Assembly (NCBI GenBank): GCA_945787715.1
Contig: CALZJE010000013.1
Location: 1 to 64,000 of the forward strand
DNA from: an uncultured Ectothiorhodospiraceae bacterium
Lineage (GTDB): Bacteria > Pseudomonadota > Gammaproteobacteria > S012-40
DNA length: 64,000 nt
Direction of reading: 5' to 3'
Shown here: one piece after another, positions 1 through 64,000 of the stretch
Numbering within the stretch: position 1 is the stretch's first letter
Layout: each line of letters starts with the position of its first letter
The notes under the pieces: generated by a model
What the model was told of the DNA's origin: nothing
Seen by the model: only the letters and a program-made list of their open reading frames with translations
The model's database searches: none
Position numbers and translations under genes: made by a program

Positions 1-310
1 CGATCAAGCAGTAGCTCTGTTTAATGTAATTTTTAACTTCATCCCAATCACTTATATTCTCAACGATCATATCAATCCAACCATATTTTCCCAGATGTCT
101 TGTGTATGAGAAACGATCATCGTATTCAATAATTTGCTCTGAATCAAAAATTTCAAGTTTGATACCAATGTATTTTTGACCACTCCCGTCAATTCCAAGA
201 CCGCAAAATAATTTTTTCCGCACACAATAATGTAGTCTCTTAGCTTTGTACTCTTCTGTCACTTCTGGCAACGATAGACAAATATTTCCTATTTTTTTGT
301 GGACATCCAT
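1..310 (-). CDS. MmcQ/YjbR-like (DUF419) protein, C-terminus cut by window edge
   Basis: An open frame runs from ATG at 310 to the left edge with no stop (103 codons seen). It contains CLSLPEVTEEYKAKRL near the start and YTRHLGKYGWIDM followed by a W-D-E-V-K-N-Y-I pattern and SYCLI near the edge. This is the layout of the MmcQ/YjbR family (CyaY-like fold, DNA-binding suspected, function unsettled), in which an N-terminal LPGV-type motif is followed by a conserved tryptophan strand and a final helix ending in SY. The 3' end lies outside the window. No clear ribosome-binding site precedes the ATG, so the start is provisional. Confidence 0.6.
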   Translation of the reverse strand, partial: MDVHKKIGNICLSLPEVTEEYKAKRLHYCVRKKLFCGLGIDGSGQKYIGIKLEIFDSEQIIEYDDRFSYTRHLGKYGWIDMIVENISDWDEVKNYIKQSYCLI

Positions 311-599
311 AGGGTTATTGTAGTGCTCTGAATGAAATATGCTGTAAGCTATAAAAAAAAGCGGTGTTTACCTACAATATAGTCAATAATTGTATTGGCG
401 AGTTTAGGGGATTGCATATGTTTTTCAGAAAAAATGTCTTGAAGTGGTATTGTATAAGGATTGTCCAATAACGATACATAACAAAGCCGATAAACTAGGG
501 CATTTTAAGACGAGGTTATATGTAAACAAGTTATTTTGGTAAAAAATATTATATATTGGAATTGTCAGAATAAGATTTTTATCAAAGCTGGAGAAGTAA

Positions 600-1145
600 G
601 TGAAAGCATCAGTTTACATTGCAACTACTGTTGATGGATTTATAGCAAGACCGAACGGGGAATTGGATTGGTTACCTGGTAGTGATGGCGTTGTAGACCC
701 TGAGCTGGGTGATGAAGATTTTGGCTTCAGTGAGTTTATGAACTCAATAGATGTTTTAGTGATGGGGAGAAATACATACGAACTCGTCATTTCCACTGGT
801 CAATGGGCTTATGGTAAAACCAAGGTTATTGTATTAAGCAGTACACTTAAGGAAATTTCTGAGATCGTCTCAAATACTGTTTGCTTACGGTCATGTACTC
901 CAATTGAGTTATATAATGAATTGAAAGAATCAGGCGCTCATCATTTGTATATTGATGGCGGCAAAACTATTCAAGGTTTTTTACGCGGTAATTTAATTAG
1001 TGAAATCACAATTACAAAAGTTCCTGTTCTTATCGGTGAAGGAATCCCGCTATTTGCAAATATACCCGAAGATATAAAATTGACTCACCTAAAAACTATT
1101 GCATACGAAAATGGGTTTGTTCAAAGTAAATATGAAGTAAACTGA
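600..1145 (+). CDS. Dihydrofolate reductase/RibD C-terminal family protein
   Basis: 181 residues, start GTG with GGAGA about 8 bases upstream. The N-terminus YIATTVDGFIARPNGELDWL, the central DVLVMGRNTYE (about residue 51) and the late LYIDGGKTIQGFL (about 116) are the three conserved segments of the RibD_C/DHFR-like fold, which binds NADPH. Proteins of this size (YwjB/YyaP type) are stand-alone reductases whose substrate is usually unknown; true folate reductase activity should not be assumed. The gene looks intact and stands alone, followed by a heptamer repeat array. Confidence 0.8.
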   Translation: MKASVYIATTVDGFIARPNGELDWLPGSDGVVDPELGDEDFGFSEFMNSIDVLVMGRNTYELVISTGQWAYGKTKVIVLSSTLKEISEIVSNTVCLRSCTPIELYNELKESGAHHLYIDGGKTIQGFLRGNLISEITITKVPVLIGEGIPLFANIPEDIKLTHLKTIAYENGFVQSKYEVN

Positions 1146-1178
1146 TGTAAAACGCTAGGCGTAATAATCATGATTCAT

Positions 1179-1248
1179 GAAACAAGAAACAAGAAACAAG
1201 AAACAAGAAACAAGAAACAAGAAACAAGAAACAAGAAACAAGAAACAA
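1179..1248 (+). repeat. Tandem heptanucleotide array, (GAAACAA) x 10
   Basis: Ten uninterrupted perfect copies of the 7-mer GAAACAA occupy 1179-1248, in the spacer between the DHFR-like gene and the DUF1059-like gene. The array ends 10 bases before the AAGGAG ribosome-binding site of the next gene, so changes in copy number would change the distance between that site and any upstream promoter. A second, shorter heptamer array of different sequence is at 14041. Confidence 0.97.
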
Positions 1249-1266
1249 TAAATTAAGGAGATAAAT

Positions 1267-1503
1267 ATGAAAACTATGAATTGTAAACAACTTGGTGGTG
1301 CGTGTGAAAAAGAATTTCAGGCTAACACCTTTGAAGAAATTGCAGAATTAAGTAAATTGCATGGTATGGAAATGTTTCAAAAAAAAGATGGAGCACATCT
1401 AGATGCAATGAATAAAATACAAGAACTAATGAAAAAACCAGAAGCAATGAAAGAGTGGTTTGAAAGTAAGAAAAAAGAGTTTGAGGCATTACCTGAAGAT
1501 TAA
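1267..1503 (+). CDS. DUF1059-like small protein
   Basis: 78 residues, start ATG preceded by a strong TAAGGAG site. MNCKQLGGACEKEF at the N-terminus, the FEEIAELSKLHGMEMF segment and the charged C-terminus resemble the DUF1059 family, short proteins with a CxxLG...C motif and no known function. Two cysteines (positions 6 and 13) could bind a metal or form a disulfide. No export signal. The gene is intact and single; the 7-mer array lies just upstream of its ribosome-binding site. Confidence 0.6.
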   Translation: MKTMNCKQLGGACEKEFQANTFEEIAELSKLHGMEMFQKKDGAHLDAMNKIQELMKKPEAMKEWFESKKKEFEALPED

Positions 1504-1537
1504 AAACACACACGGATGAACATTAAATCAATTCTGC

Positions 1538-1684
1538 ATGGAACACTTGAAGGCGGGGTCAGAAGACCCGGAGACCATCGTGAAAATTCTCAATCATTTA
1601 GCGTTACCAACGAGAGCGCCGCCAAGAAAGCCGGCTAACTATCACAGCTTCCTTGTGCCCCAGAGGGTATTCGATCCTATTTGA
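1538..1684 (+). pseudogene. C-terminal relic of an IS91-like transposase
   Basis: A 48-codon open stretch starting at an ATG reads EDPETIVKILNHLALPTR followed by APPRKPANY and then a TGA. The pattern E-x-P-E-x-I-x-K-I-L-x-H-L-x-L-P-T-R-A-P-P-R is typical of the extreme C-terminus of IS91-type (and related Y2) transposases. Nothing upstream encodes the catalytic part, so only the tail remains. No terminal repeats were recognised. The assignment rests on motif memory and not on a search. Confidence 0.5.
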
Positions 1685-2253
1685 TTCACCCAGATCCAGT
1701 GTCATTTCCTTGAATATGTCTGCTGACATACTCTCCCATAGAAAATTAACCAAGCCAAGTTGATGAATAATTAATCACCAATGGTGGAGAATCTATCATT
1801 CATCATGCCGCAATGGACAAGTATTCAACAGGGATGTCGTTTTTTTTCTGCTAGAGCCCGAAAAAATACTTTCGATTTCTGGTCAAGAGGTGTCTAATGT
1901 TTCATATACCCATATATGCGCAGAAATTCAGTATGAGACAGCCAATCTGCATCAGCATTTGATCGTCGCTGAGGGGGCAGCCAGAAATGTGTGATCAGAA
2001 GAAATATACTGCATATAAATATCTAAATTTATTCTCGTCACATAGTGATGATCCTTTTAAATCTATTTCATCGCCCTTAAGGTAGCGATTGTAATTGTTT
2101 GCCCCTACTGTTGAGAATAGAGCTGATATCAGGCGTAGACAGTCATTAGATGACCGTAGTGTCTAGCCTCATAATCTAGCTACTTTACTGTGTGATTAAG
2201 GCAAGAACCATAGGCTTTAATTAACTCTAAACGCAAAATCTACGAGTTCTATC
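1685..2253. other. Gene-poor spacer
   Basis: About 570 bases between the transposase tail and the PhnD-like gene. I see no open frame with a recognisable product, no RNA gene and no convincing hairpin terminator. Its origin as eroded mobile-element DNA is plausible but not shown. Confidence 0.5.
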
Positions 2254-2274
2254 ATGGATGATTTGGGGGTGTAT

Positions 2275-3165
2275 ATGGAAATATCTCAAACTAAACACAA
2301 CGGTGCTTTACATTTTTTTTTACTCATATTGATCTTGCCAGTCAGTTTATTGATTGGCCTGGCACAAGCCAGTGAATTATCCCCCGTGCGGTTTGGTGTC
2401 CTTTCGATCGCACAGCCAGCGCGTATCTTTGCGGAATGGACGCCATTTGTGAAATACCTTGAAATGAAGCTTGACCGCCCAGCGGTTATCGTAGTTCCGA
2501 AAGGTTTTGCTAAAATGAAACAGGCGGTAGCCAATAAAGAAGTAGATATTTTTTACATCAATTCTTATGTCTTTTATCGTTTGATGCAGGACGGACAAGC
2601 ATTGGCAGTTGGCCAAATGCAGAACATTGCTGGGAAAGTGGTGAGCCAGAGTGAGATTTTCGTTCGTACCGATAGCGGCATTGCCTCAGTTGGTGAACTT
2701 AAGGGCAAAAGCATAGCCTTTGTTAGCCTGATGGGAGCAGGCGGTTATCTTGCTCCACGTGCCTATCTCAAAAAACAGGGCGTGAATGTTTCCGAAGAAG
2801 TTGAGTCTATTTTCACTAATAATCTCTCAAGCTCACTACACCAGGTTCTATTGGGAACGGCAGATGCCGGAGCCATGTGTGGTGTTAACTATAGCCTTAT
2901 GGCCAAAAAGATTGATAGCGGTGAACTGAAGGTTGTTGGTGTGAGTGATGACTATCCTGAAAATGTAATTGCTGCCAGGCACGATTTGGAGCCAGCATTA
3001 ATTAAACGTCTTACTGATGTCATACTCAGCATGGCTCAAAACGAAAGAGGTAAACAACTACTTGATAATATGCACGATATGAAGATCCAGTCATTCGTTC
3101 CTTATCAGGAAAAAATAGAACAGATAACCCAGTCATTACTGGAGAGCGCAAACCTTGAGCCATAA
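2275..3165 (+). CDS. PhnD-type periplasmic substrate-binding protein
   Basis: 296 residues from the ATG at 2275, chosen over the ATG at 2254 because GGGGG lies 8-12 bases upstream. A hydrophobic signal peptide (about residues 13-34, ending LAQASEL) precedes a phosphate/phosphite/phosphonate-binding domain: PVRFGVLSIAQPAR, then FAKMKQAVANKEVDIFYIN, then SIAFVSLMGAGGYLAP, then GTADAGAMCGVNYSLM. No ABC permease or ATPase is nearby. The stop is 12 bases before a membrane-anchored PAS-GGDEF-EAL protein, so it more likely serves as a periplasmic ligand sensor for that protein than as a transporter component (inference). Confidence 0.85.
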   Translation: MEISQTKHNGALHFFLLILILPVSLLIGLAQASELSPVRFGVLSIAQPARIFAEWTPFVKYLEMKLDRPAVIVVPKGFAKMKQAVANKEVDIFYINSYVFYRLMQDGQALAVGQMQNIAGKVVSQSEIFVRTDSGIASVGELKGKSIAFVSLMGAGGYLAPRAYLKKQGVNVSEEVESIFTNNLSSSLHQVLLGTADAGAMCGVNYSLMAKKIDSGELKVVGVSDDYPENVIAARHDLEPALIKRLTDVILSMAQNERGKQLLDNMHDMKIQSFVPYQEKIEQITQSLLESANLEP

Positions 3166-3177
3166 CCTGGGTACCCT

Positions 3178-6100
3178 ATGAAGCTAATGCTCTTCCCACG
3201 TCTAGTGATCAGCCTGGGCATTATCTTATTTATTGCGCTTACTTTTTCTGGTTATTTACTGGTGACGGATTCAGAACAACGTTTTGAAAAGTCACAACGG
3301 AATGAAGCCAATACCCTGGTTCATTTTTTATCAGAGAGTAGCAAGGATGCCCTGGTAACCCAGGATTTTGAATCTCTCGAACGGTTTGTAGAATCAGTCG
3401 TTGATCATGAACCCTATAAATACGCCTACTTCGCAACGGCCAATGGTCAGATACTTGCGCATAGCGAGCCAGGAAAAGTCTCTCACTATACCGATCCAGT
3501 GGGTGAGCTTAGGGATTACCACAGTCGTATGCTCCTCACAGGAGGACAAGCCGTTACAGAGATCATTCACCCGGCACGTATAAATGAGCAGCATCTCGCC
3601 AACGCCCACGTAGGTTATGTTTACGATAATACGGCTTTTTTTCGCGAACAGGCGATAACCATAATCATGGTTCTGCTGTGTTCTCTTTTGTTAATGGGGA
3701 TCGTTTTATTTGCCATCACGCGTTATATTGTTAGCCCACTGAGGCAGCTTACCGCCGTGATCTCACGCTCATCACTCAACACGACTGAAAATATCAAACC
3801 ACATTTGTTAGGCCGTGGTGACGAGGTTGGACTATTAGCATATGCCTTTAACGAAATGCAATTAAGGCAACGTAATAGTTTTTCTGAGCAAAAAAAATCT
3901 CACGCTAGACTACAAGATAGTGAACACTATAACCGCATGTTGTTCGAGACCTCACCCATTGGGCTCGCATTATGCAACATGGATGGTAGGTTGGTGGATA
4001 TCAATCCGGCCTTTGCCAACATTATTGGTCGAAGTATTGAGGAAACAAAACAATTGAGTTACTGGGAAATCACACCTGACGATTATGCCGAGGACGAGCA
4101 GCGACAACTAGAGTGTCTCAATAGAACGGGCCGCTATGGCCCCTATGAAAAAGAATATCTACACAAGGATGGTCATCGGGTGCCGGTGAGGTTGGTAGGG
4201 CAGATTATCGAGCGCAATGGTGATAAATATACCTGGTCTGGCGTGGAAGATATCAGCGCGGAAAAAGAGTCAGAAAAGGAATTGACCGAGTTTCGTAGTG
4301 CCTTGGATGCCTCTGAAGATAATATTTTTCTGATTGACCCTGTCACGATGCGCTTTATTAATTTTAATAGATCGGCCACGTCGGCCTTGGGTTATGAACG
4401 AAGTGAACTGCTTGCAATGGGCCCTGAAGATATCCAGTCGAATGTTTCCAAGGAAGATTTACAGGATACCTTTTCTTTATTGATAAACGGTGAACAAGAT
4501 TTTGTTGACCTCGATACGCTGCATGCCCGTAAGGATGGGAGTAAATTCCCCGTTGAAGTACGTTTAAGCGCGTTACAGCTAGAAGATCAGGTCACCATTA
4601 TTGCCGTGGCTCGAGACGTAACCGAGCGTAAACACGTTGAAGAAAAGTTGGGGCAGTCTGCTGCGGTGGTACAAAATACAGCGGAAGGCATCATCATAAC
4701 GGATAAAGACAGTAGGATTATTTCCGTCAACCCGGCCTTTACTGAGATCACCGGTTATACTGAGGATGAGGCCATTGGCAAAACGCCGCGTATTCTCAAG
4801 TCCAGAAAACATGATCGTGAGTTTTATGCTGAGATGTGGAATCAGATTATCACGACAGGGCGATGGCAGGGTGAGTTGTGGGATAGAAAAAAGAGTGGAG
4901 CGGTGTTTCCTTCTTGGACAACAATCAGTGCCGTTGTCAATGACGATGATCAAGTCACTAATTATGTTGGCGTGTTTTCGGATATTTCTTCGCTTAAGCA
5001 GTCTGAAGACAAACTCGATTTTCTTGCCTACCATGATCCTTTAACCAATTTACCAAACCGCTTGTTGTTGTCTGATCGCCTAGATCATACAATACGCATG
5101 GCAAAACGTAATAACACGATGTTGGGTGTGTTATTTCTGGATTTAGATCGCTTTAAAAACGTCAATGATAGCCTCGGTCATTCGGTGGGTGATAAATTAT
5201 TGGAGCAAGTGGCTATACGCCTTCAAGATGCTGTTCGTCAAGAAGATACAGTGGCCCGTTTGGGCGGAGACGAATTTGTTGTGTTGATTGAAGGTATTAC
5301 CCATGCCAGCGATATTGTTGGATTGGCGAATAAATTACTATCCTCATTCAATGGCTCTTTTTATCTAAATGGCCATACGCTCTTTGTCACTCCAAGCATT
5401 GGTGCCAGTGTTTATCCTCAAGATGGTTCTGATTCTGAAACTTTAATTCGTAATGCCGATACGGCCATGTATCGCGCCAAGGATATGGGCAGAAATAACT
5501 GTTACTCGTATTCTTCAGAATTGACCGAAGAGGCAATGGAACGCCTGACCCTGGAAAGTGCTTTACGTAATGCACTCAAGCGCGATGAATTTGAGTTGAA
5601 CTATCAACCACAGTTTGAACTAGCATCCAATAGACTGCTGGGAGTAGAGGCATTGATCAGATGGAATCACCCAAAGCGTGGTCAAATAATGCCAGATCGT
5701 TTCATTGCAGTGTCTGAAGAGTCAGGGTTGATTGTTGAAATAGGGTTGTGGGTGCTTAGAACAGCCTGTGAACAGATGCAGGCATGGCAGCAACAAGGTC
5801 TGGCACTTAATGTCATGGCGGTGAATGTGTCTGGGGTGCAGTTTCAACGTGGCGATATCGTCGATACGGTAGCGTCGGTGCTATCTGCATCAGGCCTGCC
5901 CCCGCGATGTCTGGAACTTGAGATAACAGAAAGTATTATTCTTAAACGACCTGAGCATGCTATTCACGCCTTGCATAAACTTAAGCAACTGGGTGTCAGT
6001 ATTTCTATAGATGATTTTGGCACCGGTTACTCCTCACTTAGCCAGCTTAAACACTTACCTGTCGACAAGTTGAAGATTGATCAGTCGTTTGTGCGCGATA

Positions 6101-6321
6101 TCCCAAATGATATAGATGATGAAGCAATCGCCTGTGCAGTAATTGCCTTAGGCCAAAGCATGAAGCTAAAAGTCATTGCAGAGGGGATTGAAACAGAGGC
6201 GCAGCGTGAGTTTTTAATATCACAGGGCTGCGAAGAGGGGCAGGGTTATTTATATAGTCGCCCAGTGTCAGTCGCCAGAATCGAGAAGCAGATATTGGCG
6301 GGGGATTTAATGTGTACATAG
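3178..6321 (+). CDS. HAMP-PAS-PAS-PAS-GGDEF-EAL c-di-GMP enzyme
   Basis: 1047 residues. Order: TM1 (about 8-28), periplasmic domain of about 130 residues, TM2 (about 160-182), HAMP (183-236), three PAS domains (about 251-365, 370-495, 497-620), GGDEF and EAL. RLGGDEF at 696-700 is intact and is preceded by an RxxD (RQED) five residues upstream, the usual product-inhibition site. The EAL domain keeps E-A-L at 824-826, the LEITES, DDFGTGYSSL, KIDQSF and EGIET motifs, so both cyclase and phosphodiesterase sites look functional. It follows the PhnD-like protein at 12 bases and probably reads its ligand state in the periplasm. Confidence 0.93.
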   Translation: MKLMLFPRLVISLGIILFIALTFSGYLLVTDSEQRFEKSQRNEANTLVHFLSESSKDALVTQDFESLERFVESVVDHEPYKYAYFATANGQILAHSEPGKVSHYTDPVGELRDYHSRMLLTGGQAVTEIIHPARINEQHLANAHVGYVYDNTAFFREQAITIIMVLLCSLLLMGIVLFAITRYIVSPLRQLTAVISRSSLNTTENIKPHLLGRGDEVGLLAYAFNEMQLRQRNSFSEQKKSHARLQDSEHYNRMLFETSPIGLALCNMDGRLVDINPAFANIIGRSIEETKQLSYWEITPDDYAEDEQRQLECLNRTGRYGPYEKEYLHKDGHRVPVRLVGQIIERNGDKYTWSGVEDISAEKESEKELTEFRSALDASEDNIFLIDPVTMRFINFNRSATSALGYERSELLAMGPEDIQSNVSKEDLQDTFSLLINGEQDFVDLDTLHARKDGSKFPVEVRLSALQLEDQVTIIAVARDVTERKHVEEKLGQSAAVVQNTAEGIIITDKDSRIISVNPAFTEITGYTEDEAIGKTPRILKSRKHDREFYAEMWNQIITTGRWQGELWDRKKSGAVFPSWTTISAVVNDDDQVTNYVGVFSDISSLKQSEDKLDFLAYHDPLTNLPNRLLLSDRLDHTIRMAKRNNTMLGVLFLDLDRFKNVNDSLGHSVGDKLLEQVAIRLQDAVRQEDTVARLGGDEFVVLIEGITHASDIVGLANKLLSSFNGSFYLNGHTLFVTPSIGASVYPQDGSDSETLIRNADTAMYRAKDMGRNNCYSYSSELTEEAMERLTLESALRNALKRDEFELNYQPQFELASNRLLGVEALIRWNHPKRGQIMPDRFIAVSEESGLIVEIGLWVLRTACEQMQAWQQQGLALNVMAVNVSGVQFQRGDIVDTVASVLSASGLPPRCLELEITESIILKRPEHAIHALHKLKQLGVSISIDDFGTGYSSLSQLKHLPVDKLKIDQSFVRDIPNDIDDEAIACAVIALGQSMKLKVIAEGIETEAQREFLISQGCEEGQGYLYSRPVSVARIEKQILAGDLMCT

Positions 6322-6455
6322 CGAAGCATCCGCTGTAGGTTGTTTTTTTTATGTTCTATAGGTGATGCTTTTCCCTCTATTTATATGGTCGCTGAAGTGG
6401 CCTAATGAACCCTGACACCGAGTTAAGAGTATAAACTATCTTGACGAGGTGAGAG

Positions 6456-6605
6456 ATGACAACAGTAAAGAGAACGAGACGAAAATATACAGCTGATTTC
6501 AAGCGTGATGCGGTGGCACTGGTGACTGAGCTAGGATACAAGCCATCAGAAGCCGGTCGCAGCCTCAGAATCAAGAAGTCTTTAGAGAGTGATGAAAGCA
6601 GTTAA
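6456..6605 (+). pseudogene. IS3-family OrfA transposase, N-terminal fragment
   Basis: 49 codons: MTTVKRTRRKYTADFKRDAV, then ALVTELGYKPSEAGRSL, then a short unrelated tail and TAA. This is the helix-turn-helix start of an IS3/IS911-type OrfA, normally about 90-100 residues and followed by a frameshifted OrfB, which is absent. The sequence just upstream (about 6405-6440, with CCTGACACCGAG) may be the element's left end. The fragment is followed directly by a cupin relic, so the insertion or a later deletion probably destroyed that gene. Confidence 0.8.
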
Positions 6606-6672
6606 GTTATGCTTTCCCAACTCGGGTAGTTTATGTTTTCATGCATAGGCAAGCTAATCGAGTTTTTTGTAA

Positions 6673-6891
6673 GGAACCTCTGATTCCCCCATTGCCAAAG
6701 TCCATGATTACCTCGAAGAGATTTTTATAGTGAAGGGTAGATTATATGATGCTGCTTTCAAAAAGTGGCTGATATCGGGTGATTATGCCAGCAGACCGCC
6801 AGGAGAGGTGCATGGTCCGTTTACCACTGATGGTGAATGTATTGTTTTGGAAATATCTTATCCCAGTCAAGCTAATACAAGGCCAAGCTAA
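6673..6891 (+). pseudogene. Cupin-domain protein relic (ChrR-like), C-terminal part
   Basis: A 72-codon open stretch after an in-frame TAA, with no start codon. It reads HDYLEEIFIVKGRLYDAAF, then LISGDYASRPPGEVHGPF, then CIVLEISYPSQ. The E-x-x-x-V-x-G...G-x-Y-x-x-x-P-P-G-x-x-H-G-P pattern is the second half of a cupin barrel as in ChrR-like anti-sigma or quercetinase-type proteins, including the metal-binding histidine. The N-terminal half is missing, replaced by the IS3 fragment 67 bases upstream. Confidence 0.65.
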
Positions 6892-6926
6892 AGCTAGTCA
6901 AGATAATAAATGGAGGACCATGAGTA

Positions 6927-7103
6927 TCAATTCTTGGGTATATAGATCAGTTTAGCCATGTCGATTCCATAGCCTTGAGCGTAGTCCACGCCAATTTCTT
7001 GTAATACTGATAGTATCTCATCATTCTCCACAAATTCTGCGATGGTCTCCATTCCCATGATGTGGGCAATACGCGTAATTATTTCAGGTTGGATTAGGGG
7101 TGT
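6927..7103 (-). pseudogene. EAL-domain relic, C-terminal end
   Basis: Read on the minus strand, an open stretch ending in TGA (6929-6927) encodes ITRIAHIMGMETIAEFVEND, then ILSVLQEIGVDYAQGYGI and a short tail. This matches the last part of EAL phosphodiesterase domains (G-x-x-T-I-A-E-x-V-E ... G-V-D-Y-A-Q-G-Y-x-I). The frame runs into an imperfect palindrome at 7104-7157 and no EAL motif or start codon remains. A GGDEF relic lies on the opposite strand immediately beyond the palindrome. Confidence 0.75.
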
Positions 7104-7157
7104 CGTGCCTGCATTACTGCATATATGACTTTCTTTAAATGCAATAGTGCAGGCACG
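7104..7157. repeat. Inverted repeat, 19-bp arms, at a rearrangement junction
   Basis: Arms 7104-7122 and 7139-7157 are complementary at 17 of 19 positions plus one G.T pair, with a 16-base spacer. The repeat separates the minus-strand EAL relic from the plus-strand GGDEF relic. Both arms contain GCAGGCACGA, so they may be two diverged copies of one ancestral segment placed head to head. Confidence 0.85.
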
Positions 7158-7183
7158 AGGCCATTACTTACTCTGAAAAAACA

Positions 7184-7447
7184 ATGAGTTACCTCGCAGA
7201 TAAATGTATCGACAAGACCGTTATACCCTTTAATGTATCTGGCCAGGAGATAATAATCACCACAAGCATTGGCATCGCCATTCAGGACGAAAATACAGAC
7301 AGCGCAGAGAGTCTCATGGAAAATGCGATTACTGCCATGCACAAGGCTAAGGAGAAAGGCCGTAACAGTTATTTATTCGAAGAGTTGGATCTGATGAGTG
7401 TTATGAAGATATATTCTAAATTATTTTCTGTTGTTGCCGAAATATAA
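7184..7447 (+). pseudogene. GGDEF-domain relic, C-terminal half
   Basis: 87 codons from an internal ATG; the frame is open upstream to about 7160. The text PFNVSGQEIIITTSIGIAIQ followed by SAESLMENAITAMHKAKEKG and RNSY is the last third of a diguanylate cyclase domain (S-I-G-I-A, then A-x-x-A-M-x-x-A-K-x-x-G-R-N). The GG[DE]EF active site is missing, so no cyclase activity is possible. With the EAL relic in inverted orientation next door, this is probably what remains of one broken GGDEF-EAL gene. Confidence 0.75.
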
Positions 7448-7529
7448 AGGAATATGACATTTTTTATAAAATACAATTGGTTTTTCTGTAGTTAATAATT
7501 TAATTCTTTGCTTATTGGGAATATTCAAT

Positions 7530-9227
7530 ATGTACCTATCTAAACTAGCATCATTGTCGATCAAATCTAAACTCAATACGCTCAACATTTCGTTAATTCT
7601 TGTTCTTGTTGGCTGTATGACTTTTGCCCTATATAAGATGAACAGCATAGGGGAAGAGTTAGTTCAGATCGCAGAGAATGATATTCCGATGATGACTGTT
7701 GTGACTGATATTACAATAAACCAACTTGAGCAGGCTATCAGTTTTGAACATGCGCTGCGTTACGGTGGAAGATTGAAGGAAGAAGCGGATAGCAGTCAGC
7801 GCTTTGATGAAGCAGTTAATAGTTATATAAGTTTGAATAACCTGGTTGAAGAAAAAATTCGCCAAGGTGAAAAACTAGCCGAACACGGGCTTGCCGAAGC
7901 TCATACTGATGAAGAGCTAGCTGCGTTCAAACATGTAAATGACATACTTAAAAAAGTTGAAAAAGAGCACGCTGATTATGTTGATCATGCAATGCAGGTA
8001 TTCAAATTGCTACGAGAAGGCAGTAACCGGGAAGCTTTAGTTGCCGCAGATAAAGTGGTAATTGAAGAAGCGAACATAGATCACGAACTGGAAAATTTGA
8101 TGCATGAACTCTCCGAGTTTGTCGAGAAAGCAGCTTTAAAAGCTGAACATGATGAAAAATCAGCTTTCAATATATTGGTCGTTGTTACCATGGTTGCTGC
8201 AATTCTCGCTTTTCTAGTATCTTTTTTCGTCACACGAGCTATCACTAACGGTGTATCGGGTGCGATTAAATCAGCGAGAATTATCGCCAGTGGTGATCTC
8301 ACACATGAAATTCAAGTTAAGCATCGGGATGATATTGGTGATTTAGAAAATGCCCTAGAGGCTATGCGCAATAATTTGCGAAATATGGCTTCCGAAATGA
8401 ATAATTCATCTCACGAACTTTCCAGTGCAGCTACTGAGCTCTCTGTAGCTACTGAACAGACTAACCAAAGCATCAGTGAACAAATGTCACAAGTAGAGCA
8501 GGTTGCGACAGCAATTAGTGAAATGTCGGCTACTGTAACGGAAGTTGCAAAAAATGCTTCATCTACCGCCGACGCAGCGAATAAAGCGAATACAGATGCT
8601 GAGGAAGGACAAAATGTTGTACAAGGTACCATTGATTCTATCCAAGCACTTGCACTAGGTGTCGAAAATGCTGCTGCCGCAATAGAGCAGGTTGGTAATG
8701 ACAGTGATTCAATCGGTAAAGTGGTAGATGTGATTAAGGAGATTGCTGAACAAACTAACTTGTTAGCGCTAAATGCTGCTATAGAAGCAGCACGCGCAGG
8801 TGAACAAGGTCGAGGCTTTGCGGTCGTGGCGGATGAAGTAAGAACTCTGGCTCAGCGTACCCAGGAATCCACCACTGAGATTGAAAGCATGATTAGCATT
8901 TTACAATCTGGAGCTAAAAATGCTGTTGTTGTTATGACACAAGGACGTGAGCAGGTCCAAGAAAGTGTTGAGCAAGCTATAAAAGCTGGTTCCTCCCTGG
9001 AAGGGATCACACATGCGGTTACTATTATTAATGATATGAATACTCAAATCGCTAGCGCAGCTGAAGAGCAGAGTAGCGTTTCGGAGGAAATAAATAGAAA
9101 TATCATTGCTCTTAATCAGATGTCTTTACAAAATTCTGAAGCAGTTAATGAAACTACTACCGCAACAGAAAATGTTTCGCAAATGGCTGTACAACTACAA
9201 GATGTAATTAACCAATTTAAAATTTAG
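7530..9227 (+). CDS. Methyl-accepting chemotaxis protein
   Basis: 565 residues from the ATG at 7530 (an in-frame TTG 15 bases upstream is less likely). TM1 about residues 20-40, a periplasmic helical domain of the 4HB type (about 41-207), TM2 about 208-230, HAMP, then a long coiled-coil signalling domain. The hairpin tip [20 protein letters not shown] and [16 protein letters not shown] (about 404-440) is the conserved CheA/CheW contact region. No C-terminal CheR-binding pentapeptide is seen: it ends in VINQFKI. Its ligand is unknown. No che genes lie in the window. Confidence 0.93.
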
Positions 9228-9458
9228 ACAAAATACAATTAGCTTTATTCGGTGAATTTTTTAGAGGTGAAAAGTCTTACGAAAAAAGCGAAGGTCTATG
9301 CGCAAAACAAGATCCCAATTCGTGCGAGATAGGGTCTACCGGCAATGACAGTGTGACGACGATGAGATAAATCGAGCGACTTTGCGGTTTTTCGGTCAAG
9401 TATAAAATAGGTCACAGAATCAGTTGCCAGGCACTTCAAGGTTGATTCCAAAAACATA

Positions 9459-9683
9459 ATGATTAGTCAACGCGGTAAAGTGAACGAAAATATACTACGA
9501 TGGATTGTTATGTATTTGTCTCAAGAGACTTGTGGTCTCAAACTGTAAGAGATTGCGGAATTTTTAGGATTGAAACGAACAGGTAGTATTCCAACGACGA
9601 TATCGAAACTTAAAGCTCGAATGATGTGTGATAGTAAGTTCTTCAAAATAGTAGGGAAGATAAAGAGAGAATGTGATACTTGA
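9459..9683 (+). pseudogene. Relic of a REP-associated (Y1) transposase, C-terminal HTH
   Basis: One frame of 74 codons reads NENILRWIVMYLSQETCGLK, then L, an in-frame TAA, then EIAEFLGLKRTGSIPTTISK and LKARMMCDSKF. The pattern Y-L...G-L-x-L-x-E-I-A-x-x-L-G-x-K-x-x-G-S-I-P resembles the DnaA-like helix-turn-helix at the C-terminus of some REP-associated tyrosine transposases. The nuclease half is not present. Direct repeats typical of associated REP-like sequences follow at 9679-9728. Confidence 0.55.
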
Positions 9684-9728
9684 CCCCTTTGTCTTTGTCT
9701 TTGTCTTTTATCTGCTTGACCCCTTTGT
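9679..9728 (+). repeat. Direct 14-bp repeats flanking a TTTGTC triplet array
   Basis: CTTGACCCCTTTGT occurs at 9679-9692 and again at 9715-9728. Between and overlapping them are three tandem copies of TTTGTC (9688-9705). A weaker copy of the GACCCC core follows at about 9751. The repeats start at the stop codon of the transposase relic, which fits a REP-like sequence, but no palindrome is evident. Confidence 0.85.
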
Positions 9729-9884
9729 TAAGACCGAACCAACCGATGTTGCTGACCCCATTAGCCACACCCTTATCAAAACTAATTTTATGGAATTTAA
9801 CCAGGGCTGCCATCTGCTATATTCAATGGTAAACCCCAATTCTGCTGCAGATTATATAAATATTGTGATGGTACGATATATGGA

Positions 9885-9913
9885 CTATATTTAGTACTAT
9901 ATTGTTTTTGGAG
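9885..9913 (+). promoter_or_regulatory. Possible operator/RBS region of the toxin-antitoxin operon
   Basis: The palindrome TAGTACTA (9892-9899) sits in an AT-rich stretch containing repeated ATAT and ACTATAT words, just before the TTGGAG ribosome-binding site (about 9908-9913). Antitoxins of the YefM/Phd type bind such short palindromes to repress their own operon. The assignment is positional and not proven. Confidence 0.35.
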
Positions 9914-9919
9914 TATTGT

Positions 9920-10201
9920 ATGAAACTTAGTCAGTCCATAAAGCCTATTAGCTATCTAAAACAAAATACGGCAGAAGCCGTAAGAGAGGTATCTGAATCT
10001 CACAATCCAATGATAATAACTCAAAATGGTGAAGCAAAAGCTGTTTTAGTTGACATTTCGGAGTATGAGCAAACTCAGGAAACTCTCGCATTACTAAAAA
10101 TGTTAGCCCAGTCAAAAGCAAGTTATCTTAATGGTGATCATAAATCTGCAAAAGAAGCATTCTCTGATATTAGAAAACAAATCAAGGCGCGTAACTCTTG
10201 A
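9920..10201 (+). CDS. Type II antitoxin, YefM/Phd family
   Basis: 93 residues from ATG 9920, chosen because TTGGAG lies 7 bases upstream. ISYLKQNTAEAVREVSESHN followed by PMIITQNGEAKAVLVDISEY is the N-terminal DNA-binding and dimerisation fold of YefM/Phd antitoxins. The C-terminal half (SAKEAFSDIRKQIKARNS) is charged and probably flexible, the part that wraps the toxin. Its last codon and stop overlap the toxin start (TTGA), so the two are translationally coupled. It should neutralise the toxin and repress the operon. Confidence 0.9.
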   Translation: MKLSQSIKPISYLKQNTAEAVREVSESHNPMIITQNGEAKAVLVDISEYEQTQETLALLKMLAQSKASYLNGDHKSAKEAFSDIRKQIKARNS

Positions 10202-10524
10202 AGCGTTACAAAGTTCGCATCACAATTGATGCAGAAGAAGACCTCATTGATCTGTACGAATATATTGCTAAGAAAGACTGTGTTAAAAACGTAGATTATG
10301 TGCTAAGCGAAATTGAAAAATTGATTATATCTCTTGATGAAAACCCGTTAGGAGGGCACCCTCCTCCAGAATTGGATGAGAAAGGTATTAAAGATTATAA
10401 AGAAGTTCTTTTTAAACCGTATAGAATTATTTATGAAGTACTACGATCAGAAGTTGTAATATTATGTTGCTTAGATGGCAGGCGGGACATGCAATCGCTT
10501 CTTGAGCGGAGAATGTTGAGATAG
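10198..10524 (+). CDS. Type II toxin, RelE/ParE superfamily
   Basis: 108 residues, start TTG overlapping the antitoxin stop by four bases. YKVRITIDAEEDLIDLYEYI is the typical first strand and helix, and KDYKEVLFKPYRIIYEV then VVILCCLDGRRDMQSLL is the conserved C-terminal sheet with the basic R-I-I-Y and D-G-R-R-D residues. RelE/ParE toxins either cut mRNA on the ribosome or poison gyrase; the sequence does not settle which. An insertion with GGHPPPELDEKGIKDY is common in ParE-like members. The pair looks intact. Confidence 0.9.
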   Translation: MKRYKVRITIDAEEDLIDLYEYIAKKDCVKNVDYVLSEIEKLIISLDENPLGGHPPPELDEKGIKDYKEVLFKPYRIIYEVLRSEVVILCCLDGRRDMQSLLERRMLR

Positions 10525-10597
10525 AAGTCCATTAAGCAAGGAGAATGTGATAGATGACTCCAGTTTTAATATCTGCTGAAATTATGGATGCACGAAA

Positions 10598-10646
10598 AAA
10601 GACCTGACACTGATGCTCGCGAAGAAAGACCTGACACTGATACTCG
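10598..10646 (+). repeat. Two 22-bp direct repeats
   Basis: AAAGACCTGACACTGATGCT plus CG (10598-10619) recurs with one change at 10625-10646, five bases apart. They lie between the toxin gene and a four-TM membrane protein gene, upstream of a short open frame that looks like a truncated C-terminus. Confidence 0.9.
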
Positions 10647-10667
10647 GTGTGCTTATCTCAGGTGCCT

Positions 10668-10772
10668 ATGGAGGCCACAGCAGAGATCGCCTGGGCCGGT
10701 ATGGATCAGGGTTGGAATTGTGGATATGCAATCATGGATGAGATTTTTGTGGAGTTGCAGGCAAAAGGATGA
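10668..10772 (+). pseudogene. Unrecognised 34-codon frame, possibly a truncated C-terminus
   Basis: ATG to TGA, reading MEATAEIAWAGMDQGWNCGY and then AIMDEIFVELQAKG. The composition is protein-like and GC-richer than its surroundings, but the frame is short, has no ribosome-binding site, and starts right after two direct repeats. It ends five bases before the ATG of the next gene. I do not recognise the family. It may be the tail of a gene whose front was removed. Confidence 0.3.
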
Positions 10773-10776
10773 TGTG

Positions 10777-11211
10777 ATGAACAATAAAAACGTCGTTGGT
10801 GTTCACTGGAGCTTCTGGGTAATTAGTGCAATCGCGCTGATTTGGAATGTTATGGGCGGCATAAATTTCTTCGTGCAGATGAATGCAGACGCGCTTGCTG
10901 CAATGCCTGAGTCGCATCGCGCGATCATCGAAGGCCGACCCGCATGGGCCACCGGAGGGTTTGCGATAGCCGTTTTCGGCGGCGCACTTGGCTGCCTTCT
11001 GCTTCTGCTCAGGAAGTCGGCTGCGTACTATATGTTTATCGTGTCACTACTTGGCGTGATTGTGACAATGACCCATACCCTTGGCATTGCCAGTTCGACA
11101 ATCGACTTCAATCTCTTCGAGATCTTGATGATGATTATGATGCCGCTGGTGGTGGCGGCGTTTTTGATCTGGTATTCGAAGTGGGTCGAGAGCAAGGGTT
11201 GGATCAGCTAG
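10777..11211 (+). CDS. Four-helix integral membrane protein of unknown function
   Basis: 144 residues from ATG 10777 with AAGGA about 8 bases upstream. Four hydrophobic segments are visible: about residues 10-30 (FWVISAIALIWNVMGGINFF), 54-74 (GFAIAVFGGALGCLLLLL), 78-100 (YYMFIVSLLGVIVTMTH) and 112-132 (ILMMIMMPLVVAAFLIW). The short loop MNADALAAMPESHRAIIEG follows TM1. The architecture is that of small DoxX-like or sugar-transporter-annotated proteins found in many proteobacteria, with no established substrate. Base composition is noticeably GC-richer than neighbouring genes, consistent with recent acquisition. Confidence 0.75.
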   Translation: MNNKNVVGVHWSFWVISAIALIWNVMGGINFFVQMNADALAAMPESHRAIIEGRPAWATGGFAIAVFGGALGCLLLLLRKSAAYYMFIVSLLGVIVTMTHTLGIASSTIDFNLFEILMMIMMPLVVAAFLIWYSKWVESKGWIS

Positions 11212-11428
11212 GAACAAACGGTATGTATTTAATGATGACACTTCAACGCATCGTTCAATATCACCGGAGCGACTGCGAAAATGGGAGCTAAAACAAGCGC
11301 AATAGAGCAGGCCGGGTACCATTTTTGTGGCGCCATTTTTATTAATACATTTGTTAGAGCGTTTTGGTGTAGTCTATACGTCGCCAAAAACAGTAGCCAA
11401 TGCTAGATTATGGATATAGAGAGATATA

Positions 11429-12331
11429 ATGCTTGTTGATAAAATAAAAAACAGAGAAAGTGGGATTATGGTCTACGGAATTACTCCCCCTAAGAAAGGA
11501 ACTAGTCTAGAGAAAATAGAAGAAATTTCTGAGCGGCAAATAGAAAGACTGCAATCGCTCAAAATTGATGGATTAATTCTTTACGACATTCAAGATGAAA
11601 AGTCTCGAACTTCTGAGGAGCGCCCATTCCCATTTATGGAAACATTAGATTCTTTCGCTTATAGCGAGAAATATTTGCGACCATTAACCATTCCAAAGAT
11701 TATTTACAGATCTGTCGGAAAATATAGCCCAGCAGAGTTGTCACAATTTCTCACCAGTGCTTCACCAGATGAAAATTTGACAGTATTTGTTGGTGCCTCT
11801 TCGAAATCTCAAGAAATTACCATGTTCATGAATGATGCTTACAAACTAAAAGCAGAAACAAACACTGACTTACTTTTAGGTGGCGTCACAATTCCAGAAC
11901 GACATCAAAGCAAAGGCGACGAACATATTAGAGTATTTGACAAAATTTCCCAAGGTTGCTCATTTTTCGTGTCACAAGGCGTCTACGATGTTAATGCATC
12001 AAAGAATTTTTTGTCGGATTACTACTACTATGGACAAGAACATAATATTCCACTCGCTCCCATACTGTTTACCCTGACCCCTTGCGGCTCAGTCAAAACA
12101 CTTCAATTTATGAAATGGTTAGGAATTAGTATTCCCAAATGGTTGGAGAATGAACTTACGCATTCACATGACATACTTGAAAAGTCTGTTGATTTCTCCG
12201 AGCAAAGCTGGTTGGAGTTAAAAAGTTTTGCTGATGGAAAAGGAATACCAATTGGATGTAATATTGAAAGTGTTGCAATTCGAAAAGTGGAAGTTGATGC
12301 GTCGATTGAACTGTTGCGAAGGGTAAGTTAA
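11429..12331 (+). CDS. Methylenetetrahydrofolate reductase-like TIM-barrel protein
   Basis: 300 residues, ATG with GAGAGA upstream. VYGITPPKKGTSLEKIEEI, IDGLILYDIQDEKSR, GGVTIPERHQSKGDEHIRVF and CSFFVSQGVYDVNASKNFL follow the strand order of the MetF/MTHFR barrel (a P-P-K near the start, D-G-x-x-x-Y-D, then G-V-x-x-P-E-x-H and a late F-x-x-x-Q motif). MTHFR uses FAD to reduce methylene-THF to methyl-THF for methionine synthesis; proteins of this divergent branch are often called MTHFR-family only. No methionine genes adjoin it here, so its exact reaction is uncertain. Confidence 0.7.
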   Translation: MLVDKIKNRESGIMVYGITPPKKGTSLEKIEEISERQIERLQSLKIDGLILYDIQDEKSRTSEERPFPFMETLDSFAYSEKYLRPLTIPKIIYRSVGKYSPAELSQFLTSASPDENLTVFVGASSKSQEITMFMNDAYKLKAETNTDLLLGGVTIPERHQSKGDEHIRVFDKISQGCSFFVSQGVYDVNASKNFLSDYYYYGQEHNIPLAPILFTLTPCGSVKTLQFMKWLGISIPKWLENELTHSHDILEKSVDFSEQSWLELKSFADGKGIPIGCNIESVAIRKVEVDASIELLRRVS

Positions 12332-12422
12332 TAGCTCGGAACACGTAATAGTTATGGATAATATTGAGCTGGGTCGCTGTGAATCAACTGGTCACAGCCT
12401 CACTAAATATGCTGAGGTTTAG

Positions 12423-12830
12423 ATGGAGTATCTAGCTATGCTATCAACAAAGCAAAAATCAAAAATTAAATCTGAAGTCGAACAAGCAGCAACAACACAC
12501 TTAAACGCTAAAGACCTAGATACAGCATTAAATCATTTTACAGTTGATGTAGTTGCAGTTAGCAATACTACTGTATTTTCATCACGTGACGCACTCGCAG
12601 CTGATATAAGCAAATATTATAAAACTTTAAAAAGCGTAAACTACGCATCATGGGAAGATATCCATATAAATGTAATATGTGATAATGCAGCTACCTTTAC
12701 AGCTAAATTCAATTATGGATTTACTAGTGCCGATGATCAACGCACAGATCTAAAAGGAGTGTGGACAGCTTTGTTTGTCATCGAAAGTGGAATCTGGAAA
12801 ATACGTTTACGACATGAATCATTTGAGTAA
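12423..12830 (+). CDS. NTF2-like/SnoaL-type (DUF4440-like) protein
   Basis: 135 residues. The start may be ATG 12423 or ATG 12438; GGAG 9 bases before the latter makes it a strong alternative. An N-terminal helix with AATTHLNAKDLDTALNHFTV, then DVVAVSNTTVFSSRDALAAD, and a C-terminal strand pair (GVWTALFVIESGIWKIRLRH) give the cone-shaped NTF2-like fold seen in DUF4440 and ketosteroid-isomerase-like proteins. No catalytic residues can be assigned. Cytosolic, single gene, intact. Confidence 0.7.
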   Translation: MEYLAMLSTKQKSKIKSEVEQAATTHLNAKDLDTALNHFTVDVVAVSNTTVFSSRDALAADISKYYKTLKSVNYASWEDIHINVICDNAATFTAKFNYGFTSADDQRTDLKGVWTALFVIESGIWKIRLRHESFE

Positions 12831-12912
12831 AACTAATCGCTTTAATTGATGCTACACGATCACCATGAGCAACACCCTGGCTGCTTAGAAAAAGGTCTAT
12901 GGAGATAAGGCT

Positions 12913-13677
12913 ATGGCTGATTATACTATTGTTACTGTTGATTACTCCAACGTAGAAAAGCTTGGTTTTTTCTGTGTGAAGAATAAAAAACATCCCGGTT
13001 ATATTGCTAAACGATTATGGTTGCAGCAACGTTTTGAAGAAGGGATGAGAGTTAAATTGGTCTTGACTAACGATGGTAAACAAGCCGGTTTTTTAGAATA
13101 CATTCCAGGCGAATACACTTGGCGGGTTGTGAATGCACCAAACTATCTCGTCATCCATTGCATCTGGGTTGCATCAAATAAATTCCCATTTAAAGGCATG
13201 GCATCTGCATTATTGACGAATTGTATAGAAGATGCTGAATCAAGCGGTAAAGATGGTGTTGCAGTAGTCACTAGCGATGGCAGTTGGATGGCGAGTAAGG
13301 AAGTATTTGTTAAAAACGGCTTTGAGCCAGTGGATGAAGCTGATCCACATTTTCAATTATTGATAAAACGGATAAAGAAAGGCCCGCCACCATTTTTCCC
13401 TAAAAATTGGGATGAACGCCTAATGCAGTATCGTGGTCTGCAACTAATCTACACTAACCAATGCCCTTATATCGGCAAAGCTATAGTGGAATTACCTCCC
13501 GTCGCAAAGGAACACGGTATTCAACTTAAGTTGATAGAACTGAATAATGCTGCTGAAGCTCGTGAAAAAATGCCGACTCCTTACGGCACGATTAGCCTGG
13601 TACACAATGGTCAACTCCTAGCTGATCATCCGATTAGCGCAACTCGATTTAAGAACATTTTAGAAAAAGAATTATAA
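12913..13677 (+). CDS. GNAT acetyltransferase with YoaP-like C-terminal domain
   Basis: 254 residues, GGAGATAAGG before ATG. The first about 155 residues form a GNAT domain (VKLVLTNDGKQAGFLEYIPG, then IHCIWVASNKFPFKGMASAL with the acetyl-CoA loop, then VFVKNGFEPV). The rest (LQLIYTNQCPYIGKAIVELP onward) is the YoaP-like thioredoxin-fold extension with a C-P-Y sequence. The same architecture recurs at 24182-24970. Substrate unknown. A YdeI-like pseudogene begins right after its stop. Confidence 0.85.
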   Translation: MADYTIVTVDYSNVEKLGFFCVKNKKHPGYIAKRLWLQQRFEEGMRVKLVLTNDGKQAGFLEYIPGEYTWRVVNAPNYLVIHCIWVASNKFPFKGMASALLTNCIEDAESSGKDGVAVVTSDGSWMASKEVFVKNGFEPVDEADPHFQLLIKRIKKGPPPFFPKNWDERLMQYRGLQLIYTNQCPYIGKAIVELPPVAKEHGIQLKLIELNNAAEAREKMPTPYGTISLVHNGQLLADHPISATRFKNILEKEL

Positions 13678-13678
13678 A

Positions 13679-14041
13679 GAATGGAGGGTTTGGTTATAGA
13701 AAAATCATGATAAAGAGCCTGAGCTTTGGCTAGTGTCTTACAAAGTGAAAACCCATAAAAAATCCATAAAATACGAAGAGGCTGTTGAAGAAGCATTATG
13801 TTATGGCTGGATAGATTCTATTGTTAAAAGAATTGACGATGAAAAGCACATGCAAAAATATACACCAAGAAAGGATAATAGTAATTGGTCTGCCAGTAAT
13901 AAAGAAAGAGTCAAAAAGTTGATAAACAAAGGCTCTATGACAGAGGCTGGTTTAAGGAAAATTGAAGCCGCGAAACAAAATGGTTCCTGGGACAAGTTAG
14001 ATAGTGTCGATATGCACCATACCTCAATCAGGTTCGGTTAA
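13679..14041 (+). pseudogene. YdeI/OmpD-associated-like protein, disrupted
   Basis: One frame runs from just after the preceding stop: EWRVWL, an in-frame TAG (13697-13699), then KNHDKEPELWLVSYKVKTH, YEEAVEEALCYGWIDSIV and TPRKDNSNWSASNKERVKKL, ending at TAA. In intact family members W-L-E-K-N-H continues uninterrupted, so TAG replaces a glutamate codon. The N-terminal start and the C-terminal domain are also missing, the frame ending soon after GSWDKLDS. A late in-frame start could only give a truncated product of about 102 residues. A heptamer array abuts the 3' end. Confidence 0.75.
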
Positions 14042-14068
14042 ACCAACAACCAACAACCAACAACCAAC
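14041..14068 (+). repeat. Tandem heptanucleotide array, (AACCAAC) x 4
   Basis: Four perfect copies of AACCAAC follow the YdeI-like pseudogene, overlapping its stop codon by one base. Different unit from the 10-copy array at 1179 but the same unit length. Confidence 0.95.
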
Positions 14069-14215
14069 CGTTTGAACTTAAACGTACAAACTTGAAATTA
14101 AAGCCTAATGATCTATACTTTAATTAGTGAATCCCATTATTATTTTTATAGGCTATTAGAGCATGTACTGAACTTTTCTAAAGAAAAATTTGAAATAACT
14201 TAGTAGGAGAGTCAA

Positions 14216-15178
14216 ATGTTTTTATCGACCAAATATAAGATTGCTGTTTTAATATTGAGTATATTTGCAATTGTATCTTGCGGTGGGGGATCATCTAACG
14301 GTGATGATACATCAACATTAAACATTAGTGCACCATTAGCTGGTAATGTTAAAGATGTTACTATTAATGCGAATGTTCCTACAGATATTAAATTCGTTTA
14401 CGATTTACCTATCAATACCTCCCCAGCGCTTACTGGTTTAGAAATTGACTTGAATAAAACATTGAGTACAGCAAGTGTACGTTTACCTGGTTCATCGAGT
14501 AATAAGGCGTCCACAGATAGTACTAACAGTAAACGCGATAAAATTTCAGCGCGTGCTACAGAAACAGTGACAATGAGAATATATATTGCCTCAGCAGCTG
14601 AAGAAAGTACGGTTTGTACTAGTGGAGAGGAATTTGGTCCATTTGAAATTTCTGTCAGTGATGGCAATCAGCTGGATTCTGTCAGTCCGGATTCTAGTAC
14701 GGCAAGTCAGTCGTCCTTAAGTATAATCAATACAGGCTCTGTTTCACTTTGTCTGCGCATTGATTCGCCTGTGGAAGCAGTACTTGATATAGACGAGTTA
14801 GCAGGCGAAGCAACAAGATGTGACACCGACGCGGCAGATATTGATGGAGTTTATATCGGCACTTTTACCTGTAGAAATACAGGTTGTAGTGATAATGTTG
14901 ATCAGGACATTACTATGAATATTACACAAAATGGATACAGTGCCAGTTATAGCAGTGGAGAAGCAAGCTATGACGGTACAGTTTGTGGAAACGTATTTCG
15001 TCATAACGGTGGTGTATCTGGTTCCTATACAGAAAGTGGCACTTTAACCTTTAGTGCCGATGGAAAAACAGCAAGTAAAACATCTTCCTGGAAAAGCATT
15101 GATGGCTCTTGTAGTGGTACTTGTAGCGATAATTTAAGAAAATATGAAGTAGGTGAATTTTCAGATGAGAATTTCTAA
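14216..15178 (+). CDS. Putative lipoprotein of unknown function
   Basis: 320 residues, AGGAGA before ATG. A lipoprotein signal peptide with lipobox AIVSC (cysteine about residue 22) is followed by a GGGSSNGDD linker, so the mature protein should be lipidated and, lacking an Asp at +2 (glycine instead), probably outer-membrane directed. The middle is Ser/Thr-rich. The C-terminal about 120 residues contain eight or so cysteines (CDTDAADIDGVYIGTFTCRN and later) and a G-x-Y-x-G-T-F start typical of small beta-sandwich domains. No family recognised. Confidence 0.75.
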   Translation: MFLSTKYKIAVLILSIFAIVSCGGGSSNGDDTSTLNISAPLAGNVKDVTINANVPTDIKFVYDLPINTSPALTGLEIDLNKTLSTASVRLPGSSSNKASTDSTNSKRDKISARATETVTMRIYIASAAEESTVCTSGEEFGPFEISVSDGNQLDSVSPDSSTASQSSLSIINTGSVSLCLRIDSPVEAVLDIDELAGEATRCDTDAADIDGVYIGTFTCRNTGCSDNVDQDITMNITQNGYSASYSSGEASYDGTVCGNVFRHNGGVSGSYTESGTLTFSADGKTASKTSSWKSIDGSCSGTCSDNLRKYEVGEFSDENF

Positions 15179-15252
15179 ATTGAGGTGTCAAAGAATCCTG
15201 TATTGTTAATGATGACTGCATCATGAAAATATTGAGTTCGAATAGGCCTTAG

Positions 15253-16698
15253 TTACTTCTCATTGGAATTGTCATCATCTACATGAGCCCCATCTGGTGC
15301 AACCAAGTTATAGTTCTTAATCATACGCCGCAATCTAGGCCGAGATATTTTCAAAATGTCACAAGTTTGTCCTCGATGCCAATTGGTTGCATCCAACACC
15401 CTTTTTACATGTAGTTTTTCTACGTCGTCAAGTGATAACCGGGCTAAATCCTGATAGGAAGTGCCTTCTTTTTTTTCCTCGGCAACTGCACAAACATCGC
15501 CAACCAGATCGAGAGTGATAGTATTATTTGGGCAAAGAGCAACAGCTTTTGCCAATACATTTTCCATCTCTCGTACATTCCCTGGCCAGTCATAGTTTTG
15601 AAAACAGCTTAAAACATCTTCCGTTACATGCGTTACATTTCGATGTATTTGCATATTTATCCTGTGCAGCAACACTTGTATTAGATCAAGAATGTCTTCC
15701 TTCCTTTCTCGGAGTGGTGGTAGTGAAATCGTTACGACTTTTAAGCGATAATACAAATCTTCTCTAAATGTCCCTGCAATTACTTTCTCTGGTAGGTTAA
15801 CATTTGTTGCTGCAATAACACGAGCGTTGGTTTTTTGTGACTGCTTGCTTCCCAGAGGGGTAAATTCTTTCTCTTGTAAAACTCGCAGTAGTTTTGCTTG
15901 TGTAGTTAAACTTAACTCGCCTAGTTCATCGAGAAAAATTGTTCCGTTCTCGGCAAGGGCAAATTTGCCAAGTTGTTTTGTCACAGCACCAGTGAATGCA
16001 CCTTTTTCATGGCCAAACATATCGGATTCTAAAAGCGTTTCGACCAGTGCGGCGCAATTAATGGCAACGAATGGTCCATTGCAATTATTACCTGACTGAT
16101 GAATAGCACGAGCGACGAGTTCTTTTCCTGTTCCGCTATCACCATTGATTAAAACAGTCACTGGGCTAGATGCAACAAGCCCGATAGTTTTAAATACTTC
16201 TTTCATCGCTCGGCTTCTGCCAATCATCGTATAGGGAGTGTTTAGCTTTATATTGCCATTTATTGTGTTTATAACGTTTTTGTTCAATCGTGAGAATATT
16301 CGATCTACGCAATCGTTTAGCTCATCAATATCGATGGGTTTGTGAATATAATCTTCAGCGCCATTTTGCATAGCTTGTATGGTGGTTTCCATGTCATGGA
16401 AGGCTGTAATCATAATGACGTGAACATCTGGATTGAGCGATTTAAATTCTGGTAGTGCTTCTAGTCCTGATTTACCCGGCATTTGAATATCGCAAATAAT
16501 TAGATCGGGATTTAATTTTTTTAAAATTTCTAATCCGTCATTAACACCGTATGCAATTTCCACAGTGTATCCCAGGCTTTGTAGATGAAACTGCAGTGTT
16601 CGACAGTTCGCTACATCGTCATCAATAACGAGTATTTTCCCTTTTAATGGTTTTTTATTATCTTTGATAAGTCGTAAGGTGGAATTTTTTTGCATCAC
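15253..16698 (-). CDS. NtrC-family sigma-54-dependent response regulator
   Basis: 481 residues from GTG at 16698 (ATG at 16695 also possible). REC domain with acidic D26-D28, phospho-acceptor D70 (IICDIQMPG) and K120; AAA+ domain with Walker A GDSGTGKE (186-193), the sigma-54 contact loop GAFTGA (233-238) and Walker B IFLDELG; a C-terminal Fis-type HTH (HRGQTCDILKISRPRLRRMI). All active motifs are intact. The start overlaps the stop of the histidine kinase gene by one base, so the pair is co-translated. Target promoters unknown; none with a clear sigma-54 box was found nearby. Confidence 0.95.
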   Translation of the reverse strand: MMQKNSTLRLIKDNKKPLKGKILVIDDDVANCRTLQFHLQSLGYTVEIAYGVNDGLEILKKLNPDLIICDIQMPGKSGLEALPEFKSLNPDVHVIMITAFHDMETTIQAMQNGAEDYIHKPIDIDELNDCVDRIFSRLNKNVINTINGNIKLNTPYTMIGRSRAMKEVFKTIGLVASSPVTVLINGDSGTGKELVARAIHQSGNNCNGPFVAINCAALVETLLESDMFGHEKGAFTGAVTKQLGKFALAENGTIFLDELGELSLTTQAKLLRVLQEKEFTPLGSKQSQKTNARVIAATNVNLPEKVIAGTFREDLYYRLKVVTISLPPLRERKEDILDLIQVLLHRINMQIHRNVTHVTEDVLSCFQNYDWPGNVREMENVLAKAVALCPNNTITLDLVGDVCAVAEEKKEGTSYQDLARLSLDDVEKLHVKRVLDATNWHRGQTCDILKISRPRLRRMIKNYNLVAPDGAHVDDDNSNEK

Positions 16699-18914
16699 TA
16701 AAAGCCTTGCACGGTTGGGTTCGTTGGTAAAATAACCTGACTACAGGTGCCGCTACCATTTCCATCTTTAAATAGTCTGACAGTGCCATTATGTTGATCG
16801 ATAATTCGTTTGACAATAGGCAGACCAAGTCCTGTTCCTTTGGCACGCGTTGTATAAAATGGGTCAAAAAACTTTTCTTCCTGTGAAGAATCAATCCCTG
16901 GACCATTATCAATAATATCGATTTGAATTTTGGGTGTTGAGTTCATAAAAACTACCGATGATTTCACTATGATCAAGGGCGTTTTATCAATATCTGTTGC
17001 TGCATGAATTGCATTGGAGATCAAGTTGCTGAAAACTTGGCAGAGCTTATTTGGATCTGCATACATTCGTGGTAGATTTTTTTGGTACTCCTTAACGATG
17101 TTCACTCTGTAATCACGAATGACTTTCTGAAGCGTATTTGTTGCTCTGTCTAATACATCGTTAACACATAACCAATCGGGTTGAATAGCGTCAGGTTTGG
17201 AGTACTGTAGCAGGTCTGCCAGTATGGCTTCCATGTATCTTACTTGATCGAGAGATAGCTCAGATATTTCAGAAATACCATCAGGATATGTTTCAGCGGT
17301 ATTCTTGCTGAGGATTTGTAGCGTCATTTTAATTGATGATAATGGATTGCGAAGATCGTGTGCAATCATACTTGCCATTTGTCCCATAGCCGCCAGTGTT
17401 TGTGTTCTTGCAATTTCTTTGTTTCGTTCGTCAACTTCTTTTTCAAGTCGCTTTTGTTCAGTAATGTCATGTCCTATGCTTGTGAGAGTTATGACTTTTC
17501 CGAGAGGATTGGTGGATAATGTATTATTCCAGGAAATATAACGAATTTCGTTGTCGATGGTGTGGATGCAAGCTTCTGTTGAAACCGGAGGTGTTATCCC
17601 AGATACAATATTTTTAAAAAGTATTCGTTCTTTATAACGGATTCTAGAATCAATGAATTTATCAAACCAGTTTTTTCCTATAACTTGATCTTCCTCTGCG
17701 TGTAAGAGTTCTAATAAATGAGGATTGCAAAAAAGTATTACTCCATCTGTGTCTAGTCGAATAACAGGTAGCTTAATATTTTTTAATGTAGTTATAAATC
17801 GCCGCTCATAGTCTGAGTGTTCTTTAATTGTGCGGCGTCTGATAGAGCTTTGGGCGAGGAAATAAGAAATAACAACAATTAGCGAAAGTAGAATGGCGTA
17901 GGGCAGCCAATGGTCATAATAAAATTGTTTTATTTGACTGTTTAAAATCGATGGAGAGATGCGAGAGACTAACTTCCATCCCTTACTCGAAAAATTATTG
18001 GTCTCAGTATTGACTGATGTTATGTTATCTTTTCCCTGCTCTGAATAGAATCCCAGGATGGAAATATTTGGATATACGGTTTCAAATGTGAACATGCCGC
18101 TGTCAATGAAGAAGCTACCATTATCTTTTGCGGAAATGATTCTCCATGCTGATGGGAATGCAAGTGCAAAAGAATTTTCACTGTTGGTTAGGAAGTTTTT
18201 TCGTTCGTCTTGAAAAGGGCTTCCCAACCAGTTGCCTTGAGCGTTTATCATGCTTATATGGGTTGAAATCTCAATGGCAGCTTGATAAAGAATATGGATA
18301 ATTTCACTACCTCTATAGTCAAATAAGAGTACACCTTGTTTTCCTTTTGATGCAAAAAGAGGAGTAGCAAATTGGATGATTGAATCACCTGTCTCATTTT
18401 CTTCAAAATGAGACAGGTAGACGCCTCCAATCTCCATGTCAAAAGTTTCGTTGAAGTACTTTTCGGTTTTCCTGTTTTGTAATTTTTGTTTCTCTACTAT
18501 GTAAGGATCCCCGTCATCAATGTTAACGCGAATTAATTCTTTTCCATCGTCTGCCAAAATGGCAATCTGGTCATAAACGTTCTTTTTCTCGCTAAAGTAA
18601 AGGATTTCTTGTGCAACCATGAGTCGAGCTCGCTCATCATCAACATCATCTAATAGATCCCATATCTCGTTTAACCGTGATAGAAATATTAAGTCTGAAA
18701 GCACATTATGCATTTCGCCCGCAATGGTTTTTTTAGCTATTTTAACTTGCTGGGTCTCGTTATTTTTAAGGCTGCCACGAAATATTTTTAAGTCAGCATA
18801 ATATTCAATGGCGATGAAGGAGAGCACCAATAAAAATAGAGGTATAAAAAATACAAAGAAGCGGTTTAATACTTCCGAAGAGCTAGGCTCTTTAATGTCG
18901 GCGCTATTTGCCAT
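16698..18914 (-). CDS. Membrane sensor histidine kinase, Cache-PAS-HisKA-HATPase
   Basis: 738 residues. TM1 about 20-42, a periplasmic region of about 290 residues of dCache type, TM2 about 340-360 (YAILLSLIVVISYFLAQS), PAS (about 375-490), HisKA with the phospho-histidine in MIAHDLRNPLSSIKM (about residue 518), and a HATPase domain with N-box, DNGPGID and GTGLGLPIVKRIIDQH. It should phosphorylate the NtrC-type regulator encoded directly downstream. The combination resembles DctB/ZraS-like pairs, which sense small organic acids or envelope conditions; the ligand here is unknown. Confidence 0.93.
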   Translation of the reverse strand: MANSADIKEPSSSEVLNRFFVFFIPLFLLVLSFIAIEYYADLKIFRGSLKNNETQQVKIAKKTIAGEMHNVLSDLIFLSRLNEIWDLLDDVDDERARLMVAQEILYFSEKKNVYDQIAILADDGKELIRVNIDDGDPYIVEKQKLQNRKTEKYFNETFDMEIGGVYLSHFEENETGDSIIQFATPLFASKGKQGVLLFDYRGSEIIHILYQAAIEISTHISMINAQGNWLGSPFQDERKNFLTNSENSFALAFPSAWRIISAKDNGSFFIDSGMFTFETVYPNISILGFYSEQGKDNITSVNTETNNFSSKGWKLVSRISPSILNSQIKQFYYDHWLPYAILLSLIVVISYFLAQSSIRRRTIKEHSDYERRFITTLKNIKLPVIRLDTDGVILFCNPHLLELLHAEEDQVIGKNWFDKFIDSRIRYKERILFKNIVSGITPPVSTEACIHTIDNEIRYISWNNTLSTNPLGKVITLTSIGHDITEQKRLEKEVDERNKEIARTQTLAAMGQMASMIAHDLRNPLSSIKMTLQILSKNTAETYPDGISEISELSLDQVRYMEAILADLLQYSKPDAIQPDWLCVNDVLDRATNTLQKVIRDYRVNIVKEYQKNLPRMYADPNKLCQVFSNLISNAIHAATDIDKTPLIIVKSSVVFMNSTPKIQIDIIDNGPGIDSSQEEKFFDPFYTTRAKGTGLGLPIVKRIIDQHNGTVRLFKDGNGSGTCSQVILPTNPTVQGF

Positions 18915-19489
18915 AGAGAAATAATTTGTTACTTGTAGTTGTTGTATAGAAGATACATATTATACCAAGCAAATTATATATTACAGAAGAGACTCTTTAT
19001 TATTTGCATAATTTCTTTTTTGCTAGCGGTTGCTCAGAGTATGGGAGCCTCTTGGTTTTTACTCCTGCAAACCCAGTACTCTCACCATTTTATATGGTGG
19101 TTTCTTCAAGGGGGGGGTGAATTAGATTTATTGATCATTTCAGGCTAATAGCTGTTGCCATTTAGCTATACGGATATAGGGGTGATAGTGGGGATGGACG
19201 TGGTAGATTGCATCAGCAACCTGCAATCGAAATTACTATTAGTTAGTAAGCGCTTTTTCCTAGCTTTAATCGACAGAATCAATTACCGAGCAGGCTTTCT
19301 GTTCTCAGACATCCTCCTTGTAATTATCCAATCTGTGTTTTATCTAATGTCAAGATGAAGTGCTGAGTAATACTTGTCCACAGTTAAATAATTTGGGCAA
19401 TTGGTAATGGTGAACTGATATAAAATTTACCCAGCGGAAAAATTGAGTGCGTTGTTACACGAATAATTAATGGCGAACATTCGTTATTT
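18915..19489. other. Spacer upstream of the histidine kinase
   Basis: About 575 bases. Short open frames at 18939-19148 and 19155-19358 have no ribosome-binding site and no recognisable product and are probably chance. It must hold the promoter for the minus-strand kinase-regulator operon, but I cannot point to it. Confidence 0.4.
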
Positions 19490-19517
19490 AAAAAAAGCCG
19501 GGCAAGGGAGGCCCGGC
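19490..19517 (-). terminator. Rho-independent terminator, minus strand, no upstream gene
   Basis: On the minus strand GCCGGGC, loop CTCCCTT, GCCCGGC is followed by seven T. The stem is perfect and GC-only. No minus-strand open frame ends before it: the next 450 bases up to the plus-strand protease gene hold no protein gene. It therefore may terminate a small RNA. Confidence 0.85.
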
Positions 19518-19575
19518 AGGTTCTAGGGGTACTTCAGGGTAACAGTTAAAGTGCAGGTTGAATGCCAATTTAAGT
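19518..19575 (-). ncRNA. Candidate small RNA ending at the orphan terminator
   Basis: Upstream of the terminator on the minus strand lies a possible promoter, TTGAAG, 18 bases, TAAATT, whose -10 is at about 19567-19572. A transcript starting shortly after would be about 70-75 nucleotides long including the terminator, with a C-rich loop (CTCCCTT) that could pair with Shine-Dalgarno sequences, as in several known regulatory RNAs. There is no homology evidence and the promoter is weak. Confidence 0.3.
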
Positions 19576-19970
19576 CATGAGTAAAATGTTCTTCAATATG
19601 ATTGTTAAGTGAATGAATATATGAGTGTTTAGTTGAAATATCTAAATTTGGAAATATTTATAATGTAAATGCTGAGGGGATTTATTTAATCATATTGTTA
19701 AATAATACAATTTCGAATTGAACATAGTGTTCAGCTTGTAGGATGGGTAAGTTATTTTCACTTGGTTAATTTCAGATCAAATTGAAGAGTTAATTAGCAA
19801 CCAGACTTTCTCAAACGATTTTGTTATGGGAGTGGATAGAGTGATTAACAAGCATGTAAAAACTTAAATGGGTTACAGATTTACATTTATGAATAAAAGT
19901 GCGAAAGTTGGGGGTCAAAAACACAAAAAAAATATAAAAATCAACTTAATATAAGGGATTTACGTAAATT

Positions 19971-21422
19971 ATGGTTATCCAAGTACGGTTCTTGATTCTG
20001 CTGTTATTTTCACTATTTTCATTTTCAAATGTCCAAGCAGCAGATCTGACATGGGCTAGCAAAGCAGTCGTTAAATTATTTGCAACTCAGCAGAGTTGGA
20101 GTGTGGGTCAGCCTTGGTCAAAAAATCGCTCGAAACAGGCAACTTGCAGTGCATTTTTCATTAAACAAGGTATTTTAACAAATGCACATTGTGTAGCCGA
20201 TGCAACTTATATTGAAATGGAAATACCCGACCTGGCAAATAAGGTAGAAGTGCAAACCGTTGCGATTAACCATCAAGTCGATTTGGCTTTGTTAAAGCCG
20301 GTAAAAGAAAACCCCGACTTGAATTCAAAGGTAATCGAGTTCGGAGAATTACCAGATTTGCGAGATAAGGTGGTTACTGTTGGTTATCCGATGGGCGCGC
20401 GCCAAGTTTCATATACGGAAGGTGTTGTTTCTCGTATCGACGTGATGCGCTATATTCATAGTAATATCCATGCGCCTCTTGTGCAAACTGATGCAACAAT
20501 TAATTTAGGCAATTCTGGCGGGCCGGTATTTTCTGATAAAACGGGAGATTGCTTGGGTGTCGCGACTCAGAAACTTACTTCAGCGGAGGGTATGGGATTT
20601 TTTATTCCCACCCCAATTATCAGCCAATTCCTTGATGATTTAGAAGATGGGGAAATTGATGGAATTCCCTCTTTGAGTGCATTATTTCAAACACTAGAAA
20701 ATCCTGCCGCACGAGAACAGCTTAAGTTGAAGGGAGATCAAAGCGGTATTCGGGTGCGAAATATTGCTGTTGAGGGTACGTTGGATGGCGTGCTTCAAGA
20801 AAACGATGTTATTCTCGAAGTAGAAGGGCATACGGTTTTGAATGATGGACGTGTCCCTTTCAAAAAAGCAGGAAGAATTTGGTTAGGTTATCACGTTGCT
20901 AAGAAGCAGGTGGGTGATCAAATAAATTTGAAAATCTCTCGTGATGGCGAAATAAAAGAGATAGATGTCACACTAAAGCCTTATCGATTAACAGTTGTTC
21001 CTCGTCAACCTCTCTATGACAAACAAACCCCTTATTTTGTGGCAGGCGGCTTGCTCTTTATTGCAGTCGAGCAGCGTTATTTGTGGGGCTGGGGAAGAAA
21101 TTGGAAATCTGCACTGCCCACAAGCTTGAAGGCGAATTTAGGCAAACTCTATGGGAGTGATGGACTTGAACAATTAGTGGTGATCAGCGAAGTGTTCGAT
21201 GCTTCAGTTAACAAAGGTTACAGTGGTGAAATCGAGAATATTCGGGTTGTTAAAATTAATGATAAAGAAATTAAAAAACTCAAAGATGCTGAAGATGCGA
21301 TAAAAGAAAATAAAGAGACATTCCATATTATCGAGCTTGAAGGAAGTATCAGGATTGTATTAGCTCGGGATGAAGCTGAAATGCAAGATGAAATTATCCG
21401 CCAACGATATGATATTCAATAA
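19971..21422 (+). CDS. DegP/HtrA-like exported serine protease with PDZ domain
   Basis: 483 residues. Signal peptide about 1-24 (FSNVQAAD). Trypsin-like domain with the catalytic triad in TNAHCV (His about 72), HQVDLALL (Asp about 104) and GNSGGP (Ser about 182). A PDZ domain (GIRVRNIAVEGTLDGVLQEN onward, about 260-345) follows, then about 130 residues with a second PDZ-like segment. The arrangement resembles the Deg9-type branch more than E. coli DegP, which has two clear PDZ domains. Probably periplasmic quality control. Single gene. Confidence 0.9.
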   Translation: MVIQVRFLILLLFSLFSFSNVQAADLTWASKAVVKLFATQQSWSVGQPWSKNRSKQATCSAFFIKQGILTNAHCVADATYIEMEIPDLANKVEVQTVAINHQVDLALLKPVKENPDLNSKVIEFGELPDLRDKVVTVGYPMGARQVSYTEGVVSRIDVMRYIHSNIHAPLVQTDATINLGNSGGPVFSDKTGDCLGVATQKLTSAEGMGFFIPTPIISQFLDDLEDGEIDGIPSLSALFQTLENPAAREQLKLKGDQSGIRVRNIAVEGTLDGVLQENDVILEVEGHTVLNDGRVPFKKAGRIWLGYHVAKKQVGDQINLKISRDGEIKEIDVTLKPYRLTVVPRQPLYDKQTPYFVAGGLLFIAVEQRYLWGWGRNWKSALPTSLKANLGKLYGSDGLEQLVVISEVFDASVNKGYSGEIENIRVVKINDKEIKKLKDAEDAIKENKETFHIIELEGSIRIVLARDEAEMQDEIIRQRYDIQ

Positions 21423-21593
21423 ATGCACTTGCAGCTACGAATTTGAACTGTTTATTTAGAAGGTTGACGAATGTTAAAGAAAACCCAATATACTAATGTT
21501 AAGGTGCTAACGAAATAAGGATTCAACATAAATACAAGTGTATTATTTTGTTAGAATTATTAGGATGGTTAACTGGAATGTATTTTGTTGTGA

Positions 21594-21995
21594 GAACGTG
21601 GTAGCGACATTCAAACCCTCACCAATCATTTTGTTGATAAATATCATGTCTTATATGATCTGCCTGACAAGTACCTAGATCTAGATTCAATAATAGAATT
21701 TAAAAAATGTAGCTGGCCAGGAAATGTTGCGAGTTGGAATACTATTTACATCAAGAATTTATCATCTCAGATAAAGTTTAAGCTATGTACTTACCCCTCC
21801 AGATTTAGTATTAGAAAACCTACAGTGCATTATACATCTACAATGCATGGTGAAGGTAACTCGCTAGGTATGTGGGCGCCTGTTGTGGGTATTTCAACTG
21901 TTACTGTGGAAATTCCGCATGGAGACATCAAGGCTCGTAAACGAATACATGACTTAATGCTCACAATGATGTTCTACAAAATGTTTTTTGGCTGA
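21594..21995 (+). pseudogene. Relic with sigma-54 activator AAA+ C-terminal sequence
   Basis: 133 codons open after a TGA, with no start codon near the front. The first part reads RGSDIQTLTNHFVDKYHVL and later EFKKCSWPGNVASWNTIYI. R-x-x-D-I-x-x-L-x-x-H-F-x-x-K-Y followed by W-P-G-N-V is the C-terminal end of the sigma-54 interaction domain of NtrC-type proteins; the normal R-E-L-E after W-P-G-N-V is lost. The remainder (TMHGEGNSLGMWAPVVG and on) is not recognised. It cannot be a working regulator. Confidence 0.5.
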
Positions 21996-22567
21996 TCCTG
22001 GTGCACCGCCTTAACGCTGACATCAAATTTGAGGTGGGATATACACAGCGTATTTCATTTCTAAGATAGAACTTATGACATAAATCAGAGAGCAAAAATT
22101 ATTTTCACGTGATTCATCATATCCTGGATTTAACATAGCCACGACCTTATTTTACATAAATAGGTGATGCAGCTATATCGATGTTTTTGATGAAGAAATG
22201 ACTATGCTACAGTATTGAAAGGATGATCAGTTAAGGTTGTTTTTTGAATAATGAAAGTTTTATTTGCTCTGAAAATTAGTGAAAATAAAAAGACAGAAAG
22301 AAATATATTATGATTAGCCGGTATACTGACTTGGCTGCTGTCCAGCTATGTTCAGGCTTCGATGACGCTTTTTCCTGAGCAGGAATCAGCAACAACGCAA
22401 TCGGCCTGACTTTTGATTTAACTCCTGTGGTCCCCGGTTTACGTTTTTAAACGATCAAACACAGGTTAATATAATTAACGATAGAAATTTTGACAAATTG
22501 ACTTCGGTTATCTAAATAAATATTTATATCGAATTACTAGGGTTAAACATATAACAAGGAGAGCTAA
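21996..22567. other. Gene-poor spacer
   Basis: About 570 bases with no supported gene. A 20-codon frame at 22251-22313 starts MKVLFALKISENKK but is too short to judge. No terminator or repeat of note. Confidence 0.4.
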
Positions 22568-22702
22568 ATGTTAGAATTACATCCTACTTGCGAGAATTTC
22601 AATAAAGTATTGCCAGCAGATTCTACAGAGGCAACGATTTATTCGTTCGAGCGCACGTATTTACTTCATGTGAATTCGACAACTACTCCTGCGTTGTTCT
22701 AA
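22568..22702 (+). pseudogene. DUF1272-like gene, cysteines lost and 3' end truncated
   Basis: ATG after AAGGAG, 44 codons: MLELHPTCENFNKVLPADST then EATIYSFERTYLL and an unrelated tail. Intact DUF1272 proteins read M-L-E-L-R-P-x-C-E-x-C-x-x-x-L-P-P-D-S-x-E-A-x-I-C-S-F-E-C-T-F-C and end with a C-P-N-C pair. Here only the first cysteine survives; the others are F, Y, R and L, and the second metal-binding pair is gone, replaced by a 20-bp tandem duplication that carries the stop. Zinc binding must be lost. Confidence 0.75.
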
Positions 22703-22720
22703 CTACTCCTGCGTTGTTCT
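22681..22720 (+). repeat. Perfect 20-bp tandem duplication
   Basis: AACTACTCCTGCGTTGTTCT at 22681-22700 is repeated exactly at 22701-22720, and the first six bases recur once more at 22721. It overlaps the 3' end of the DUF1272-like relic. Confidence 0.97.
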
Positions 22721-22917
22721 AACTACGGCCACCCTTAGGCCATCCGTTTTACCGATTGTTCTCGCCTTGCTCCACAAATACTATTGTTATTGATCCCGAT
22801 ATTACTTCCCAGGCAAGGAAATACACACAAAATTTATTAATAATTAACCGTAAAACTTTGAACTATAATTGTAGGAAGAGGGCTATTTTCTATTGCTGAA
22901 AAATAGTGGACAAAATT

Positions 22918-23193
22918 ATGTTGGGTTTAGCAAGTATGTCAAAAGCTTCAAGTTTTTTGTGTAGTGTCGTGCCAACCAATAGCGCTAAAAAGAAACAGCA
23001 AAGAAGAGCTGTAAAATCCGGGCTGCCGCTCTATTTACTAAAACCAATAAAAAATAATACCAGTCAAAAAACAGACAGTGTGTAGTTTGAGCAAAAGAGG
23101 GAATAGTATACTAATATAGTACAAACACATGGTGTAAATACCCACGAATCTGAAGCTGATAGAATAGCCGATGCTTTTGTGCAGCTGACATAG
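22918..23193 (+). pseudogene. Probable relic of a DUF4157 (eCIS-associated) protein leader
   Basis: One frame from ATG 22918 carries in-frame TAG at 23083, TAG at 23104 and TAG at 23191. It encodes a basic start (KKKQQRRAVKSGLPLYLLKP), and after the first two stops THGVNTHESEADRIADAFVQ. The G-x-x-x-x-x-E-x-E-A-D-R-x-A-D-x-x-V motif is the hallmark that precedes the HExxH domain of DUF4157 proteins, many of which are cargo of extracellular contractile injection systems. The HExxH domain itself is absent, replaced by the GyrI-like gene that starts 46 bases later. Confidence 0.45.
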
Positions 23194-23239
23194 TATGAGT
23201 ATTTTTGAAAAGAGAAATATTGTTGAAGGAGGAAAGAAG

Positions 23240-23704
23240 ATGTCATTTAAATGTGAACTTATAGATCTAGTTTCCCAACCTACGCTATCAATTCGTATGA
23301 GAACATCTGTAGAGGAATTGCCGCAGGTTTTTGGTAAAGGATATGGCGAGATAGCGCAGTATTTAGAGGAGCTTCAGGAGCAGCCTGTAGGGCCACCATT
23401 TGCTATATATTACAATATGGATATGCAAAACTTAGATGTGGAATTTGGCTTTCCTATTCCTATGAATCTGAAGGGAAAAAATAATATACAGATTAGTGAA
23501 ACGCCGAGTGGGAAATCTGTATCCTGTATTCATGTTGGCCCCTACAGCGATGTGGATGCTGCCTACAATGCGCTTTTTCAATGGATCAAAGACGGTGGCT
23601 ATAAAGCAACCGGAGTAACATACGAAGTGTATTTAAATGATCCTGATGAAACACCTCCGGAAAAATTAGAGACTCAAATCTTTTTGCTAGTCGAGGGTGG
23701 ATAG
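23240..23704 (+). CDS. GyrI-like/AraC-type effector-binding domain protein
   Basis: 154 residues from ATG 23240, chosen because GGAGG lies 8 bases upstream; an in-frame ATG at 23195 lacks a site. CELIDLVSQPTLSIRMRTSV at the start, FAIYYNMDMQNLDVEFGFPI in the middle, then VSCIHVGPYSDVDAAYNALF and YEVYLNDPDETPPEKLETQI at the end are the consecutive elements of the SOUL/GyrI small-molecule-binding fold, including the late E-x-Y-x-x-D-P and the L-x-T-x-I strand. Stand-alone members may bind cyclic or aromatic compounds. Followed after 26 bases by a glyoxalase-fold gene. Confidence 0.9.
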   Translation: MSFKCELIDLVSQPTLSIRMRTSVEELPQVFGKGYGEIAQYLEELQEQPVGPPFAIYYNMDMQNLDVEFGFPIPMNLKGKNNIQISETPSGKSVSCIHVGPYSDVDAAYNALFQWIKDGGYKATGVTYEVYLNDPDETPPEKLETQIFLLVEGG

Positions 23705-23730
23705 AATAGAAATTGAATAAGAGGTGAAAA

Positions 23731-24132
23731 ATGGAAATTAGTAGACTGTCATCGGCTTTCACCACAAGCAAGGTTGACGAAAGCCGTGATTTCTATGTTA
23801 AATATTTTGGGGCTAAGGTTATTTTTGATTGTGGCTGGTATATTAACCTGCAATTCGGTAGTGAATCATCAACACTTCAATTCATGTCACCTCAACAACC
23901 TGAGCAGCAACTCAGTAATGGTGCCGGTCTAATGTACAACTTTGCAGTTGTTGATGTTGATACAGAATATAGGAGGTTAACAAATGCTGGGTTAATCGCG
24001 GTAGTCCCACTTGAGAATCATCCATGGGGGGATAGAGGTTTTGCAATACAAGATCCAAATGGCATATCGCTGTACATATACAGCGACCGTGAACCTAGTG
24101 AAGAATTTAGGCAATACTTTAATAACTCTTAG
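23731..24132 (+). CDS. Glyoxalase/VOC-superfamily protein
   Basis: 133 residues, GAGGTG before ATG. SSAFTTSKVDESRDFYVKYF is the usual opening of a vicinal-oxygen-chelate domain, WYINLQFGSESSTLQFMSP the second strand pair, and GDRGFAIQDPNGISLYIY the final metal-site strand (D-P-N-G-x-x-x-x-x). Two beta-alpha-beta-beta-beta units fill the length. Members include resistance proteins and dioxygenases; nothing here fixes the substrate. Lies between the GyrI-like and GNAT-YoaP genes, a set often seen in small detoxification clusters. Confidence 0.88.
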   Translation: MEISRLSSAFTTSKVDESRDFYVKYFGAKVIFDCGWYINLQFGSESSTLQFMSPQQPEQQLSNGAGLMYNFAVVDVDTEYRRLTNAGLIAVVPLENHPWGDRGFAIQDPNGISLYIYSDREPSEEFRQYFNNS

Positions 24133-24181
24133 TGTTCGCTGCTTAATGCGGAGCTTGTAATAAGGCAAAAGAGGTAAGATT

Positions 24182-24970
24182 ATGAAAGTGATCGATCTGG
24201 AATCAGAACACTACGATACCTACTTTAAATGTCTTGAAGACTGGTCAGACGAAATGAAAGAGGCAGGAAATCATAAGGCTTGCTGGTACCACAAGTATAA
24301 AGAAAAAGGATTGCGAGTCAAAGTTGTTCTCGATGAAGAAAACATAGTAACAGGGATGATTCAATATTTGCCGATAGAAGAATCATTTATCGATGGAGAA
24401 AACCTTTATTTCATTTTATGTATTTGGGTGCATGGTGATAAAGAAGGTATCGGTGATCGTCAAGGCAAGGGTATGGGAGAAGCACTCTTAGATGCTGCTG
24501 AAAATGATGCGAAAAACAAGGGCGCGAAGGGAATGGCAGCTTGGGGATTATGGCTACCATTTTGGATGAAAGCATCCTGGTTTAAAAAACATGGATATAA
24601 AAAAGCGGATAGGGATTCTATCAGTCTGTTGGTGTGGAAACCGTTTTCAGCTGATGCTAGTCCTCCTCGTTGGATTCATCAGAAAAAAGATGTCTCAAGA
24701 ATTCCAGGTAAAGTAGCGGTGACTGCATTTATTAATGGTTGGTGTCCCGCTCAAAATGTGGTTTTCGAAAGGGCGAAAAGAGCAAGTGCTGAGTTCGGTG
24801 ACAAGGTGGTATTTGAAAGTATAGACACGTCCGATCGAGATGTGTTTTTGGAATGGGGGATTTCTGATGGAATATTCATTGATGGAAAGCAGATATCTTA
24901 TGGACCTCCATTACCTTATGAAAAATTTATTAAGTTGATATCTAAGAAAGTGAAAAAGCTGCTACCATAG
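24182..24970 (+). CDS. GNAT acetyltransferase with YoaP-like C-terminal domain, second copy
   Basis: 262 residues, GAGGTAAGATT before ATG. GNAT half: LRVKVVLDEENIVTGMIQYL, FILCIWVHGDKEGIGDRQGK (acetyl-CoA loop RQGKGMGEALL), then WFKKHGYKKADRD. C-terminal half begins at KVAVTAFINGWCPAQNVVFE with a W-C-P-A sequence at the thioredoxin-fold redox position and ends GPPLPYEKFIKLI. Same architecture as the protein at 12913-13677 but clearly diverged; in that copy the position reads C-P-Y. Substrate unknown. Confidence 0.87.
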   Translation: MKVIDLESEHYDTYFKCLEDWSDEMKEAGNHKACWYHKYKEKGLRVKVVLDEENIVTGMIQYLPIEESFIDGENLYFILCIWVHGDKEGIGDRQGKGMGEALLDAAENDAKNKGAKGMAAWGLWLPFWMKASWFKKHGYKKADRDSISLLVWKPFSADASPPRWIHQKKDVSRIPGKVAVTAFINGWCPAQNVVFERAKRASAEFGDKVVFESIDTSDRDVFLEWGISDGIFIDGKQISYGPPLPYEKFIKLISKKVKKLLP

Positions 24971-25275
24971 ACTTGGTACTGGTAATTAAAGATTCACTTA
25001 TTCAGGCTCCTTTCAATATAGTGTTTTGAAGGATATATTTGCCGCGCTTATTTCTTCAAATCTGAAATTGAATTGCATTTGAAGTTGGAATCTAGGAGAA
25101 TGGTTGATAATACAATTATGCAGGCCAGGCACCTTTCTTTACAAGAATAAGTTGGTGATGTTATTGCTTGATATCGAATAAAACTGGATTCATGTATGTC
25201 CACTCTAGATTTCGCGATTGCTTCCTAAAAGTGATATCCTTTGTCACACCGTTACATCACTAGAAATTTAACACT
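24971..25275. other. Spacer
   Basis: 305 bases between two acetyltransferase genes. I see no gene, repeat or terminator that can be supported. Confidence 0.4.
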
Positions 25276-25779
25276 ATGAATATCCGATTTGAACAACCTG
25301 ACGATATTGAGAAAATTAGAAAGGTTAACCTTGAAGCTTTTGAAACAGACACAGAAGCAAACTTAGTAGACGTATTGCGAAATACTGGCATTGAACTGAT
25401 TTCCCTATTAGCTGAAGAAAAAGGTGAAGTTATTGGTCATATTCTATTTAGTCCGGTTGCGATAGACGGGGATTACCGGGTTAAGATAATGGGGCTGGCG
25501 CCTATGGCTGTATTACCTAGTTGGCAAAGGAAAGGTGTAGGTACCCAACTGGTAATACAAGGATTAGAAGCGTGCGAAAAAGCCGGGTATGAATTTGTTG
25601 TGGTACTTGGACATCCTGATTATTACCCGCGGTTTGGTTTTGTGCCATCAGTGGCTTATGGAATCAAATCTGAATATGATGTTCCACCAGAAGTTTTTAT
25701 GGTGAAGGAGTTGAAGAAAGATGTTTTAAACGACATAAAGGGAATTGTAAAATACCATCAGGTCTTCAATGAAGTATAG
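25276..25779 (+). CDS. GNAT-family N-acetyltransferase (YhbS-like)
   Basis: 167 residues. MNIRFEQPDDIEKIRKVNLE is the first strand and helix, GHILFSPVAIDGDYRVKIMG the central strand, LGLAPMAVLPSWQRKGVGTQ-type text (LAPMAVLPSWQRKGVGTQLV) the acetyl-CoA-binding motif A with R-K-G-V-G, and FVVVLGHPDYYPRFGFVPSV the motif B signature G-H-P-x-Y-Y-P-R-F-G-F that marks the YhbS group. Substrate unknown. Weak ribosome-binding site; single gene. Confidence 0.9.
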   Translation: MNIRFEQPDDIEKIRKVNLEAFETDTEANLVDVLRNTGIELISLLAEEKGEVIGHILFSPVAIDGDYRVKIMGLAPMAVLPSWQRKGVGTQLVIQGLEACEKAGYEFVVVLGHPDYYPRFGFVPSVAYGIKSEYDVPPEVFMVKELKKDVLNDIKGIVKYHQVFNEV

Positions 25780-26044
25780 TTTTATTACTATGTAGCAAGT
25801 AAAGATGTTGCGTTAGTGACGTCAGTTAATCCAAAACGTTAAGTCCCCATCATCGGTTCAAGTGGATTGTCGCCTAAAAGTAACACAAATCCAAAGTTTT
25901 ACAATTGGCCAGGAGCGCGTAAATCATGGATTAGCACTAAGTTGTTGTTTCCCCATTTGTTTAAATGTGTTGGCGCATAGTTTGCCATAAGAAGAAGTTC
26001 ACACATGTGAATTATTATTTTTAACAAGGATGGAGAAAATTACG

Positions 26045-26299
26045 ATGAACAAAAATATGATGTTTGCTTTAGTGCTACTAATGATGAATGGTGCTGTGCT
26101 TGCTGGTGAAGATTCTTCACACGCGATGGATAAAGGATTTGAAAAAATGGATGTTAATAATGATAGTGTATTGACTCCAGAAGAAGCTGCTTCAAATCCC
26201 TCTCTGTCGCAGCGATTTGCTAGTGTGGATGCAGATAATAGCGGGAGCATCGATAAAAGCGAATACCAGTTTTTTAGTGCATTAACTGAAGCTGATTAA
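26045..26299 (+). CDS. Small exported EF-hand protein
   Basis: 84 residues from ATG 26045 (GGAG 10 bases upstream; an in-frame ATG at 26030 would add five residues). Signal peptide about 1-20 (FALVLLMMNGAVLAGED). Two EF-hand loops follow: DVNNDSVLTPEE and DADNSGSIDKSE, each with D at 1, D/N at 3 and 5 and E at 12, as needed to bind calcium. The protein is probably periplasmic. Such small EF-hand proteins are common in gammaproteobacteria and their role is unknown. Confidence 0.85.
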   Translation: MNKNMMFALVLLMMNGAVLAGEDSSHAMDKGFEKMDVNNDSVLTPEEAASNPSLSQRFASVDADNSGSIDKSEYQFFSALTEAD

Positions 26300-26349
26300 T
26301 TCCATTATAAACAGTTACTAAAACAACTACTAAATTAGTTATGCCAGAT

Positions 26350-26382
26350 CCGTTAACCAGATCCATTGGCACTGGTTAACGG
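26350..26382. terminator. Perfect 11-bp stem-loop after the EF-hand gene
   Basis: CCGTTAACCAG, 11-base loop, CTGGTTAACGG, 50 bases past the EF-hand stop. The stem is perfect but there is no T tract on either side, so it may be a weak or Rho-assisted terminator, an mRNA end-stabilising hairpin or a protein-binding palindrome. Confidence 0.5.
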
Positions 26383-27065
26383 AATCTCAGTCGTTGGTAT
26401 ATGGGAGGGCATGCTGTGTGATGGTTGCGCGCTCAATTAATCCGGAACAATCCGTTGATCCACGGGTTGGAACACAATACTTTGGTTCGCTTGGCTATAT
26501 TAAAAAAGTTTGAATCACTACCCAGGTGATTGCACATTATTTCATTGATAATGTACACCTGCATCCGTCTAGCTCCTGCATTCATACAGTCGTTCATCAA
26601 TCAAACAAATTGCTTGGTTAATGTGTCTAGTGTTAGTGTCCTAAAATCTCGCGTCCAACTGATCTTTCCAGGATTTGCGAAAACTAAAGTTGCTAAAATG
26701 ATATCGATGGATTGAGGTAGTTACTCTTGAATATCAGTGTTTGTTAATTTTGAAGTTCAATGTCTAATAACAATTGCTGTGCTCAATTTATTTTTTTAAA
26801 GGTTTAAGAGGTGCCGAAATTCAGGATTCTCATTTTAATCAGTAATTGTAAACTAACAATTTTATAGAGCTTCTGTCGTTGCAGCAATACACTTTCCACT
26901 ATTTTCCTATATTGAGAAAATAGGCAATTAATAAAACTGCGATTATATTTTAAGCGGTTTTTTTCCACGACTAGCTGATGTCTCGGCTAGTATTTCTTTA
27001 CACAGCATGAGGATATTGAAAGTTTTATTTTTACAGTGTCGTCCAATTGTGATCCCCTACAGGCA
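26383..27065. other. Gene-poor spacer
   Basis: About 680 bases. A 30-codon frame at 26421-26513 (MVARSINPEQSVDPRVGTQY and on) looks protein-like but has no ribosome-binding site and I do not recognise it. Other short frames here look like chance. Confidence 0.4.
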
Positions 27066-27290
27066 TTAATCTCCGCTAGTGCTCTTAAAAAAAGTGCTCT
27101 TAAATAAATGCGCTTGACAGGTTGTGCGGTCTGGGTTGAGTTGTCGCATCGCATTGAAGGCATCACAATGAGAACGAATTTTAGCGCCGTAACAGATCGT
27201 ATTAGCATTTATAGCATTTGGATAACCACTGCTGTCATCCACCCACTCATAAGCTCGGTGTGTTAACTTTGAATTCGGTTTGGTTTCGAA
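27066..27290 (-). pseudogene. Unrecognised open frame without start codon, probable gene relic
   Basis: On the minus strand 74 sense codons lie between a TAA (27293-27291) and a TAA (27068-27066). No ATG lies in this frame before AFNAMRQLNP in the middle. The peptide YEWVDDSSGYPNAINANTIC then YGAKIRSHCDAFNAMRQLNP and DRTTCQAHLF has balanced protein-like composition with three cysteines, and its codons are GC-richer than the flanks. I cannot name the family. Most likely the C-terminal remnant of a lost gene. Confidence 0.35.
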
Positions 27291-27483
27291 TTATACCAGG
27301 CGCCAATTTATTTATAGATGCAGATTTTATAATAATGACAGGATATGCTAGCGTGAATAATAGTTAAAAATAATCCAACAAAATCCTCGTAAAAGTATAT
27401 GTGTCAGCTAGATTGGTGGTTCGTAAAAAACGCCAGCTAACGATGATTAGGATTTGAAAAATTTAAAATCCAGATGGGTAATT

Positions 27484-28269
27484 TTAATCAAAACTACTTT
27501 TCAGCAGCTGTTGTAACTCTCTCCATGAATCTTCATCAGCTACTTTATTGTATTTAAGAGGAATGTTAAATTTCTTTCCAAATTCATCCGCAGATGGATT
27601 TGTAAAAGCATGTACTGCTCCGCTGTAAGCAACGAATTTATATGTCGCCCCTGCTTTGTTCATTTCTTTCATAAAACCCGTAATTTGTTCTCCTGAAATA
27701 AATGGATCGGCACCACCATGAGCGACTAAAATTTTAGCTTTTACTTTTCCAGATTTTGCAGGTCTTGCTGTGCCCAGACTACCGTGAAAGCTGGCTACGG
27801 CATCAAGATCTAATCCTTCACGAGCCATTTGCAGTACCACGGCGCCACCAAAACAGTAGCCAATGGCTGCAATACTATTTTTGTTTGTCATATGATGTTT
27901 TTTTAGTACATTCATTGCCGCCAAAAAGCGGGTTTTACTCAATTCGATATTATTGGCAATTTCAGAGGAAAATTTTTGTGCATCTTTAGGGTGTGCTGCT
28001 TGTTTACCACCCCCATACATGTCTACAGCAAGTGCAACATAACCCAGTTTAGCGAGTTTTCGCGCGCGTTCACGTGCATATTCATTATGCCCCCACCATT
28101 CGTGTACGACTAAAACGCCGGGGCGTTGCGCTTTAATTGAGGAATCATAAACAATGAATCCTTTCAGTTTGACATTATCAGCCTGGTATTCAACTTCTGT
28201 TTCTTCTATTTTGGCAAAGACCGGGAAGGAGAGACCTAAAGCAAACAAAGCAATAATGATGTGTTTCAT
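27484..28269 (-). CDS. Dienelactone hydrolase family protein, exported
   Basis: 261 residues from the ATG at 28269, chosen for its GAGGTGGG site and because it begins a signal peptide (about 1-19, ALGLSFPVFA). An alpha/beta hydrolase: GVLVVHEWWGHNEYARERAR (the conserved E and the oxyanion region), the nucleophile elbow IGYCFGGAVV with cysteine as in DLH, the acid in AHGGADPFI, and the histidine in AVHAFTNP. The Cys-Asp-His triad is the DLH signature; many homologues act on other esters. Export is unusual for true chlorocatechol-pathway DLH, so the substrate is open. Confidence 0.88.
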   Translation of the reverse strand: MKHIIIALFALGLSFPVFAKIEETEVEYQADNVKLKGFIVYDSSIKAQRPGVLVVHEWWGHNEYARERARKLAKLGYVALAVDMYGGGKQAAHPKDAQKFSSEIANNIELSKTRFLAAMNVLKKHHMTNKNSIAAIGYCFGGAVVLQMAREGLDLDAVASFHGSLGTARPAKSGKVKAKILVAHGGADPFISGEQITGFMKEMNKAGATYKFVAYSGAVHAFTNPSADEFGKKFNIPLKYNKVADEDSWRELQQLLKSSFD

Positions 28270-28391
28270 ACCCACCTCGTTCAATTTTAATTCGATAACG
28301 TAATGGCATGTTTGAAATTCACGCCAAATAATAGACTCACAGTTTGTGTCCTGTTTGCTAATTATTCTAGAAGCTTGAGTTTCGGAGTTCA

Positions 28392-28464
28392 AATTTATAT
28401 GGGTAGCAACAGCCAAGAAATACTTGCTATAAGTATACTTTGGCTGTTGCTACCCATATAAATT
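28392..28464. repeat. Perfect 25-bp inverted repeat with internal hairpin
   Basis: Arms 28392-28416 and 28440-28464 (AATTTATATGGGTAGCAACA plus GCCAA and its complement) match without error. The 23-base spacer itself contains ATACTT...AAGTAT. Less perfect pairing continues outward for about 20 bases (GAGTTC/GAACTC). It lies between the divergent hydrolase and subtilase genes. Confidence 0.95.
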
Positions 28465-28636
28465 CGAATTCTGAACTCTGAGATTAGAAGAAAGATGGGA
28501 GAGAGATAGAAAACAGAATAATTTCAATGTTGTGTTTTTAATTTAGCATACGATGATGCTATGTGATTATGCAATTACTTTACAATGAACATTGGCAAGA
28601 ATGGATGTGTTTAAAAAACAAACAGATATTTTAAGC

Positions 28637-28662
28637 TATAATACAATTATAACTTATTGTAT
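28637..28662 (+). promoter_or_regulatory. Possible -10 and operator-like palindrome before the subtilase gene
   Basis: TATAAT at 28637-28642 runs into ATACAAT...ATTGTAT (28641-28647 and 28656-28662). No good -35 is seen. A palindrome over a -10 suggests a repressor site, but AT-rich DNA makes this easy to find by chance. Confidence 0.3.
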
Positions 28663-28697
28663 TCAAATCGTATAAATTTGATTCTAGGGAGGGGTAT

Positions 28698-31109
28698 ATG
28701 GCTGAGGAATCTGCATCTGAACTAGGTATGTATTTTTTTCGCGATGGTGAAAAAATAGAAATTGAAAAAATTCCGGATCGTATTGCAGTGCGATTAAAAC
28801 GTAGCAAACGGCAAGAAGATATTTGCTCTCATTATAAAGTATCCCATAGTCGATCATTTCAACGTCAAAAAATAGAAGAATTTGTTGTCAATGCATCGGA
28901 GCGGGATGCACTTATGGATCAAATTCGCAGTGGCGCAGAAGTTGAGTTTGTTTCTCATGTCTACAGTATGGAATCAGATCCCGACGCAAAAATTTTGTTT
29001 ACGGATGAAATTACCGTTCAATTCAAATCCACTGCAAGCAATTCCGATATTGAAAATATTGTACTGAAATATGGATTGAATCTGGTTAAAAAGATTCATG
29101 ATCTCGATAACACGTTTGTATTTTCGGTGACTGCACAGGCCGTAGAAAATCCCATAAAGCTTTCAAATCGATTATTAAACGAGCAAGACGTATTGCTAGC
29201 CGAACCTAATGTTGTGATCACTACACGGCAAAATTATCGGCCGACCGACTCCTATTTTCAATATCAATGGCATCTGGATCACAATGGTGGACCATTTTTG
29301 TCGCCAGCTGCGCATGTAGATGCGGTGCGAGCCTGGGATATTGAACGTGGTGAACGTAGTGTTGTAGTTGCTGTGCTTGATGATTCCATCGATATTAATC
29401 ATGTCGATTTCCAGGGCGAGGGGAAAACAGTTACTGCTGTGGACTTTGTAGGTCGTGATTTTCAGCCTTTGCCTGAACTACCTGATGATAACCATGGCAC
29501 AGCATGCGCAGGTGTTGCAGTTGCGGAGGAAAATGGGAGTGGCGTCGTAGGTATTGCACCAGGTTGTGCATTGATGCCTGTTCGAATGAATAATATTGAT
29601 GATAGCTCTGTTGAAGAATATTTCGGTTGGGCTACCGAGAAAGGTGCGAGTGTTATTTCATGTAGCTGGGGTCCGTCAGCGAGAGTTTTTCCTTTATCGC
29701 TTCGACAAAAGCTCGCACTAAAAAATGCTGCAACTAAAGGACGAAATGGTTTGGGTTGTGTGATTGTTTTTGCATCGGGTAATTCAAACCGGCCGGTTAA
29801 CGGAACAGTCGATGAATCGGGTTGGCCAAATGGGTCATTACGTGGTGATGTGCGATGGCTTGATGGATTTTCCAGTAACGAGTATGTAATCACCGTTTCT
29901 GCTTGTACAAGCGAAGCAAAAAAATCAGCATATAGTAACTGGGGGAAGGAAATTTCGGTTTGTGCCCCGAGTAATAATGCGCGGCCTGATACCTATCCGA
30001 TAATTTCAGGATCATTGCCAGGCTGGGGAATTGTTACCACTGATCGTGTTGGTCCAAGCGGATACTCCAGTGCGGATTACACCGGTGGCTTTGGAGGAAC
30101 ATCCAGTGCATGTCCATTAGTCGCTGGTATCGCGGCACTTGTCATTTCTGCAAATCCCAAATTAACAGCGCGTGAAGTACGCGAGATTTTGGAAACCACG
30201 ACAGACAAGATTATGGATAATAATGCCGATTTGCAACTTGGTCATGAATTTGGGGCATATGATCAAGAGGGGCACTCATTGTGGTTTGGTTACGGAAAGG
30301 TCAATGCATTTAAAGCAGTGACTGAAGCAATGAAACGCAGAAATGAATCTGAAATAGAAATTTCACATTTCTCCAGACCCGACAAAGGTATACCAGACAA
30401 TGATGATGCAGGAATAACAGACGTATTGGATTTAACGGAGTCGGGAAGCGTTGCTTCTATCAGTGTCAACATCGACATAACACATAGCTACATTGGTGAT
30501 TTGGTTGTAACACTAATATCTCCATTAGGTACCAAAGTTTTATTGCACGATCGAAGTGGTGGTAGTCGGGATAATCTACAAAAAACATATCACTTCATGG
30601 ATAGACCTGTGTTGCAGGTGTTGATTGGAGAACAAATAGCTGGGCATTGGCAGATGCATGTAAAAGATGTGGCTAATGCGGATGTGGGTCAGCTAAATAG
30701 TTGGGGAGTGGATATTCAAGCCAGTCGCAGCTCAACATTTACATTTGAAAAAATCGTTAGTATGACAATTCCTGATAACGATAGAGATGGCATTAGCTCT
30801 ATTATCAATGTTGATGCACAAGGAAATATTGATGATATAGAAATTTATCTTGATGTCACACACACATATATTGGTGATTTGAGAGTCAGCTTATTAGCAC
30901 CAACCGGAAAGCAAATTGTTCTTCATGGGCAACAAGGTTGGGAAGCCGATAATATTATCAAAACCTATAAGCTCGATAACACACCGGCTTTACAAACTTT
31001 ATTGCGTGAAAGTGCAGTAGGTGATTGGCAACTAAAAGTTGCTGATCTTGCAGGAGCTGATGTGGGTAAATTAAATAAATGGAGTTTAAAATTAACTATC
31101 GGCTCCTGA
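28698..31109 (+). CDS. Subtilisin-like (S8) protease with two P-domains
   Basis: 803 residues, GGGAGGGG before ATG. N-terminal about 190 residues have no signal peptide and look like a propeptide-type region. The S8 domain has Asp in VAVLDDSIDI (about 226), His in DDNHGTACAG (about 265) and Ser in GGTSSACPLVAG (about 469). Two tandem proprotein-convertase P-domains follow (about 560-675 and 690-800), each with a HSYIGDL or HTYIGDL strand and a late G-x-W-x-x-x-V-x-D. In secreted bacterial subtilases P-domains are common; here the lack of an export signal is odd. Next gene encodes an exported protein. Confidence 0.93.
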   Translation: MAEESASELGMYFFRDGEKIEIEKIPDRIAVRLKRSKRQEDICSHYKVSHSRSFQRQKIEEFVVNASERDALMDQIRSGAEVEFVSHVYSMESDPDAKILFTDEITVQFKSTASNSDIENIVLKYGLNLVKKIHDLDNTFVFSVTAQAVENPIKLSNRLLNEQDVLLAEPNVVITTRQNYRPTDSYFQYQWHLDHNGGPFLSPAAHVDAVRAWDIERGERSVVVAVLDDSIDINHVDFQGEGKTVTAVDFVGRDFQPLPELPDDNHGTACAGVAVAEENGSGVVGIAPGCALMPVRMNNIDDSSVEEYFGWATEKGASVISCSWGPSARVFPLSLRQKLALKNAATKGRNGLGCVIVFASGNSNRPVNGTVDESGWPNGSLRGDVRWLDGFSSNEYVITVSACTSEAKKSAYSNWGKEISVCAPSNNARPDTYPIISGSLPGWGIVTTDRVGPSGYSSADYTGGFGGTSSACPLVAGIAALVISANPKLTAREVREILETTTDKIMDNNADLQLGHEFGAYDQEGHSLWFGYGKVNAFKAVTEAMKRRNESEIEISHFSRPDKGIPDNDDAGITDVLDLTESGSVASISVNIDITHSYIGDLVVTLISPLGTKVLLHDRSGGSRDNLQKTYHFMDRPVLQVLIGEQIAGHWQMHVKDVANADVGQLNSWGVDIQASRSSTFTFEKIVSMTIPDNDRDGISSIINVDAQGNIDDIEIYLDVTHTYIGDLRVSLLAPTGKQIVLHGQQGWEADNIIKTYKLDNTPALQTLLRESAVGDWQLKVADLAGADVGKLNKWSLKLTIGS

Positions 31110-31162
31110 TTTTAATGATGTTTTGTTAGCATTTCTACTTATAATGATTTTAAGTGAACATC

Positions 31163-32329
31163 ATGAATGTAGTGAAAAGATTTTGCATACTCATTCTTAC
31201 CCTGAGTTTTGGTTTTAGTATTGCTGTAAGAGCAGAACCGTCAGATATTTTTTCTGATTTTTACGCTGAAGCAAGTGCAGGTTTTTTATTGAATATATGG
31301 GAGCCAGGCTTTGGTGAAACCCTACTGGATTTTGAAACTGAAGGATTGTTTTCGAAACACTATAAAGCTGAGTTTGGTTATCGCAATCAATCCTTCTTCT
31401 CATATTCTGAAGAAGGACCAGTGGATGAAAGTAGCCCCACCCAACAAGAGATATTTCGTACGAATTCGAAAACCAGTTCAGGAATAGAGAAAAGTCGAAT
31501 TGATGTATTTTTACGACCGATTTCAAAATGGTTAAACATTAATAACACATTTGTAAATATTTTAATGTCTGCTCGTATTGTAAGAACAGAAGAGCTTTAT
31601 TTTGGGACGGCAACTGCTGAAATTCCCTTTTTATACGTGCCGGAAAATTCTACGGTTATTCAATATATCGATGGAAGCTACGAGGCACCAGATGCAATAA
31701 GTGTTTTATCCCAAGAGAGTCTGGCTTTTAAAACAAGATTCATTGATTATGAATATACATTTGCCACACCAAATATTGTGCACTGTGGATCATTCTTCCG
31801 TACGACGATAAATTCATCATTACAAAATGGTGGTTGTGAGCAATCGCAAAATGCTTATAGTTTATTTCGCTTTGGATTCTATGAAACAAGTTGGTCTCGA
31901 CCTGCCACCAGTCCCACATTTACGACTTTTGACGGATTTCCTGTGGTGTTCGATACAACATTTACATCCCAGGGGGTTGTTTTTGCTTATGAATACACTA
32001 TGTCTGAGAGGCGTGGTTTTTTTAATCTGAAAGTACGTTATGGCCTTATCAATGATATCGTGAGTGACTTTGAATCGGCAGCTGCAACATTATCCCTTTT
32101 TGAATATGAACTTGATTATATTGGTGTGGAGATGGGGGTGGGATCGACAAAACGATGGGATAAAGTTTTAGGGTTCTTGAGTGTTGATATGGGTGGTGAC
32201 TTTATCATTGATGTCAGGGAATGGACTGCAATAAAAACCGATGATTCAGGAGATGTTGAGGATGAATTTCCCATTGAAAAGGATATATTGTATAAAATAT
32301 TCTTTCGTGTTGGCGTGAGTTGGCCGTAA
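31163..32329 (+). CDS. Exported protein of unknown function, possibly outer-membrane
   Basis: 388 residues from ATG 31163 (an in-frame GTG at 31154 is an alternative). Signal peptide about 1-25 (GFSIAVRAEPS). The mature part has many alternating aromatic and polar residues in strand-like segments and ends KIFFRVGVSWP, compatible with an outer-membrane beta barrel although the last residue is proline rather than the usual phenylalanine. No family recognised. It starts 53 bases after the subtilase gene, so the two may be co-transcribed and the exported protein may be a partner or substrate (inference). Confidence 0.7.
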   Translation: MNVVKRFCILILTLSFGFSIAVRAEPSDIFSDFYAEASAGFLLNIWEPGFGETLLDFETEGLFSKHYKAEFGYRNQSFFSYSEEGPVDESSPTQQEIFRTNSKTSSGIEKSRIDVFLRPISKWLNINNTFVNILMSARIVRTEELYFGTATAEIPFLYVPENSTVIQYIDGSYEAPDAISVLSQESLAFKTRFIDYEYTFATPNIVHCGSFFRTTINSSLQNGGCEQSQNAYSLFRFGFYETSWSRPATSPTFTTFDGFPVVFDTTFTSQGVVFAYEYTMSERRGFFNLKVRYGLINDIVSDFESAAATLSLFEYELDYIGVEMGVGSTKRWDKVLGFLSVDMGGDFIIDVREWTAIKTDDSGDVEDEFPIEKDILYKIFFRVGVSWP

Positions 32330-32707
32330 TAAATGTAAATGCCTTAGCTTTAATGGGGAAGGATGCGGGAAAGTTTTTTGAGCAGTGAATCAGTATATTT
32401 TAGCGGCATTCTTTCTATTAAAATCAGTTGTCAATTTTCTGGTTTGCCGATAAATTTACTTAAATGTGGTAGTGGTCATTTTCGATAGCGGGAAAAAGAG
32501 TGCTAATTGTTAGCACGAAAATCATTAGTCGTTAAATTTTGCAGAGGGTGAAATTCGAATTTAGTTTGAAAAATTACGTATTTTTTGTGATTCCCTTCCC
32601 TATACACAGTGATCAAAGAATAAATACAACAAAGATTATTGCGGAATAATGCTAAACAAAGTTGACGTACGGTTACACTTGGTTTAAATTAATTTCCTAG
32701 CGCCGAT
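32330..32707. other. Spacer before the metZ promoter
   Basis: About 380 bases with no supported gene. Contains AT-rich sequence only; no terminator recognised for the upstream gene. Confidence 0.4.
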
Positions 32708-32735
32708 TTGACACAGCTTGCGGGCGCTTTATAAA
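32708..32735 (+). promoter_or_regulatory. Sigma-70 promoter of metZ
   Basis: TTGACA (32708-32713), 16 bases, TATAAA (32730-32735), a near-consensus match. Transcription would start near 32743 and leave a leader of about 90 bases before metZ. In the leader AGCGGG and CCTGCT around seven T (about 32773-32796) could form a weak hairpin; no known riboswitch is recognised. Confidence 0.7.
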
Positions 32736-32830
32736 TGCTGCTAAAGAGGGTGATCCTGCTTTAGTTTTAGCTGAGCGGGTTTTTTTATGCCTGCTGAATT
32801 TTGATCGAATTATTGTAGGTAGGTACATAT

Positions 32831-34021
32831 ATGTCCATAAACGAATATTCATTAGACACAATCGCAGTTCGCGGTGGTCAAATTCGCACACATGAGTGCG
32901 AGCAATCTGAGCCGATATTTCCGACCTCAAGTTATGTGTTTGAAACAGCAGCCCATGCAGCTGCTCGATTTTCCGGTGAAGATCCAGGAAATATCTATTC
33001 CCGATTTACTAATCCAACGGTTCGAACATTTGAAGAACGCTTGGCTGCAATGGAAGGTGGGGCACGATGTGTTGCAACGTCATCTGGCATGGCTGCAATA
33101 ATGACCACCTGTTATAGCTTGTTGGAACAAGGCGATCATTTTGTCTCTTCCAACGCGATATTTGGTTCGACCGTTGTATTGTTTAACAACTATATTACCA
33201 AATTTGGTATAGATGTGAGTTTTGTGCCCTTGATAGATTACGATGCTTGGGAAGCGGCAATCACGCCAAAAACCAAATTTCTGTTTTTAGAAACACCATC
33301 AAATCCACTAACAGAAATTGTCGATATTGCACGTTTAGCTGAAATTGCACATCGAAAAAATTGTTTATTAGTGGTAGATAACTGCTTTTGTACACCTGCG
33401 TTACAAAAACCGCTAGAATTTGGTGCTGATATAATTATTCATTCAGCGACTAAATACATCGACGGGCAAGGGCGCTGTATCGGTGGTGCAATTGTTGGCG
33501 ATGAAGAAAAAGTGGGTGAGACGTGTTACGGTTTTTTAAGAACCGCCGGGCCAAGCATGAGTCCTTTTAATGCATGGGTGTTTCTAAAAGGTTTGGAAAC
33601 ATTACGAATTAGAATGAAAGCCCACAGTGAAAATGCTTTAGAGATTGCTCAATGGCTGGAGACCCAAGATGCAGTTGAGCGGGTTAATTTCCCTGGCTTG
33701 GAAAGTCATCCTCAGCATTTGTTAGCGAAACAGCAACAGAAAGATTTTGGTGGAGTGCTTTCATTTGTACTAAAAGGCGGTAAAAATGCAGCTTGGAGTG
33801 TAATAGATAACACTCGATTGCTGTCTATTACAGCAAACCTTGGTGATGCAAAAACCACAATTACACATCCTGCAACAACAACTCACTGTCGACTGACTGA
33901 TGAGGCACGGGTAAAGGCTGGCATTGATGATGGCTTAGTGAGAATTGCAGCGGGTCTTGAAGATGTTGATGATATAAAAAATGATCTGAAAATTGGATTG
34001 GATAAACTAGGGAAAAATTAA
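32831..34021 (+). CDS. metZ: O-succinylhomoserine sulfhydrylase
   Basis: 396 residues. A Cys/Met-metabolism PLP enzyme: YSRFTNPTVRTFEERLAAME, SGMAAIMTTCYSLLEQGDHF, LETPSNPLTEIVDI, VVDNCFCTPALQKPLEFGAD, and the PLP lysine in HSATKYIDGQGR (about residue 208). The stretch DGQGRCIGGAIVG and the length fit MetZ rather than MetB or MetC. It makes homocysteine directly from O-succinylhomoserine and sulfide. Followed after one base by a DUF4149 gene. In many gammaproteobacteria metZ follows purF; here no purine gene is upstream. Confidence 0.92.
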   Translation: MSINEYSLDTIAVRGGQIRTHECEQSEPIFPTSSYVFETAAHAAARFSGEDPGNIYSRFTNPTVRTFEERLAAMEGGARCVATSSGMAAIMTTCYSLLEQGDHFVSSNAIFGSTVVLFNNYITKFGIDVSFVPLIDYDAWEAAITPKTKFLFLETPSNPLTEIVDIARLAEIAHRKNCLLVVDNCFCTPALQKPLEFGADIIIHSATKYIDGQGRCIGGAIVGDEEKVGETCYGFLRTAGPSMSPFNAWVFLKGLETLRIRMKAHSENALEIAQWLETQDAVERVNFPGLESHPQHLLAKQQQKDFGGVLSFVLKGGKNAAWSVIDNTRLLSITANLGDAKTTITHPATTTHCRLTDEARVKAGIDDGLVRIAAGLEDVDDIKNDLKIGLDKLGKN

Positions 34022-34022
34022 A

Positions 34023-34487
34023 ATGGATAAGTTATCAAGTCTTGAACGTTTATTATTATCATTGTGGACAGGTGTGATGGTGGGTGTTGGATATATTGCA
34101 ACGCCAGTGCTGTTTAAGTCGTTAGACGATCGATCACTTGCGGGTAGCCTAGCAGGGCAGATGTTTGAGCTTGTTGGGATAGTGGGCTTGATTTGTGGCG
34201 GCTTGTTACTGATATTGCGTTACAAAGATATGAGTACAAAGCTTTTTTTTCAATGGCGAGGAATTATTTTATTGTTAATGTTGATTCTCGTCGCAGCAAG
34301 TGTATTTATCCTTCAACCTATGATTGCGGATGTTAAAGCGATGGGGATTGAACCGGGAACTGATGCCGCGAAACAGTTTGGAATGTTACACGGCATATCG
34401 TCTATTGTTTATATGATTACTGTAATCAGTGGTTGTGTATTGATATTTGCTGGTTTGAAAAAAGAAGAGAAACCAGGCTTTATTTAG
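34023..34487 (+). CDS. DUF4149 membrane protein
   Basis: 154 residues, probably in one transcript with metZ. Four membrane segments: about 9-30 (LLLSLWTGVMVGVGYIATPV), 46-66 (LVGIVGLICGGLLLIL), 79-98 (IILLLMLILVAASVFIL) and 124-145 (ISSIVYMITVISGCVLIFAG). The LWTGVMVGVGYIATPVLFKS start and the ADVKAMGIEPGTDAAKQFGM-LHG segment mark DUF4149, a family usually found near greA/yhbY in gammaproteobacteria, with unknown function. Its 3' end overlaps the convergent yhbY gene by 8 bases. Confidence 0.88.
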   Translation: MDKLSSLERLLLSLWTGVMVGVGYIATPVLFKSLDDRSLAGSLAGQMFELVGIVGLICGGLLLILRYKDMSTKLFFQWRGIILLLMLILVAASVFILQPMIADVKAMGIEPGTDAAKQFGMLHGISSIVYMITVISGCVLIFAGLKKEEKPGFI

Positions 34488-34773
34488 GGATAGTTATCTT
34501 TTTCTCTTCACTAGGTCGATAAAAAACACCAACTCGCCCAATAGATTGCACATGATGGCAATCACACTCTGTGGTAATATTGCTGATAATTTCCTGGCGT
34601 TCTTCGCGTTCGCCAGCGTTGATTTTAACTTTGATTAGCTCGTGATGAGCAATAGCAATTTTAATTTCTTCCAACACAGCTTCGGTTAAACCGGCATTTC
34701 CAATAATGATAACAGGTTTTATGTGATGGGCTAAACCGCGAAGGTGTTGGTTTTGTTTAGTAGTCAAAGGCAT
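34480..34773 (-). CDS. yhbY: Ribosome-associated RNA-binding protein (CRM domain)
   Basis: 97 residues from ATG 34773; a longer in-frame start at 34839 would overlap the next gene and is not supported. MPLTTKQNQHLRGLAHHIKP, then VIIIGNAGLTEAVLEEIKIA and HELIKVKINAGEREERQEII, is the whole CRM fold with the G-x-x-G-L-T-E loop that contacts RNA. YhbY binds pre-50S particles. It is transcribed away from rlmE, the usual arrangement in this group. Confidence 0.93.
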   Translation of the reverse strand: MPLTTKQNQHLRGLAHHIKPVIIIGNAGLTEAVLEEIKIAIAHHELIKVKINAGEREERQEIISNITTECDCHHVQSIGRVGVFYRPSEEKKITIPK

Positions 34774-34789
34774 AGGAGCTTCTTCAAAA

Positions 34790-35083
34790 GTGAGTGATTC
34801 AAAACGCGATAGTGTACCGCAGAACAAGCGCAGTTTCACGATCGCAGCTAGTCCATTAAACCCCGTAAAATTCGAATTGGGAATAATTCTTTTTATTGGG
34901 TTCTTTTTACTAATTAGTGTTCAGGGATTGACGAAGTCGCCAGTTGCTCAAGTTGGGATTTTGGCAGGTTATGGAATAATCAGCATGCTATTGTTGATTT
35001 ATCGTACTAAACGACTTTTAGTGCGAAGTGAAAAAGTCGTGCAAAGCGAAAAAATAGTGCAAAGCGAAAAAAGTAATGAGTAA
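34790..35083 (+). CDS. Small one- or two-TM membrane protein upstream of rlmE
   Basis: 97 residues, start GTG. Two hydrophobic segments, about 30-47 (GIILFIGFFLLISVQGL) and 56-72 (GILAGYGIISMLLLIY), then a basic region and a tail made of three 18-bp repeats encoding (V-R/Q-S-E-K-x). The last 8 bases overlap rlmE, so translation is coupled. Not recognised as a named family; it sits divergently from yhbY with a 16-base gap, so their promoters overlap each other's coding starts. Confidence 0.65.
   Translation: MSDSKRDSVPQNKRSFTIAASPLNPVKFELGIILFIGFFLLISVQGLTKSPVAQVGILAGYGIISMLLLIYRTKRLLVRSEKVVQSEKIVQSEKSNE
35021..35074 (+). repeat. Three in-frame 18-bp repeats
   Basis: Units at 35021-35038, 35039-35056 and 35057-35074 (consensus GTGCAAAGCGAAAAAATA) encode V-R-S-E-K-V, V-Q-S-E-K-I, V-Q-S-E-K-S at the C-terminus of the small membrane protein. 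The last unit also supplies the rlmE translation-initiation region. Confidence 0.93.
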
Positions 35084-35699
35084 ACAAAAGCGTTCCCCAT
35101 GGATGCAGCGCCATTTAGACGACAGTTTTGTCAAAAAAGCGCAAGCAGATGGATTCCGCTCACGAGCGGCTTATAAACTACTGGAACTAAATGAGAAAGA
35201 TAAACTCTTTAAATCAAACATGTGTGTGGTTGATTTGGGAGCAGCACCTGGCGGATGGACACAAGTAGCCTGTGATTTGGTGGGTGATAAAGGACGTGTT
35301 ATCGCGTTGGATATTCTGCCTATGGATAGTTTTGCTAATGCAGAAGTGATTCAAGGCGACTTTCTCGAAGATGATGTTTATCAAAAATTGCTTGATATGC
35401 TTAATGGGCAACCAGTAGACCTTGTAATTAGCGATATGGCCCCCAATATTTCTGGTATGCGCGCTATTGATCAGCCAAAGGCTATGTACTTGGCTGAACT
35501 TGCTTTGGATTTTGCCTGCCAAACGCTCAAGCCCGGCGGTGATTTCGTCACCAAAGTGTTTGAAGGTGAAGGCATGGTGGAGTATAGAAGTCTTGTTAAA
35601 CAATCGTTTAGCAAGATGTTAGTGAGAAAACCAGATGCCTCTCGTAGTGAAAGCAGGGAATTATTCATTGTTGGTAAGTCCAAGCTTTCTAAAACCTAG
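35076..35699 (+). CDS. rlmE: 23S rRNA 2'-O-methyltransferase (U2552)
   Basis: 207 residues. KRSPWMQRHLDDSFVKKAQA, FRSRAAYKLLELNEKDKLF, the SAM-binding VDLGAAPGGWTQVACDLVG, the catalytic aspartate in VISDMAPNISGMRAIDQPKA, and the catalytic lysine in DFVTKVFEGEGM, with a late R-x-x-S-R-E-L-F-I-V. This is full-length RlmE (FtsJ/RrmJ), which methylates U2552 of the A loop on the 50S subunit. Starts inside the preceding gene (8-base overlap). ftsH follows after 410 bases. Confidence 0.96.
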   Translation: MSKQKRSPWMQRHLDDSFVKKAQADGFRSRAAYKLLELNEKDKLFKSNMCVVDLGAAPGGWTQVACDLVGDKGRVIALDILPMDSFANAEVIQGDFLEDDVYQKLLDMLNGQPVDLVISDMAPNISGMRAIDQPKAMYLAELALDFACQTLKPGGDFVTKVFEGEGMVEYRSLVKQSFSKMLVRKPDASRSESRELFIVGKSKLSKT

Positions 35700-36109
35700 A
35701 AAAGGCCGTTGAATGGTGAGATATAACATAGCTGCTTGTTTCGTCTAGCTATATGAAAAAAGCTTACTTCACCAGCCAGGTGAAGACACAATTTCCATTA
35801 CGCTATTCAAAACAATATTCTACGTTTCATTATTACATCCAACTACTTTTTTTTGGTTGAGATATGGTTAAATAGTACGCTTTGTGTTGTAAATCGAATT
35901 TAAAATTAAACCGTCGAATAAGTAGCGCGTTTTTTTGTATTAGTGCATATTACACATTATCATTGAGATACCTTGTGCGTGATTGAAGTATTCCGCACGG
36001 AGAATTTCTCGAACAAGAATTTAATTTAGTTTGGAGTTGTTATGCTGAGTGGCAGATTGGGAAGCCGAGATAATAAGGAAAATATTCAACAAATAGCGGG
36101 GATGAGCAA
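35700..36109. other. Spacer between rlmE and ftsH
   Basis: 410 bases, AT-rich, no gene. Must carry the ftsH promoter; a heat-shock-type promoter could not be identified with confidence. GGGGAT 8 bases before the GTG start of ftsH is its ribosome-binding site. Confidence 0.5.
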
Positions 36110-38047
36110 GTGAATGAAATGGTAAAAAACATCATACTGTGGGTGGTTATCGCCATTGTATTGATGTCTGTATTTAATAATTTTGCTCCGCAAAATGCTT
36201 CTTCACGCCATTTAGAATATTCTCAATTTATTCATGAGATTAATTCGGGTCAAATTGCCAGTGTCACCATGGAAGGGCGAACAATTTATGGTGTAAAAGC
36301 TTCCGGTGATCGTTTTACTACTTATAATCCTGGTGACCTTGGTTTGATCGGTGATTTACTCCAGAACAATGTGAAGATGGATGTTAAGCCACCAGAGCAA
36401 CAAGGCTTGCTCATGCAGATCTTTATCTCCTGGTTTCCTATGTTGCTATTAATAGGTGTCTGGATCTTTTTTATGCGCCAAATGCAAGGTGGTGCTGGCG
36501 GTCGCGGTGCGATGTCCTTCGGTAAAAGCAAAGCTCGTATGTTGAGTGAAGATCAGGTGAAAGTCAGTTTTGCTGATGTTGCTGGTGTGGAAGAGGCAAA
36601 AGAAGAAGTGGGTGAGCTTGTTGAGTTTCTTCGTGATCCCAGTAAGTTTCAAAAATTAGGCGGCAAGATACCTCGTGGTGTTTTAATGGTAGGTTCGCCA
36701 GGTACTGGTAAAACATTACTTGCAAAAGCAATTGCAGGTGAAGCAAAGGTGCCGTTTTTTACCATTTCAGGTTCAGATTTTGTTGAAATGTTTGTCGGTG
36801 TTGGTGCTTCACGAGTTCGAGATATGTTCGAGCAAGCAAAAAAACACTCACCTTGTATTATATTTATCGACGAGATTGATGCGGTAGGTCGTCATCGTGG
36901 CGCTGGTCTTGGTGGTGGTCATGATGAGCGTGAACAGACGCTGAATCAATTATTGGTTGAAATGGATGGTTTTGAAGGCAATGAAGGTGTCATTATTATT
37001 GCCGCAACTAACCGTCCTGATGTTCTCGACCCTGCATTGCTCCGCCCAGGAAGATTTGATCGACAAGTAACAGTTCCACTGCCAGATGTTCGTGGTCGTG
37101 ATCAGATTATTCGTGTTCACATGCGTAAAGTACCGTTAGCGGATGATGTTAAACCTCGCGTATTAGCACGTGGGACACCGGGTTTTTCTGGTGCTGACTT
37201 GGCAAATCTTGTTAACGAGGCTGCTTTGTTTGCAGCACGTGGCAACAAGAAGCTTGTTGATATGCTAGATTTTGAACGCGCCAAAGATAAAATCATGATG
37301 GGTGCTGAGCGAAAATCCATGGTGATGAGTGAGGATGAAAAGAAACTTACCGCATACCATGAGGCGGGTCATGCGATTGTTGGTCTAACGGTTCCTTCGC
37401 ACGATCCAGTTTATAAAGTTTCGATAATTCCGCGCGGCCGAGCATTGGGTGTCACCATGTTCTTGCCGGAAGAAGATCGTTATAGCTACAGCAAGCAAAG
37501 ATTGCAGAGCTCGATTTGTAGTCTTTTTGGTGGTCGTATTGCTGAAGAAATTATATTTGGCGCTGATTTTGTTACGACAGGTGCTTCTAATGATATTCAA
37601 CGTAGTACAGAAATTGCGCGCAACATGGTCACTAAATGGGGATTGTCTGAAAAATTAGGCCCATTGGTTTATGCGGAAGATGAAGGTGAAGTATTTCTTG
37701 GTCGTTCTGTGACTCAGCATAAGGGTGTTTCTGATGAGACTTCCCATGTAATTGACGAAGAAGTTCGTTCGGTTATCGATCATACTTACGCCATCTCAAC
37801 GAAGATATTAACGGAGAAAATCGATATCTTGCACGCCATGGCGGAGGCGTTGATGAAATACGAAACGATTGATAAAGGCCAAATCGATAATATCATGCGT
37901 GGTGATCCACCTGGTGAGCCAAGTAATTGGGATGAGTCTGATTTGGATAATCATCCTGGGGATCAGGATTCTTCTGACAAGGAAGGTGAGGCAGCCAAGA
38001 AAAACAAACCTGACTCAAGCGTGGGTGGTCCGGTGAATCAGAATTAG
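36110..38047 (+). CDS. ftsH: ATP-dependent zinc metalloprotease FtsH
   Basis: 645 residues from GTG (an ATG three codons later is possible). TM1 about 7-25, periplasmic domain, TM2 about 103-121 ([20 protein letters not shown]). AAA+ domain with Walker A GSPGTGKT (about 195), Walker [12 protein letters not shown], and the arginine finger region RPGRFDRQV; zinc site HEAGHAIVG (about 419) and the third ligand in the downstream protease helix. The acidic tail ([20 protein letters not shown]) is typical. It degrades membrane proteins and LpxC/sigma-32-type substrates at the inner membrane as a hexamer. Confidence 0.97.
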
Positions 38048-38076
38048 ATTCATCAGAAAAAATTAGTACAATGTAG

Positions 38077-38110
38077 GCTGGCGTACATCTAATGTGCGCC
38101 AGCTTTTTTT
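38077..38110 (+). terminator. ftsH terminator ending at the folP start codon
   Basis: GCTGGCGTACAT, short loop, ATGTGCGCCAGC with a G.T pair, then seven T at 38104-38110. The next three bases are the ATG of folP. No Shine-Dalgarno sequence fits between the hairpin and that ATG. Confidence 0.9.
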
Positions 38111-38944
38111 ATGCCTCTGACGATAACTCAAAAATCAATTATGCTCGATAACAACTTTAATATCATGGGAGTGTTGAACGTCACACCGGATTCCTTTTTT
38201 GATGGTGGAGAATATACCAATGTTGAGCCTGCTGTTCAGCAGGCGCTAGAGATGGAATCTGTTGGCGCAAAAATAATCGACATTGGTGGTGAGTCTACAC
38301 GGCCTGGTGCTTTAGAAGTAACATTAGCCCAAGAGCTAGATCGGGTTTTACCGATTATTGAAGCGATCAGAAAGCAAAGTAATGTATTGATATCTATTGA
38401 TACGAGCAAACCTGGCGTCATGAAAGCAGCGGTCGAAGCAGGGGCAAACATTATTAATGATGTACGCGCGCTTTCCGAACCAGGTTCTATGGAAGTTGCA
38501 GTATCGCTGGATGTGCCGGTTTGTTTGATGCATATGCGGGGGCAGCCACGCACCATGCAAAGCGCTCCTCAATATCTGGATGTTGTTGATGAGGTATTGG
38601 CTTATCTGATCGAAAAAGCCGATGAGTGCAGTGCGCGTGGTATTAAAAAAGAACATATATGGATTGATCCAGGTTTTGGTTTCGGTAAAACATTAGATCA
38701 CAATTTATTTTTATTGAAGCATTTGGATCGTTTTGTCGACACAGGATTTCCTGTACTTGTGGGAATGTCGAGAAAATCAATGTTAGGAGCCATGTTAGAT
38801 GTGCCGGTAGAGCAGAGACTTGCTGGAAGTTTGGCGCTCGCAACTATTGCAAGTTTAAAAGGTGCTGCAATAATACGCGTTCATGATGTGGAAGAGACTG
38901 TGCATGTGGCAAAAGTATGTCATGCCTTTAAAATAGTAGAATAA
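38111..38944 (+). CDS. folP: Dihydropteroate synthase
   Basis: 277 residues from ATG 38111; the next in-frame ATG (38141) would remove ten residues. Length before the first motif (18 residues) matches the E. coli enzyme, which favours 38111. Signature motifs: IMGVLNVTPDSFFDGGEYTN, KIIDIGGESTRPGALEV, SIDTSKPGVMKAAVEAG, NIINDVRALSEPG, IDPGFGFGKTLDHNLFLLKH, GMSRKSMLG and the final R-V-H-D-V. It condenses pABA with hydroxymethyl-dihydropterin pyrophosphate. The start abuts the ftsH terminator; glmM follows at 30 bases. Confidence 0.95.
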   Translation: MPLTITQKSIMLDNNFNIMGVLNVTPDSFFDGGEYTNVEPAVQQALEMESVGAKIIDIGGESTRPGALEVTLAQELDRVLPIIEAIRKQSNVLISIDTSKPGVMKAAVEAGANIINDVRALSEPGSMEVAVSLDVPVCLMHMRGQPRTMQSAPQYLDVVDEVLAYLIEKADECSARGIKKEHIWIDPGFGFGKTLDHNLFLLKHLDRFVDTGFPVLVGMSRKSMLGAMLDVPVEQRLAGSLALATIASLKGAAIIRVHDVEETVHVAKVCHAFKIVE

Positions 38945-38974
38945 TAATAAACTAAAAGCAGCAGGAGTTTGTTG

Positions 38975-40321
38975 GTGAGTAGAAAATATTTTGGTACAGA
39001 TGGAATTCGAGGCAAAGTTGGGGATGCGCCAATCAATCCTGAATTTGTTTTAAAGCTTGGATGGGCTGCTGGTCACGTGCTTGCCAGTCAGGGGCGTAGA
39101 AAAGTTGTTATCGGAAAAGATACCAGAATTTCTGGCTATATGTTTGAGTCTGCACTTCAAGCTGGTTTGTCTGCTGCTGGCATAGATGTTCGAATGCTTG
39201 GGCCCATGCCGACACCTGGTATTGCTTATTTAACACGCACATTACATGCAAGCGCTGGGATTGTTATCAGTGCATCACATAATCCTCATTATGATAACGG
39301 CATTAAGTTCTTCTCTGCGGAAGGGAGTAAGTTGCCTGATAAGCTTGAATATGAAATTGAAGCGACGATCGACAAACCTATGACGACAGTCGATTCAAGT
39401 GAGCTTGGAAAATCGGTGCGTGTGGTTGATGCGGGTGGTCGTTATATTGAGTTTTGTAAAAGCACAGTCCCTATGAAGCTAGATCTGCGTGGAATGAAAA
39501 TTGTCGTTGATTGTGCTCATGGTGCGACTTATTTTGTGGGTCCCAGTGTATTTAAAGAGCTAGGTGCCGATGTGATCGCTATTGGTGTTGAGCCAGATGG
39601 ACTAAATATAAATAAAGACTGTGGCTCAACCAACCCTAAAGCATTGCAAGAAAAAGTACTGAAATATGAAGCGAATTTCGGTATAGGCTTTGATGGCGAT
39701 GGTGATCGAGTTGTCATGGTGGATGAGAAGGGTGAAGTATTAGATGGCGATGAATTAGTCTTTATTATCGCTCAATTTCGTAAGAAATCTGGCATGCTTA
39801 AAGGTGGTGTTGTCGGTACGGTAATGACCAATTTCGGCATGGAGGCAGCGCTTGACGAAAATAGTATTCCTTTTGCGCGCGCTAGCGTTGGGGATCGGTA
39901 TGTATTGGAGTTGATGAAGAAAAACGACTGGTATCTTGGTGGTGAGTCATCAGGACATATTATTTGTTTAGATAGAACAACAACCGGTGATGGTATTGTC
40001 TCAGCACTTCAAGTTGTAGCCGCGGTCATTGAGTCTGGTCGTACTCTTCATGAGTTGAAAGCAGGTATGCGTAAGTATCCTCAGTCTATGATCAATGTGA
40101 GCCGCTCCCAAGATATTGACATTGATTCTAACAAGCATATTCAAAAAGCGATCAAGGATGTGGAAAGCGAGCTTGCTGGAAATGGGCGTGTACTGTTAAG
40201 GCCTTCGGGTACTGAGCCTGTTGTGAGAGTGATGGTTGAGGGTAGAGATCCCGTTTTGGTAGACTCCCTCACTCGTGAACTCGCAGAAATTGTCGAGACA
40301 GAACTCAATCAAAAGTCTTAG
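38975..40321 (+). CDS. glmM: Phosphoglucosamine mutase
   Basis: 448 residues from GTG 38975 (GCAGGAG 7 bases upstream; an in-frame TTG at 38969 is less likely). [20 protein letters not shown] at the start, the active-site phosphoserine in [17 protein letters not shown] (about 102), the metal loop [16 protein letters not shown], the sugar-specificity [12 protein letters not shown] and the final phosphate-binding [15 protein letters not shown]. It converts glucosamine-6-P to glucosamine-1-P for UDP-GlcNAc and so for cell-wall synthesis. Gene order folP-glmM is conserved widely. Confidence 0.97.
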
Positions 40322-40416
40322 GTTGCCTAATAAACTAACAATGTATGTTGAATAAATAAGCGCATCATTGTATCTGTAATTAATCTTTACGATATCACTG
40401 TGGATAAGTAAAACAG

Positions 40417-40444
40417 CGGCGATAAAATTTGATTTTTATCGCCG
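40417..40444. promoter_or_regulatory. 11-bp perfect stem-loop between glmM and tpiA
   Basis: CGGCGATAAAA, 6 bases, TTTTATCGCCG, perfect. A T-rich run lies inside the 3' arm instead of after it, so it is a poor Rho-independent terminator. Position 42 bases before the tpiA ATG suggests a leader hairpin or a protein-binding palindrome. Confidence 0.55.
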
Positions 40445-40485
40445 TGCCCGGTAAGCTTGCCTGCTTTTAAAGCTCGGGGAAAAAT

Positions 40486-41238
40486 ATGCGTAAGCCATTT
40501 GTTGCTGGTAACTGGAAAATGAATGGTTCCAGGGCAAGTATAAAAACATTAGTTAGCGGCATCCTGAATGGAATGGGTCGTGTGAATAACGTGGAAGTGG
40601 TTGTATGTCCCCCCTTCGTTTACATTTCAGAGGTTGCTCAGTTATTAGAGGGCAGCACTGTTGCGCTTGGTAGTCAGGATGTGGCGAAAGAAGAATCTGG
40701 GGCTCACACGGGTAAGATATCCGTTTCTATGCTCACTGATGTGGGGTGTAAATATGCAATTATTGGTCATTCCGAGCGACGTCCATACTATCTTGATAGA
40801 GATGAAGTGGTAGCCGAGAAATTTATAGCTGCGCAAAAAGGGGGGGTTATCCCGATTCTTTGTGTGGGTGAGTTATTAGAAGAACGCGAAGCGGGACAAA
40901 CGGAAGCGGTTGTCGAAGAACAATTGCAAGGGGTTGTTGCTCGTACCGGCATCAAAGCGTTGGAAAATGCAGTTATTGCTTATGAGCCAGTTTGGGCGAT
41001 TGGTACTGGCAAGACGGCATCACCAGCGCAAGCGCAAGAGGTTCATGCATTCATTCGTAACTGGGTGCGCAAAGAAGATGCAAATATTGCAGATAAAGTG
41101 AGAATTTTATACGGTGGAAGCGTAAAAGCAGCGAACGCCAAAGAATTATTTTCCCAAACAGATATTGATGGCGGCCTGATTGGTGGCGCATCACTAGCAG
41201 CAGATGAATTTATTAACATCTGTGCAGCGGCAGGATAA
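40486..41238 (+). CDS. tpiA: Triosephosphate isomerase
   Basis: 250 residues. RKPFVAGNWKMNGSRASIKT gives N-W-K-M-N with catalytic Lys about 11; KYAIIGHSERRPYYLDRDEV holds the electrophilic His about 95; VIAYEPVWAIGTGKTASPAQ holds the catalytic Glu about 167 and loop 6; LYGGSVKAANAKELF and GGLIGGASL bind the phosphate. Full length. It interconverts dihydroxyacetone phosphate and glyceraldehyde-3-phosphate. secG follows after 6 bases, the usual gammaproteobacterial arrangement. Confidence 0.97.
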   Translation: MRKPFVAGNWKMNGSRASIKTLVSGILNGMGRVNNVEVVVCPPFVYISEVAQLLEGSTVALGSQDVAKEESGAHTGKISVSMLTDVGCKYAIIGHSERRPYYLDRDEVVAEKFIAAQKGGVIPILCVGELLEEREAGQTEAVVEEQLQGVVARTGIKALENAVIAYEPVWAIGTGKTASPAQAQEVHAFIRNWVRKEDANIADKVRILYGGSVKAANAKELFSQTDIDGGLIGGASLAADEFINICAAAG

Positions 41239-41244
41239 GAGAAA

Positions 41245-41616
41245 ATGATAGATACAGCATTAATAATCGTTCATGTAGCTGTTGCAGTGGGTCTTGTTGC
41301 CCTAATCTTATTGCAGCAGGGTAAAGGTGCAGACATGGGAGCCGCATTTGGTGCAGGTGCGTCACAAACTGTGTTTGGCGCTAGTGGTGCGGGCTCATTT
41401 CTTACTCGTACAACGGCAGTTCTTGCGACGGTATTTTTTATTACCAGTCTTACCCTAGCGTACTTCGCGGTGCAGGCAGATTCGTCAAATAGCGTGGTGA
41501 AATCCATTGGAGCACCTTCCGCAGTGATGAGTACGCCTGTAGAAGAGAGTGATCTTCCTAGTGACTTACCTGCAGTTCCAAATGAATCACCAGTGAGTGA
41601 TTTACCGCCAGAATAA
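41245..41616 (+). CDS. secG: Protein translocase subunit SecG
   Basis: 123 residues. Two membrane helices (about 3-20, [18 protein letters not shown], and about 53-71, [18 protein letters not shown]) joined by [20 protein letters not shown], the conserved SecG loop. The C-terminal tail is long, acidic and proline-rich ([20 protein letters not shown]). SecG assists SecYE. Likely co-transcribed with tpiA; tRNA-Leu follows. Confidence 0.95.
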
Positions 41617-41634
41617 GTTTCTGGATTAGAATTT

Positions 41635-41719
41635 GCCGACGTGGTGGAATTGGTAGACACGCTGTCTTGAGGGGGCAGTGGCGTAAGCTGTGCCGGTTCG
41701 ACTCCGGCCGTCGGCACCA
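41635..41719 (+). tRNA. tRNA-Leu, anticodon GAG
   Basis: 85 bases including an encoded CCA. Acceptor GCCGACG pairs with CGTCGGC; D-loop AATTGGTAGAC; anticodon loop CTTGAGG with GAG; a long variable arm as expected for class II tRNAs; T-arm GCCGGTTCGACTCCGGC. It sits between secG and nuoA, its usual place in gammaproteobacteria. Confidence 0.98.
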
Positions 41720-41814
41720 TTTCTATTATTCCTTGTAAAAATCAAGCTATTAAGTTAATTTTAAACAAATTCATAACTATTTGATTTTGATGGTGTAATG
41801 TTGTGTGTCATTAC

Positions 41815-41844
41815 TTGACACAAAGTGCAGGTCTAGCCTAGACT
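41815..41844 (+). promoter_or_regulatory. Putative sigma-70 promoter of the nuo operon
   Basis: TTGACA (41815-41820), 18 bases, TAGACT (41839-41844), about 108 bases before the nuoA GTG. The -35 is consensus; the -10 matches at four of six positions and the spacer is one base long. Confidence 0.5.
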
Positions 41845-41951
41845 GCTTGCACGATATAAACGGCTTATCAAATAAATAATAATTTGAAAGCTTTAAATTG
41901 GATGAACAAGATGGTGTGCAAAAATGTACGCCGGATTTTTGAGGGGGGATT

Positions 41952-42308
41952 GTGTTAGAAAACTACTTACCAATTCTGGTTTTTATTATTCTGGGAACCA
42001 TCTTCGGTGCTGCTCCTATTGCGATTAGTATGCTCGCTGCACCAAACAAACCCAATGATGAAAAGCTGTCTGCATACGAGTGCGGTTTCGCACCCTTCGA
42101 AGATTCGCGTTTGAAATTCGATGTGCGATTTTATCTGGTCGCAATTTTATTTATTATTTTTGATTTAGAAATCGCTTTCCTATTCCCATGGGCTGTTGTG
42201 CTTAATGAAATAGGTTGGTTTGGCTATGGCGCGATGATGGTTTTTTTAGCAATTCTTGTTATTGGTTTCATTTATGAGTGGAAGAAGGGAGCCCTGGAAT
42301 GGGAATAG
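41952..42308 (+). CDS. nuoA: NADH-quinone oxidoreductase subunit A
   Basis: 118 residues, start GTG with GAGGGGGG 6 bases upstream. Three membrane helices (about 4-28, 62-84, 92-112). The loop ending in [20 protein letters not shown] contains the conserved cysteine of the NuoA/ND3 loop near the quinone site. First gene of the fourteen-gene operon for the proton-pumping complex I. The 3' end overlaps nuoB by 10 bases. Confidence 0.96.
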
Positions 42309-42778
42309 AAGGCGTTCTTCAAAAAGGCGTTGTAACAACTTCTGCCGACTACCTGATAAATTGGGCACGTACCGGTTCCATGTGGCCAAACATGTTTGGT
42401 CTTGCATGTTGTGCGGTTGAAATGATGCATGCTGGTGCGGCTCGATACGATCTGGATCGCTTTGGCGTAATTTTTCGGCCCAGTCCTCGTCAATCTGATG
42501 TAATGATTGTTGCGGGTACACTTGTGAATAAAATGGCTCCTGCATTACGCAAAGTTTATGACCAGATGTCAGAGCCACGTTGGGTAATTTCCATGGGATC
42601 ATGCGCAAATGGTGGTGGTTATTATCATTATTCATATGCTGTAGTTCGCGGTTGTGACCGAATAGTTCCAGTTGATATTTATGTGCCGGGTTGCCCACCA
42701 ACCGCAGAAGCACTTCTCTATGGAATCATTCAGCTTCAAAACAAGATTAAACAAACCAATACCATTGCCCGGACGTGA
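42299..42778 (+). CDS. nuoB: NADH-quinone oxidoreductase subunit B
   Basis: 159 residues from ATG 42299, inside the end of nuoA with GAAGGGA upstream. Cluster N2 ligands are visible: [20 protein letters not shown] (two adjacent cysteines), then [20 protein letters not shown], then [17 protein letters not shown]. Soluble arm, next to the quinone pocket. No change in key residues. Confidence 0.97.
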
Positions 42779-42787
42779 GACGTATTC

Positions 42788-43471
42788 ATGGCAAAAGATA
42801 ATCAATTATTACTTGAGCAACTCCAAGCGACATTCACTAACAATGAAATTGTCTCCAGTGTCATCTCTGATTCAGACGAATTGACCATAGTTGTTGACGC
42901 AAAACACATACTCAATATTTGTATGACACTAAGAGATGAGGAAAAGTTCTCATTTGAACAAGTGATGGATATTTGTGGTGTTGACTACATCGCTTATGGA
43001 GACACAGAGTGGAGTACTGAAGCAGCGACCGAAACCGGTTTTAGCCGTGGTCGCGTCAGCGAGAAAGATAAACGACACCAATGGGATCAACCCCGATTTG
43101 CCGCCGTTTATCACCTTATCTCTTATAAACATAACAGCCGTTTGCGTGTAAGAGCATTCGTAGAAGAAGATTTACCACGCATCGACTCTGTTACCAGCGT
43201 CTGGAAATGTGCAAACTGGTTTGAACGTGAAGCGTTTGATCTATTTGGCATTATCTTCGAAGGTCATCCAGATTTGAGACGATTGCTTACCGACTATGGA
43301 TTTATCGGACATCCTTTCAGAAAGGATTTTCCATTAATTGGTCATGTTGAAATGCGATATGACGAAGAAAAACAACGCGTGATTTATGAGCCAGTCAGTA
43401 TCGAGGAGCGTAATTTAGTACCACGTGTTATTCGCGACGACCATCGTTATATGTCGGGAAATAAGGAGTAG
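42788..43471 (+). CDS. nuoC: NADH-quinone oxidoreductase subunit C
   Basis: 227 residues. The 30-kDa subunit signature ERE-A-x-D-L-F-G-I-x-F-x-G-H-P is present as [20 protein letters not shown], followed by [20 protein letters not shown]. An insertion in the middle ([20 protein letters not shown]) is longer than in some homologues. Separate from nuoD here, unlike the fused gene of enterobacteria. nuoD starts 5 bases later. Confidence 0.96.
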
Positions 43472-43475
43472 GGTC

Positions 43476-44729
43476 GTGGCAGAAATAAAAAATTACACAT
43501 TAAACTTCGGTCCTCAGCATCCTGCGGCGCATGGTGTATTGCGACTCGTCTTGGAAATGGACGGTGAAGTTATTGAACGCGCTGATCCACATGTTGGCTT
43601 ACTTCATCGTGGTACAGAAAAATTAGCGGAATCAAAACCCTTTAACCAGAGCATTGGTTACATGGATCGTCTCGACTATGTATCCATGATGTGTAACGAG
43701 CATGGCTACGTGTTGGCGATTGAAAAATTGCTCGGCATCGAAGCTCCTATTCGTGCACAGTACATTCGAGTGATGTTTGATGAGGTTACTCGTCTTCTTA
43801 ACCACCTTATGTGGTTGGGAGCGCATGCGATGGATATTGGTGCAATGACAATCTTTCTTTATGCATTTCGTGAGCGTGAAGATTTATTGGATTGTTACGA
43901 AGCTGTATCTGGCGCGCGAATGCATGCAACATACTACCGACCAGGTGGTGTTTATCGTGACTTGCCGGATTCCATGCCGCAATACAAAGCGTCTAAATGG
44001 ACGAATGCAAAAGGTACTGCGCAACGTAACGAAAACCGTCAAGGCTCATTACTTGATTTTCTGGAAGATTTCACCAATCGTTTTCCAACTTATGTTGATG
44101 AATATGAAACACTGCTGACAGAAAATCGAATCTGGAAACAGAGAACGGTTGGTATTGCTGTAGTTTCTCCTGAAGAAGCAATGCAGTTAGGTTTTACTGG
44201 CCCGATGCTACGCGGTTCAGGTGTAGAGTGGGATATTCGTAAAAAACAGCCGTACGAAGTCTATGATAAATTGGATTTCGATATTCCCGTAGGTAAAACA
44301 GGTGACACCTATGATCGCTATCTCGTTCGAGTCGAAGAGATGCGTCAATCAAATCGAATTATCAAACAATGTATTAACTGGCTGAGAAAAAATCCTGGTC
44401 CTGTTATGTTGGATGATCAAAAAGTTGCGCCACCCAATCGAGAAACAATGAAAGATGATATGGAAGGTTTGATACACCATTTCAAACTTTTCACGGAAGG
44501 GTACTGTGCACCGGAAGGCGAAGCATACGCAGCGGTTGAACATCCTAAAGGTGAATTTGGTTGTTATATCATTTCTGATGGTGCTAACAAACCATACCGA
44601 TTGAAAATACGCGCGCCAGGTTTTGCTCATATTGCAGCGCTAGACGATATGTCACGCGGCCACATGCTGGCTGATGTTGTTGCTATTATCGGTACGCAAG
44701 ATATTGTATTTGGAGAGGTCGATCGTTAA
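43476..44729 (+). CDS. nuoD: NADH-quinone oxidoreductase subunit D
   Basis: 417 residues from GTG 43476 with AAGGAG upstream; a longer in-frame start at 43425 lies inside nuoC and is not used. [40 protein letters not shown] and [15 protein letters not shown] are the 49-kDa subunit motifs, with the quinone-site histidine and tyrosine. It ends DIVFGEVDR with the conserved terminal arginine. The stop overlaps the nuoE ATG (TAATG). Confidence 0.97.
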
Positions 44730-45229
44730 TGAGTGAGAATCAAAAACAAACGCTATCGACTGATGTACGTGCTGCTATTGATAAGTGGGTAGCTAAATAT
44801 CCAGCAGATAAAAAACAGTCTGCGGTTATTCCCGCATTGCATATTGTACAAGACGCATATGAGGGTAGTTTAACAACAGAGTTGATGGATTCGGTTGCCA
44901 ATTATCTTGATATGCAGCCTATGTCAGTTTATGAAGTTGCTACTTTTTACTCCATGTATGAATTAAAACCTGTGGGTAAAAACAAGATTTGTATTTGCAC
45001 AAATGTCTCTTGTCAGCTTCGTGGTAGCGATGAAATTGTTGCACATATTAAAGATCGTTTAGGCATAGGTCTTGGCGAAACCACAGCTGATAATAAGTTT
45101 ACCCTTAAAGAAGTTGAATGTTTGGGAGCTTGTGGTGGCGCACCTATGTTATTGCTAAACAAAAAATATTACGAAAATCTCACACCACAAAAAGTGGATG
45201 AGATTATTGATGCAACTAATAGAGATTAG
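44729..45229 (+). CDS. nuoE: NADH-quinone oxidoreductase subunit E
   Basis: 166 residues. A 24-kDa thioredoxin-like subunit holding [2Fe-2S] cluster N1a: the ligands are in ICICTNVSCQLRGSDEI (C-x4-C) and VECLGACGGAPMLLLN (C-x3-C). The helical N-terminus contains AVIPALHIVQDAYEG. Start overlaps nuoD by one base; nuoF begins 9 bases after the stop. Confidence 0.96.
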   Translation: MSENQKQTLSTDVRAAIDKWVAKYPADKKQSAVIPALHIVQDAYEGSLTTELMDSVANYLDMQPMSVYEVATFYSMYELKPVGKNKICICTNVSCQLRGSDEIVAHIKDRLGIGLGETTADNKFTLKEVECLGACGGAPMLLLNKKYYENLTPQKVDEIIDATNRD

Positions 45230-45238
45230 GGCTTAGTT

Positions 45239-46504
45239 ATGGCTAATGAGGTTTGTTTTAGTACCTTAGATGTAGATAAGTCGTGGACGTTAGACGCGTA
45301 TCTAGCCAACGATGGCTATAAAGCGTGGAAAAAGATCTTAAAAGAGAAAACGTCTCCTGATGAAATCATCAATCAACTAAAAACTTCTGTTCTTCGTGGG
45401 CGTGGTGGGGCTGGTTTTCCTACTGGTTTAAAGTGGAGCTTCATGCCTCGCAATACCGAAGGTCAAAAGTATATTGTTTGTAATTCTGACGAAGGTGAGC
45501 CTGGTACTTTTAAAGACAGGGATATTCTTCGTTATAATCCTCATGCGCTTGTTGAAGGTATGGCTATCGCGGCTTATACCATCGGTGCAACAGTTGGTTA
45601 TAACTATATTCGTGGTGAGTTTTACGAACCCATTGAGCGATTTGAAGCAGCACTTGAAGAAGCACGCGCAGCCGGTCTACTTGGTAAGAATATCATGAAA
45701 TCCGGTGTTGATTTTGAGCTTCACACCCAAATTGGCGCTGGTGCTTATATATGTGGTGAAGAGACTGCATTATTAGAGTCGCTTGAAGGTAAAAAGGGTC
45801 AGCCAAGATTTAAACCGCCATTTCCTGCGAGTTATGGTCTTTATGGTCGTCCTACCACAATAAACAATACTGAAACACTCGCTTCCGTTCCCGCGATTAT
45901 GCGTAATGGTGGTCAGTGGTTTCTTGATATTGGTAAGCCAAATAATGGCGGTCCAAAAATATTTTCTGTATCAGGTCATGTTAATAAGCCGGGTAATTAT
46001 GAAGTACCTATGGGTACACCATTTTCAGAGCTTTTGGAAATGGCTGGCGGTGTCTTGAACGGCAATAAGTTAAAAGCTGTTATTCCAGGCGGTTCATCGA
46101 CACCGGTTATTCCTGGTGACGTTATGATGGACGTGTGTATGGATTACGATTCGATCGCTAAAGCTGGTTCTATGTTAGGGGCTGGTTCGGTCATCATTAT
46201 GGATGAGACCACTTGTATGGTGAAAACACTTGCGCGAATTTCTCATTTTTATTTTGAAGAATCTTGCGGTCAGTGCACACCTTGTCGAGAAGGCACAGGT
46301 TGGTTATCACGAGTTGTTCATCGAATTGAACATGGCAAGGGAAGGCCAGAAGATCTGGAATTGCTAGTCGATGTATCATCGAAAATTGAAGGCCATACTA
46401 TCTGCGCTTTAGGCGATGCAGCGGCGATGCCTGTTGCAAGTTTCATTAAGCATTTCCGTGATGAATTTCAATATCACATCGACCACGGCAAGTGCATGGT
46501 GTAA
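45239..46504 (+). CDS. nuoF: NADH-quinone oxidoreductase subunit F
   Basis: 421 residues. NADH/FMN site [19 protein letters not shown] and [15 protein letters not shown]; further [20 protein letters not shown]; cluster N3 ligands in [15 protein letters not shown] and [14 protein letters not shown]. All expected ligands are present. It takes electrons from NADH at the tip of the peripheral arm. Confidence 0.97.
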
Positions 46505-46527
46505 AGCGAGAGACAGGACATTACACA

Positions 46528-48936
46528 ATGGTAAAAATAGAAATAGACGGTAAACAAATCGAAGCTCGTGATGGTGACATGGTTATCGAAGCGGCTGATG
46601 CTGCGGGAATTTATATTCCGAGATTCTGTTATCACAAAAAACTCTCTATCGCTGCCAACTGCCGCATGTGCTTGGTTGAAGTTGAAAAAGCACGTAAGCC
46701 ACTACCTGCTTGTTCAACGCCTGTTACCGATGGAATGAAGGTCGCAACAAAATCCAAAAATGCTTTGGCTGCACAAAAAGGCGTCATGGAATTTTTGCTG
46801 ATAAACCATCCATTGGATTGTCCTATCTGCGATCAAGGCGGTGAGTGTGAGTTGCAAGATATCGCGGTCGGTTATGGGAATGACGTCTCTCGTTATTCAG
46901 AGGGAAAACGTGTTGTTGCGGATAAAAACCTTGGCCCTCTAATCTCAACAGATATGACACGCTGTATCCACTGCACGCGCTGTGTACGATTTGGCGACGA
47001 GATAGCAGGTGTGAAAGAGTTAGGTGCAACTGGACGTGGTGAGCACATGCAGATTGGAACTTACATCGAACATGCTGTCGAGTCTGAAGTTTCCGGTAAT
47101 GTTATCGATTTATGTCCCGTTGGTGCGTTGACTTCCAAACCATTCCGCTTCTCAGCACGTGCCTGGGAAATGCAACAACGTGATGGTATTGCGGCTCACG
47201 ATTGTCTTGGCTCAAATATACATTCACATGTTCGTAACGGTAAAGTGACGCGAGTCGCGCCTATGGAAAATGAGCAGGTTAATGAAACATGGATTTCAGA
47301 CCGAGATCGTTTTAGCTACGAAGGTTATACCAGTGAAGATCGCGCTGAACACCCGATGGTTAAAGAAAAAGGTGTTTGGAAACAGGTTGATTGGCAAACT
47401 GCTTTAGATAAAGCCTTTACCGGAATCAATAAGGCACTTAATGATTCTGCTGACAAAGTAGGATTCCTCGGCTCTCCAACTTCAACATCTGAAGAGCTTT
47501 ATCTGATGCAAAAGCTGGCGCGAAGCCAAGGTGTGAATAATATTGATCATCGTTTGCGTCAACAAGATTTTTTAATTCAAGATCAATACCCAACATTTCG
47601 CTCACTAGGCCAAAACTTGTCTGACTTGGATTCCTTAAATGCTGCGTTGATAGTTGGTTCAAATATACGTAAAGAGCAACCTATAGCTGGATTGAAAATT
47701 CGAAAAGCCGCGCTCAACGGCGGTAAAATCACATTTATTAATAGCAAAGCGAACGAGTTTCGTTTTCCCGTACTTGCAAATATCGCAGTTTCTCCAGCAG
47801 AAACAGTAACACAGCTCGCTTCTATCTTGGCAGCTGTTAAGGGTGCGAAAGTAGATGGTGCTGTTAAAAAACTCATGGCTAAAGTTAGTCCTTCAGTTGA
47901 ACATAAAGCAATTGCTGAGTCGCTGAGTGGTGGAGAATCTTCCACAATTGTTTTGGGTAGTGATGCAATTAATAGTCCGAACGCGTCAGAAATTGAAGTA
48001 GTAGCCAGTGCACTCGCAGCAGCAACTCATTCAACGCTAGGATACCTAACTGATGGTGCAAATAGCAGTGGTGCCTCTATTATTGGTGCATTACCTCACC
48101 GCACTATCGGTGGAAAGGCTTCAAACAGTGCGGGTCTAAATTGCAAACAAATGTTTGAAAATGATTTAGCTGCCTATGTTCTTATGAACATTGAGCCTGA
48201 GTTTGATTGTGCTGATCCCGTTCAAAGTGTTGAGGCTTTAAAAAACGCGGAATGTGTTATTAGTTTGACACCTTACGTAACCGAAGGTCTTAAATCATAC
48301 GCCGACGTTATTTTACCCATTGCAACGGCCGCAGAGACAGCAGGCACTTTTGTGAATATTGCTGGTAACTGGCAAAGTTTTAACGGCACTGTACCACCAG
48401 TTGGCGAAGCGCGGCCAGCTTGGAAAGTCCTGCGTGTGTTAGGTAATCTTTTCGAAGCAGATGGTTTTGATTTTATGAGTGTTGAAGATATTCTTGATGA
48501 AGTCGAAGCGCAATCTAAAGAGCTAGACTCTGAAAGCAAAGTCTACTCGCTTGCTGCAATAGAAATACCTGGGCCAAGCGAGGGCTTAATTCGTGTTGGT
48601 GGTGTTGCGACTCATTCTTCAGATAACGTTGTACGCCGAGCCTCATCACTTCAGGCAACAAAAGATGCATTGCCTGACCAGGTAGTTGGCGTTTCAGAGA
48701 ATACAGCAAAATCGTTGAATATTTCTGATGGTGATCAAATCGTCGTTCAGCAAGGTGATGTTTGTGTCACCACAACTGTACGAATTGACAAGGGATTGGC
48801 TGAGCGTTGTGTCTCTATACCTTCGGGTACACCGCTAAGTGCACAACTTGGTGCACAGGCAGCTAGTGTGACAATCGAAAAATCTGCCAATGCAGAACAA
48901 AACGCAGAAGAAATTGTGAGAGCTTCCAATGCTTGA
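46528..48936 (+). CDS. nuoG: NADH-quinone oxidoreductase subunit G
   Basis: 802 residues from ATG 46528. N-terminal [2Fe-2S] N1b ligands in [20 protein letters not shown] and LPACSTPV; the His-Cys3 cluster in [19 protein letters not shown]4-type ligands in [18 protein letters not shown] and [17 protein letters not shown] molybdopterin-oxidoreductase-like domain follows but lacks cofactor-site residues, and I see no extra N7 motif. A late region (about 440-560) is Ala/Ser-rich. Ends overlapping nuoH by 8 bases. Confidence 0.96.
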
Positions 48937-49987
48937 AATGATTGACAATTTACTTTCAGTTTTTCCTGAAATAGTACAGACGCTAATCTGGATTGTATTA
49001 AAAATCCTGGCTATCGCGTTACCTGTTATGGGAGCTGTTGCATATATCACGCTGGCTGAACGAAAAGTTATCGGATATATCCAGGTGCGTATTGGCCCTA
49101 ACCGGGTTGGTCCACGTGGTTTGCTTCAGCCCATTGCAGATGCGCTCAAGCTGATAATGAAAGAGACAATTATCCCGACTGATGCGAATAAAGTGCTTTT
49201 CATTATTGCACCTGTGTTAGCGTTTATTCCGATTATCGCATCGTTTGCTGTCATCCCGTTTGGGGATGGATTACTGCTTTCAGACATAGATGCAGGTTTA
49301 CTCTATCTATTGGCGATGACGTCAATGGGTGTGTATGGGATTATCATCGCGGGATGGGCGTCTAACTCTAAATATGCATTGCTTGGAGCGATTCGTTCTG
49401 CCGCACAAATTGTTTCTTATGAAATTGCAATGGGCTTTGCTCTTGTTTGTGTGTTAATGGCTGCAGGTAGTCTAAATCTTGTAGACATTGTAGAGGCTCA
49501 AAGCGGTAGCTTGTTGCACTGGTTTTGGATTCCACTTTTCCCTATGTTCATAGTTTACTTCTTATCAGGAACGGCTGAAACCAATCGTGCGCCTTTCGAC
49601 GTTGCTGAAGGTGAATCAGAAATCGTAGCAGGTTTCCACGTTGAATATTCTTCAATGACTTTTTCGGTTTTCTTCCTTGCTGAATATTCGGCGATGATCA
49701 TTATTTCCCTACTTACCGCACTTATGTTTCTAGGGGGTTGGTTGTCTCCATTTCAAGGTTTACCGTATCTTGAAGAAGCATTCGCCTGGGTTCCCGGCAC
49801 AGTATGGCTATTACTCAAAACATCAATATTCTTATTCTTGTTCTTATGGTTCCGTGCAACGTTCCCACGTTATCGTTACGACCAAATCATGCGTCTGGGT
49901 TGGAAGGTCTTTATTCCAATCACGATTGTATGGATTGTGGTTTTAGGGATTGCGATCTTAGCTGGCCTTGGCCCATGGTTTGATTAA
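48929..49987 (+). CDS. nuoH: NADH-quinone oxidoreductase subunit H
   Basis: 352 residues, eight membrane helices. Quinone-channel signature [20 protein letters not shown] and [16 protein letters not shown] at the N-terminal side, [20 protein letters not shown] and [20 protein letters not shown] in the middle with the acidic residues of the E-channel, and [20 protein letters not shown] near the end. Membrane-arm subunit that forms the quinone tunnel with NuoB/D. Confidence 0.97.
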
Positions 49988-50005
49988 TAGGAAGAGGGTA
50001 GAGAG

Positions 50006-50494
50006 ATGAGCACAGCAGTTAAATATATTAAAAGCCTTTTCCTTTGGGAGTTACTGAAGGGAATGCAACTTACTGGGAAGTATTTTTTCCGTAAAAAGAT
50101 AACCGTTCAATATCCAGAAGAAAAGACACCGATATCTCCACGCTTTCGAGGGCTTCATGCACTACGACGTTATCCAAATGGAGAAGAACGTTGCATAGCT
50201 TGTAAATTGTGTGAAGCAGTTTGCCCGGCGTTGGCAATAACTATCGAATCAGAACAAAGAGATGACGGTTCACGTCGTACAACACGTTACGATATTGACT
50301 TGTTTAAATGTATCTATTGTGGTTTTTGTGAAGAGTCTTGTCCTGTTGACTCAATAGTAGAAACACGCGAATTTGAATATATCTTCGAAAAACGTGGTGA
50401 GAACATTATGACGAAAGAAAAGTTACTCACTATCGGTGATGAACATGAAGCACAAATTGCTGCTGACCGAGCTGCAGATGCACGGTATAGATAA
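50006..50494 (+). CDS. nuoI: NADH-quinone oxidoreductase subunit I
   Basis: 162 residues. Two [4Fe-4S] motifs: [20 protein letters not shown] and [20 protein letters not shown] (clusters N6a/N6b). The N-terminal amphipathic helix and [20 protein letters not shown] are as in other NuoI. Soluble arm, between NuoG and NuoB. Good site GAAGAGGGTAGAGAG upstream. Confidence 0.97.
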
Positions 50495-50512
50495 CGCGGA
50501 GCAACGAATATA

Positions 50513-51142
50513 ATGAGTGCAGAATTAATACTATTTTATCTATTTTCAACGATACTTGTTGTTGCCGGTTTTATGGTTATCACCATTCGAAACCCTGTTA
50601 AAGCAGCATTGTTTCTTGTTTTAGCATTTATTGCATGTGCCGGTGTGTGGATACTGCTCGAAGCTGAATTCCTTGCGATTACATTAGTGCTGGTTTATGT
50701 CGGTGCAGTAATGGTGCTGTTCCTATTTGTGGTAATGATGCTAGATATCAACCTTGCTCCGTTGAAAGAAGGATTTACTCGTTACTTACCACTTGGTGCA
50801 ATTATCGCGCTAGTTATTGTGATTGAAATATCTATCGTTGTAGGGCCTGAGCGGTTTGGGCTTGAGCAAATTCCAGCACCAGAACCTGCAGCTGCTGATT
50901 TTAGTAATACCAAAGAGTTGGGGCGTTTGCTTTATGTTCAATATGTATATCCGTTTGAACTCGCAGCCGTCATTCTTTTAGTCGCTATTGTAGCTGCAAT
51001 TGCTTTGACTCTTAGACCTAAACGCCATACCAAGTTTATTAAAATCGAAGATCAGCTTGATGTGCGAAGAAACGACAGGGTACGTATGGTGAATATGCCT
51101 GCGGAAAAGAAAAAAAGCCCACGCCGTCAGAAACAAGGATAA
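50513..51142 (+). CDS. nuoJ: NADH-quinone oxidoreductase subunit J
   Basis: 209 residues. Five membrane helices; [20 protein letters not shown] then [20 protein letters not shown] carries the pi-bulge helix 3 sequence and the conserved glutamate region. The C-terminus is extended and basic ([16 protein letters not shown]). Membrane arm. Confidence 0.95.
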
Positions 51143-51149
51143 AGAAATT

Positions 51150-51455
51150 ATGTTATCGCTTTCACATTTTCTCATTCTCGGTGCAGTTTTATTCTGTATC
51201 AGTATTGCAGGTATTTTCCTGAATCGAAAAAACATTATTATTTTGTTAATGGCTATTGAGCTAATGTTGCTTGCCGTCAATATTAATTTTGTCGCTTTCT
51301 CCCACTACTTGGGTGATTCAGCAGGGCAAATATTCGTCTTCTTTATATTGACAGTTGCCGCTGCTGAAGCAGCGATTGGTTTGGCGATACTGGTTGTTCT
51401 GTTTAGAAACAAACGAACAATTAATGTTAACGATTTAGATGTCTTGAAAGGTTAA
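51150..51455 (+). CDS. nuoK: NADH-quinone oxidoreductase subunit K
   Basis: 101 residues, three membrane helices. [20 protein letters not shown], then [20 protein letters not shown] with the first conserved glutamate, then [20 protein letters not shown] with the second. Length is exactly typical. Both glutamates take part in proton transfer. Confidence 0.97.
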
Positions 51456-51470
51456 GGGCGAGCTAAACAA

Positions 51471-53423
51471 ATGGAAAATATCTATCTAGCAATTGTTCTG
51501 GCACCTCTTATCGGATCTATTGTTGCCGGACTCTGGGGCAAAAAAATAGGGACTGCAGGTGCACATACAGTCACTATTATTGGTGTGGCGATTTCATGTG
51601 GTTTGTCATTTTATGTTTTTAAACATCACGTTTTCGATGGCGGTGCAGTATTTAATGGTGCAGTTTATACCTGGGCTGTGAGTGATGGTTTTACTTTTGA
51701 TATTGGTTTCTTAGTTGATCAATTAACCGCAATGATGATGGTTGTTGTTACCTTTGTATCGTTAATGGTTCACATCTATACAATTGGTTATATGAAAGGT
51801 GATCCTGGTTACCAACGCTTTTTTTGCTACATTTCGTTGTTTACGTTCTCCATGCTTATGCTTGTTATGGCGAACAATTTTATGCAGCTGTTTTTCGGTT
51901 GGGAAGCAGTAGGTTTGGTTTCTTATTTACTTATTGGTTTCTGGTACAAGAGAGAGACCGCAATTTATGCAAATCTAAAAGCGTTTCTTGTTAATCGCGT
52001 GGGTGACTTCGGTTTTATTTTAGGTATTGCTGTTGTGCTTATGTATTTCAATAGCCTGGATTACGAAGATGTATTTAGCAATGCAGGAAATCTCTCAAAC
52101 ATAACCATTCAGGTTATTCCCGGTTGGGATTGGAATGTCATTACACTAATTTGTATGTTGCTATTCATTGGTGCAATGGGTAAATCAGCGCAAGTTCCAT
52201 TACATGTTTGGCTACCTGATTCTATGGAAGGTCCAACTCCAATATCAGCGCTAATTCACGCAGCGACTATGGTTACCGCAGGTGTTTTCATGGTTGCTAG
52301 AATGTCACCATTATATGAATGGTCAGAAACGGCATTAAGCTTTGTATTAATTATTGGGGCAATCACGGCTCTGTTCATGGGTTTTCTTGGTCTTGTTCAA
52401 AATGATATTAAGCGTGTTGTTGCTTATTCAACACTATCTCAATTGGGATATATGGTTGTTGCATTAGGTGTTTCTGCTTACGCGGCTGGTCTATTCCACT
52501 TAATGACTCATGCATTCTTTAAAGCGTTACTTTTCCTTGCAGCAGGTTCTGTTATTATCGCCATGCATCATCAGCAAGATATTCGCAAGATGGGTGGTTT
52601 ACGTAAATATTTACCAATTACCTACGCGACTTCATTAATTGGTTCCTTAGCATTGATAGGCTTCCCCGGCTTTTCTGGTTTCTTTTCGAAAGACGCTATT
52701 ATTGAAGCGGTAGGGCATTCTGAATTATTTGGTTCGGGCTTCGCTTATACTGCTGTATTACTCGGTGTATTTGTCACTGCGCTTTATACTTTTAGAATGT
52801 TCTTCCTGGTCTTTCACGGTAAAGAGCGCATGGATGAAGATACCAGATCTCACCTGAAAGAGAGTCCTTTGGTTGTTACTGTGCCATTAATTTTGTTGGC
52901 AATCCCTTCCGTATTTATCGGTGGTTTAACAATCGGGCCAATGCTATTTGGTGACTATTTTGGTTCTTCACTTGTTGTATTTAAAGAACACGATGTACTT
53001 GCGCAAATGGGCGAGTATTTTACTGGAGCTTTAGGATTTGTCTTGCATGGTTTAGTAACTCCGGCTTTCTATCTGTCGATGGCTGGTTTAGCAACTGCCT
53101 GGTATATCTATATGAAGAAACCTTCAATTGCGACTCACTTTAAAGAAAAATATAAATCAATCTACAACGTGCTGGATAACGCATACGGCTGTGATGATTT
53201 TAATGACAAGTGGTTTGCTGGCGGAGCTCGACGTATCGGTAATGTTCTTTTTAAAGTGGGTGATGCCAAGGTAATTGATGGTGTCATGGTAAACGGCACA
53301 GCGCAAACTGTTGGTTGGTGGGCTGGCGTTGCTCGTTATATGCAAACAGGATATCTCTATCACTATGCCTTTGCGATGATCTTGGGACTGGTTGGGTTGG
53401 TCTCTTGGATTTTTATTGTATAA
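51471..53423 (+). CDS. nuoL: NADH-quinone oxidoreductase subunit L
   Basis: 650 residues. An Mrp-type antiporter-like subunit: FFGWEAVGLVSYLLIGFWYK, GKSAQVPLHVWLPDSMEGPT, ALIHAATMVTAGVFMVARMS and RVVAYSTLSQLGYMVVALGV with the conserved lysines and glutamate, and a C-terminal extension containing the lateral helix HL (about 530-650). The most distal proton pump of the complex. Confidence 0.97.
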   Translation: MENIYLAIVLAPLIGSIVAGLWGKKIGTAGAHTVTIIGVAISCGLSFYVFKHHVFDGGAVFNGAVYTWAVSDGFTFDIGFLVDQLTAMMMVVVTFVSLMVHIYTIGYMKGDPGYQRFFCYISLFTFSMLMLVMANNFMQLFFGWEAVGLVSYLLIGFWYKRETAIYANLKAFLVNRVGDFGFILGIAVVLMYFNSLDYEDVFSNAGNLSNITIQVIPGWDWNVITLICMLLFIGAMGKSAQVPLHVWLPDSMEGPTPISALIHAATMVTAGVFMVARMSPLYEWSETALSFVLIIGAITALFMGFLGLVQNDIKRVVAYSTLSQLGYMVVALGVSAYAAGLFHLMTHAFFKALLFLAAGSVIIAMHHQQDIRKMGGLRKYLPITYATSLIGSLALIGFPGFSGFFSKDAIIEAVGHSELFGSGFAYTAVLLGVFVTALYTFRMFFLVFHGKERMDEDTRSHLKESPLVVTVPLILLAIPSVFIGGLTIGPMLFGDYFGSSLVVFKEHDVLAQMGEYFTGALGFVLHGLVTPAFYLSMAGLATAWYIYMKKPSIATHFKEKYKSIYNVLDNAYGCDDFNDKWFAGGARRIGNVLFKVGDAKVIDGVMVNGTAQTVGWWAGVARYMQTGYLYHYAFAMILGLVGLVSWIFIV

Positions 53424-53449
53424 CGCAGGGCTATAAAGGAATTATTTGA

Positions 53450-54967
53450 ATGTTCTCAGATTTATCATTATTGAGTCTTCTCATTTGGCTACCGATTGTC
53501 GGTGGCTTTGCAGTGCTCGCAACAGGGGCAGATAAGAACCCTGGACTGGCTCGCTTAATTTCGTTAGTGGTTACTGTTTTAACGTTTTTACTGTCGATTC
53601 CGCTCTTCACTTCGTTTGATACAACAACCGCAAGCATGCAGTTTGTTGAAAAAGCATCGTGGATAAGCTCGTTTAATATTCATTACCATCTTGGTGTTGA
53701 CGGTATTTCTATGCCATTAATTCTCTTAACCACCTTTACCACGATATTAGTGGTAGCGGCGGGTTGGGATGTCATCAAAGTCAAAACTGCACAATACATG
53801 GGTGCGTTCCTTATTATGGAAGGCCTGATGGTCGGCGTATTTGCCGCGCTTGATTCCGTTCTTTTCTACGTTTTCTGGGAAGCCATGTTGATACCGATGT
53901 TTATTATTATCGGTATTTGGGGTGGTCCAAACCGTGTTTATGCAACGATAAAGTTTTTCCTATATACATTTCTTGGTTCGGTATTCATGTTAGTTGCTTT
54001 GATTTACATGTTTACACAGTCAGGAAGCTTCGGAATTCTCGACTTTCATCAAATGCCGTTGAGCATTGAAGAGCAGATTTATATATTCCTTGCATTCCTA
54101 ATCGCCTTCGCGGTTAAAGTTCCCATGTGGCCTGTTCATACTTGGTTGCCTGATGCTCATGTTGAAGCCCCAACAGGTGGTTCAGTCATACTAGCTGCGA
54201 TCATGTTAAAAATGGGTGCCTACGGATTCCTACGATTCAGTTTACCAATTACGCCCGGTGCTAGTGCGGAACTGGATTGGCTTGTAATTTTGTTGTCATT
54301 AATCGCGGTGGTGTACATTGGTTTTGTCGCACTTGCGCAAAGTGATATGAAAAAACTTATCGCTTACTCCTCGATTTCACATATGGGCTTTGTGACATTA
54401 GGCTTGTTTGTCGCTTTTAGTATTTATGAAAATACGGGTAGTTATCAGGGGGCGGCGCTAGGTATTGAAGGCGCAATGGTGCAAATGATTTCTCACGGAT
54501 TCGTTTCCGGGGCTTTGTTCTTATGTGTAGGCGTGTTATACGACAGGATGCACAGTCGTGAAATAAGTGCTTACGGTGGTGTAGCTAACACAATGCCGAT
54601 ATTTGCTGGATTTGCTGTGTTATTTGCGATGGCCAATGTAGGTCTTCCGGGAACTTCTGGTTTTGTTGGTGAGTTCATGGTGATACTTGCTGCCGTTAAA
54701 TCCAATTTTTGGATCGCATTCCTTGCGGCAACAACATTAATTATTGGTGCGGCTTACACATTGTGGATGATTAAACGTGTGATTTTTGGCGAGGTGGCAA
54801 ATGATAGTGTTGGTAAGCTACAGGATTTGAATCGTCGAGAATATTGGATATTGGGTTCACTTGCAGTTCTCGTTATTCTGCTCGGAGTGTGGCCAAATCC
54901 GTTGTTGGAAGTGATGCATGCAACTGTTGATAATTTAGTTACTCACATTGCAGATCCCAAAATATAA
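53450..54967 (+). CDS. nuoM: NADH-quinone oxidoreductase subunit M
   Basis: 505 residues. LLSLLIWLPIVGGFAVLATG start; FYVFWEAMLIPMFIIIGIWG with the key glutamate; KVPMWPVHTWLPDAHVEAPT; ILAAIMLKMGAYGFLRFSLP; KKLIAYSSISHMGFVTLGLF. Antiporter-like subunit with 14 predicted helices, all motifs intact. Confidence 0.97.
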   Translation: MFSDLSLLSLLIWLPIVGGFAVLATGADKNPGLARLISLVVTVLTFLLSIPLFTSFDTTTASMQFVEKASWISSFNIHYHLGVDGISMPLILLTTFTTILVVAAGWDVIKVKTAQYMGAFLIMEGLMVGVFAALDSVLFYVFWEAMLIPMFIIIGIWGGPNRVYATIKFFLYTFLGSVFMLVALIYMFTQSGSFGILDFHQMPLSIEEQIYIFLAFLIAFAVKVPMWPVHTWLPDAHVEAPTGGSVILAAIMLKMGAYGFLRFSLPITPGASAELDWLVILLSLIAVVYIGFVALAQSDMKKLIAYSSISHMGFVTLGLFVAFSIYENTGSYQGAALGIEGAMVQMISHGFVSGALFLCVGVLYDRMHSREISAYGGVANTMPIFAGFAVLFAMANVGLPGTSGFVGEFMVILAAVKSNFWIAFLAATTLIIGAAYTLWMIKRVIFGEVANDSVGKLQDLNRREYWILGSLAVLVILLGVWPNPLLEVMHATVDNLVTHIADPKI

Positions 54968-54985
54968 TCTATTAGAGACTTACAA

Positions 54986-56422
54986 ATGACAGTTGCTTTA
55001 TCTGAATTTGCACCCTTACTGCCAGAAATATTTATTCTGACAATGGCTTGCGCCGTGCTGATTATTGATTTGTATCTAACGGATAAAAATCGACACATCA
55101 GTTATTTATTGGCATTAGCCACTATGGCAGGAGCCGGTATAGTGACTTATATCGTGATGCCAACAACGCCTGAGATCGTCTTGGCTGGCACTTTTATTAG
55201 TGACCAGATGAGCGCCGTGCTCAAAATGTTTGTCTATCTTATTACTGCAGGTGTATTGGTTTATTCTCGGCAATATCTTGTTGAGCGGGATCTATTCAAA
55301 GGCGAATTCTATGTATTAGTACTGTTTGCAGTACTGGGCATGATGGTGATGATATCAGGGCACAATATGCTGTCTATTTATCTTGGCCTTGAATTGTTGT
55401 CACTCTGTTTATATGCACTGGTTGCTTTACAAAGAGATTCTTCGACAGCTGTTGAAGCAGCAATGAAATATTTTGTACTGGGTGCGTTAGCATCGGGTAT
55501 GTTGCTTTACGGAATGTCTATGATCTATGGCGCTTCCGGTAGCTTAGATCTCATGGAAATCGCAGAACACATTAAAGGTGTTCAAGAGAAAGACTTGGTT
55601 CTTCTATTGGGAGTGGTCTTTATTATAGTCGGTTTGGCATTTAAGCTCGGAGCAGTACCGTTCCATATGTGGGTGCCCGATGTATATCACGGTGCACCAA
55701 CCGCAATTACCTTGTTTATCAGCACTGCACCAAAAATTGCGGGTTTTGCCATTATTATCCGTCTAATGGCGGATGGAATGGGAGATCTTCAGCACTACTG
55801 GCAGGATTTCCTTATTGTCATTGCTGTTCTATCGTTAATTATTGGTAACATTATTGCTATTGCGCAAACTAATTTGAAGCGTATGTTGGCTTATTCAACA
55901 ATTGCTCATATGGGTTTTTTGTTATTGGGTATCATTGCAGGCACAGCAGAAGGTTATTCGGCTGCAATGTTTTATACAATCGCCTACGCCATTATGGGTC
56001 TTGGTGCCTTTGGTATGATAATTCTATTGAGTCGAGCAGGTTTTGAAGCGGATCGACTAGAAGATTTTAAAGGCTTGAATGATCGCAGTCCTTGGTATGC
56101 ATTTATTATGTTGATTATTATGTTTTCCATGGCGGGCGTGCCACCTGCGCTTGGCTTCTGGGCAAAACTTGCCGTATTGGAATCCGTCGTCAATGTTGGC
56201 TTAACATGGTTGGCAATTATAGCCGTCGTAATGTCGATAGTTGGTGCGTTTTACTACATACGACTCATTAAGCTTATGTACTTCGATAAAGCAGAAGATA
56301 CTGCGCTTATAGAAGGTACACTAGATCTAAAAGCGATATTGAGTGCTAATGGGATTGCAATTCTAGCGTTGGGGATATTTCCTGGTGCATTATTAGCCAT
56401 CTGTACAAACGTTATGCTTTAG
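54986..56422 (+). CDS. nuoN: NADH-quinone oxidoreductase subunit N
   Basis: 478 residues. SIYLGLELLSLCLYALVALQ, KLGAVPFHMWVPDVYHGAPT, LKRMLAYSTIAHMGFLLLGI and VPPALGFWAKLAVLESVVNV are the antiporter-like motifs of NuoN. Last gene of the operon; a strong terminator follows 24 bases later. Confidence 0.97.
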   Translation: MTVALSEFAPLLPEIFILTMACAVLIIDLYLTDKNRHISYLLALATMAGAGIVTYIVMPTTPEIVLAGTFISDQMSAVLKMFVYLITAGVLVYSRQYLVERDLFKGEFYVLVLFAVLGMMVMISGHNMLSIYLGLELLSLCLYALVALQRDSSTAVEAAMKYFVLGALASGMLLYGMSMIYGASGSLDLMEIAEHIKGVQEKDLVLLLGVVFIIVGLAFKLGAVPFHMWVPDVYHGAPTAITLFISTAPKIAGFAIIIRLMADGMGDLQHYWQDFLIVIAVLSLIIGNIIAIAQTNLKRMLAYSTIAHMGFLLLGIIAGTAEGYSAAMFYTIAYAIMGLGAFGMIILLSRAGFEADRLEDFKGLNDRSPWYAFIMLIIMFSMAGVPPALGFWAKLAVLESVVNVGLTWLAIIAVVMSIVGAFYYIRLIKLMYFDKAEDTALIEGTLDLKAILSANGIAILALGIFPGALLAICTNVML

Positions 56423-56445
56423 TTTCGACCCACAAAATCTACAAT

Positions 56446-56480
56446 AAAAAAGGCCGCGTTAAAAAACGCGGCCTTTTTTA
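56446..56480 (+). terminator. Rho-independent terminator of the nuo operon
   Basis: GGCCGCGTT, AAAA loop, AACGCGGCC, with six A before and six T after the stem, so it may work in both directions. Confidence 0.95.
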
Positions 56481-56497
56481 TTGTTCTTCTTCGATAA

Positions 56498-56667
56498 TCT
56501 AAACAAGACTCAGCCAAACACGAAAGCTGATTTGCCAGCGGCTGTCGCGTGATTTTAAAGTGTTGCCGACACGGATGTCGGCGTCAAACACCATGGATTG
56601 GTTATTGTGTCTTCAAAATCATGCGACAGTTGCTGGCAAATTCACATCAGGCTGAGTTTTGTTTAGA
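56498..56667 (+). ncRNA. Large structured element, candidate structured RNA or mobile hairpin
   Basis: Outer stem 56498-56515 with 56650-56667: 18 pairs, 17 Watson-Crick and one G.U. After an asymmetric internal loop, a second stem 56531-56560 with 56611-56640: 30 pairs, 26 Watson-Crick, three G.U, one A-C mismatch. The centre holds a perfect hairpin GCCGACA-CGGA-TGTCGGC (56565-56582) and a further AT-rich loop with GGA. In plus-strand RNA the four exceptions are G.U; on the minus strand they would be C-A mismatches. It has no protein frame. No family recognised. Confidence 0.6.
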
Positions 56668-56740
56668 AGCAAGAATTAAAAAACTTAATATAAATAGATA
56701 ATCTGTCGTAATTAGATTATGGCATTGATACAGACCTCTT

Positions 56741-57556
56741 ATGAGTAAAACATTACTAATAGTTGATGATGAAAGAAACATTGTTTCAGCATTGAAGCGA
56801 CTTTTTCGCCGAGAGGATGTTGAGGTTTTAACCGCCGACAGTGGTGCAAGCGGACTTGAAATATTAAACAGCACAAAAATAGGCGTAATTCTATCTGATC
56901 ACATGATGCCAGAAATGACCGGCGTTGAGTTTTTAAGGCAAGCACAAGAAATCCAACCAGATACTGTTCGTATTGTATTAAGTGGATATACTGATCTAAA
57001 AACCATAGTAGATTCAATTAATAAGGGAGCGATTTGGCGGTTTTTAACTAAACCATGGGATGATGAGCTGCTTAAAAATACTGTTTATGAGGCATTTGAA
57101 AATTACCAACTAAAAGAAACTAACAAGCAGCTGACAAAAGAACTCTCGGAAAAAAATGAAACTCTACGTGTGTACACAAATGTACTAGAAGGAGTCATTG
57201 AGGAAAAAACTCAATCTCTTGCATTCAATCAAAAGGCATTGCAAATTTCGCATGATATCCTCGAACAATTGGATGTCGCTATTATGGGTGTCGATGAAGC
57301 TGGGACCATCGTTATTGCCAATCGGTATGCGCATAAGTATTTGTCTGTAGGAGGTAAATTGATGCTGGGAAAAAATATAACATCAGTTTTCCCGATCGAA
57401 TTTTGTGAAGCTGTATTGCAGACTGATTCGTCAACGCATCATACTTTAGCCGATAGTAGTTTGTCAGGCGAAAAACTAAATGCGAGTGTTATAGCACTTC
57501 AGCCACCTGCTCTGGCAAAAGGGTTTATCCTAACTTTTTCAAAAAGTATGGAATAG
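56741..57556 (+). CDS. Response regulator, REC domain with PAS-like C-terminus
   Basis: 271 residues. REC about 1-120 with D9-D10 (LIVDDE), acceptor aspartate in LSDHMMPEMTG (about 53), then RIVLSGYTDLKTI and the late lysine in FLTKPWDDEL. The KPWDD end is typical of RpfG-like receivers. A coiled coil (about 120-165, KQLTKELSEKNETLRVYTNV) leads to a PAS-like domain (about 170-265, ILEQLDVAIMGVDEAGTIVI). No enzymatic output. First of a cluster of signalling genes; a 108-residue protein starts 5 bases after it. Confidence 0.88.
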   Translation: MSKTLLIVDDERNIVSALKRLFRREDVEVLTADSGASGLEILNSTKIGVILSDHMMPEMTGVEFLRQAQEIQPDTVRIVLSGYTDLKTIVDSINKGAIWRFLTKPWDDELLKNTVYEAFENYQLKETNKQLTKELSEKNETLRVYTNVLEGVIEEKTQSLAFNQKALQISHDILEQLDVAIMGVDEAGTIVIANRYAHKYLSVGGKLMLGKNITSVFPIEFCEAVLQTDSSTHHTLADSSLSGEKLNASVIALQPPALAKGFILTFSKSME

Positions 57557-57561
57557 CGACA

Positions 57562-57888
57562 ATGAAAACCACAATTGAAATGCCTATTGAAGAGTTAAAA
57601 GTTGGCGATTGCACAGCAGCACCGATAATTACTGAAAATGGAGTGTGTATACTCGAAGCAGAAGTGGTGTTGACGGCTGTTCATATAGCTTCTTTGCTTA
57701 AAAAGAATATTAAAACGGTTGTTATTGAAAAAGAACAAAAATATACGGCTGGCGAAGTTGCGGTATACAAAGAGCAATTAATTGTTAATTTGAGAAAACA
57801 ATTTAAATATTACAAAGAAGAGGATACTGTAAAAAAAAACCTAATAAAACTTTTATACCGTCATTTCATGCATAAATATGAAAGCTGA
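57562..57888 (+). CDS. Small protein with an HD-GYP-associated module, free-standing
   Basis: 108 residues. IEELKVGDCTAAPIITENGV followed by CILEAEVVLTAVHIASLL and KNIKTVVIEKEQ is the same pattern (L-K-x-G...A-x-x-I...G-x-x-x-L-x-x-x-x-x-L-x-x-x-x-I-x-x-L) as the last about 60 residues of the REC-HD-GYP protein at 59021. The C-terminal half is basic and helical. No enzymatic site. Its stop is 11 bases inside the next gene (overlap), so it is co-translated with the HDOD protein. Confidence 0.6.
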   Translation: MKTTIEMPIEELKVGDCTAAPIITENGVCILEAEVVLTAVHIASLLKKNIKTVVIEKEQKYTAGEVAVYKEQLIVNLRKQFKYYKEEDTVKKNLIKLLYRHFMHKYES

Positions 57889-58711
57889 TATCAATCATTT
57901 CATAGCGGGCATTGAAGAATTGCCATCGTTCTCTGATTCAGTGAGAAAGATAATTGATCTTTTTAATCAGGGAGAAGTTGATGTTAAGAATCTTGAGCAG
58001 ATTCTTGCGCATGATGCTGGTATCACCACTCAGGTACTGCGCATCGCAAACTCTCCATTTTTCGGATTCAACGGTAAAATTCGATCGATTAAGGACGCTT
58101 GCATGATACTTGGCTTGCCAAGTGTGTACAACTTAGTCACAGCAGCAGCAATATTAGATCGTTTCCCTGACGAAGAAAATAGCGTCATAAATTACAACAA
58201 TTTTTGGCTGCACTCCATGGCGGTTGGTATTGCTACTAAAGATATTATGGAAAAAGCAAATAAAGTGAGTGATAGTGCGTTCCTCTCAGGTTTGATTCAC
58301 GATATTGGCAAGCTGGTTTTAGACCGGTATTTTAAAGAGGAGTATCTCCAAATTGTGCAATATCAAAAGGAACACCAGTGCCCTATGATTGATGCAGAAA
58401 GAGCGGTGATAGCCATGGATAATGCTGAAATAGGCGCTATGTTACTAGAATCCTGGAAATTACCGGATGAAATTGTCTCTATCACGAGAAATCATCATAA
58501 GCTGAATACAGAACAGTACCTGGATGTTTCTTGTGCAATTCACTTGGCAAATATTCTTGTGAAAGGATTGAATATTGGAGATAGTGACGGAAATCATATC
58601 TCAAACATGTCCCCTAAAGCATTGTCTTATTTAGAGCTAAGCTGGGATGACTTATCATCACTGCTTCTTGTTATTGAAAAACATGTAAAAGACTATGAGG
58701 TTTTAAGTTAG
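57878..58711 (+). CDS. HDOD-domain signalling protein
   Basis: 277 residues. An HDOD domain fills most of the length: ELPSFSDSVRKIIDLFNQGE, LEQILAHDAGITTQVLRIAN, then SPFFGFNGKIRSIKDACMIL, and SGLIHDIGKLVLDRYF with the HD pair kept. HDOD proteins are HD-related and usually non-catalytic, acting in c-di-GMP and chemotaxis-linked regulation. Start overlaps the small protein upstream, indicating one transcript from 56741. Confidence 0.9.
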   Translation: MKADINHFIAGIEELPSFSDSVRKIIDLFNQGEVDVKNLEQILAHDAGITTQVLRIANSPFFGFNGKIRSIKDACMILGLPSVYNLVTAAAILDRFPDEENSVINYNNFWLHSMAVGIATKDIMEKANKVSDSAFLSGLIHDIGKLVLDRYFKEEYLQIVQYQKEHQCPMIDAERAVIAMDNAEIGAMLLESWKLPDEIVSITRNHHKLNTEQYLDVSCAIHLANILVKGLNIGDSDGNHISNMSPKALSYLELSWDDLSSLLLVIEKHVKDYEVLS

Positions 58712-59020
58712 TCCAGTGCAAGTGAAATTGTCTTTGAAAGTTGTTTTATTAATTTCGCGCGCCACACCCATGCCACCCATTGCCCATATTTTTCCCTAGT
58801 TTTACCACACGTATAACAACCTAAAAAAAGCATTCCGATTCTAAAGAAAAGCATTTGAATTGACGAAACTGTAATGAATCACCAGTTTGGTGAGATCCGG
58901 AAATTTAGTATTTTTTATTGTTTAACATTTGTATTAATTCCTAGTGGCTAACAATGCACCGTTGGTTTACATTCGATTTGGGCTTCTTAATGGCGAAATT
59001 TAATTTATCAAACGAGAGAT
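58712..59020. other. Spacer between HDOD and REC-HD-GYP genes
   Basis: 309 bases, no gene. GAGAG a few bases before the ATG at 59021 is the ribosome-binding site. A promoter is likely here but not identified. Confidence 0.45.
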
Positions 59021-60376
59021 ATGGATATCAAAACTGATAAAAATGCTACTACTAACGAGAAACTAGAGAAATGCTCAGTTCTCTTGGTTGATGACGAAAG
59101 CAACATACTAAAATCACTGACTCGACTTTTCAAAAAAGACGGTTATAAAATGTTTTCCGCAGAAAGTGGAGAGCAAGCATTGGAGTTAGTGAAAAGCATG
59201 GATTTTGATCTGGTCATTTCAGATATGCGGATGCCAGGTATGTCAGGTGTTGAACTGCTAGAGAATGTTAAAACACATTCTCCTAATACAATGCGAATAT
59301 TACTCACTGGATTTGCAGATATTTCATCAATTGTAGATGCAGTGAATAAAAGTGGTATTTATCGTTACGTAGCGAAACCCTGGGATGATCAAGATTTTCG
59401 ATTAACTGTTAAAAGTGCGTTAAAACAAAAATTTCTCGAATGTGAGCGAATTAGATTAGAAATACTCACAAAAAAACAAAATGATGAGTTAATAACTCTC
59501 AATGAAAACCTAGAAGAAAAAGTAAAAAGACGTACTCAGAAGATTAGTGACATGATGGAAGAGCTTGAGGCGGTAAATTCATCATTGCGTAAAAGCTACA
59601 TGTCGATAATAAAAGCATTTTCCAGTATGATCGATTCAAGAAGTACTTTGCTAGAAGGGCATTCACGCCGTGTTGCAGATCTAGCGAGAAGTGTTGCTGT
59701 AGAAATGAACTTCTCAGACAAAGAAGTGCAAGACATATTTCTCGCTGGTTTGTTGCATGATATTGGCAAGGTTGGACTTTCAGACAATATTATCAGTAAA
59801 CCAGACTCCATGTTAGTCAAAGCAGAACAAGACAAGGCAAGAATGCATCCTTTTTGGGGTGAGGCTTTACTCATGGGCATAGAGCCATTGCAAAATGTCT
59901 CTCGCTTTATTCGTTACCATCATGAAAGATATGACGGGACAGGATTTCCAGATCAATTAAGTGGGCAAGACATACCCATTGAATCTCGTATCTTGGCAAT
60001 TGCTAATGATTTTGACGCGTTAAAAATTGGCACAATGTTTTCTCGTAAATATACCAAAGAAGAAGCATTGAAATTCATATTAAGTCACCGAGAAGATTAC
60101 TACGATCCTGAAGTTGTTAAGGCTTTTGTCGCAATCCATAAACAAAAAGAAGATAGCAATAAGCAAGGATTTGACAGTAAGTTGGAAATGCATACTTCGG
60201 AATTGAAACCGGGAATGGTTGTAGCGCGAGATATTCATACGAAAGATGGAAGGTTATTATTACCTCGAGGTCATGTACTTGAAAAGTCGAGTATTGACAA
60301 GTTGAGGAACCTAGAAAGAACGTTAAATGATATCTTTAAAGTTAAAATAAAGTTTCGGACAGTTCGGTATGACTAA
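59021..60376 (+). CDS. RpfG-type REC-HD-GYP c-di-GMP phosphodiesterase
   Basis: 451 residues. REC (about 17-135): LLVDDESNIL, acceptor in LVISDMRMPGMSG, lysine in VAKPWDDQDF. A coiled linker leads to an HD-GYP domain (about 195-370): GHSRRVADLARSVAVEMNF, LHDIGKVGLSDNIISKPDS, HPFWGEALL, RYHHERYDGTGFPDQLSGQD. The HD pair and H-H-E-R-Y-D-G are kept, and the GYP motif reads G-F-P, a frequent variant, so c-di-GMP hydrolysis is likely. C-terminal about 60 residues (ELKPGMVVARDIHTKDGRLL) match the free-standing small protein at 57562. Confidence 0.92.
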   Translation: MDIKTDKNATTNEKLEKCSVLLVDDESNILKSLTRLFKKDGYKMFSAESGEQALELVKSMDFDLVISDMRMPGMSGVELLENVKTHSPNTMRILLTGFADISSIVDAVNKSGIYRYVAKPWDDQDFRLTVKSALKQKFLECERIRLEILTKKQNDELITLNENLEEKVKRRTQKISDMMEELEAVNSSLRKSYMSIIKAFSSMIDSRSTLLEGHSRRVADLARSVAVEMNFSDKEVQDIFLAGLLHDIGKVGLSDNIISKPDSMLVKAEQDKARMHPFWGEALLMGIEPLQNVSRFIRYHHERYDGTGFPDQLSGQDIPIESRILAIANDFDALKIGTMFSRKYTKEEALKFILSHREDYYDPEVVKAFVAIHKQKEDSNKQGFDSKLEMHTSELKPGMVVARDIHTKDGRLLLPRGHVLEKSSIDKLRNLERTLNDIFKVKIKFRTVRYD

Positions 60377-60488
60377 GGGGCTGTCAACGTTCATCATCTG
60401 ATAGTTTCTATTTTCATTGAACACATCAAATAGATGATGATTAGTTTTTAGATTTTTATTACTCATTTAAATAGATATATTCTTAACC

Positions 60489-60905
60489 ATGTCAAAAGAT
60501 AAAATTGAAATCGATATATTTTCTGGTTTAAAAGCACTTAGTGAATCTGCTTTTCCAAAAGTGTGTAAGAGCTGTGGTAAAAAATACGAAACAGCTGAAC
60601 AATATTTACATGAGACTGAGACTATCAGTGGATTAAAATCAGGCTTAAAAGCCGCTGAAGAAGATGATGGTGTAATGGTTATAGAAGCATTTAGAAATTG
60701 TTCTTGTGGTTCAACACTGATGGATTATTTTTCGGATCGACGCGATACAAGTGAAAAAGGACTGAAAAGACGAGAGAGATTCGCAGATCTATTAACAAAA
60801 TTAGAAAGAAATGGTATCGAGGTTTCTGTCGCTCGCGAGGAGTTGATTAAAGTTCTAAGAGGTCAATATAGTGAGATTCTCAATGAATTCGTAAACAAGA
60901 AATAG
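60489..60905 (+). CDS. Zinc-ribbon-like protein of unknown function
   Basis: 138 residues. Two cysteine pairs: VCKSCGKKYETAEQYL (C-x2-C, about 25-28) and NCSCGSTLMDYF (C-x-C, about 75-77), enough for a zinc site. The second is followed by FSDRRDTSEKGLKRRERFAD, a strongly basic stretch. The C-terminus is helical. No family recognised, but its place among HDOD/HD-GYP genes suggests a role in the same pathway. Confidence 0.6.
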   Translation: MSKDKIEIDIFSGLKALSESAFPKVCKSCGKKYETAEQYLHETETISGLKSGLKAAEEDDGVMVIEAFRNCSCGSTLMDYFSDRRDTSEKGLKRRERFADLLTKLERNGIEVSVAREELIKVLRGQYSEILNEFVNKK

Positions 60906-60906
60906 T

Positions 60907-61290
60907 GTGTCTACTTTTCATGAACATAATTCGATAGGATACAGCTGTGAAAAAAATCACAATGTTGACTTTTCAGATTCCCATTTGAATATTAGATATA
61001 CACCTCTAATGCTCGATATAATTATGGTGGCGATTGTGTTGCTCGTCATAGGTATTACATGTACATTATACAGCGCTTCGTTTGAGCAGCAACGAATGCG
61101 TTTGACTGAACTCACAAAAAATCAAGCTAGATTGATCAGTGCAATGGGTGATCATAAAAATGTACACCTTGATAATACTATTGCTAAAAGTGCTGTATGT
61201 ACTACTTTAAGCCAAATTGTGCAGGCACACAAAAGTATAAATAAGTTGCTGCTTAGTGCTATTGGTTTACCAGTACTTAAAAGCAAATAG
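60907..61290 (+). CDS. Small single-pass membrane protein
   Basis: 127 residues, start GTG one base after the preceding stop. One membrane helix about 35-57 (LMLDIIMVAIVLLVIGITCT). The N-terminal part is polar with several histidines (FHEHNSIGYSCEKNHNVDF), the C-terminal part helical. No family recognised. Translational coupling with the zinc-ribbon gene suggests they act together. Confidence 0.55.
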   Translation: MSTFHEHNSIGYSCEKNHNVDFSDSHLNIRYTPLMLDIIMVAIVLLVIGITCTLYSASFEQQRMRLTELTKNQARLISAMGDHKNVHLDNTIAKSAVCTTLSQIVQAHKSINKLLLSAIGLPVLKSK

Positions 61291-61395
61291 AAAACAGATG
61301 TTACCTGTTTTAACGTTAATAAGAAGATCTAAATAACTAAAATATCTATACTGGTTTAACTTATTTAGTAAAAAATTTGCAAAAGCAGTAATCAT

Positions 61396-62247
61396 GTGAC
61401 AATTGATTCAAAAACAATCTTTGCCAATCTTAAAAAACAGCTTTTGAGCGGTGATCTAACATTACCAGGGCTACCGGACATTGCACAGCGAGTTCAACGT
61501 GCTATTAGCAACGAAGATTATAATATTTCGGATGTTGCTCGAATTATTCAAACCGATATCCCTCTTTCCGGAAGAATTATCCAAGTAGCAAATAGTCCAC
61601 TCTACAAAGGTGTCGTACCTGTTGAAAGTTGTCATGCGGCGGTCGTTCGATTGGGGATGAAAGTTGTACGAAGTCTTGTAACAAGCTTTGCTGTAAGAAG
61701 ACTTTATACATCCAAAAATTCAAAATCACGGAAACATATGGAGCAGCTTTGGAAGCATAGTGTAAAAATCGGCGCAATTAGTTTTACACTTGCACGTGTG
61801 ACACCTGGGTTTGATCCTGAAAGAGCGATGCTTGCAGGTTTAACGCATGATATTGGTGAACTTATCATTCTTCAATATACCGAATTAAATCCAAACTTAT
61901 TAACGAATGAGTTGGCGGTGCAAGAGGTTGTTAAAACCTATAAAACCCGACTCAGCGGGGTCATTCTCAAACATTGGCGCTTCGATGAAGAGTTTATAAA
62001 AGCTGCACTGGGAGCTGAAGATTGGTTACGCAATCCTTCGGATACTGCAGATTTAGCAGATGTTGTCATGGCGGCGCATATCATGGAGATGACACTGGTA
62101 AATCAGCTTCCTGAAGGTGTCGACGCTTTTAACGATTTACCTGTTTATCTTAAGTTCCCCGTATTTAAACTGGGTGAGTTTGCTCATCGTGAATTGATGA
62201 TGGAATCGCAGGATGAGATTTCCGAATTGCAGAAATTGCTGCGCTGA
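61396..62247 (+). CDS. HDOD-domain signalling protein, second in cluster
   Basis: 283 residues, start GTG (ATG two bases before it leads to an immediate stop and is not used). LLSGDLTLPGLPDIAQRVQR, IIQTDIPLSGRIIQVANSPL, HAAVVRLGMKVVRSLVTSF and LAGLTHDIGELIILQY are the HDOD domain elements. About 30% or less similar by eye to the HDOD protein at 57878. Ends 10 bases before the convergent rsgA stop. Confidence 0.9.
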   Translation: MTIDSKTIFANLKKQLLSGDLTLPGLPDIAQRVQRAISNEDYNISDVARIIQTDIPLSGRIIQVANSPLYKGVVPVESCHAAVVRLGMKVVRSLVTSFAVRRLYTSKNSKSRKHMEQLWKHSVKIGAISFTLARVTPGFDPERAMLAGLTHDIGELIILQYTELNPNLLTNELAVQEVVKTYKTRLSGVILKHWRFDEEFIKAALGAEDWLRNPSDTADLADVVMAAHIMEMTLVNQLPEGVDAFNDLPVYLKFPVFKLGEFAHRELMMESQDEISELQKLLR

Positions 62248-62257
62248 AGATTAAACC

Positions 62258-63268
62258 TTAATTGCTTAAGGTTTGGTATATACTACAATAGTTACACCAC
62301 CTTTCTTCCGGAATTTCCTTTTTATTTTTTGCTTCAATAATTGCACAGCTCGGTTCATTAATATGACTGCAATTGCTAAATTTGCAGGTACCTAGAAAAG
62401 GACGAAACTCTTTAAATCCCCAGGCGATTTTTTCTTTGGGAATATGCCAAAGGCCAAAATCTCGAACCCCTGGTGAATCGATTATTGAACCTTCATAGGG
62501 GAGATGATAAAGACGTGAAGCACTTGTGGTGTGCTTCCCTAATTTGGAAATTTCTGAAATTTCGCCAATTTGGATTTCTATATCGGGTAACAACGCTTTT
62601 ATCACTGACGATTTTCCCACACCTGATTGACCGACAAGTATAGAAATATTGTTGAGAAGTCTATCTTCTAAAACTTTCATTCCTTTTCGAGATGTTGAAG
62701 TAATAAACATCAGTTCATAGCCGATAGTTTTATAGTACTCCAATTTAGATTGAAGTTTTTCAAATTCATTGGGACTAAGCAGGTCGATTTTATTGATAAC
62801 AATAGTAGCAGTAATACCGGTAAGCTCTACTGCAACCAGATAACGATCAATGAGCGGTGTTTGCAATGCTGGGACAGGGGAGTTAACAATAAAAATTTGA
62901 CTGATATTGGCGGCGACGAGTTTCGTGTTGCCATGAAAGTTAGGTCGTTCTAAAACAGTGCTACGGGGTAGAACAGCAGTGATTACACCATTGTTTTCAT
63001 CAATAGCCTGCCAAACAATATTATCACCGACAACAATGCCCCCGAGATTTTGTCGTGCGATGCATTGAATATGTTTACCGTCGTCACTTTCAATGAGGTG
63101 GTTGACGCCAAAACAGGCAATGACTCGTCCGTTGCGCTCTTTACTATCTTCATTTGTTGTGAGTGAATCTTCTGCCGCTGACGATTTTTTCTGTGCGCGT
63201 TTGATACGTTCTTGCTGAATTTTCTCTACGCGCCAGGCTTGTTTTTTTGATAATTTCCGTTTGGTCAT
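62258..63268 (-). CDS. rsgA: Ribosome small-subunit-dependent GTPase A
   Basis: 336 residues. OB-fold N-terminal region, then a circularly permuted GTPase: ATIVINKIDLLSPNEFEKL (G4), SILVGQSGVGKSSVIKALLP (G1), RLYHLPYEGSIIDSPGVRDF (G3 D-S-P-G). The zinc site has GTCKFSNCSHINEPSC and a final cysteine (H-x5-C type). It checks 30S maturation. Its position divergent from orn is conserved in gammaproteobacteria. Confidence 0.96.
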   Translation of the reverse strand: MTKRKLSKKQAWRVEKIQQERIKRAQKKSSAAEDSLTTNEDSKERNGRVIACFGVNHLIESDDGKHIQCIARQNLGGIVVGDNIVWQAIDENNGVITAVLPRSTVLERPNFHGNTKLVAANISQIFIVNSPVPALQTPLIDRYLVAVELTGITATIVINKIDLLSPNEFEKLQSKLEYYKTIGYELMFITSTSRKGMKVLEDRLLNNISILVGQSGVGKSSVIKALLPDIEIQIGEISEISKLGKHTTSASRLYHLPYEGSIIDSPGVRDFGLWHIPKEKIAWGFKEFRPFLGTCKFSNCSHINEPSCAIIEAKNKKEIPEERWCNYCSIYQTLSN

Positions 63269-63417
63269 GCTAACTCTTCATTTAATGGCTAAAGTCATGA
63301 TTCGATCTTTATGCAATGAGCTGGTGTGATTATAAGTTTATTTATAAAGCAAGGACTCGACTATTTGCATATATGTTCTAAAATAGCGCCATACTATTTG
63401 ATGATAAGGATTTTTAC

Positions 63418-63963
63418 ATGCCACAAGATGACAATAACTTAATTTGGATTGATCTGGAAATGACAGGTTTAGATCCTGACAGTGATCGTATCATTGAAAT
63501 TGCGACCATTGTAACAGATAGTCAGCTCAATATTTTAGCAGAAGGTCCAATGATCGCTATTCATCAAGCGGATGAGATAATGTCTGGCATGGATGAATGG
63601 AATACAAACCAACATGGAAAATCGGGTCTCATTGAGCGGGTAAAAAATAGTCTATATAGTGAAGAAAAAGCAGAACAAGAAACAATTGCGTTTCTCTCAG
63701 AATATATACCGAAAGGTAAATCACCCATATGCGGAAATACTATTTGTCAGGATCGTCGGTTTTTAAACCGCACAATGAAAGAACTGGAAGAGTATTTTCA
63801 TTACCGTCACCTAGATGTGAGTACAATTAAAGAGCTCGCCAGCCGCTGGGCACCAGATGTTTATAATGGATTTGAGAAAAAAGGCTCACATTTAGCGATG
63901 GATGATATTCGAGAGTCAATCGCTGAGCTGAAATATTATCGAGAACATTTTATGAAGTTCTAG
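63418..63963 (+). CDS. orn: Oligoribonuclease
   Basis: 181 residues. DEDDh exonuclease: [20 protein letters not shown] holds D and [21 protein letters not shown] holds the second aspartate; [20 protein letters not shown] holds the histidine and last aspartate. It degrades dinucleotides, including the pGpG product of c-di-GMP hydrolysis made by EAL and HD-GYP-type enzymes such as those encoded in this window. Near full length; the window ends 37 bases later. Confidence 0.97.
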
Positions 63964-64000
63964 TTGTTTTGATCCAATTGCTGGCTCAACGCCCACTCTA

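Follow-up and report, generated by a model that had tools for sequence, protein, structure and literature searches.

Gene content and layout of the cluster

The window analyzed in this study is a 64,000-nucleotide stretch of DNA from an uncultured Ectothiorhodospiraceae bacterium. Seven open reading frames (P1–P7), all on the + strand, were found where they had been predicted, at positions 56741–62247, flanked by nuoN and by rsgA/orn (Table 1). The original prediction described seven genes in one orientation that encode two receivers and two HDOD proteins but no histidine kinase; the reading frames and a Pfam scan of the seven proteins, which detected no histidine kinase in the cluster, bear this out. 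Both P3 and P7 pass the cut-off of the HDOD family (PF08668, 22.9 bits), with 189.7 and 154.4 bits, respectively. P2 and P6 reach no Pfam or NCBIfam family above cut-off.

Table 1. Genes and gap of the cluster, in positions of the window
Feature	Positions	Strand	Size and basis
P1, REC-PAS response regulator	56741..57556	+	271 aa; Pfam Response_reg 81.8 bits, PAS 27.2 bits
P2, companion of HDOD	57562..57888	+	108 aa; profile comparison with P4 C-terminal domain
P3, HDOD protein (HDODa)	57878..58711	+	277 aa; Pfam HDOD 189.7 bits
Gap between P3 and P4	58712..59020	no strand	kinase position in relatives such as G026
P4, REC-HD-GYP response regulator	59021..60376	+	451 aa; Pfam HD_5 and Response_reg; NF053512 531 bits
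P5, zinc-ribbon-like protein	60489..60905	+	138 aa; 24-row alignment, neighbourhoods
P6, single-pass membrane protein	60907..61290	+	127 aa, GTG start; matches to sensor proteins
P7, HDOD protein (HDODb)	61396..62247	+	283 aa, GTG start; Pfam HDOD 154.4 bits; synteny

The genes had also been described as partly overlapping; this is correct for the P2/P3 pair (11 nt) and for no other, the remaining pairs being separated by gaps of up to 309 nt. Similarly, P5 and P6 had been called unrecognized and translationally coupled. Neither reaches a family cut-off, and they lie 1 nt apart; their coupling hinges on a GTG start. P3 and P4 are 309 nt apart, P4 and P5 112 nt, and P6 and P7 105 nt, so that several transcription units are possible. 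A scan of the + strand found no terminator-like site between the seven genes, and a search for a c-di-GMP riboswitch found none.

Upstream of P1, at 56500–56670, the window carries one 171-nt palindromic element, which is present in eight copies in the genome and has an RNA fold z of −9.5. With 32.6 bits, it stays below the gathering score (43) of the Rfam family TwoAYGGAY, which one sister copy (L101) passes with 43.8 bits. Near another copy in this genome, the stretch L100:1800-2052 matches a group II intron with 57.1 bits (cut-off 49).

P7 belongs to the nuoN–rsgA–orn neighbourhood

Of the 12 other family members, 11 yielded a nuoN gene, and all 11 loci were read. P7 lies immediately 3′ of nuoN at eight of them (L073, L075, L076, L077, L078, L081, L082 and L083) and two genes beyond nuoN at a ninth (L080); it was not seen at two, one of which is on a short contig. 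In G001, which belongs to the same genus, the order is nuoN–P7–rsgA–orn; nuoN and P7 are 304 nt apart there, and P1–P6 are absent. None of the 12 other family genomes contains a match to P2 or P5. P1 is matched convincingly in one of them, G004, at a different site and beside a class kinase (described below) and a P4 gene. Among the genomes compared, the closest relatives of P1 and P4 are ∼51% and ∼46% identical, and no near donor was seen. No breakpoints emerged from a comparison of the nuoN–P7 spacers, those of two relatives failing to align with the window's. Judged from this synteny, P7 is an old resident gene of the nuoN–rsgA–orn neighbourhood, outside the module to which P1–P5 belong, and would have an independent job.

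These observations bear on the proposal of a single self-contained operon and module comprising all seven genes. Their common strand, close spacing and the + strand scan without terminator-like sites between genes agree with it, but P7 is in place without P1–P6 in nine relatives, P6 matches no protein of the module loci, and three gaps exceed 100 nt; we regard the proposal as very improbable. The seven genes are real, but they are not a single unit.

P1 marks a conserved two-component module

The receiver of P1 contains the phosphoacceptor D53 and K104, as identified by motif scan. The P1 search profile consisted of the coil and PAS part, leaving out the common receiver. At E ≤ 1.2e-14, it found P1 orthologues in 20 of the 369 genomes of the class; the next matches start at 3.3e-12 and are mostly located within long multidomain frames. 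We then have 20 neighbourhoods of 8 kb radius, 19 from outside the window's genome plus G004, although some of these views end at contig edges, L186 most of all. Within this distance of P1, one class of histidine kinase (hereafter class kinase) is encoded at 17 of the 20 loci, HDOD at 14, REC-HD-GYP at 11 and P2 at 8, whereas the short REC and one Arf/Ras-like GTPase are encoded at 4 each and P5 at 1. At L018, for example, the genes are ordered P1–P2–HDOD–HK–P4–REC. As control, the 11 nuoN loci were inspected together with three 18-kb segments taken from the window, and no P1, P4 or class kinase was found in them.

Like the kinase-containing P1/P2/HDOD/HK/REC-HD-GYP module defined here, the cluster in the window holds P1, HDOD and REC-HD-GYP genes together, but it lacks the class kinase; the nearest intact one is on contig C43. 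On the evidence of gene neighbourhoods, P1–P5 belong to the co-conserved module. The comparison with relatives thus upheld a signalling module with unassigned parts in the case of P1–P5, among which P5 is the unassigned part; P6 and P7 are scattered or without co-conservation, and fall outside it. The module is not self-contained: its almost constant partner kinase is not encoded in the cluster and probably acts from another contig.

In fuller versions of the module, the gene of the Arf/Ras-like small GTPase lies beside a second kinase (L123:5041-5694, L179:3108-3791 and L177:13388-14134). Close to some relatives' loci there are genes that we take, from their sequences, to be Che-type. Together with the GTPase gene at several loci, they hint at motility or surface behaviour.

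A class kinase is located on another contig

At E ≤ 1e-110, the class kinase is present in all 20 P1 genomes and in 13 of the 349 others (p 1e-24), and omission of the three genomes whose sequences went into the model leaves 17 of 17 versus 13 of 349 (p 2e-21); both p values overstate independence, since the genomes are related to one another. At a looser threshold of 1e-75, the counts are 20 of 20 and 42 of 349. The genome studied here encodes one intact class kinase, at C43:13785-15809, which is 674 residues in length and contains PAS domains together with HisKA/HATPase. Two pieces of a class kinase, in different frames and at a contig edge, were also observed at L054:2449-3508, on the 3.5-kb contig C224; they represent either a pseudogene or an assembly error.

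Judged by gene content, G138 may serve as a precedent for a kinase in trans; there, the class kinase is encoded on contigs other than the one carrying P1–P2–HDOD. In the tree, the C43 kinase nests among the module kinases, which is weak evidence, as the alignment was built from module loci. Two observations count against action in trans: the class kinase is also present in 13 genomes that lack P1, and the C43 kinase has neighbours of its own, one receiver protein and one second kinase, encoded on the same strand 350 nt downstream. The C43 kinase could serve these instead.

P1–P4 might also take phosphate from unrelated kinases or small phosphodonors, the module being a hub for several inputs. 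The two to four kinases found at several module loci (L061, L016 and L177) and the ∼49 kinase-like matches in this genome would fit such a hub; yet one kinase class tracks P1 far above chance, and we consider shared input quite unlikely.

One kinase fossil in the gap between P3 and P4 was considered and rejected. In tblastn searches with 12 module kinases, the matches inside the 309 nt were not significant; the single match with E < 0.01 (8e-5) is located at the beginning of the P4 receiver.

P4 is a probable c-di-GMP phosphodiesterase

P4 matches the NosR-family model of NCBIfam (NF053512) with 531.5 bits (cut-off 400), over model positions 1–420 of 422. Its receiver contains D68 and K119, as identified by motif scan. 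In the output domain, the HD at 246 and the HHE at 300 are kept, with GFP in place of GYP; one module protein at L016 likewise reads GFP. The REC-HD-GYP domains expected of the one c-di-GMP phosphodiesterase were confirmed by the Pfam matches (REC and HD_5), and its activity is putative. Based on these matches and motifs, P4 is a probable c-di-GMP phosphodiesterase.

P2 is a companion of the HDOD protein P3

The P2 family (15 rows) was compared with the C-terminal domain of P4-type proteins in one single profile comparison, which gave a probability of 96.8% and E 2.2e-10. P2 is a freestanding relative of the P4 C-terminal domain, to which a helical tail is added. At 21 of the 22 loci examined outside the window, the gene immediately following P2 encodes an HDOD protein, and the two genes mostly overlap or lie within 15 nt of each other; at the remaining locus (L058), P2 is likewise followed by an HDOD gene, whose predicted start is placed too far upstream to be counted. 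P2 is matched strongly (E < 1e-8) in eight genomes, all of which contain P1. Further genomes have weaker matches, which include RNA polymerase frames as well as P2-HDOD loci that lack P1.

The predicted model of P2 has a pLDDT of 76.7. In PDB profile searches, P2 matched segments of RNA polymerase beta and beta′, with a best E of 2e-6, and Foldseek returned RNA polymerase and MoeA (best E 0.02). A function in transcription was set aside, and the likeness was read as one shared small beta domain. We propose that P2 is a putative co-translated adaptor of HDOD. HDOD proteins are common, but to our knowledge they have no agreed biochemical role. With a gene that immediately precedes HDOD at 21 of 22 loci and a relationship to a domain of the partner phosphodiesterase, P2 is a candidate binding partner of HDOD. 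As the module brings together kinase, receivers and effector, it lends itself to studies of HDOD regulation.

P5 is a putative accessory and P6 is probably a sensor stub

Against the CSL zinc ribbon (PF05207), P5 scores 19.4 bits, below the cut-off of 29.2; 7 of 24 P5 family members match this family at E ≤ 0.01. The 24-row alignment contains four invariant cysteines, C26, C29, C71 and C73 in P5. The PDB profile matches of P5 are eukaryotic zinc fingers over ∼24 residues. No fold is claimed for P5: the mean pLDDT of the AlphaFold2 model is 66.1, and re-examination of the Foldseek matches gave nothing above Z 3.3.

P5 was found in 12 genomes, 7 of which contain P1 (p 3e-7), or 6 of 11 without the window's genome (p 3e-6). 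Among 25 P5 loci in named genomes (L120 and L125 taken as the same records as the G057 and G048 contigs), P1, P4 or the class kinase is encoded within 8 kb at 15. The other 10 lack module genes within this distance, two of them (L120 and L141) being cut by contig ends next to P5, and P5 lies within 8 kb of P1 at just 1 of 20 P1 loci. The names among the 25 include Marinobacter, Hahellaceae, Oleiphilaceae, Burkholderiales and Desulfobacterota-type. From its conserved cysteines and neighbourhoods, P5 appears to be a module-associated, zinc-ribbon-like accessory, a placement that would link a zinc-ribbon-like family, over part of its distribution, with c-di-GMP signalling.

In three related genomes, a P5-type domain is fused to a CbiX-type chelatase domain (L112:7706-8506, L113:8350-9150 and L114:8482-9294; one of these was scanned with Pfam), and a link of P5 to metal or tetrapyrrole handling is possible. 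At L109:9031-10666 (G313), a PAS-GGDEF (diguanylate cyclase) gene is directly followed by a P5 gene.

Residues 26–109 of P6 are 34% identical to an inner stretch of one 671-residue MHYT/PAS protein, and P6 also matches two other long membrane sensor proteins, more weakly. P6 ends where these proteins continue; by this alignment, it is probably the stub of a membrane sensor protein. It gave no match with the proteins of the module loci. As it matches no module kinase, the idea that P6 is a remnant of the module's own kinase was rejected.

A probable kinase-less copy of the module

We consider it moderately probable that P1–P5, lying between nuoN and the resident P7, are a kinase-less copy of one conserved two-component/c-di-GMP module, which would be driven in trans, lower c-di-GMP and include P2 as an adaptor of HDOD. 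This reading is supported by the co-conservation of P1, P4, HDOD and the class kinase, by the negative control loci and by the presence of P7 in place without P1–P6. Co-conservation, intact receiver sites, the HD motif of P4, the absence of a local kinase and the presence of a class kinase elsewhere in the genome can all be read directly from the DNA. In the proposed mechanism, the C43 kinase would phosphorylate the receivers of P4 and P1 in trans, and phosphorylated P4 would hydrolyze c-di-GMP and so lower its level. P1, which has no enzyme domain, would pass the signal via its PAS domain to the HDOD protein P3; P2, resembling the P4 C-terminal domain, would be the co-translated adaptor in this step. 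P5 would be a metal-binding accessory and P6 a decaying sensor stub. Besides the two points on the kinase given above, the GFP of P4, the 10 of 25 loci at which P5 lies away from the module and its presence near P1 at a single one of 20 P1 loci count against this reading.

The same genes could be a decaying copy that, after losing its kinase, no longer has a coherent function; the C43 kinase would then serve something else. The kinase and the short REC are missing, P6 is stub-like, the three wide spaces and the dispersed repeat upstream of P1 would be in line with decay, and the second class kinase of this genome is in pieces. However, P1, P2, P3, P4 and P5 are full-length and keep their receiver, HD and cysteine residues, and the class kinase is still present here, as in all other P1 genomes. 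We judge decay unlikely and prefer a kinase-less copy driven in trans.

On a broader scale, we tentatively raise the possibility of one widespread, undescribed complex, in which HDOD is co-translated with a small protein similar to the C-terminal domain of its phosphodiesterase partner, REC-PAS, P2-HDOD and REC-HD-GYP assemble on one kinase, and fuller versions add the Arf/Ras-like GTPase and the metal-binding P5. If true, it would join a second-messenger system to a polarity-type GTPase.

Comparison with known systems

Each part of the module is of a known kind; the full gene set was not described in the open papers that we searched. RpfC/RpfG is a system in which one REC-HD-GYP phosphodiesterase is driven by a kinase. 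Different from RpfC/RpfG, the kinase is not adjacent here, and there is an extra HDOD arm.

P4 passes the model of NosR, the REC-HD-GYP response regulator with histidine kinase input of the NosP/NosK/NosR nitric-oxide system (NF053512; PMC12570481). According to PMC12570481, the published B. pseudomallei NosR is degenerate (HG-GTP), whereas P4 keeps HD. REC-PAS, P2, HDOD and P5 are extra here compared to that system, and the Pfam scan of all seven proteins found neither NosP (FIST) nor the NosK kinase in the cluster.

HDOD proteins encoded beside c-di-GMP enzymes are already known (PMC4114195 and PMC9040570). GsmR of Xanthomonas (PMC4114195) and I2285 of Burkholderia, which lies beside the phosphodiesterase CdpA (PMC9040570), share this arrangement with the present cluster, and motility effects were reported for GsmR and I2285/CdpA. 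P3 differs from these proteins in having no receiver and in being encoded after the gene of a small companion protein.
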